Origin: a virus
Length of the DNA stretch: 22,013 nt
IMG/VR virus record: IMGVR_UViG_3300034119_000617
Span: 1-22,013 of that record
Strand: one strand, 5' to 3'
This document shows, piece by piece, positions 1-22,013 of this stretch. How positions within the stretch are numbered: the first letter of the stretch is position 1; every line of letters begins with the position of its first letter. The position numbers were made by a program, and so were the translations under genes. The notes under the pieces are model-generated. The model did not search any database, was not told the DNA's origin, and worked only from the letters and a program-made list of their open reading frames with translations.

Positions 1-125
1 TGGCCAACATCCAGCGTCAGAACACGAAGGCGATGGCAGATTTGTCACGCCGGAATGCGAAGACAACCGCTGATATTCAGCGTGCGAATGCAACTGCGGA
101 ATCCAACTTGTCGCGTCAGGGATAA
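1..125 (+). CDS. C-terminal end of a coiled-coil phage protein (partial)
   Basis: An open frame enters the window at base 3 and ends with TAA at 123-125, giving about 40 residues. They are rich in Asn, Ala, Arg and Gln with a heptad-like repeat (for example RRNAKTTADIQRANA), so the tail of this protein is probably a helical coiled coil. The next gene starts 3 bases after the stop, so the two are likely co-transcribed. The position ahead of a modification cassette would suit a virion or internal protein, but function cannot be read from 40 residues. Confidence 0.6.
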   Translation, partial: ANIQRQNTKAMADLSRRNAKTTADIQRANATAESNLSRQG

Positions 126-128
126 AAT

Positions 129-746
129 ATGGAAAACGAACAAAATGTCGCTCAATTCATCGCCGATCAGTTCCCTAAAATGGGAGGATGGTGCGATCCG
201 AAAAAGGGGCTTGAAATTGCCAAGCTTGTCCTCGAATCAAAGCCTCAAAGGATTGCTGAAGTAGGCGTTTTTGAAGGCAAGTCAACGCTTGCTCTGGCCT
301 ACGCATGCAAGCTCAACGGAAGCGGAACCGTCTACGCTATCGACTCTTGGAAGAAAGAGGACTGCATCGATGACGAGTCTACTGCGAATCAAGAGTGGTG
401 GGCTACGCTTGATCTGGACAGGCACTACGAGGCTTTTGTTGGACACACAGTTCGCGCTGGAGTCGTGAAAAACATTCAGTTCTGCCGTATGTCTTCGTGG
501 GACGCTTCACGATTTCTGCCGGACATGGACATGGTTCACATCGATGCCAATCACGCCGAATGGCCGTCTACGAGCGATGTCGTCAACTGGCTCCCAAAGC
601 TAAAGGTTGGCGGCTATCTGGTTATGGACGATGTGAACTGGGATTCAACTCAGACAGCCCTCAAGTTTGTCCTCAAGCGTTGCGAATTTATCTCGCGATT
701 TGACCTTAACGAGAGCGTATTTGCCATCTATCGAAAGTTAAAGTAA
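129..746 (+). CDS. Class I SAM-dependent methyltransferase (Methyltransf_24-like)
   Basis: 205 aa, the usual size for a stand-alone Rossmann methyltransferase. Motif I is seen at about residues 42-50 as IAEVGVFEGKSTLAL, the SAM-binding glycine loop. An acidic end of strand 2 follows (VYAIDSW), then a DMVHIDANH motif near residues 133-141 and a GGYLVMDDVNW strand/loop. The 'VHIDANH...GGYLVMDD' pattern is typical of sugar- or small-molecule O-methyltransferases of the TylF/Methyltransf_24 type. Metal-binding Asp residues of that type are plausible but not proven. It is the first gene of a packed cassette (4-base gap to the next) with two GT25 genes, so the inferred substrate is a glycan. The start ATG has no SD, only an A/T-rich leader. 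Confidence 0.8.
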   Translation: MENEQNVAQFIADQFPKMGGWCDPKKGLEIAKLVLESKPQRIAEVGVFEGKSTLALAYACKLNGSGTVYAIDSWKKEDCIDDESTANQEWWATLDLDRHYEAFVGHTVRAGVVKNIQFCRMSSWDASRFLPDMDMVHIDANHAEWPSTSDVVNWLPKLKVGGYLVMDDVNWDSTQTALKFVLKRCEFISRFDLNESVFAIYRKLK

Positions 747-750
747 CCCC

Positions 751-1353
751 GTGGAAACGGTCGTTATCACGGTGCGCGGTTCTCCTCGCATCCCGCGCTT
801 AAAAGAAAACCTTGAATCCGCTGGAATCAATAGCTATCGGATTTTCTATGGTCTTGATGGGAAGAAGTCTGGGCTAAAGGCCAGCATTCCGTACGAGGTC
901 GATAACCCCGGCTCTGGATACACAATCTGCCACAAGCATGTCGGATGCACGATGTCGCATTGGATGCTCTGGAATGCCCTAGAGTTTGATCCAAACACTC
1001 CTGACATGGTCATGGTGCTTGAGGATGACATCTTGTTCAGGCCGAACTGGCGCGAGACGGTTGAACGCGCTCTAACCAAGCTTCCTGAGAACTGGGATTT
1101 GCTCTATCCCGGCTCATGCTGCGTTCACGGCAAGATTAGCCGTGAGTATGATTCCAATCTGTTCGAGGGGATGCCGCTCTGCACCCACTGCTACGTTGTT
1201 CGAAAGAAGGCGCTGAAGACGTTGATCGAGACGAACGAGAAAATTTACGCTCCGATTGATTTGCAGATGTATTTCAACAGCAAGCATCACCTCAACTGCT
1301 TCACAATTTTCCCGCGTGTCGCCGATCAAGAGGGAATGAATTTAGCCGACTAA
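751..1353 (+). CDS. Glycosyltransferase family 25 (GT25)-like protein, copy 1
   Basis: 200 aa from a GTG start 4 bases after the previous stop; no SD is visible. The order of motifs is that of GT25 (LPS/collagen-type glycosyltransferases): an N-terminal strand VVITVRGSPR, an SHWMLWNALE helix, the acidic nucleotide-sugar/metal motif VLEDDILF (EDD), then LPENWDLLYPGSCC, LCTHCYVVRKKAL and APIDLQMYF. GT25 enzymes transfer a hexose from a nucleotide sugar, usually to LPS or to hydroxylysine. At 200 aa it is a compact catalytic domain with no membrane segment, so it should act in the cytoplasm. It is clearly paralogous to the gene at 1945-2574. Acceptor and sugar are unknown. Confidence 0.82.
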   Translation: METVVITVRGSPRIPRLKENLESAGINSYRIFYGLDGKKSGLKASIPYEVDNPGSGYTICHKHVGCTMSHWMLWNALEFDPNTPDMVMVLEDDILFRPNWRETVERALTKLPENWDLLYPGSCCVHGKISREYDSNLFEGMPLCTHCYVVRKKALKTLIETNEKIYAPIDLQMYFNSKHHLNCFTIFPRVADQEGMNLAD

Positions 1354-1357
1354 AACT

Positions 1358-1948
1358 ATGGGTTCACCATTCAACGGAGACACATTCATTGAGCAGGAGT
1401 TCCTTTACCTCAAGGAACGCTTCGAGCTGACGACTGCGGTCGAAACAGGAACGCACGAAGGTGATACGACCATCTGGTTGGCCAAGAACTTCCTGAAGAC
1501 GGTTTCCTGCGAACTTGACAATGATCGGGTTGAGAAGGCGAAGGAACGGTTTAAGCGCGAGAATGTCTACGTCGAGATGTTCGAAGGTAGCAGCGATGCC
1601 TGCATGAACTGGTTCATCCCGCATCACGGGGTTGGACACGACACAATCTTCTTCCTCGACGCGCACTGGAACGACTATCTACCGCTTCTCGAAGAGCTTG
1701 AGGCTATCAATCGGTTCGATATTCATCCAGTCATCGCAATCCACGACTTCAAAGAACCCACCGGACAACTTGGGTACGACGCTTACAAAGAGCATGAAAT
1801 ATGTTTTGGATACGTTAAAGAGAAGCTAGACGCTATTTATAGGGCTAAAACTTTAACTCAGCGTTATGGCTATAGCTACTACTACAATCATCCGAGTAAA
1901 TGCACGGGTGCGCGACGTGGCATCATCTACATCCTTCCAAACCGATGA
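1358..1948 (+). CDS. SAM-dependent methyltransferase-like protein, second in cassette
   Basis: 196 aa. Residues about 27-45 read TAVETGTHEGDTTIWLAK, a Rossmann glycine-loop motif with GTHEG. Then comes VSCELDNDRVEKAK (acidic end of strand 2) and later IFFLDAHWNDYLPLLEELE followed by VIAIHDF. The 'FLDAHW...PLLEELEAI...IHD' arrangement is seen in class I methyltransferase-like proteins next to glycosyltransferases. It is not an obvious copy of the first methyltransferase: motif spacing and key words differ. It starts 4 bases after GT25 copy 1 and its stop overlaps the ATG of GT25 copy 2 (ATGA at 1945-1948), so translation is probably coupled. Methylation of a sugar or glycan end is the inferred role. 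Confidence 0.72.
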   Translation: MGSPFNGDTFIEQEFLYLKERFELTTAVETGTHEGDTTIWLAKNFLKTVSCELDNDRVEKAKERFKRENVYVEMFEGSSDACMNWFIPHHGVGHDTIFFLDAHWNDYLPLLEELEAINRFDIHPVIAIHDFKEPTGQLGYDAYKEHEICFGYVKEKLDAIYRAKTLTQRYGYSYYYNHPSKCTGARRGIIYILPNR

Positions 1949-2574
1949 AAGTTGATTTCGAGAATACACCGACCTTCATCGTCTCAAAACCTGAGGGCGA
2001 AAAAGAGAAGCGGTGCATCAGATACATGAAGTCATTCGGAATCGATGCGGTTCCGATTTACGGCTTTCGTTCGCATAACTGCGGCATTTCAACCGACTAC
2101 TATCACACTCGCGAAAAGGAAAAGGCGAAGTGCAAGACCATCGTCGCCGGACTTAGTCACTTCTCCGTCTGGTCGGCCATCAAGTGGATGGTTGAATCGA
2201 AGGTAACCGACCACCGCACCTTCTTGATCGTCGAGGATGACGTTGAGTTTCTTGACGAGAATTGGAAAGCGAAGGCCAACGACAACCTTCAGTTCCTTCC
2301 GAATGACTGGCACATCGTCTACCTCGGAAGTTGCTGCACCGACCCCATCGAAGACCACGGTTACATCGCCTCAAACCTCTACAAACTGGTGAGAGGCATG
2401 TGTACCCACGCATATCTTGTAAATTACGAGGGCGTTTGTAAGCTCCTCGAAACGAATCAAAAGGTCTGGGCACCAATCGACATCCAGATGCTGGTCGATT
2501 CAATGCCAAGGATGAACTTCTACGGGGTTCTTCCAAGGTTAGCTACGCAGGAGAACACAAACTTGTATCCATGA
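1945..2574 (+). CDS. Glycosyltransferase family 25 (GT25)-like protein, copy 2
   Basis: 209 aa from the ATG at 1945. The open frame extends upstream to 1900, but this ATG overlaps the previous stop as ATGA and is preferred. Motifs match copy 1: LSHFSVWSAIKW, IVEDDVEF (EDD), LPNDWHIVYLGSCC, MCTHAYLVNYEGV, LLETNQKVWAPIDIQML and PRLATQENTNLYP. The two copies have similar length and motif order but clearly diverged sequence, so this is an old duplication whose members may use different donors or acceptors. No membrane segment or signal peptide is seen. The stop overlaps the ATG of the beta-propeller gene (2571-2574). Confidence 0.82.
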   Translation: MKVDFENTPTFIVSKPEGEKEKRCIRYMKSFGIDAVPIYGFRSHNCGISTDYYHTREKEKAKCKTIVAGLSHFSVWSAIKWMVESKVTDHRTFLIVEDDVEFLDENWKAKANDNLQFLPNDWHIVYLGSCCTDPIEDHGYIASNLYKLVRGMCTHAYLVNYEGVCKLLETNQKVWAPIDIQMLVDSMPRMNFYGVLPRLATQENTNLYP

Positions 2575-3926
2575 TGAAAGACATAATCCGAAGCCTGTCC
2601 CTCAAGGCACTCAAACGATTTGCAACGGGCGGTGATGGTCCGGCTGATCTTCTTCAGGAAATTGAAGACCTTCGCAAAACGCTTGAGATTCGAACCAAAG
2701 AACATGACGAGCATCTGACCGAGGTCCGCGAGGAGCGCGATCATTGGCTCGCTCTCTACGATGAAGTCAAATTCGCTGCCGAGTTTCTAATGAGCTACGC
2801 AAAAAATGACGTCCCCAAGCTGAGTGAACAAACCGATTGGGAGACTGGCAAAATCGTCCTGCCGCAGGAAACGGGGACGTACTACTTCAACCCGGCAATC
2901 ATGCTCGAACCAGATGGTCGCATCATGCTTTTCGCCCGTCGCTGCCGTAACAAGCGCGAGAAGGATGAGGATGTCTACATCGAGAAAAATGACATCGTCA
3001 TCTTCGAGCTGAGTCAGGATCTTCGCGCCACAAAGAAGTCTTTGACCCAGTTAATCTCCCACTACCCCCTCGAACAGTTCGAAGACCCTCGCGTCCTCAA
3101 ATTTGGCGACAAGTACGGTCTTGCGTGCTGCACATTCGTCCCGTTCAAGAGCTACGCGCACCAAGGAATGTTCCTTCTGGACAAGCATTTCCTAAACGTA
3201 GGCCGTTTCGACATGATCTACGGCAACAACTACGCGCAGGCCATGATCAACGATGGCCATGAGAAGAACTGGCTCTACTTCGTCCATGATAACGCGCCAC
3301 ACATGGTGTATTCGGCCAATCCTCACGTCGTTGTACGCCTTAATGGGCGTTTAGAGAAGGAGGAGGAATACGTCACCGACGAGTTCAATCCGCTCTGGAA
3401 GTTTGGCGAGGTGCGCGGAGGCTCTAATCCGATCCTATGCGACGGCTTGTACTGGACTTTCTTCCACAGCTCGCTGCCGTGGATCAACAAGAAGCGCCGT
3501 TACTACATGGGTGCCTACGCTTTCGAAGCAAAGCCTCCTTTCCGCATCGTCCGAATGACGACGTTGCCGCTTCTGACTGGAACGAATCAGCAGGATTGGT
3601 GGCCGGGATTGCCTGCGGTCGTCTTCCCGTGCGGCGCATTCTTCGATACCGCAAAGAATAAGTTTGTCGTCTCGTACGGAATCAACGATGTGGACTGTGG
3701 CTACATCAAGATTCCGTTGGCCGACTTGCTTGAGGTGACGAAGGTGATTCGACCTAAGCGCGACGTCGTCAACAAAGAGAACCCGATCAAACTTGATGAA
3801 GTTCTCGATCCAATTCCGCAGAGACATAAACTAAAACGAAACAAGAAATCAAAGTATGATGAACTGGCTAAGAGGCTCGACGAAGAACCGCAAGGAGATG
3901 GCGAAAAGTCTGATGGACTTGCCTGA
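2571..3926 (+). CDS. Five-bladed beta-propeller, GH130-like, with N-terminal coiled coil
   Basis: 451 aa. Residues about 23-63 are charged and heptad-like (DLLQEIEDLRKTLEIRTKEH onward), a probable coiled coil. From about residue 100 comes a propeller with YYFNPAIMLEPDGRIMLFAR, FEDPRVLKFGDKYGLACC, then near 350-390 VVFPCGAFFDTAKNKFVVSY and GINDVDCGYIKIPL. The 'EDPR' blade and the C-terminal 'VFPxGA...YG.ND...G' blade resemble GH130 mannoside phosphorylases/hydrolases. The last ~60 residues are Lys/Glu-rich and disordered. It is the last gene of the glycan cassette, so it may trim, phosphorolyse or bind the sugar made by the GT25 enzymes. Catalytic residues were not checked against a structure; it could be a non-catalytic lectin-like propeller. 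Confidence 0.65.
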   Translation: MMKDIIRSLSLKALKRFATGGDGPADLLQEIEDLRKTLEIRTKEHDEHLTEVREERDHWLALYDEVKFAAEFLMSYAKNDVPKLSEQTDWETGKIVLPQETGTYYFNPAIMLEPDGRIMLFARRCRNKREKDEDVYIEKNDIVIFELSQDLRATKKSLTQLISHYPLEQFEDPRVLKFGDKYGLACCTFVPFKSYAHQGMFLLDKHFLNVGRFDMIYGNNYAQAMINDGHEKNWLYFVHDNAPHMVYSANPHVVVRLNGRLEKEEEYVTDEFNPLWKFGEVRGGSNPILCDGLYWTFFHSSLPWINKKRRYYMGAYAFEAKPPFRIVRMTTLPLLTGTNQQDWWPGLPAVVFPCGAFFDTAKNKFVVSYGINDVDCGYIKIPLADLLEVTKVIRPKRDVVNKENPIKLDEVLDPIPQRHKLKRNKKSKYDELAKRLDEEPQGDGEKSDGLA

Positions 3927-4188
3927 GGTAGACATTCTCGAATGGACAACGGCTGGCCAACAGGGCGAACTTGCGATTATTTTGCGAAATCCGATTCTTC
4001 GGATGGCTTTACGCATCGTGGCTGAGTCGATGCCGGTGCCTATGCCCTCCCAAGGAAGCAAGGAATCGGACATTGTTTTCGCTGCTGGCGTGACTGCTGG
4101 ATACGCTCATTGCCTCGAAAACATTCGAAAACTTGCAGTAACCGACACAACGAGAGAACCTGAAGCAACATTCGAAAAACAATACTAA
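3856..4188 (+). CDS. Small unknown phage protein
   Basis: 110 aa, no recognised domain. The first ATG pair is at 3856/3859, which makes a 71-base overlap with the end of the propeller gene in another frame; a later ATG at 3898 would reduce this. A central mostly helical part has a moderately hydrophobic stretch (LAIILRNPILRMALRIVAES), and a second such stretch is FAAGVTAGYAHCLENI. The C-terminus is charged. It lies directly before the scaffold-like gene (6-base gap), so a particle-assembly role is possible. The start is uncertain. Confidence 0.6.
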   Translation: MMNWLRGSTKNRKEMAKSLMDLPEVDILEWTTAGQQGELAIILRNPILRMALRIVAESMPVPMPSQGSKESDIVFAAGVTAGYAHCLENIRKLAVTDTTREPEATFEKQY

Positions 4189-4194
4189 CATTTT

Positions 4195-5376
4195 ATGGAA
4201 GAACCACTGAACTCACCGACCGTTAACTCCGCGCAAACGCCTGATTTCGAAAGCTCCTTTATTGAATCTTTCAAGGCTAACACTCTTGAGGATGCCGCCG
4301 CTGGAGAGGCTAGTGCAAAAGCTTCGCAAGTAACCGAGGAGCCTAAGCAGAAGAAGCAAACACAGCCTAAGTCCGAAGCGAATACCAAGCTCAGCAAGTC
4401 TGAGATGGATATCGAGCGGATGTTCAGCCCGAAGGAGAAGGCTCCAGCTACCGAGGATTCCTCGGCTACTGATGACTCTGGCATCCCTGAGTCCATCAAA
4501 TCCACGAAAGCCGCTGATGCTTTCCGCAAGATCAAGGAAGAGAAGGCGCAGTTGGCCAAGCAGCTTGAGGAGATGAAGTCTGGCAAGGTTGCCAATCCGA
4601 GCTTCGAGGCTCAGCTCAAGACTTTGCAGGAGGAGCGCGACACGCTTTCCGAACGTGTTCGACTCCTCGACATTGAGCGCCATCCCAACTTCGTCAAAAA
4701 GTACGAGGGCAAGATTACCGGCGTGTTTGACTCGATGAAATCGGTCGTTGGCACGGATGGCGACAGGCTTGTTGGCCTGCTCAAGTCCCCTGAGAACGAT
4801 TATCGGAACTCGCAGATCGACGACATCGTTGAGGGTCTTTCGCCCTCTAAGAAGGCGAAGCTTGGCGCTCTGATCGTCAAGTACGACGAGATTAACGGCG
4901 AGAAGTCTGCGGAGATGTCCGAAGCGAAGTCCGATTACGAATCGATCATTTCGAAGTACCAGCAGGACAACGAGGAAGGCACTCGCGCTGCATTGGAGTC
5001 GGCCAATAAAACTTGGACAAAGGTGAGCGAGAACGCTCGTGCTTTGGAAATCTTTGAGCCGCGTGAAAACGACGACGAATGGAATACGGAACTGACTGGC
5101 CGACTTAGCCTCGCGCAGCAGATATTCAATGGCGAGAACAGCGAAGAAGACCTCGCCAAGGCCGCTCTATGGGCCGCTGCCGCGCCTAAATACCGCGAGC
5201 TTCTCTACTCTCAGGTTGAGGTAAACAAACGCCTACAAGCCGAACTAGCGAAGTATCGAGGCAGTGAACCCGGTGTTAGCTCGAAAGCAACGGCTGGCGG
5301 CTCCCGTGCATCAAATGCGAATGGTTCGAAGAGCGAGGACTTTGTCACGAACGTCCTGAAGTCGTTAGGACGCTGA
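4195..5376 (+). CDS. Acidic coiled-coil protein, scaffold-like
   Basis: 393 aa. The first ~105 residues are low-complexity (Ser, Glu, Lys, Pro, Thr) and probably disordered. Residues about 105-160 form a strong coiled coil (KAADAFRKIKEEKAQLAKQL, then LKTLQEERDTLSERVRLLD). A charged helical middle and an alanine-rich helix (LAKAALWAAAAPKYRELLYS) follow, then a short Ser/Gly linker and a helical tail. Soluble, acidic, coiled-coil proteins of this size are typical of phage capsid scaffolds, and the basic end helix would suit capsid docking. However, the capsid gene lies on the opposite strand 4 kb away, so the assignment is tentative. No SD precedes the ATG. A terminator follows the stop. Confidence 0.5.
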   Translation: MEEPLNSPTVNSAQTPDFESSFIESFKANTLEDAAAGEASAKASQVTEEPKQKKQTQPKSEANTKLSKSEMDIERMFSPKEKAPATEDSSATDDSGIPESIKSTKAADAFRKIKEEKAQLAKQLEEMKSGKVANPSFEAQLKTLQEERDTLSERVRLLDIERHPNFVKKYEGKITGVFDSMKSVVGTDGDRLVGLLKSPENDYRNSQIDDIVEGLSPSKKAKLGALIVKYDEINGEKSAEMSEAKSDYESIISKYQQDNEEGTRAALESANKTWTKVSENARALEIFEPRENDDEWNTELTGRLSLAQQIFNGENSEEDLAKAALWAAAAPKYRELLYSQVEVNKRLQAELAKYRGSEPGVSSKATAGGSRASNANGSKSEDFVTNVLKSLGR

Positions 5377-5397
5377 CCTTACGCGTAGAAGTAATTA

Positions 5398-5432
5398 TCC
5401 CCCGGTGGTTTTTGTTACCGCTGGGGGATTTT
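5398..5432 (+). terminator. Rho-independent terminator after the plus-strand virion/glycan operon
   Basis: An 11-base arm TCCCCCGGTGG (5398-5408) pairs with CCGCTGGGGGA (5418-5428) using two G-U pairs, with a 9-base loop, followed by TTTTACTTT. It lies 21 bases after the stop of the scaffold-like gene and separates it from the converging minus-strand genes. The T-rich tail favours action on plus-strand transcripts. Confidence 0.8.
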
Positions 5433-5440
5433 ACTTTGAA

Positions 5441-5599
5441 TCATTTACGATACGGACCGCTGCCGCCGCGATACGGACCACTACCGCTTGGAGCAGGCTT
5501 TGGCTTAACCGGAAGCTTCGGCGGAGGAGACTGCTTGTAAGGTCCGCTGCCACTCCCCTTAACAGACGGTGAACCTTTGTACGGTGCGTTATTGCTCAT
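5441..5599 (-). CDS. Small Gly/Pro/Ser-rich protein with GSGPY repeats
   Basis: 52 aa. The start ATG (5599-5597) overlaps the stop of the lipoprotein gene as ATGA, so it is the last gene of the lysis-region operon. The sequence has a repeated GSGPY(K/R) unit three times, at SGSGPYKQ, SGSGPYRG and GSGPYRK, plus a PPPKLPVKPKPAPSG linker. It is basic and probably disordered. No function is recognised. The consistent coupling and in-frame repeats argue that it is translated. Confidence 0.65.
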   Translation of the reverse strand: MSNNAPYKGSPSVKGSGSGPYKQSPPPKLPVKPKPAPSGSGPYRGGSGPYRK

Positions 5600-5838
5600 T
5601 TGTCCTTTGGTAGTGCATACCAGCCTTCGTGGATGATGATGCGGTTATTACTACGCACCGTTTTGCCGGTAGAGTCAACCACCCAAACCTTAGCCTTAAC
5701 GCTCTGTGCGAGGCGCACAGGCTCACCGTGGGGGACGTAAATCACCCGGCTCGCGCAGCTCACGCTCATGCTCATCAATGCGAGCAAGAAGACCGCGCTT
5801 AAGATCGGGTTGTTTTTTCGCATCTTCGCTTGTGACAT
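5596..5838 (-). CDS. Small lipoprotein, outer-membrane spanin-like
   Basis: 80 aa from the ATG at 5838, or 75 aa from an internal ATG at 5823. The N-terminus is a signal peptide: basic MRKNN, hydrophobic ILSAVFLLALMSM, then SVSC as an acceptable lipobox, so the Cys would be lipidated. The mature part (VPHGEPVRLAQSVKAKVWV onward, ending EGWYALPK) is of a type seen in phage lysis regions. It is probably a periplasmic lipoprotein acting as an o-spanin or envelope-disruption factor. Its first ~116 bases lie inside the gene at 5723-5902 in another frame, the layout known for Rz/Rz1. No experimental family assignment was possible. Confidence 0.7.
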   Translation of the reverse strand: MSQAKMRKNNPILSAVFLLALMSMSVSCASRVIYVPHGEPVRLAQSVKAKVWVVDSTGKTVRSNNRIIIHEGWYALPKDK

Positions 5839-5902
5839 CTTGCTTCGTCAGCGCGTGAAGCCAGATAACCAGCTTCATCACCAAGTCGGCCAAGAAGTTC
5901 AT
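5723..5902 (-). CDS. Small membrane-proximal protein overlapping the lipoprotein gene (i-spanin candidate)
   Basis: 59 aa. The ATG (5902-5900) overlaps the holin stop as ATGA and the frame closes with TGA at 5725-5723. The N-terminus LADLVMKLVIWLHAL is a short amphipathic or membrane helix. The rest is charged and helical (KRGLLARIDEHERELREPGD), which could be a small coiled coil. The second half of the gene is read in another frame as the lipoprotein signal peptide. The position between holin and lipoprotein and the overlap resemble Rz/Rz1, but the protein is shorter than known i-spanins and its membrane segment is weak. Confidence 0.6.
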   Translation of the reverse strand: MNFLADLVMKLVIWLHALTKQDVTSEDAKKQPDLKRGLLARIDEHERELREPGDLRPPR

Positions 5903-6096
5903 TCAGCTTTGGCAACGTCGGGCGCAGCCTTCGCGGCCTTCTTGTTGTTGTAAACAGACCAGCCAACGCCAGCGATGCTTACGACAGCGCCTACGAGTTC
6001 AGCGAGTTGATCAGCACTGGCCAACCCTTTGGCGACGAGGAAACCACCGGCAGCGGTCAAGATGTGGCGGAGAAGAGAGGCGAGATTAGGATTCAT
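5899..6096 (-). CDS. Holin (Pam3-gp28-like)
   Basis: 65 aa from the ATG at 6096; the longer frame upstream is rejected because this ATG overlaps the stop of the previous gene as ATGA. The sequence has two hydrophobic helices, SLLRHILTAAGGFLVAKGL and ELVGAVVSIAGVGWSVYNN, joined by a short polar turn, and a Lys/Ala-rich tail. The pattern RHxLTxxGGxLVAKG...xxLVGAVVSxxGVxWS is that of small phage holins of the Pam3-gp28 type. It would form inner-membrane lesions at lysis. The following genes are translationally coupled. Confidence 0.78.
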   Translation of the reverse strand: MNPNLASLLRHILTAAGGFLVAKGLASADQLAELVGAVVSIAGVGWSVYNNKKAAKAAPDVAKAE

Positions 6097-6287
6097 TTTT
6101 CTGTTTTTAATTTTCGATACAGCTCGACGATTTTCACGACGCAGGTTAGAAGCGCGGCGAATGCGCCAAGAGCTAACGACGCAGTCTTGAGATGAGGATC
6201 TGAAAATACCGCGTTCCCCAGAATACCGATGATCGGACCACCGACGCCGATTGAGATGTCTCTTAAAAAAGCGTGGTGGTCCGTCAT
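6093..6287 (-). CDS. Small membrane protein, possible second holin or antiholin
   Basis: 64 aa with two hydrophobic segments (SIGVGGPIIGILGNAVF and TASLALGAFAALLTCVVKIV) and a basic C-terminus. It overlaps the holin start by ATGA. Two small membrane proteins in a row are common in phage lysis cassettes, where one times the other. There is no sequence basis to say which is the effector. Confidence 0.65.
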   Translation of the reverse strand: MTDHHAFLRDISIGVGGPIIGILGNAVFSDPHLKTASLALGAFAALLTCVVKIVELYRKLKTEK

Positions 6288-6295
6288 CGTGATGG

Positions 6296-6454
6296 TTAGT
6301 TAGCGAGCGGAACCTGCGATTTGGCGGCTTCGAGAATGATTTCGGCCAGAGGTACTCCGACCTTTGCATTCTGGAAACCGCCAGCCTTGATGGCGATATC
6401 GATGAGTTGCAGCAGGGTGTTCGCTTGTTCGGCGGTCAGTTCAATTTTAATCAT
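6296..6454 (-). CDS. Small conserved-type phage protein of unknown function
   Basis: 52 aa from the ATG at 6454, which overlaps the previous stop as ATGA. The helical sequence IELTAEQANTLLQLIDIAIK with an AGGFQNA turn resembles short phage proteins that often sit just before holins. No catalytic motif is present. It is soluble and probably a helical hairpin. Confidence 0.62.
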   Translation of the reverse strand: MIKIELTAEQANTLLQLIDIAIKAGGFQNAKVGVPLAEIILEAAKSQVPLAN

Positions 6455-6840
6455 GCCGCCGAAGCATCGACGACAGTTTCGATAGGTGCAACCAAAACCG
6501 GAGGCGGCACCGGCGGTAAAGGCTGCGCCGCCCACGGCAACGGCAGCGCAACCACCGGAGGGTTGATCTGGTCGGCGATTTGTTTTGAGACGTTCGCTTC
6601 GATAGCGGTCTTATCGACACCGTTCTCGTAGCACCAGTTCAAGACTTGCTGCTCGGTCAGTTGATCGTAAGGCGTGAACTCACCAGACGGCGGCTGGAAC
6701 GAGCAGGAGCCGTAGCAAGTGCCGCTGTAGGTTTCGTCAGTGCCGTTGCATCGCCAATCGGCGGTGATTACGACATCGGTGAGTGAGCCTTCGATGGGCT
6801 TAACGAGAAGGCGTTCGATGATCCAAGAGAGGGTAGGCAT
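6451..6840 (-). CDS. DUF7936-like phage protein
   Basis: 129 aa. The N-terminal 80 residues carry a beta-rich pattern: WIIERLLVKPIEGSLTDVVI, TADWRCNGTD, then SGTCYGSCSF and FTPYDQLTEQQVLNWCYENG. This is the pattern I associate with small phage proteins of the DUF7936 type. The C-terminal ~45 residues are Pro/Val/Ala-rich and flexible. There are four Cys residues in the core (CNG, CYGSC, WCY). Function is unknown. It sits between the fibre-like gene and the lysis genes, so a virion or tail-associated role is likely. Confidence 0.65.
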   Translation of the reverse strand: MPTLSWIIERLLVKPIEGSLTDVVITADWRCNGTDETYSGTCYGSCSFQPPSGEFTPYDQLTEQQVLNWCYENGVDKTAIEANVSKQIADQINPPVVALPLPWAAQPLPPVPPPVLVAPIETVVDASAA

Positions 6841-6851
6841 GGTCGTTTAAA

Positions 6852-7820
6852 TTAGGCTGCTGCGATTGTGGTGATTGTGCCAGAGCTTCCACGGAACTTC
6901 AGCGCACCGGACTCGACGTAAAGTTGACCCATACCAGCAGGGGAGGTGCTTGGAGCGGTTCCATTTGCGATACCAATAACACCAACCGCAGATGTACCGA
7001 ATGCAGAAATGTTTCCAACCCCAACATTTCCACCATTTTGTATAACAAAACGAGTTGTTCCATCCTCCTGAATCTCAAACTGAAACGTTCCAGAGCGGTA
7101 TCCAGCGGACCATGTTTTTGCTCCTACCTTGGAGTTGAATTTAGCATACAAGCCAGCGGTTCCTTCGACCAAAATGATCGGTGCATCTCCCGTTGCAACT
7201 CCACCCACACCCAACCCCTTAGAGTTGAGGGTCATGGCGGTGGTGCCAGCTACGGACCAAGTGGCTACTCCGGTGGAGTCGATGTCATACCGTTGCACTC
7301 CGTTTGTCCAAAGCTGCACCGCATTAGTGGAAGCCTTAGCGTAAATACCATTTCCGGTCTGACCCGCTCCGGTGAACAGAGTATATCCAGAACTATCAAT
7401 CGCGAAAAACGCGCTATTGGTTCCATTGGTAAATCGAGCAATGTCTCCACTACCCTGAACATGAAGAAGATTGCCGGGACTCGCCGTACCAATACCCACC
7501 CGATGGTTCGTCGAATCAACCTTCAGCGTCGTGGTGTCCACCGTCAGAGCGCCGGTGATGGTGGCGGAGCCAGCGGTGACGAGTCCGGCAACGGTCAGTG
7601 CATCGGTTGTCTTGTTGTAAACCAGACCGGCATCGCCTGCCAGATTCGTTCCGCCATCATTGAAGATGACCTGAGTCGTCGCGCCGGGAAGGGCGACACC
7701 ACCGCCAAGAGCGGTGTATATCTCAGTGAAGTTCTGGTTGGTATAATCGAACGAGGTCCGCAGCGGCGTCCCCGTTCCGTCGTTCGGCGATGCGCCGATA
7801 TTGATGGTTTGCTTTGACAT
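6852..7820 (-). CDS. Tail-fibre or virion-appendage protein
   Basis: 322 aa. The N-terminus [20 protein letters not shown] followed by [16 protein letters not shown] is a recurrent phage motif found at the head of tail and fibre proteins. The middle is a series of short beta strands and Gly/Thr/Ser-rich turns, with a [20 protein letters not shown] unit that is common in fibre repeats, and repeated 'GVGxxxxG' pieces toward the end. It is predicted to be a trimeric beta-structured fibre that contacts the host surface. There is no visible intramolecular chaperone or depolymerase motif. A long open frame also exists on the other strand but is a shadow. Confidence 0.7.
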
Positions 7821-7847
7821 ATATGACTAAATGAATGTTACGTTGAC

Positions 7848-8057
7848 CTACAGAAATTCGGTCATGTCCGCCGTGATGATCGTCACGTCCGCGCTTATCA
7901 CCGTGTTATCCGCCGTGATATCCGCCATTCCGCCAAGAGTCGCCGCTTCCCAGAGTAGGCCAATCTCCAGCAGAATGCGTTCACGCGGACTCATGCACGA
8001 AGCTCCCTGAGCCTCCGCAATTAGTGTGGCCGCATCGGCACAAGAAATGTTTGCCAT
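7848..8057 (-). CDS. Small protein sharing an N-terminal domain with its neighbour
   Basis: 69 aa. Residues 1-42 (MANISCADAATLIAEAQG, Cys, then SPRERILLEIGLLWEA) match in spacing the start of the next gene upstream (8064-8501). The last third is a repetitive hydrophobic/acidic stretch (DITADNTVISADVTIITAD) that could form a small beta-solenoid or trimer tip. It is probably a virion decoration or adaptor protein; this is inferred from position and from the beta-structured partner. Confidence 0.6.
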   Translation of the reverse strand: MANISCADAATLIAEAQGASCMSPRERILLEIGLLWEAATLGGMADITADNTVISADVTIITADMTEFL

Positions 8058-8063
8058 GATATT

Positions 8064-8501
8064 TTAGAACGGATGCGAAGTGATGAACCAAGCCGTACCG
8101 TTCGAAATGATGGTAATCGAATTCCATTGCGGAGACAGCACATGTGTGGCCGCTCCGTCAATCGTCTCGGACGCATACGCATCAACCGTCACCGTATTCG
8201 CGCCAGCATTGATTCGCTTGAAAACATAGATACGACCAGCAACCAACGCCGCCGGGGGCAATGTCAGCGTAATCGCGCCAGCCGTCGCATCGCAGACCAG
8301 AAAGTAATCACCGCTCACCACGCTGCCGCTCGTCGTCACGCTCCGATACGCACCGCGTGTCGCGCCGCCGCCCTGAAGATACGTCGCAATGCGGTTCTCC
8401 AGCGCCAACTTGGCCAACTCAACCTCCCACGGTGAGCGACATCCCAGCGACGCCGCCTCGTTGATGAGCGTTGCCGCCTCGTCGCATGTGATGTTTGGCA
8501 T
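8064..8501 (-). CDS. Two-part virion protein: helical adaptor plus beta-sandwich-like domain
   Basis: 145 aa. Residues 1-45 (MPNITCDEAATLINEAASLG, Cys, SPWEVELAKLALENRIATYL) form a helical adaptor shared with the adjacent 69-aa protein. After a GGGATRG linker, residues ~52-145 are Ser/Thr/Gly-rich short strands (VVSGDYFLVCDATAGAITLTLPPA, in pieces) ending in NSITIISNGTAWFITSHPF. 'GAITLTLPPA' and 'GTAWFI' are typical of phage tail/head fibre domains. It is likely a head or tail decoration protein. Confidence 0.65.
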   Translation of the reverse strand: MPNITCDEAATLINEAASLGCRSPWEVELAKLALENRIATYLQGGGATRGAYRSVTTSGSVVSGDYFLVCDATAGAITLTLPPAALVAGRIYVFKRINAGANTVTVDAYASETIDGAATHVLSPQWNSITIISNGTAWFITSHPF

Positions 8502-8522
8502 ATCGTTCTATTGGAAAATTGG

Positions 8523-8807
8523 TTATCGTGCCATCGGACCAGCGCCGCGCTGCATCACCTCGGCGATAAATCCACCGCCGCCGGGAGTCGCACCCTCCTC
8601 TACCTCCATCTCCTCCTCCTCACCGCGCTCGGCCAGCTTCTTGCCCTTGGATTTCTTCTCGTATCCGGGAATGGCCACACCATCAATCTCGATGACCTCC
8701 GCTTTGCCATTCTTGCCAAGAACGATAGTCGCCATAGTCTGGAACGCTTCGCCCTCCGCAAGGTTCTCGGGGATTTCTACGCCTTTTGGAATCGTAAATG
8801 ACGGCAT
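8523..8807 (-). CDS. Small acidic unknown virion-region protein
   Basis: 94 aa. The N-terminal half (FTIPKGVEIPENLAEGEAFQ, TMATIVLGKNGKAEVIEIDG) reads as a small beta-rich domain. A KKSKGKK run is followed by a strongly acidic tract (RGEEEEMEVEEGA) and a Gly-rich tail. It is the first gene after the paired terminators downstream of the capsid gene. No family recognised. Confidence 0.6.
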   Translation of the reverse strand: MPSFTIPKGVEIPENLAEGEAFQTMATIVLGKNGKAEVIEIDGVAIPGYEKKSKGKKLAERGEEEEMEVEEGATPGGGGFIAEVMQRGAGPMAR

Positions 8808-8863
8808 ACGGGGAGCATTACGCGACCTATTGGGATGTCAATGTCTAAGCGATAACGGGCAAT

Positions 8864-8901
8864 AAAAAACCCGCCACTAACTTTTCGGGCCAGTGACGGG
8901 G
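8864..8901 (-). terminator. Strong minus-strand rho-independent terminator
   Basis: On the minus strand, CCCGTCACT (8900-8892) pairs with AGTGGCGGG (8878-8870), 9 bp with one G-U pair, followed by TTTTTT (8869-8864). It is the second of two terminators after the capsid gene. Confidence 0.8.
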
Positions 8902-8936
8902 TGCCTCACAATAAGGCGCTTTACAAGACATTCAAC

Positions 8937-8999
8937 CTATTGATTCAACCGAGGCAACCCTAGCTCAGAGTTATCGTTGGGCAACACCAATTTTTCCAT
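8937..8999 (-). CDS. Candidate 20-residue peptide between two terminators
   Basis: The frame from ATG at 8999-8997 to TAG at 8939-8937 reads MEKLVLPNDNSELGLPRLNQ. There is no SD. It is listed because it sits alone between two terminators, and its composition (charged and Leu/Pro-rich) looks protein-like. It may equally be part of a small RNA. Low confidence. Confidence 0.2.
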   Translation of the reverse strand: MEKLVLPNDNSELGLPRLNQ

Positions 9000-9044
9000 G
9001 CGAAGTAAAAACAGGAAATCTTTGAACCTCGTCAAGTGTAGGCA

Positions 9045-9074
9045 CAAAAAACCCGCAAGCCTTTCGACCTGCGG
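9045..9074 (-). terminator. Minus-strand terminator just after the capsid gene
   Basis: On the minus strand, CCGCAGG (9074-9068) pairs with CTTGCGG (9059-9053), 7 bp with one G-U pair, followed by a run of T (9051-9045). It begins 24 bases after the capsid stop codon. Confidence 0.8.
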
Positions 9075-9097
9075 ATTCTTGCGTTTTGCTGAGGAAA

Positions 9098-10336
9098 TCA
9101 GCTACAGATGACCTGTGTGAGCGCTCCTGAACAACGACGGAAGATAATAGTCATTCCCTGGTTTGCGAATATCGGTTCGGCGGCATGCACGAACTCAGCG
9201 TAATGCTGACCCTTCTTCTCCAGCGGATCGGCGCAATCCACATCGAGCTTGTAGGCACCCGTCACCCACTGCCACTCGCCCATGTAGTTGGTCGGCATCC
9301 AGCTCAGATCGCCAACCCGATTGACGGGCCGAACGATGTGGCTCTTGAACACATACGGAGTCACGATGAACGCAGCCTCGTACGGAGCGGTCGTCCAGCT
9401 CGAATTGACGCTGAACACAGTACCCTTGGTGCCGCTCGCGCTGGTGAACGGCTGCACCAGCGTGTACTTGCCACCGGCATAAGTGAAGCGGGGCGGAAAC
9501 AGATTCGGCACATGGCGATAGTTCTTGATGACCCGATTCGCACCGATGCGCTTGAGCAACTCCGCACCGCTGCCACTGCCCATATCAGCCTGACGCAGAT
9601 CCTCGCGGAACGCGGGGTTGTTCTGAGCGATACGCTGCGAAGCCTCCAAGCCGATATATAGCGGAAATACCGGACCATCGCTGCTGTACGATATGAAACC
9701 GGAGCTATCAGGATTCGTCGCACCGTTACGGATCAACGTAGCAGCCGCGACATCCAGCATCTCCTGAGTCAACTCAGAGGTGGACTGATTGAGCGCCTGA
9801 CCAGCCGATCCGGTCTGAATCCACGGGAACTCATTCACGCCAGAGGGAATCGTCTCGACCTGAGTAAAGGACGAGTCGGCCACAGCCTTGATCGCGAACT
9901 TCGCGAACGTATTCTGATAGCGAGTCTCCCATGAACGCTGAGCGCGGATCGAGAGCTTCTCCAAGTACACGCGCAAGAACGCCTCGACGCGGTGGTCATA
10001 GGTCAGATCATCCTTACACAGGAGCGGACCTTTGAGGGCGAAACGCTCAGGACTCCAAGTGACGGCATTATAGCCGACCGGAACCTCGCTGTAAGTGACA
10101 TCGCAAGCGCCACCGTTCTCGCCACTGGCGAGCGTGATAGCCGACCACTCCTCAGCCGCAGTCGGCTCGATGGAAGTGGTGGTGAACGAGGTCTGGGTCA
10201 AGCCAGTACCCTGAGGATACTCTCCGCGCTCAATCATATTGAGCCACATCGAGCGATACGAGGCGCGTTTATAAACGTCCTGCGCGAGCGACTCAGTCGC
10301 TACGGCGAAGGCGTTGAAGACATTGGGACAAGCCAT
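9098..10336 (-). CDS. Major capsid protein (HK97-fold expected)
   Basis: 412 aa, the size of HK97-type major capsid proteins. Residues ~95-135 (FALKGPLLCKDDLTYDHRVE, then YLEKLSIRAQRSWETRYQN) look like the spine-helix region of such proteins. The end has EAAFIVTPYVFKSHIVRPVN and MGEWQWVTGAYKLDVDCADP. The length, lack of signal peptide or membrane segment, and isolation as a single-gene unit with its own terminator (a common way to allow high expression) support a major structural protein. Seven or so Cys are present, unusual for a capsid. No protease or scaffold is fused. The identification rests on recognised sequence style plus context; a structural prediction would settle it. Confidence 0.65.
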   Translation of the reverse strand: MACPNVFNAFAVATESLAQDVYKRASYRSMWLNMIERGEYPQGTGLTQTSFTTTSIEPTAAEEWSAITLASGENGGACDVTYSEVPVGYNAVTWSPERFALKGPLLCKDDLTYDHRVEAFLRVYLEKLSIRAQRSWETRYQNTFAKFAIKAVADSSFTQVETIPSGVNEFPWIQTGSAGQALNQSTSELTQEMLDVAAATLIRNGATNPDSSGFISYSSDGPVFPLYIGLEASQRIAQNNPAFREDLRQADMGSGSGAELLKRIGANRVIKNYRHVPNLFPPRFTYAGGKYTLVQPFTSASGTKGTVFSVNSSWTTAPYEAAFIVTPYVFKSHIVRPVNRVGDLSWMPTNYMGEWQWVTGAYKLDVDCADPLEKKGQHYAEFVHAAEPIFANQGMTIIFRRCSGALTQVICS

Positions 10337-10370
10337 ATTGAGAAAAATTAAACCGACGTTATCTGCATTT

Positions 10371-10387
10371 GGTAGGCCATTCTATCC
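10371..10387. repeat. 17-base direct repeat, copy 1
   Basis: GGTAGGCCATTCTATCC, identical to 14104-14120. On the minus strand it carries a TAGAAT hexamer 44 bases before the capsid ATG. Confidence 0.5.
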
Positions 10388-10439
10388 ATCCATCAAACGA
10401 TGGCGGACCGGACCTACGCGTTCTGACCGATGCGGAGCG

Positions 10440-10517
10440 TCATTGCCGCTTAGACAGTTTTGCGATGGCTGACCAAGCCTCCGCCTTGCTTAGGGTCGAT
10501 AAGCCGGATGGATACAT
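10440..10517 (-). CDS. Candidate 25-residue micro-ORF before the capsid gene
   Basis: The frame from ATG at 10517-10515 to TGA at 10442-10440 encodes an amphipathic helical peptide, MYPSGLSTLSKAEAWS then AIAKLSKRQ. It begins inside the 7-bp hairpin at 10511-10527. There is no SD. It may be a leader peptide or chance. Confidence 0.25.
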   Translation of the reverse strand: MYPSGLSTLSKAEAWSAIAKLSKRQ

Positions 10518-10536
10518 TTTATGTATCACGAGTCAA

Positions 10537-11064
10537 TTAGAATATAGTTACCTCGTCGGTCAGCTCGCTCTGATCCGCCATGTAGCTTTTGTATCCCTTG
10601 ATGATCGTTCCGATCCTGTGCGGCTGGATGATATGTTCCTTCGCGATGAATCCCCTGAACGTATACGGACCGGGGAATTGACCGATCATCAGCGCGTAGA
10701 AATCCACTCCGTCGGTCTTCGAACCTTTGCGAGCATCGACCAGTAGCTTGCCATTCTCGTACTTCGTCGTCTTCACATCGATGCGAATGCCCGGAGGGAT
10801 AGGCGGGATAATTGCGTCGTAGAGCGGGTGCGGAGGCTCGCGGTCCGTGTCGATGTCAGGATAGACATTGAATAGCTTACAGAAAGCTATCTCGCCGCAG
10901 ATGCCCTCCAGATCCACCGTCGAAGCGTCCTCTGGGCTAATCTTCAAGTTCGTCAGATTGAAATGACGATTATTGCCGGAACGATTCTTAGCCACAAAGT
11001 GGGCCAACTTCCTCTCAGCTTGATTGAGAGAAATAACTTGACCAATTTTAATTTTACTTAACAT
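10537..11064 (-). CDS. PD-(D/E)XK nuclease-like protein
   Basis: 175 aa from the ATG at 11064. An upstream TTG start is possible but is 6 bases longer and unsupported. Residues ~54-65 read LEGICGEIAFCKLF (helix with Glu), then LYDAIIPP (Asp before the strand), RIDVKTTKYENGKLLVDA (D-x-K core: D and K of the PD-(D/E)XK fold) and YALMIGQFPGPYTFRGFIAK. This E...D...DVK order is that of small restriction-like or phage nuclease-fold proteins. It may be a packaging/DNA-processing nuclease, or a defence-like enzyme. It lies between the HTH protein and the capsid gene; its partner is not known. Confidence 0.6.
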   Translation of the reverse strand: MLSKIKIGQVISLNQAERKLAHFVAKNRSGNNRHFNLTNLKISPEDASTVDLEGICGEIAFCKLFNVYPDIDTDREPPHPLYDAIIPPIPPGIRIDVKTTKYENGKLLVDARKGSKTDGVDFYALMIGQFPGPYTFRGFIAKEHIIQPHRIGTIIKGYKSYMADQSELTDEVTIF

Positions 11065-11240
11065 GGTCAAAAAGACGGAAAATTTTTGAGGGGGGTATCG
11101 TAAACGAAGCCGTCCCCAAAAGGGGGTGCCCTACTTTGCCTCACAAAGTGTGCCAATCCTAGGAAAAAAAATCCTTTTGTTCCATTAGATTATCTAATCC
11201 TGAACATAAGTTTCTACGTGTTGCACAAACACTGTTATCT
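11065..11240 (-). other. 176-base gap between the HTH and nuclease-like genes
   Basis: Holds a GC-rich hairpin CCCC-N5-GGGG (minus strand, around 11113-11127), a 13-base palindrome TTAGATTATCTAA (11186-11198) and a run of eight A/T (11163-11172). No gene is supported. The palindrome may be an operator; the A/T tract may help termination after the HTH gene. Confidence 0.4.
11186..11198. promoter_or_regulatory. 13-base palindrome, possible operator
   Basis: TTAGATTATCTAA reads identically on both strands apart from the central base. It lies in the gap 42 bases after the HTH gene. Binding by a dimeric regulator is possible; no promoter is clear around it. Confidence 0.35.
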
Positions 11241-11669
11241 TCACTTCGAGACGACGACTTCTGCGAATCTATCTGGCATCGAACCAAGGAGATTAATCGA
11301 CACGCTGGTCGCTTCTCCAGCTTCACTCCATCCGAACACAAGCGCGCTCCGCTTGGCTACGCTGTTCAGTATCGTCTCGCGAGTTGCCTCGTCCTTGATG
11401 CCATCTAGATCATAAGAGTCAACGCGCTCAAGCGTAGAAGCCGCGTCGGCCGCGAGCTTAGAACGCACTAAAGCCGATAGACTTTCTAGGGATTGAGTTT
11501 CTTTAGTGGAAACTATGTCACGCATTCCCTTTCTGAACTTCGTCCAGTCGTCCCGTGAAGCTTTGGACTGTAGAGTTGACTGAACTATTCCCGTTTCGCT
11601 TGAAATCGCTTTCCATGACTTTCCCGCCAAATACAAAGCCTTCGCCTTTTCCCATGCCTTCCCTTTCAT
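11241..11669 (-). CDS. HTH protein, small terminase subunit-like
   Basis: 142 aa. Residues ~5-40 (EKAKALYLAGKSWKAISSET, GIVQSTLQSKASRDDW) form a helix-turn-helix of the type at the start of phage small terminases and other DNA-binding proteins. The middle is helical, and the end GEATSVSINLLGSMPDRFAE resembles the C-terminus of small terminase-like proteins. A small terminase would recognise the packaging site. No large terminase follows on this strand, so a transcriptional regulator is the main alternative, consistent with its position at the divergent control region. A perfect 7-bp inverted repeat lies 5 bases before the ATG. Confidence 0.5.
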   Translation of the reverse strand: MKGKAWEKAKALYLAGKSWKAISSETGIVQSTLQSKASRDDWTKFRKGMRDIVSTKETQSLESLSALVRSKLAADAASTLERVDSYDLDGIKDEATRETILNSVAKRSALVFGWSEAGEATSVSINLLGSMPDRFAEVVVSK

Positions 11670-11673
11670 GCCA

Positions 11674-11696
11674 AGTACCTTGCAAGCCTAGGTACT
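11674..11696. promoter_or_regulatory. Inverted repeat AGTACCT-N9-AGGTACT
   Basis: A perfect 7-bp inverted repeat directly upstream of the HTH gene's ATG (11669). It could be an autoregulatory operator for the HTH protein or an mRNA hairpin that hides the start. The half-sites are 16 bases centre to centre, slightly longer than a typical one-turn dimer spacing. Confidence 0.45.
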
Positions 11697-11827
11697 CTTT
11701 CGCAAGGCGAGTTTTCCCCCTTCATTCCCCTTCACCAGTCGCTTTCCTAGAATTTATTTCCCCCCCCATTTCCCCCAATGAAATCAGCCCTTTTCACTCT
11801 TTCTCAAAAGAAAAGACAAGATTTATT

Positions 11828-11856
11828 TTGACTCTCTCCCCTCTCTCCCCTAGTCT
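11828..11856 (+). promoter_or_regulatory. Sigma70-like promoter for the plus-strand early array
   Basis: TTGACT (11828-11833), a 17-base spacer, and TAGTCT (11851-11856). The GTG of the first gene (11863) lies 7 bases after the -10, exactly where transcription should start, so the message may be leaderless. The -10 is weak (3 of 6). Confidence 0.5.
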
Positions 11857-11862
11857 GTACCC

Positions 11863-12030
11863 GTGAAAGAAAAGCAAGCCGTTCGGCAAGTCCTGATTCA
11901 AGCGGAAAGCGCAGCAAAGTCCGGTGACTTGAAGCAAGTTGAAAAGCTTTTGAAGCAAGCCCATTCGATTCGTTCCAAAGCCGGTCTACCTAAGCTTTCC
12001 GATATCGGCCTGTCGTTCGAATACTTTTAA
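11863..12030 (+). CDS. Small basic helical protein, first gene of the early array
   Basis: 55 aa from GTG at 11863; no SD. The sequence KEKQAVRQVLIQAESAAKS and LKQVEKLLKQAHSIRSKAGL forms two amphipathic helices, ending in an aromatic GLSFEYF tail. Basic and soluble. No family recognised. The start may coincide with the promoter's transcription start, implying a leaderless message. Confidence 0.55.
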   Translation: MKEKQAVRQVLIQAESAAKSGDLKQVEKLLKQAHSIRSKAGLPKLSDIGLSFEYF

Positions 12031-12034
12031 TCCC

Positions 12035-12142
12035 ATGCGCCGCATCACCATCAAACGACTCCTCATTGCAGCCGCAATCATCTCTCTCGTCCTAATCCAA
12101 GCATATCTAGAAACGACACTCGGCTTCACTCCAAACCACTAA
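12035..12142 (+). CDS. 35-residue single-span membrane peptide
   Basis: ATG at 12035 follows the previous stop by 4 bases with the box AATCCC directly before it. The sequence has basic MRRITIKR, a membrane helix (LLIAAAIISLVLIQAYL) and a short polar end. A positive N-terminus predicts the C-terminus outside. Unknown; small phage membrane peptides of this kind can target host envelope proteins. Confidence 0.5.
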   Translation: MRRITIKRLLIAAAIISLVLIQAYLETTLGFTPNH

Positions 12143-12151
12143 ACAAATCCC

Positions 12152-12292
12152 ATGACCTACACTTTCGAAGTCTTTGAAAAGCTTCTCAACCGAAACTTTA
12201 CTATTCGAATGGATTTCAAATCCGATTCTGATTTCAGACTTTACGTTTACTCCATGTATTCCGGCAATTGGAAGCTGATTTCAAAGCTTTGA
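12152..12292 (+). CDS. Small unknown protein (46 aa)
   Basis: ATG at 12152 preceded by AAATCCC. The sequence has alternating hydrophobic and polar residues (YTFEVFEKLLNRNFTIRMD, FRLYVYSMYSGNWKLIS), suggesting a small beta-sheet. A hairpin lies 10 bases after the stop. No family recognised. Confidence 0.5.
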   Translation: MTYTFEVFEKLLNRNFTIRMDFKSDSDFRLYVYSMYSGNWKLISKL

Positions 12293-12302
12293 ATCCTGAA
12301 CC

Positions 12303-12328
12303 ACTGGCCTTCGGCAACGGAGGCCAGT
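12303..12328 (+). promoter_or_regulatory. Intercistronic hairpin 1 (GGCAAC loop)
   Basis: ACTGGCCTTC (12303-12312) pairs with GGAGGCCAGT (12319-12328), 10 bp with one G-U, around loop GGCAAC. No T-run follows, so it is not a classical terminator. It is one of three hairpins with the same loop core in this array. Confidence 0.55.
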
Positions 12329-12361
12329 ATTCAGCGTTCAAACTCAATCAAATCAAATCCC

Positions 12362-12544
12362 ATGAAAGTCCTTGAATTTATCCGCCTCCGTTCCTTTGAA
12401 GATCCTTTCGTCATGGACGGTGAAAAGTGGCAATTCGTCACCGTCAAACGCGCCGACGGGGCAGAGGATATTGGAGTCTATCGCTTTGCGACGGACCTTT
12501 GCCATGACTACGCGGACTTTCGCGCCCTCTTTAACTTAGCCTGA
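12362..12544 (+). CDS. Small unknown early protein (60 aa)
   Basis: ATG at 12362 with leader ATCAAATCAAATCCC directly before it and no SD. Charged and aromatic: LEFIRLRSFEDPFVMDGEKW, then VTVKRADGAEDIGVYRF. Probably a compact alpha/beta fold. A hairpin with the array's typical loop follows the stop. No known family recognised. Confidence 0.6.
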   Translation: MKVLEFIRLRSFEDPFVMDGEKWQFVTVKRADGAEDIGVYRFATDLCHDYADFRALFNLA

Positions 12545-12548
12545 TTCC

Positions 12549-12584
12549 CCGCGTTTCCCTTCGGGCAACTGAAGGGAATAGCGG
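12549..12584 (+). promoter_or_regulatory. Intercistronic hairpin 2 (GGCAAC in loop)
   Basis: TTCCCTTC (12555-12562) pairs perfectly with GAAGGGAA (12571-12578) around GGGCAACT. An outer CCGC (12549-12552) can pair with GCGG (12581-12584). No T-run. Confidence 0.55.
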
Positions 12585-12618
12585 CGAATTAAAGCCGACC
12601 AAATCCAAATCAAATCCC

Positions 12619-12849
12619 ATGAAGCCAATCCTCTACCTCGCGCCACAATCTAAAGTCCGCCGAACCTTTCCCCGCGCAAATGAATCCGCGCATTATGTCA
12701 CCGGCAATTCACCGGAGCCTGTAGTCAAGTGGTATGGTTCAGTCAAACCCGGCGAAGTTCACGTTGACCTTTTCAACGGAGAAAACCTTACCGTTCAAAC
12801 CGGCAAGGGATACTTGCTAGGAATCCATGAAGTCGAAACTCGCGCTTAA
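12619..12849 (+). CDS. Small unknown early protein (76 aa)
   Basis: ATG at 12619 preceded by AAATCCAAATCAAATCCC, a run of the array's start-box units. The sequence is beta-rich and basic at the front (YLAPQSKVRRTFPRA), with a GEVHVDLFNGENLTVQTGKG part resembling a small beta-barrel. It ends 20 bases before the next start. No family recognised. Confidence 0.6.
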   Translation: MKPILYLAPQSKVRRTFPRANESAHYVTGNSPEPVVKWYGSVKPGEVHVDLFNGENLTVQTGKGYLLGIHEVETRA

Positions 12850-12868
12850 TCCCATCCCATCCCATCCC
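12850..12868 (+). repeat. Tandem ATCCC repeat directly before a start codon
   Basis: Four copies of the pentamer ATCCC occupy 12849-12868 and run straight into the ATG at 12869. It is the longest version of the start-box used by other genes in the array. Repeat number could change by slippage. Confidence 0.6.
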
Positions 12869-13189
12869 ATGATCCTAATATCCCGCACTTTCGAAGTCAT
12901 AACGCCGGAATCCGCAGAGGAAGGCGAATCCGCAGAATCCGGTTTTCTATCCGAAGGCGAAGCCGTGACTTTCCGCGAGCTAGTCTCTCTTATGCGCGAT
13001 CATCCCATCCCATCATCAAGTCCTTGCTCCGGTTCCCAATGGGATTGGCTTTCATCCCATTCCGAAACGGACTATCGCGATTGCTCTAACCGGACGGAAT
13101 CCTTGCACCTAGACCAGTCAAATCATCCGCGCACGCTGAAATACTGGCGCAAGGCAATGATTGCTGCCGGAATCATCCGCAGGAAATGA
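12869..13189 (+). CDS. Phage accessory protein of unknown function (106 aa)
   Basis: ATG at 12869 is chosen over an upstream frame start because of the ATCCC box. An acidic, disordered first third (ESAEEGESAESGFLSEGEAV) is followed by a conserved-looking core: TFRELVSLMRDH, SQWDWLSSHSETDYRD, TESLHLDQSNHPRTLKYWRK and AMIAAGIIRRK. The pattern 'W.(S)...DYR...S.H.D......KYW.KA..AAG' is familiar from small accessory proteins of phages and plasmids with no known function. Confidence 0.6.
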   Translation: MILISRTFEVITPESAEEGESAESGFLSEGEAVTFRELVSLMRDHPIPSSSPCSGSQWDWLSSHSETDYRDCSNRTESLHLDQSNHPRTLKYWRKAMIAAGIIRRK

Positions 13190-13193
13190 CTCC

Positions 13194-13229
13194 CCGCGAG
13201 AGTCTATCGGCAACGGTAGCCTCCGGCGG
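13194..13229 (+). promoter_or_regulatory. Intercistronic hairpin 3 (GGCAAC loop)
   Basis: CTATC (13204-13208) pairs with GGTAG (13215-13219), one G-U pair, around GGCAAC. An outer CCGC (13194-13197) can pair with GCGG (13226-13229). Shorter than hairpins 1 and 2 but with the same loop. Confidence 0.4.
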
Positions 13230-13267
13230 TGAATCATCCCGATTCCCGATTCAAAAAATCCAATCCC

Positions 13268-13537
13268 ATGCAAGCAATCCAAACAAAATTCCTGTCAGCT
13301 ACCGATTCAAAAGGCTCCCGCATCAAAGCAAAATGCGCTCGCGGCTCCATCACCATTCCACTGGACTATGGTTTAAGCGGTGACGATATCCATCGTGCGG
13401 CGGTGATGGCACTGGTCCTCCGTTTTCTTGACGAAGACGAATCGAAAGGCACGCCCCGCGAGACTAACTTTTGGAACCGCTCCTTTGTCAGCGGTTCACT
13501 TCCTGACGGTTCAATGGCGCATATCTTCACCGCTTAA
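13268..13537 (+). CDS. Widespread small accessory protein of unknown function (89 aa)
   Basis: ATG at 13268 preceded by AATCCAATCCC. The pattern IQTKFLSATDSKGSRIKAKC, GSITIPLDYGLSGDDIHRAA and SGSLPDGSMAHIF is one I recognise from many small phage, plasmid and bacterial proteins ('TKFLPATN..GSRIKA'). It is possibly a small DNA- or RNA-associated fold. No function is established. Compared with the family, this copy carries an insert of charged residues (DEDESKGTPRETNFW). Confidence 0.65.
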   Translation: MQAIQTKFLSATDSKGSRIKAKCARGSITIPLDYGLSGDDIHRAAVMALVLRFLDEDESKGTPRETNFWNRSFVSGSLPDGSMAHIFTA

Positions 13538-13555
13538 TCTATCCCCGCGCATCCA

Positions 13556-13837
13556 ATGAAAATCACCGCAATCTTCCGCGATTTGTCCGATGAATTCTGG
13601 AATGGCTTTGGAGATTCAGTCCCTGCCTTTCTCAATCTTTCACCACTGGCGCAATTCGAACGCGCACAACATCTCGCGCATGAAATGCCGCGCAATGTCT
13701 CGGTGAAAATCGGAAACGGCTCTTTCCGTGACAAGGTAGAATGGAATCAGGCCATGCGCGACGCGACGCGAAAGGAGCGAATGACGGCCAAGATTGAGCC
13801 GCGCAAAGGATATCGTCTGATTACCTTCGACATTTAA
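13556..13837 (+). CDS. Small unknown early protein (93 aa)
   Basis: ATG at 13556, with leader CCCCGCGCATCCA, the same as the next gene. Soluble, mixed alpha/beta: DLSDEFWNGFGDSVPAFLNL, PLAQFERAQHLAHEMP, DATRKERMTAKIEPRK, GYRLITFDI. No known family. Confidence 0.6.
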   Translation: MKITAIFRDLSDEFWNGFGDSVPAFLNLSPLAQFERAQHLAHEMPRNVSVKIGNGSFRDKVEWNQAMRDATRKERMTAKIEPRKGYRLITFDI

Positions 13838-13856
13838 CCCATTCCCCGCGCATCCA

Positions 13857-14060
13857 ATGAAATACTACGTCATGCAAACCGCGCTTTCTAGCGGCTCCAA
13901 ACCTCAGCTTGTCCACTGGTCAAAAACCGAATCGGACGCAGTCGCCTACGCGCAAAGTCAACTCGACCTTTGGCGCGAGGTGGGCGTTGCAAATCCCCCG
14001 CGTTATGAGGTCCATTATAGCGGCCTACGCGGCTCCGCCCTCTGGTCTAGTCTCGACTGA
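13857..14060 (+). CDS. Small unknown early protein (67 aa)
   Basis: ATG at 13857 preceded by CCCCGCGCATCCA. The sequence YYVMQTALSSGSKPQLVHWS with ESDAVAYAQSQLDLWREVG looks like a small strand-helix protein. No known family. An intergenic hairpin follows. Confidence 0.58.
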   Translation: MKYYVMQTALSSGSKPQLVHWSKTESDAVAYAQSQLDLWREVGVANPPRYEVHYSGLRGSALWSSLD

Positions 14061-14064
14061 ATGA

Positions 14065-14109
14065 CCTATCCTACGCGCCTTATTCGAAAGAGTAGGGCGA
14101 AAGGGTAGG
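14065..14109 (+). promoter_or_regulatory. Long hairpin after the 13857-14060 gene
   Basis: CCTATCCT (14065-14072) pairs with AGGGTAGG (14102-14109) with one G-U, and inside it CGCC (14076-14079) pairs with GGCG (14096-14099). The 3' arm merges with a 17-base sequence (14104-14120) that also occurs at 10371-10387. No T-run. Confidence 0.45.
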
Positions 14110-14120
14110 CCATTCTATCC
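14104..14120. repeat. 17-base direct repeat, copy 2
   Basis: GGTAGGCCATTCTATCC, identical to 10371-10387. Both copies are intergenic. One lies in the capsid leader, the other in the early array. Confidence 0.5.
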
Positions 14121-14141
14121 GCAACAAACCAAAAGCATTCA

Positions 14142-14357
14142 ATGAAAACCGTCTCAATTAAACTGGCGAACTACGCCAGTGCCATGAACTGCAACATTTT
14201 ACCCGACAACGCCGGGGACTTGTGCCTTCTCGAAAGGTATCGAGACGACGAAGGAAAGACGATAGTTCGCCTTCAGCCGCATCCCGGCGACTACCATGCG
14301 GAAGAGAAATGGTTGGAAGGGATAGCCTCCGGCGAAGCTGCAAAAATGATCCTCTGA
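14142..14357 (+). CDS. Small unknown early protein (71 aa)
   Basis: ATG at 14142 with AAAGCATTCA before it. Soluble and acidic: IKLANYASAMNCNILPDNAG, LERYRDDEGKTIVRLQPHPG, AEEKWLEGIASGEAAKM. Small alpha/beta fold expected. Six bases separate it from the next ATG. Confidence 0.6.
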   Translation: MKTVSIKLANYASAMNCNILPDNAGDLCLLERYRDDEGKTIVRLQPHPGDYHAEEKWLEGIASGEAAKMIL

Positions 14358-14363
14358 AATCCA

Positions 14364-14597
14364 ATGAAATACACTCTTCACGACACATTTAACGGCGGAA
14401 CCGTCTCGCGCCATCGTTCCATCGAAGCCGCAGTCCGCGCATCCTATCGTTTCTCGCGTGCGGTTAAGCGAGCGAACGGAAAAAACTCATTTATCACGAC
14501 CGAAATTCGTTGCGACGGTAAGCGACTGGATGAAAACCAGCAGGAAGCCGCGCAGGGAATCCAATGGGCAATCGAAACCGGAACTTTACGCGCCTGA
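14364..14597 (+). CDS. Small basic unknown early protein (77 aa)
   Basis: ATG at 14364 preceded by AAATCCA. Basic and helical: SIEAAVRASYRFSRAVKRAN then TTEIRCDGKRLDENQQEAAQ. The positively charged helix could bind nucleic acid, but there is no recognised motif. Confidence 0.6.
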   Translation: MKYTLHDTFNGGTVSRHRSIEAAVRASYRFSRAVKRANGKNSFITTEIRCDGKRLDENQQEAAQGIQWAIETGTLRA

Positions 14598-14601
14598 ACC
14601 A

Positions 14602-14952
14602 ATGAAAACCCATACCCCCGGCCCTTGGCTGGTTAATTTTGAGCAGAACAAGTTCGATTCTAGGCGTTCGAAAGTTCAAGTCGTTGACGGTAGTTCCGCC
14701 TCTTTAAACAATGGCGGATTGCCACTGGTTTTGGCCAACGTCAACGCAATGCCGTTCAATGACGAAAGTGTGCCGCTTGCAAATGCGACGCTCATCGCCT
14801 CCGCGCCTGACTTGCTCGCGGCTCTTGAAGTCGTTCTCTCCTCAACCTGTGGAAATGTTGGCGACGACGGGTACGAGGGCTGCATCAGGGTTGAGGCTAA
14901 AGCTCTGGACCGTGCCATCGCCGCCATCTCTAAAGCGAAAGGCAATCTGTGA
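14602..14952 (+). CDS. TPGPW-type phage accessory protein, copy 1
   Basis: 116 aa from ATG at 14602, preceded by GAACCA; a longer upstream frame is rejected. It opens with HTPGPWLVNFEQ and ends with ATLIASAPDLLAALEVVL and DRAIAAISKAKG. This frame (TPGPW ... LIA.APDLL.ALE) is very common in phages with unknown function. The stop overlaps the GTG of a shorter second copy (GTGA). Confidence 0.7.
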   Translation: MKTHTPGPWLVNFEQNKFDSRRSKVQVVDGSSASLNNGGLPLVLANVNAMPFNDESVPLANATLIASAPDLLAALEVVLSSTCGNVGDDGYEGCIRVEAKALDRAIAAISKAKGNL

Positions 14953-15203
14953 GCCATACCCCCGGACCTTGGCGGGTCGATCATTCCGGCAATTGCCATA
15001 TTGGAATCATCGACGAAAAAGATCGGACCATTGTCTTTTGCGCGTTGCAAAACGAGAACTCAGAAGAGGATGAATCGAATTCCTGTCTAATCGCCTCCGC
15101 CCCCGATCTTCTCTCCGCCCTCGAACGTCTCGCGCATCCAATGGCCGACGACGAGGATCTAGACTTTGCTCGCGCCATCATCAGGAAGGCGAAAGGGCTT
15201 TAA
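14949..15203 (+). CDS. TPGPW-type phage accessory protein, copy 2
   Basis: 84 aa from GTG at 14949, overlapping the previous stop. SHTPGPWRVDHSG, SCLIASAPDLLSALERLAHP and ARAIIRKAKGL repeat the pattern of copy 1, so the pair is a tandem duplication. Copy 2 lacks about 30 internal residues of copy 1. Function unknown. Confidence 0.7.
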   Translation: MSHTPGPWRVDHSGNCHIGIIDEKDRTIVFCALQNENSEEDESNSCLIASAPDLLSALERLAHPMADDEDLDFARAIIRKAKGL

Positions 15204-15276
15204 GCCGCTCCGGTTATCCGGTAAACCATGTCCGCGCATCAAATCCCACGAATAAACCGCATCCGCGCATCAAATC

Positions 15277-15633
15277 ATGCATCCATTGCTACTATCCGCG
15301 CTCATCCAGATCGAATCGAACGGAAATGATCTTGCCCGTGGCCGTCACGGCGAGCTTGGCGCGCTCCAGATCAAGCCGATCATGGTTCGCGACGCGAATC
15401 GCCTGATGGGTACATCCTACGCGCACGCCCAAGTCACCAACCGAGCCGTCGCGACGTTCATTGCCCACGCATACCTAAGCCATTACGGACGCAATCTCTC
15501 CGACGAATCGCTCGCAAGGATCTGGCAGGGTGGGCCAAAAGCCCTCAAGCGGTCCTCCTCGCGAGCCTACGGCCGTCGCGTCATGCGAAAACTTTCCTCT
15601 CTCGAAACCAGTCAAACAACAGCAAGAAAATGA
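15277..15633 (+). CDS. Lytic transglycosylase (SLT-like), candidate endolysin
   Basis: 118 aa. LLSALIQIESNGNDLARG has the catalytic Glu (E13) of SLT-type lysozyme-fold enzymes, followed by GELGALQIKPIMVRDANRL ('GxxGxxQIxP') and ARIWQGGPKAL. This cleaves peptidoglycan with formation of anhydro-muropeptides. No signal peptide, so export would need a holin or injection with the virion. It is short and on the opposite strand from the holin cassette. It could serve as the phage endolysin or as a virion-associated enzyme. ATG at 15277 has ATCAAATC before it. Confidence 0.72.
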   Translation: MHPLLLSALIQIESNGNDLARGRHGELGALQIKPIMVRDANRLMGTSYAHAQVTNRAVATFIAHAYLSHYGRNLSDESLARIWQGGPKALKRSSSRAYGRRVMRKLSSLETSQTTARK

Positions 15634-15863
15634 AACTAACCATCCAAAGCAAAGCCAACGCCCAGACCATCGTGGACCTGTTCAACGCAATCCTAACCGG
15701 CGAGGAGCAAGAACACGGCGCAACCCCGCTCAGCATTTACGACGACAACAAACATATCTGTAGCCTCATCGCGAAGGATGGCCATCAGATCCTTGAACTC
15801 ATCATCGAGCGCGAGGACGGCGACGTGCTCTGCCCCAGTACACCTGATCTGGAGACGCTATGA
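15630..15863 (+). CDS. Small unknown protein (77 aa)
   Basis: ATG overlaps the transglycosylase stop (ATGA, 15630-15633). Acidic, alpha/beta: TIQSKANAQTIVDLFNAILT, GEEQEHGATPLSIYDDN, ILELIIEREDGDVLC. No family recognised. Translational coupling suggests that it works alongside the transglycosylase or simply shares its message. Confidence 0.6.
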   Translation: MKLTIQSKANAQTIVDLFNAILTGEEQEHGATPLSIYDDNKHICSLIAKDGHQILELIIEREDGDVLCPSTPDLETL

Positions 15864-16117
15864 GCCGCAACCTGTTCGCGAAGCCAGTCTATAAGGTCCA
15901 ACTCAGCGGCGCGATTGGCTGGAGCGACATGAAGGAGAAGGTCGTCAGCTACCAGACGGTCGAATTCTCCTCGCGCAAGGATGCGGAACGGGCGGCGCGT
16001 GAACTGAACCCCGGCGAGTACACGCAAGGGCGGATTCGGGTTGTCCCGGTCGAACTCAGCGAGGACTACGATGTCTATCCGGTGACGGAGCGTTCGAGCG
16101 AAAAATCAAAAGGTTAG
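15860..16117 (+). CDS. Small unknown protein (85 aa)
   Basis: Overlaps the previous gene by ATGA (15860-15863). The sequence KVQLSGAIGWSDMKEKVVSY and TVEFSSRKDAERAARELNPG gives strand-strand-helix, then GRIRVVPVELSEDYDVYPV. This resembles small alpha/beta phage proteins that modify host-protein contacts, but no family is recognised. Confidence 0.6.
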   Translation: MSRNLFAKPVYKVQLSGAIGWSDMKEKVVSYQTVEFSSRKDAERAARELNPGEYTQGRIRVVPVELSEDYDVYPVTERSSEKSKG

Positions 16118-16324
16118 TCGAACTTTTCACCGCGTAGAAAGTTAGATGTCCCGTCGGCCACCAATCCGCAGTCAAAACTAGGTCGTCCGACCGATTCGAT
16201 TCTAGCGCATCAAAACCCATGTCCGCTGTCATCACACCATCCAGCAATCAAAACGCATCAGCGCGTCGTTTAGAGCGTTTGCGCGGCATTCAAGTCGAGC
16301 GATTGAGCGACGCATCTTCATCTT

Positions 16325-16434
16325 TTTCATCCCGAACGGTTGCGGCACCGCCCTCAAAGGCGGGGAGCAAGCATACCGTTTTCGGGATGAAACCACCCCT
16401 CCTTGGGTTTTTAATCCCAAGGGGGGTTTCATTT
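16325..16434 (+). ncRNA. Structured RNA region with terminator at the end of the early array
   Basis: First hairpin: TTTCATCCCGAA (16325-16336) pairs perfectly with TTCGGGATGAAA (16381-16392), then CGGT/ACCG after a TT bulge, an inner TGC/GCA and a CCGCC-CTCAAA-GGCGG tip (16348-16363). Second hairpin: GAAACC (16389-16394) with GGTTTC (16425-16430) and CCTTGGG (16401-16407) with CCCAAGG (16416-16422), followed by ATTTTAG. The two share bases 16389-16392. Could be a small RNA, a 3' UTR, or an attenuator. A reading frame at 16219-16437 runs across both and is doubted. Confidence 0.45.
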
Positions 16435-16435
16435 T
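16389..16435 (+). terminator. Rho-independent terminator closing the early array
   Basis: CCTTGGG pairs with CCCAAGG around an 8-base loop and GAAACC with GGTTTC below it; ATTTTAG follows. The tail is short. It separates the small-gene array from the recombination genes. Confidence 0.7.
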
Positions 16436-16458
16436 AGTGAAATAGATAGTGCGTGTAG

Positions 16459-16504
16459 CTAACCGTGGAAGAGTTGAATCTAACCGAGAAAATAGAAATC
16501 TAAC
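16459..16504 (+). promoter_or_regulatory. Three CTAAC repeats spaced by about two helical turns
   Basis: CTAAC occurs at 16459-16463, 16480-16484 and 16500-16504 (the last two as AATCTAAC), 21 and 20 bases apart, just before a TTGACA at 16514-16519. The spacing fits binding sites on one face of the DNA, possibly for a phage regulator of the recombination genes. No good -10 is found at the normal distance. Confidence 0.4.
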
Positions 16505-16528
16505 TACTGGGCCTTGACAAGGGTCGGT

Positions 16529-17035
16529 ATGAACCGCAGACTAGAGTTCGTTATGAGCTATTTACCATCAGGAAAAACACCAAGAACGATGTTCAGCCAG
16601 ATGCCACCAAAGCGGCACGATCTGGACCCGAGTAAGTCGGAAGTTCTGGCCTACATCGGACAGGAGATGGGTTGCGACTTGGCGGCGGCGATACGGGCGT
16701 TCAACAGCATGCGCCATCCGAAGTGTCGGGTGCTGGTGTTCGACAAGATTGAGCGGCAGTGGAAGGGCTGCGAATTCCGACCGAGCGATGCGGAGACGAG
16801 CGAGCTATCGATCATCCGTGAGCATCGTGCGTTCGAGCGTCAGTTGGCGGTTTTGAGGTCTACCGTGCGGAGGCTGGAGGATGATGTTGAAAGCCTGAAG
16901 AGGAAGGCTGCAAAGCGAACCAAAGGTAAAAGGGGCGATGACAGCAAGGTTGATAGCGAACCTCAGGCTGAACCAGAAACCTCTTCGGCTGATGATCTGA
17001 CCGCAGACCTGAAGGAAATTTTCGGAAACCTGTAA
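16529..17035 (+). CDS. Coiled-coil protein of unknown function, first gene of the recombination region
   Basis: 168 aa from ATG at 16529; an ATG at 16553 is an alternative. The front part (DPSKSEVLAYIGQEMGCDLA, AAIRAFNSMRHPKCRVLVFD) may be a small DNA-binding domain. Residues ~95-135 are a coiled coil (REHRAFERQLAVLRSTVRRL, EDDVESLKRKAAKR), followed by a basic, then acidic, disordered tail ending in DLTADLKEIFGNL. An acidic tail with a hydrophobic tip resembles the tails of SSB-interacting proteins, but this is only a likeness. Confidence 0.6.
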   Translation: MNRRLEFVMSYLPSGKTPRTMFSQMPPKRHDLDPSKSEVLAYIGQEMGCDLAAAIRAFNSMRHPKCRVLVFDKIERQWKGCEFRPSDAETSELSIIREHRAFERQLAVLRSTVRRLEDDVESLKRKAAKRTKGKRGDDSKVDSEPQAEPETSSADDLTADLKEIFGNL

Positions 17036-17047
17036 ACCCTGACAACT

Positions 17048-17476
17048 ATGGAAACAAACCAGCAATTCGTTACCGCCGAAAAATTCGACAAGCTCGCAAA
17101 ATTCCTTGAGAAGATGTCGAAGCGTCTCAATGAAATTGAGGCTTCGAACAAGAAAATCATGGAGCAATTGGAATCCGGTGGCGACAGCGACGACAGCGCA
17201 TGGGAGGGCTTTGGCCCAAAGCCAGAGAAAACGCCCATCAATCCGAACGCTGAGCAGTACACTCTGGAACTCCATCATGGCCCGTACACGATCTACCGCC
17301 ACGACGGCGAGTCAGACAAGGAATGGCAGCGGCGCAAGGACCACTTGATGGATCAGCGTATCACGTTCCTCAACGGCAGCGGCCAGAACGGAACGCCGGA
17401 GCAGGTGGCCTACCTTCAGAGGATCGAAGAACGCCTCGGTCGAAAAGTTTTTCAATATCCTCTTGCAACGACTTGA
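17048..17476 (+). CDS. Coiled-coil protein of unknown function
   Basis: 142 aa. Residues ~8-42 form a coiled coil (AEKFDKLAKFLEKMSKRLNE), a Gly/Asp/Ser linker follows, and the rest is a small globular part (YTLELHHGPYTIYRHDGESD, KEWQRRKDHLMDQRITFL, EERLGRKVFQYP). Twelve bases after the previous gene. No known family. Confidence 0.6.
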   Translation: METNQQFVTAEKFDKLAKFLEKMSKRLNEIEASNKKIMEQLESGGDSDDSAWEGFGPKPEKTPINPNAEQYTLELHHGPYTIYRHDGESDKEWQRRKDHLMDQRITFLNGSGQNGTPEQVAYLQRIEERLGRKVFQYPLATT

Positions 17477-17697
17477 GACAACTGCAAAGCTACGTCCGCA
17501 ACAATGACCAATTTTCTGCAATCAGACTTAGAGCGCGAAGGGAACTCGCGACAGGGTGTTAGTGGATTTTCGCCCGTGACTGAACACCTGATTGCAACCC
17601 CTTTTCAGCGTTCGGGCATAGAGAGGAGCGAGATGCTCTTACGGGTTTACGCATTGGTTCCCCAAGTTAACACCCGAACGCTGTCGATTTCTACGAG
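17477..17697 (+). other. 221-base gap with a structured element
   Basis: No supported gene. It holds an 11-bp perfect inverted repeat (17606-17616 and 17673-17683) with an inner 6-bp hairpin, just before the HTH gene. A small open frame across it is rejected for lack of an SD or start box. Confidence 0.55.
17606..17683 (+). ncRNA. Structured element: 11-bp closing stem with inner hairpin
   Basis: CAGCGTTCGGG (17606-17616) pairs perfectly with CCCGAACGCTG (17673-17683). Inside, AGGAGC (17624-17629) pairs with GCTCTT (17635-17640, one G-U pair) around GAGAT. It lies 14 bases before the excisionase-like gene. It could be a cis-regulatory RNA, a small RNA, a DNA-level origin structure or a recombination site. 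No function can be assigned. Confidence 0.45.
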
Positions 17698-17964
17698 ATG
17701 AAAGTCTTCACCGCCAAACAAACAGCAGCCATGCTCCAAATCTGCTGCGAAACGCTCCGGCGGATCGTGCGCCATGACGGCGTCCAGCATAGGAGAATTG
17801 GCCGACGAATCTTGTTCACCGAGTCCGACATCGCCGCGATTTTACAAAGTCGAGCGACAACCGGAGCAGTGAACCCATACGCAAGAAAAACAAAGAAACA
17901 AGAGAATACAAATGAGCAGCAACCAATTAGCGACAACGCAACCGCAACCGCCAGTCAGTCCTGA
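17698..17964 (+). CDS. Excisionase-like helix-turn-helix protein
   Basis: 88 aa. Residues ~5-48 match the small MerR-like HTH of the excisionase/HTH_17 family: TAKQTAAMLQICCETLRRIV, RHDGVQHRRIGRRILFTESD, IAAIL. It binds DNA, likely as a dimer or filament. The tail is polar, Thr/Asn/Gln-rich. It could be an Xis-type recombination directionality factor or a regulator of the recombination genes; no integrase is visible in the window. Its last 53 bases overlap the RecT-like gene. Confidence 0.72.
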   Translation: MKVFTAKQTAAMLQICCETLRRIVRHDGVQHRRIGRRILFTESDIAAILQSRATTGAVNPYARKTKKQENTNEQQPISDNATATASQS

Positions 17965-18721
17965 CGGAGAGTTTTACTCCCGCATCGGAACATCGCTTGA
18001 AGCGGTCAAGGAACTCGGATCGTGGATTGCGCGAAGCGGAGTCTTCAACTGTCAGAAGGACGAGCAAGGCAACATGATCGCCCTTGAATGCCTAGCCACT
18101 CGCAAGACTCCGTTCGACTTCAAGCGAGAGTTTCATCTGGTCAACGGCTCGTTGACGATGCGCTCAGACGCGATGCTCGCCGGATATCGGACTCGCGGCG
18201 GCAAGGTCATTTGGAAGCAGTTCGATTCGACTGCTGCTATCGGAGTCTGGAAATTCGACGGCAACGAATGCGAAATCGGATTTACGACCGAGGATGCCAA
18301 AATCGCAGGACTGCTTCCCGCCAAGGCTGGTTCTGGATGGCAGAAAGATCCGGCAGCTATGCTTCGCGCTCGCTGTATTTCCAAGGCTATTCGAATGCTC
18401 GCACCTGAAGTTGTTGCTGGCGTCTATACCCCCGAGGAAGTAGCCGACTTCTCCAACCCTTCACCAACACCCACCATCACCGCTACGGTGCGCCAGTCAG
18501 TCAACGTGACACCGGAACCAGCCTTCTCGCTCGTCGAGAAGTTAGAGCAGATCCTTGAGCCACATTCCGAAGCAGCGAATGCGTTCCTGCTATCGAAGAA
18601 CTTGATCAAGGCCGAGCAAAACTTCCGCGATGTATCCACAAAGGTGGCCAACATGATCCTCGCCGATGCGAGTGGTTTCATTGCCAAAGCAACCGCGTTC
18701 GCTAACCCGCCCACCGAATGA
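17912..18721 (+). CDS. RecT-type single-strand annealing protein
   Basis: 269 aa. The core shows the RecT-superfamily pattern: ALECLATRKTPFDFKREFHL, NGSLTMRSDAMLAGYRTRGG, TTEDAKIAGLLPAKAGSGWQ, KDPAAMLRARCISKAIRMLA and PEVVAGVYTPEEVADF. The last region ('W..DP..ML.ARC.SKA.R...P...GVYTPEEV') is the most diagnostic. It would bind ssDNA and promote annealing. Its stop overlaps the start of a RecE-like nuclease by ATGA, the usual pairing for phage recombination. The C-terminal ~70 residues are a helical extension. Confidence 0.8.
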   Translation: MSSNQLATTQPQPPVSPDGEFYSRIGTSLEAVKELGSWIARSGVFNCQKDEQGNMIALECLATRKTPFDFKREFHLVNGSLTMRSDAMLAGYRTRGGKVIWKQFDSTAAIGVWKFDGNECEIGFTTEDAKIAGLLPAKAGSGWQKDPAAMLRARCISKAIRMLAPEVVAGVYTPEEVADFSNPSPTPTITATVRQSVNVTPEPAFSLVEKLEQILEPHSEAANAFLLSKNLIKAEQNFRDVSTKVANMILADASGFIAKATAFANPPTE

Positions 18722-19512
18722 GCATTCTCAACCAACACGTCAATCTCGACATGCCAGCGGAGAAGTATCACGCCGTTGATGCTCTCTCTAAGTCGATGAT
18801 GTCCAAGATCCTCAAGTCCCCGGCTCATTACAAAGCCGCACTAGAGGAGCATCAGGAGCCGACGAAGTCGATGCAGATGGGTACGGCGATTCATACCGCT
18901 GTGCTGGAGCCGCAACTCTACTCGCAAGTCGTCGCTGTTGTTCCGCCGGACATCGACGGACGTACGAAGGAAGGAAAGCAGTGGAAGGAGCAGCACAAGA
19001 GCCGCATCCACCTGACTCACGCTGAAGACATCGATGTGCAAGGCGTGGCCAACAGTGTCCGTCGCCATCCGTTCTGGGACATCATTCATCTCGACCACCG
19101 GATCGAGGCGAGTGTCTTCGCTCAGGACGAAGAAACCGGCATCGCCCTTAAGGCACGTCCCGATCTGTGGATCGAAGGTCATACGCTCGTTGACATCAAA
19201 ACAACCGACGACGCATCGCCTGAGGCGTTCCTGCGAACCATCGCATCGTTCGGCTATCACATTCAGGCCGCGCACTATCTGGAGATGACCGGCGCGGAGT
19301 CGTTCATCTTCGTAGCGGTCGAGCGTAAGGCTCCGTACGCTGTCGCCATCTATCGACTGGATGCCGAATGGCTTCAGGCTGGTACGAATCTGCGACGCAA
19401 AGCAATCTCGACGCTGCACGAATGCCGCGCACTGGACAGTTGGCCAGCCTATCCAACCGCTACACAAACCCTTTCATGCCCTAAGTGGGTCTTGAATAAA
19501 TCCGAAAACTAA
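18718..19512 (+). CDS. RecE-like PD-(D/E)XK exonuclease
   Basis: 264 aa. SKSMMSKILKSPAHYKAALE and MQMGTAIHTAVLEP match the front of RecE/PDDEXK_1-type nucleases. The active site is seen as GIALKARPDLWI (D), then TLVDIKTTDDASPEAF (D-x-K) and ASFGYHIQAAHYLEM (Q-x3-Y). It degrades dsDNA 5' to 3' to load the annealing protein. ATGA overlap with the RecT-like gene makes stoichiometric production likely. No helicase domain. Confidence 0.82.
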   Translation: MSILNQHVNLDMPAEKYHAVDALSKSMMSKILKSPAHYKAALEEHQEPTKSMQMGTAIHTAVLEPQLYSQVVAVVPPDIDGRTKEGKQWKEQHKSRIHLTHAEDIDVQGVANSVRRHPFWDIIHLDHRIEASVFAQDEETGIALKARPDLWIEGHTLVDIKTTDDASPEAFLRTIASFGYHIQAAHYLEMTGAESFIFVAVERKAPYAVAIYRLDAEWLQAGTNLRRKAISTLHECRALDSWPAYPTATQTLSCPKWVLNKSEN

Positions 19513-19526
19513 CCACCGAATAAATT

Positions 19527-19964
19527 ATGTTCCAAGTAAACCGCCGAGATGCTGGAGGCCGATACATCGATGCCGAAGGCGACTACACCGTCACCGTAGC
19601 CAAGGTCGAGGAAACGCTCGATGCGAAGGGCCGCGAGGTCTGTAAGGTGACATTCAAGACTGAAGATGGCGCATCCATCACTGACCGCTTCATCAATCAG
19701 GAAAATGTCTGGTTCCGCGTCAATCAGTTGGTCGCAGCGACGAAGCACAATGTGCCTGATGGAACCGAGTACGACTTCCTTGGCGTCAAGGGCAGCTACG
19801 CGGCGTTCCTGAAGTCAATGACCGGCTTAGAGCTACTCATCACCGCTCGATCCGAGGAGTACATGGTCAACGGCGAGACGAAGAAGACGCTCCGCATCAA
19901 GAACATGCGCGAGGTTCCGATTGCCGAGGTCGATGGCGACGATCTTGATCCGAAGCCGTTCTAA
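19527..19964 (+). CDS. DUF669-like protein, possible ssDNA-binding partner
   Basis: 145 aa. FQVNRRDAGGRYIDAEGDYT, VTVAKVEETLDAKGREVCKV, TFKTEDGASITDRFINQENV and WFRVNQLVAATKH resemble phage DUF669-like proteins that sit in recombination operons. The first ~100 residues are rich in strands, compatible with an OB-like fold. The acidic end (EVDGDDLDPKPF) recalls the tail of SSB proteins, including the final PF. This is an inference, not proof of SSB function. Confidence 0.65.
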   Translation: MFQVNRRDAGGRYIDAEGDYTVTVAKVEETLDAKGREVCKVTFKTEDGASITDRFINQENVWFRVNQLVAATKHNVPDGTEYDFLGVKGSYAAFLKSMTGLELLITARSEEYMVNGETKKTLRIKNMREVPIAEVDGDDLDPKPF

Positions 19965-20029
19965 AACGCATCACGGAGGGGAGCGCATTCCGAGATAACG
20001 CTCGAAACTAAGACCTAAAATTTGTATCT

Positions 20030-20680
20030 ATGAGAGTAAAACTAGCAGCAATCACAAAACCAATTATCGGTGACGGCGCTTTGACCGCATCCGATTTCAT
20101 CACCTACGCAGCGCGAGTCAGCAATCCGAGCAATCAGATGAGTCTGCTGACCGCTCCGAAGTTATTGGCCTACTGTATCAAGAACGGCCATTGGAGCATC
20201 TTTGAGCAGGCCAGCATGACGGTCGAGATTCAGACAAGCCGCGCCATATCCGCTCAGATTATCAGGCATCGCAGCTTTTGCTTCCAAGAGTTTAGCCAAC
20301 GCTATGCGCCGTGCGACGAGGTTGAACCTGTCGAGCTTCGCACTCAGGACAGAGCGAATCGTCAAGGAAGCGGCGACATGTATCCGCAGGAGTGGGCCAT
20401 GGATGTGGTTGCTAAGTCTGTTGAACTTGCGTTCACAACCTATCGAACACTGCTTAGGGAAGGCGTGAGCCGCGAGACGGCACGAATGGTTCTCCCTCTC
20501 TGCGCTCAAACGACGCTGTACATGACCGGCAACATCCGATCATGGATTCATTATCTGGAGCAGAGATGCGCGAAGGGTACGCAGAAAGAGCATCGTCAGA
20601 TCGCCGAAGCTATCCGCGACACGATCTTCGCAGTCGAATTCCCACACATCCACGCAGCAATTGAGGAGGGCATCAAGTGA
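20030..20680 (+). CDS. thyX: Flavin-dependent thymidylate synthase ThyX
   Basis: 216 aa, the normal ThyX size. The signature RHRx7S is present as RHRSFCFQEFS, and the flanking NGHWSIFEQASMTVEIQTSR and ARMVLPLCAQTTLYMTGNIR, SWIHYLEQRC are as in ThyX. It converts dUMP to dTMP using FAD and methylene-tetrahydrofolate. It lies after the recombination genes, so its role would be to supply thymidylate for replication. The end is in the same message as the next small gene (GTGA overlap at 20677). Confidence 0.92.
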   Translation: MRVKLAAITKPIIGDGALTASDFITYAARVSNPSNQMSLLTAPKLLAYCIKNGHWSIFEQASMTVEIQTSRAISAQIIRHRSFCFQEFSQRYAPCDEVEPVELRTQDRANRQGSGDMYPQEWAMDVVAKSVELAFTTYRTLLREGVSRETARMVLPLCAQTTLYMTGNIRSWIHYLEQRCAKGTQKEHRQIAEAIRDTIFAVEFPHIHAAIEEGIK

Positions 20681-20832
20681 GCGACAAGATCAGGAACATC
20701 ATAAATGATGGCACCGGGGTCTACAGCATCTCTAAGAAGGAGGCTGGAGAAATCCATAAGGCGGCTAAGAAGGTTAAAAACTATGCTGTCAGTTATTGGA
20801 CAAGGAATCGCAAGAACAAGGAGGCGAAATGA
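20677..20832 (+). CDS. Small basic protein after thyX
   Basis: 51 aa, GTG start overlapping the thyX stop as GTGA. Lys-rich and helical (SISKKEAGEIHKAAKKVKN, then YAVSYWTRNRKNKEAK). Its last codons form the AAGGAGG sequence that serves the next start. No family recognised. Confidence 0.6.
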   Translation: MSDKIRNIINDGTGVYSISKKEAGEIHKAAKKVKNYAVSYWTRNRKNKEAK

Positions 20833-21209
20833 ACGATCATATTCCTGACGCCACGAAAATGATCAGCGACACCCCGAGGACGGATGCCGAAGCATTCCTT
20901 CCGCATGATTCTAAGTATCGGGTTTGCGATGCCGATTTTGCTCGCCAGCTAGAACGCGAACTCAACGCAGCAAACGACCGCATCAAGCGGTTGGAGGAGG
21001 ATCTAATGGACGCGAAGAACCAGTACGCAGTGTTAGTCGCTGACGTTGTTCTGTACGAGGACAGGGGCGAGCGCATCAAGCGGCTGGAGGAGGCTGGGGA
21101 TGCGCTGTACGAAAACTCCAATCCGTCACGCTGGGATTCACCAGAATCCGCTGCTCAAAAGATGGTTGATCAATTAAACTGGACCGCAGCCAAGGAGGCC
21201 AACCCGTGA
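20829..21209 (+). CDS. SDTPRTDA-type phage coiled-coil protein
   Basis: 126 aa from ATG at 20829, which overlaps the previous stop by ATGA and has AAGGAGG (20818-20824) before it; a longer upstream start is rejected. ISDTPRTDAEAFL and DFARQLERELNAANDRIKRLEEDL are familiar from many small phage proteins. Two RIKRLEE units lie in the coiled coil. Its C-terminus (AAKEANP) carries the next SD. Confidence 0.7.
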   Translation: MNDHIPDATKMISDTPRTDAEAFLPHDSKYRVCDADFARQLERELNAANDRIKRLEEDLMDAKNQYAVLVADVVLYEDRGERIKRLEEAGDALYENSNPSRWDSPESAAQKMVDQLNWTAAKEANP

Positions 21210-21424
21210 CGCCCGTATCTGTGCCACCTGACCCGTACCAGCGTGCTCTAAAGGATCTTCGCGAGGCAAGGGAACAGCTTCGCGTAGCCAATGAGCGCAT
21301 CAAGCGGCTGGAGCGTGAGATCGAACTCTTCCGTGAGCACGTTGACTACGGAGATGTGTGTCTAGTAGAAGCTATTCTTAAAGGAGAAGAGATAGGAAGA
21401 AAAGAAAAGGAGGCCAAGCCGTGA
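21206..21424 (+). CDS. Small coiled-coil protein with RIKRLE motif
   Basis: 72 aa from GTG at 21206, overlapping the previous stop, with AAGGAGG (21192-21198) 7 bases before. Helical: RALKDLREAREQLRVANERI, KRLEREIELFREHVDYGD. It ends in EKEAKP, which encodes the SD for the following gene. Probably a relative of its neighbours. Confidence 0.65.
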   Translation: MTPVSVPPDPYQRALKDLREAREQLRVANERIKRLEREIELFREHVDYGDVCLVEAILKGEEIGRKEKEAKP

Positions 21425-21711
21425 GCGACACAAACAACATGAGCAACGCAACACTTATCAAATGGAACGACGCAAAACCAAACGCTGAGTTTCTGAGGAT
21501 CCGCTCAGACGGATCGTTTGAAATCCAGAAAGGCGCACCAACTCTGTTTGTGCTGGGTGAATTGGTTCACGCATTCCTGAAGCAGCAGGACCGCATCCGT
21601 CGGCTGGAGGAGGCGGGAGATAAGATGGAGGCATGGCTGCGCGATGAGCGGTTGGATGCAGTGCAGCACACTGTTTCAAAATGGAACAAAGCCAAGGAGG
21701 ACAAACCGTGA
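21421..21711 (+). CDS. Small protein with RIRRLEEAGD coiled-coil motif
   Basis: 96 aa from GTG at 21421 with AAGGAGG (21407-21413) before it. A small alpha/beta front part (TLIKWNDAKPNAEFLRIRSD, GSFEIQKGAPTLFVLGEL) is followed by a helical part with RIRRLEEAGDKMEAW and ends in KAKEDKP. The RI(K/R)RLEEAGD element also occurs in the 126-aa neighbour. Function unknown. Confidence 0.65.
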   Translation: MSDTNNMSNATLIKWNDAKPNAEFLRIRSDGSFEIQKGAPTLFVLGELVHAFLKQQDRIRRLEEAGDKMEAWLRDERLDAVQHTVSKWNKAKEDKP

Positions 21712-21905
21712 GCATCACAATCAAATCGTGGATCGTGCCAGCACTCATCACCGTAATCCTGCTGTGCATCATGTTCAGGCCATACCGTTCCAGCGGGCAG
21801 TATGACTTTGGACAGATCTTCCGGCTGTTTTGGCTGATACCGATCGGAGCCGTTTGGATGGTTTACATGGGTGTACTTCTAGTCATCAAGGAGGCCAAGC
21901 CGTGA
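21708..21905 (+). CDS. Small two-span membrane protein
   Basis: 65 aa from GTG at 21708 with AAGGAGG (21694-21700) before it. Two hydrophobic helices, WIVPALITVILLCIMF and LFWLIPIGAVWMVYMGVLLV, and the same KEAKP end as other genes here. Possibly an inner-membrane accessory protein. Unknown function. Confidence 0.62.
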   Translation: MSITIKSWIVPALITVILLCIMFRPYRSSGQYDFGQIFRLFWLIPIGAVWMVYMGVLLVIKEAKP

Positions 21906-22013
21906 CAAATCAAAACAGCAAAAGCCTTTTCGATCAATTGGTCGAAGCTCAAAAGCGAATCATTGAGCTGGAAAACGAAGTGAACATGAAGCACACGCAT
22001 CATGTTGTTGTAA
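21902..22013 (+). CDS. Start of a further small coiled-coil protein (partial)
   Basis: GTG at 21902 overlaps the previous stop, with AAGGAGG (21888-21894) before it. 37 codons are visible (SLFDQLVEAQKRIIELENEV, a coiled coil). It runs off the window. Confidence 0.6.
   Translation, partial: MTNQNSKSLFDQLVEAQKRIIELENEVNMKHTHHVVV

Follow-up and report, generated by a model that had tools for sequence, protein, structure and literature searches.

A modular glycosyltransferase/methyltransferase cassette ending in a fixed GH130-like propeller, probably for glycan decoration, in an uncultured phage group

Results and discussion

Gene content of the locus

The sequence analysed here (the window) comprises 22,013 nucleotides, positions 1 to 22,013 of IMG/VR record IMGVR_UViG_3300034119_000617, and belongs to an uncultured phage group. 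The cassette occupies positions 129-3926 (Table 1). The five genes placed there by the first-pass annotation were confirmed, the same genes recurring in order in related contigs, and the evidence supports its description of a co-oriented, closely packed glycosyltransferase/methyltransferase set among head genes. MT1 and GT25a are each followed by a spacer of 4 bases, and ATGA overlaps are present at the MT2/GT25b and GT25b/propeller boundaries. The start of the propeller may be the second ATG, at 2574, since, of the 79 related loci whose alignment is long, 35 have no start codon immediately before it.

Table 1. Features in the left part of the window.
Feature	Coordinates	Strand	Remarks
Portal-like gene, C-terminal end	3..125	+	Left slot border; no family match, named from position and size
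MT1 (MTa), SAM-dependent methyltransferase	129..746	+	Pfam Methyltransf_24, Methyltransf_3
GT25a, family 25 glycosyltransferase	751..1353	+	GTG start; GT-A fold (model); E-D-D triplet at residues 91-93
MT2 (MTb), probable SAM-dependent methyltransferase	1358..1948	+	Sub-cut-off Pfam methyltransferase matches only
GT25b, family 25 glycosyltransferase (GT25-like)	1945..2574	+	PF01755 below cut-off; alignment with GT25a/GT25c
GH130-like propeller domain with helical-looking N-terminal segment	2571..3926	+	PF04041; fixed right slot border
Conserved 110-aa gene	3856..4188	+	Overlaps propeller 3' end; precedes scaffold-like gene
Scaffold-like gene	4195..5376	+	Charged, helix-rich by eye; named from position only

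No family model was matched over its cut-off by the portal, scaffold or capsid proteins, whose names derive from position and size. The portal-like end in the window is 92.5-100% identical among the loci covering that stretch, and the full gene, in locus L008, encodes 749 aa and lies two genes downstream of the terminase large subunit. The scaffold-like gene, with no PHROG match and no Pfam match over the cut-off, was found in all 71 of the propeller loci in which more than 1,600 bases remain. The conserved 110-aa gene had been overlooked previously; it matches neither Pfam nor PHROG, and each of the 76 propeller loci that continue for more than 300 bases past the propeller has it.

Methyltransferases and glycosyltransferases of the cassette

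MT1 matched Pfam Methyltransf_24 (E 9.5e-20, 71.9 bits against a cut-off of 26.3) and Methyltransf_3 (E 9.7e-6). Its family, MTa, occurs in 48 of the 70 distinct slots described below, with a median dN/dS of 0.076. The first-pass annotation had called both proteins methyltransferases and had pointed to the motifs GVFEG (MT1) and GTHEG (MT2); the former is conserved and the MT1 call holds, but the H-E-G of the latter is not invariant, and the case for MT2 is weaker than had been implied, its best Pfam methyltransferase match being under the cut-off (E 0.0032, 18.6 bits against 27). A search of the PDB gave no sequence match to MT2. Methyltransf_25 was matched at E 0.01 by seven of the 13 members of the MT2 family, including that of the window (best E 0.00053), and the median dN/dS was 0.054. 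We label MT2 a probable methyltransferase on these weak sequence matches.

GT25a matched PF01755 over the cut-off (E 1.3e-13, 51.7 bits against 24) and gave an AlphaFold2 model with a pLDDT of 94.7. Structural comparison of this model returned COLGALT1 (Z 21.2, 185 residues, rmsd 2.4), Mimivirus R655 (Z 18.6), 8xkd, titled beta-1,4-galactosyltransferase (Z 16.8), and, as a distant fold match, the PBCV-1 transferase 2p6w (Z 11.1). As in COLGALT1 and R655, the GT-A fold spans the whole of GT25a with the acidic triplet aligned, although identity to these proteins is only about 20%. On the basis of the model GT25a is confidently assigned as a collagen-type GT25 domain of GT-A fold; GT25 enzymes also build LPS. 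The earlier GT25 call for GT25b was stronger than its Pfam score allows (PF01755 E 1.7e-4, 21.9 bits, under the cut-off of 24). The protein aligns with GT25a and GT25c, and we class it as GT25-like through this alignment and not through the Pfam cut-off. The E-D-D triplet, proposed from the start as catalytic, is invariant in 31 of 31 sequences.

An exchangeable slot between fixed borders

In related loci the space separating the propeller from the portal-like gene holds different modules: MTa-GT25a, MTb-GT25b, GT25c-MTc, a GT32-like gene (alone or with MTd), and a GT2-like gene. Complete slots were recovered from at least 153 loci, representing at least 70 distinct slot sequences and at least 10 gene orders; the 153 loci come from overlapping searches in which contigs are repeated, the 70 distinct slots being the safer number, and as each search took the best 80 relatives, the orders of more distant members are under-sampled. 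The alternating order MT-GT25-MT-GT25-propeller, which the first-pass annotation had presented as the defining feature, accounts for 26 of the 70 distinct slots and is one order among the at least 10. The recurrence of gene orders was counted in 70 of the 80 propeller loci, the other 10 being without the portal end. No empty slot was present among the 153 loci, the shortest slot measuring 1,235 bases, and the cargo consists exclusively of glycosyltransferase-like and methyltransferase-like genes.

The variable part is exchanged as a block. Two slots may show no similarity to each other even where the DNA on either side is about 97% identical, and the exchange junctions are the stop codon of the portal gene and the start codon of the propeller. 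When slot orders were placed on the portal tree, 20 label changes were required against a minimum of 6 (18 when the two 'other' rows were removed). Flank comparison and tree were based on 59 of 79 loci, those covering portal, propeller and scaffold. Separate occurrence of the genes with no shared order had been named as evidence against the first-pass interpretation, and this applies in part: modules do appear in other combinations, yet in the loci surveyed they always lie in the same slot, with the propeller next wherever the contig reaches it. In the portal-anchored survey (79 of 80 portal loci) the propeller was present in 69 of the 69 loci reaching that far, and in four of four further loci.

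Purifying selection was apparent in all nine cassette families (median dN/dS 0.053-0.088), the value for the propeller being 0.09. In these calculations reads below 150 codons were dropped, as they were taken for false upstream starts, and only pairs with dS 0.15-1.2 were used; the genes kept were 39/48 for MTa, 46/48 for GT25a, 24/37 for MTb, 20/37 for GT25b, 10/13 for GT25c and all for the others. None of 10 proteins, one representative per family including the propeller, had a strongly hydrophobic 19-residue stretch (highest hydropathy 1.51).

A cousin lineage offers a useful contrast. In all 57 of its spanning loci an interval of only about 250 bases, containing an 87-aa gene, separates the portal and scaffold genes, and no cassette or propeller match was found in any of 74 loci. 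Profile searches for GT25, Methyltransf_24 and GH130 returned nothing in 15 cousin records, which by itself does not prove absence; in the cassette-bearing lineage all 15 records matched the same GT25 model, 14 of them over the cut-off, and five of five matched GH130. The genome-wide contrast covers GT25 and GH130, Methyltransf_24 having been counted in cousin records only. Propeller and cassette are thus linked, both being present in this lineage and neither in the cousin, and the difference may correspond to a single gain or loss event.

The GH130-like propeller

The propeller matches Pfam GH130 (PF04041; E 3.7e-11, 43 bits against a cut-off of 26) over residues 86-391, nearly the entire profile. 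Its AlphaFold2 model failed (pLDDT 39.1), the alignment consisting of 15-16 close relatives 85-90% identical to the window protein. In a purely sequence-based alignment, its E-D-P-R, its F-N-P motif and the Asp of Y-G-x-x-D line up with GH130 sequences. Residues of the GH130 enzyme BT3780 are described as contacting the -1 mannose or acting as the acid (PMC4599007), and those of the propeller motifs may be their equivalents. Like the five-bladed propellers of GH130 and GT108, the phage protein thus has a near full-length Pfam match and common motifs; unlike them, it scores very low against characterised enzymes and carries an extra N-terminal segment. When viral contigs were searched for canonical GH130 genes, one contig matched, with no GH130-like protein recognised by eye among the ORFs around the match. 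In named phages, the propeller itself gave a 26% match to MT839999 (E 0.01).

The first-pass annotation had proposed a sugar-cleaving enzyme, that is, a mannoside hydrolase or phosphorylase trimming or recycling the glycan. The extent of the Pfam match and the aligned motifs favour this, as do matches to NCBIfam mannobiose phosphorylase models (E 8.3e-11 and 2.6e-8), but the latter stay far below the equivalog cut-offs (41.4 of 550 and 33.6 of 450 bits), the best PDB profile match reaches merely E 6.4e-5, and the Arg of the Lin0857 H-R-P stretch, which may bind phosphate, aligns with an Asp. The surroundings are also biosynthetic, both in the phage and in bacteria: two GH130-Pfam relatives from two bacterial genomes (L258, L259) lie downstream of a GT4-like gene (sub-cut-off Pfam matches), and L259 is upstream of a Wzy_C (O-antigen ligase) gene. 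With the fold model failed, the phosphate-site residues ambiguous and these relatives beside glycosyltransferase-like genes, cleavage is not supported and we consider such an enzyme somewhat unlikely; nor is the suggested mannose, to which neither donor nor linkage points. Tentatively, the propeller may be a GT108-type glycosyltransferase, or else a protein without catalytic activity that binds glycan and stays with the virion. It is fixed while the cassette varies and terminates the glycosyltransferase/methyltransferase run, the bacterial neighbourhoods agree with such a role, and GT108 enzymes, which have a GH130 fold, are described as transferase and phosphorylase (PMC8950772). Against this, the fold model failed, no sequence match to a GT108 structure was obtained, and profile comparison with L258/L259 gave just 6.4% probability (E 0.0058).

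Relation to known systems

Contrary to the initial impression that the layout matched no described system, cluster O mycobacteriophages (Corndog and relatives) provide a precedent, and by analogy the closest one: in their genomes an O-methyltransferase gene and glycosyltransferase genes separate the portal from the capsid protease, and the products reportedly modify proteins of the capsid and tail tube (PMC4351075, PMC11600133). In both cases a methyltransferase and glycosyltransferases form one run at the same relative position after a portal or portal-like gene. This agreement is one of position, the portal name being positional here and 'O-' methylation being assumed. The set described here differs in being swapped as modules and in ending in a fixed GH130-like propeller. 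The likeness is one of layout: no mycobacteriophage record was matched by MT1, GT25a, MT2 or GT25c (tblastn, E 1e-5; Corndog possibly lies outside the collection).

Methylated glycans made by virus-encoded glycosyltransferases and methyltransferases, as presumed here, also bring to mind PBCV-1 A064R/A061L; the PBCV-1 transferase 2p6w is the distant fold match of GT25a noted above. A064R combines glycosyltransferase and methyltransferase activities in one protein, and capsid glycan changes define antigenic classes (PMC9614988). That system belongs to a giant algal virus and has fused domains, with mutations and deletions instead of whole-cassette exchange.

The gtrABC clusters of phages, responsible for glucosylation in serotype conversion, include polytopic membrane proteins. 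They likewise represent variable glycosylation encoded by phage, whereas no membrane protein was found among the 10 cassette representatives. In the literature covered, with subscription journals mostly outside, we recognised no description of a phage slot in which glycosyltransferase/methyltransferase modules are swapped beside a GH130-like propeller.

A model for cassette function

Virion glycosylation is documented in some actinobacteriophages. We infer that the locus is a lineage-specific, modular cassette for a methylated glycan, probably decorating the virion, and give this reading a probability of roughly 0.56. The cassette is inserted after the portal-like gene and ahead of the small gene preceding the scaffold-like gene. 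Its variable half consists of one to three modules, mostly of one glycosyltransferase (GT25, GT32-like or GT2-like) and one SAM-dependent methyltransferase, each module perhaps adding one sugar and one methyl group, and its fixed half is the propeller, whose N-terminal segment is conserved. In the late phase of infection the soluble enzymes would draw nucleotide sugars and SAM from the host and assemble a short O-methylated glycan, to be linked to one of the structural proteins of the phage; this glycan would then be acted on, extended or held by the propeller. Recombination between phages swaps the variable half as a block, which could leave near-identical head genes associated with different, serotype-like glycans. 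Less probable is the more specific proposal of a combinatorial serotype locus, in which modules are traded at codon-exact borders, each combination gives a different methylated virion glycan and the propeller is a GH130/GT108-type transferase making the common first or last linkage on a phage protein; taken as a whole, we find it quite unlikely.

The cassette might instead modify the host surface (LPS or capsule), blocking superinfection or reducing the sticking of virions to debris, with variation tracking host surface types. The Pfam description of GT25 as an LPS biosynthesis protein, the match of the GT25a model to 8xkd and the O-antigen ligase gene adjoining a bacterial GH130-Pfam relative agree with this idea. 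We nevertheless consider it unlikely: no membrane or export component was found among the cassette proteins tested, the genes lie among head genes as in the cluster O phages, whose enzymes are reported to act on capsid and tail tube (PMC4351075, PMC11600133), and lysogenic conversion is not evident, since no integrase was recognised by eye in G001. Slot variation could also be ordinary neutral mosaicism unconnected to glycan diversity. Other genes do vary between G001 and three relatives: partial alignments of a tail-fibre-like gene gave 44, 76 and 45%, and two large genes gave 26-40%, again mostly in partial alignments. Block exchange between two fixed codons, the lack of any empty slot in the 153 loci, cargo restricted to glycosyltransferase-like and methyltransferase-like genes and strong purifying selection on every family nevertheless make neutral mosaicism improbable.

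If virion decoration is correct, these phages would constitute a natural series of near-identical members differing by one glycan cassette, and comparing them could reveal how a virion sugar coat affects adsorption, host defence and grazing. A further defined question is what a fixed GH130-like propeller does within a glycan-assembly operon.

Named relatives, host and candidate acceptors

The first 11 kb of the window and the capsid-like protein had no sequence relative among named phages. In tblastn searches of named phages (E 1e-5), MT1 and MT2 gave no match, GT25a matched only Burkholderia phage AP3 (two records, 29%), where a lone GT25 gene follows late control gene D, and GT25c matched AP3 and seven Synechococcus phage records (26-28%). 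The sole bacterial-contig match, 4.8 kb long and assigned to the bin of a Nitrosomonadales MAG, would suggest a host in that group, but we regard it as unreliable: phage ORFs show a Shine-Dalgarno signal at about the random rate (3/41, 4/45, 2/40 and 3/44), and a search of 369 genomes of the class concerned with the propeller profile gave just two matches at E 0.01, the same bin and a weak one (E 0.0023).

A tail-region protein with a short collagen-like tract was considered as acceptor and is a mere candidate. In a survey of 59 loci, 15 of them without a match to this protein, a (Gly-X-Y)6 tract recurs in 41 of the 44 with a match, the other three being short ORFs of 55-73 aa. Pfam Collagen was sub-cut-off in two of 15 records and absent in 13, and the tract contains no Lys, so that nothing here implies hydroxylysine chemistry. 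A test of co-variation with cassette type, over and above portal distance, covered the propeller, terminase, scaffold and two tail genes and singled out no acceptor. Co-variation was seen for the propeller (1 of 300 shuffles reached the same level) and the terminase (4/300), was weak for the two tail genes (16/300 and 22/300) and was not seen for the scaffold.

The genes between the portal-like gene and the scaffold-like gene

The five genes listed in the table are co-oriented, and are separated by 4-base spacers or joined by ATGA overlaps; the first-pass annotation of this 22-kb virus record was correct with respect to their direction, coordinates and spacing. A portal-like gene ends to their left; to their right, a gene of 110 aa comes first and then a scaffold-like one. 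The 43.5-kb relative G001 has the same run, preceded by a terminase, a gene of 209 aa and the portal-like gene. The names portal, scaffold and capsid are based on position only.

Genes of the cassette and propeller in the window
Gene	Position	Orientation	Profile match
MT1 (MTa)	129-746	co-oriented with next four	Methyltransf_24
GT25a	751-1353	same as neighbours	GT25
MT2 (MTb)	1358-1948	same as neighbours	weak methyltransferase models
GT25b	1945-2574	same as neighbours	GT25, below cut-off
GH130-like propeller	2571-3926	same as neighbours	GH130

Related loci were fetched with the propeller (best 80 of 137) and with the portal-like gene (best 80 of 162) as queries. When compared, the slot between the portal-like gene and the propeller was found to differ by whole modules, i.e. 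MTa-GT25a, MTb-GT25b, GT25c-MTc, a GT32-like gene (alone or paired with MTd) and a GT2-like gene. The GT32 label is our own and is based on the Gly_transf_sug DXD domain, while that of GT2 is based on Glyco_transf_7C and weak GT2-like models. Complete slots were present in 153 loci, corresponding to 70 distinct sequences in 10 orders; none was empty, the shortest having 1,235 bases. The order in the window turned out to be the commonest (26 of the 70 distinct slots), but the alternation of methyltransferases and GT25 genes highlighted in the first-pass annotation is incidental, this being one of ten arrangements. Judging by contig names, different orders co-occur in metagenomes 3300031951 (loci L069 and L216) and 3300002835 (loci L009 and L054).

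Exchange of whole modules

Identity between the loci L220 and L226 at the DNA level is 97.2% for the portal-like gene, 97.6% for the propeller and 96.7% for the scaffold-like gene, and no blastn match was obtained between their slots. Similarity ended at the portal stop codon in all four pairs examined and resumed at the propeller ATG in the three with a different last slot gene; in the fourth (L177/L187), where GT25b is last in both slots, 60-90% similarity was kept up to the propeller. On a portal tree of 59 sequences, 51 of them different, the order labels required 20 changes, the minimum being 6. Shuffled labels gave a mean of 33.8 changes, and 20 or fewer was never reached in 200 shuffles, which indicates that orders are inherited for a time and later replaced. 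What appears to be new here is that near-identical phages swap entire glycosyltransferase/methyltransferase modules at codon-exact borders and have a constant GH130-like propeller. A second strongly variable region was observed in G001 (36022-41035): its two large genes, of 563 and 1105 aa, show only 26-40% identity, mostly part-length, in phages with portal genes 92-99% identical.

Linkage between the propeller and the cassette

The propeller was present in all 69 of the 79 new portal-anchored loci that reach it (the other 10 contigs stop before it), and in another four loci obtained with a divergent portal as query. A cousin lineage, whose portal has 24-26% identity to that of the present lineage, was found because the 92.5-kb record G481 (IMGVR_UViG_3300021962_000056, 92,531 bases; locus L309) combines two distinct phages from related lineages, through either mis-assembly or a real junction. 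Of the 74 cousin loci, 57 extend from portal to scaffold, with only an 87-aa gene in between (247-260 bases); the remaining 17 had no scaffold match. None of the 74 loci gave a match to a cassette gene or the propeller, and matches to GT25, Methyltransf_24 or GH130 were obtained genome-wide in 0 of 15 cousin records, whereas in this lineage GT25 was found in 15 of 15 records and GH130 in 5 of 5. Cassette and propeller were thus gained or lost together, which may have been a single event.

Possible functions and destination of the glycan

Median dN/dS values of the nine cassette families were 0.053-0.088, those of the propeller, the portal-like gene and the scaffold-like gene being 0.09, 0.06 and 0.116, respectively. 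The GT25 enzymes have kept their acidic triplet and the GT32-like family its DTD, and from their sequences the cassette genes look functional. The GT25a model was confident (pLDDT 94.7) and resembled the GT25 domain of human COLGALT1 (Z 21.2, rmsd 2.4, 185 residues), Mimivirus R655 (Z 18.6) and 8xkd, titled beta-1,4-galactosyltransferase (Z 16.8); the acceptor of GT25a does not follow from this predicted shared fold.

With respect to the propeller, its E-D-P-R, its F-N-P motif and the Asp of Y-G-x-x-D sit opposite GH130 residues in profile alignments, and residues of these kinds touch the -1 mannose or act as acid in BT3780, according to PMC4599007. These motifs might suit the cleaving role proposed in the first-pass annotation. 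Two GH130-Pfam proteins from bacterial genomes (25.3 and 26.6 bits, cut-off 26) both come after GT4-like genes (sub-cut-off Pfam matches), and for one of them (L259:1474-2406, L264) the gene on the other side encodes a Wzy_C O-antigen ligase and genes of GT9 and GT2 type are close by, so that the L259 protein possibly represents a biosynthetic propeller family. GT108 enzymes, which have the GH130 fold, are described in PMC8950772 as dual transferase-phosphorylases. Given these biosynthetic neighbours and the GT108 precedent, a biosynthetic or binding role of the phage propeller would be no less likely than cleavage.

The layout had been said to match no described system, and a precedent does exist: PMC4351075 describes cluster O mycobacteriophages in which the genes between portal and protease code for an O-methyltransferase, two glycosyltransferases and a putative N-acetylglucosaminyltransferase. 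The likeness to the present cassette is one of position and enzyme type; tblastn with MT1, GT25a, MT2 and GT25c gave no mycobacteriophage record at E 1e-5. According to PMC11600133, which cites Freeman 2023, enzymes of this kind modify proteins of the capsid and tail tube. In the present lineage, a test of co-variation with cassette type pointed to no particular acceptor. GT25 enzymes are also active in LPS synthesis, which would fit a glycan destined for LPS; the cluster O precedent, the position of the cassette and the lack of membrane parts (no strongly hydrophobic stretch was found in ten representative proteins) make the virion the favoured destination, by analogy.

Other observations

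A tail-region protein adjoining the terminase (locus L008:2-979 and relatives) contains a short (Gly-X-Y)6 tract that is rich in Thr/Asn and lacks Lys, found in 41 of the 44 loci with a match to this protein. A 188-aa protein (locus L084:14045-14611; G001:34045-34611) matches the citrate synthase C-terminal domain (Pfam, 34.7 bits, cut-off 27); among the related records, G005 has a partial match (40% of length) at a contig end, and G004 and G010 none. The product of the next gene (181 aa; L084:14601-15146, G001:34601-35146), also in G005 and without a match in G004 or G010, gave no Pfam or PHROG match; by eye it has the look of a sulfotransferase P-loop (GLPRFGSA) and might be another modifying enzyme.

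In the whole records G001, G004, G005 and G010, a Shine-Dalgarno signal precedes 5-9% of ORFs, about the random rate, and A-rich positions occur upstream, pointing to hosts from a group in which Shine-Dalgarno is not used. In the window, a RecT-like annealing protein, a DUF3799 PDDEXK-like protein and a ThyX-type thymidylate synthase are encoded at 17912-20680, presumably an early region, and a DUF5843 protein (10537-11070, minus strand; 36.3 bits, cut-off 25) adjoins the capsid-like gene.
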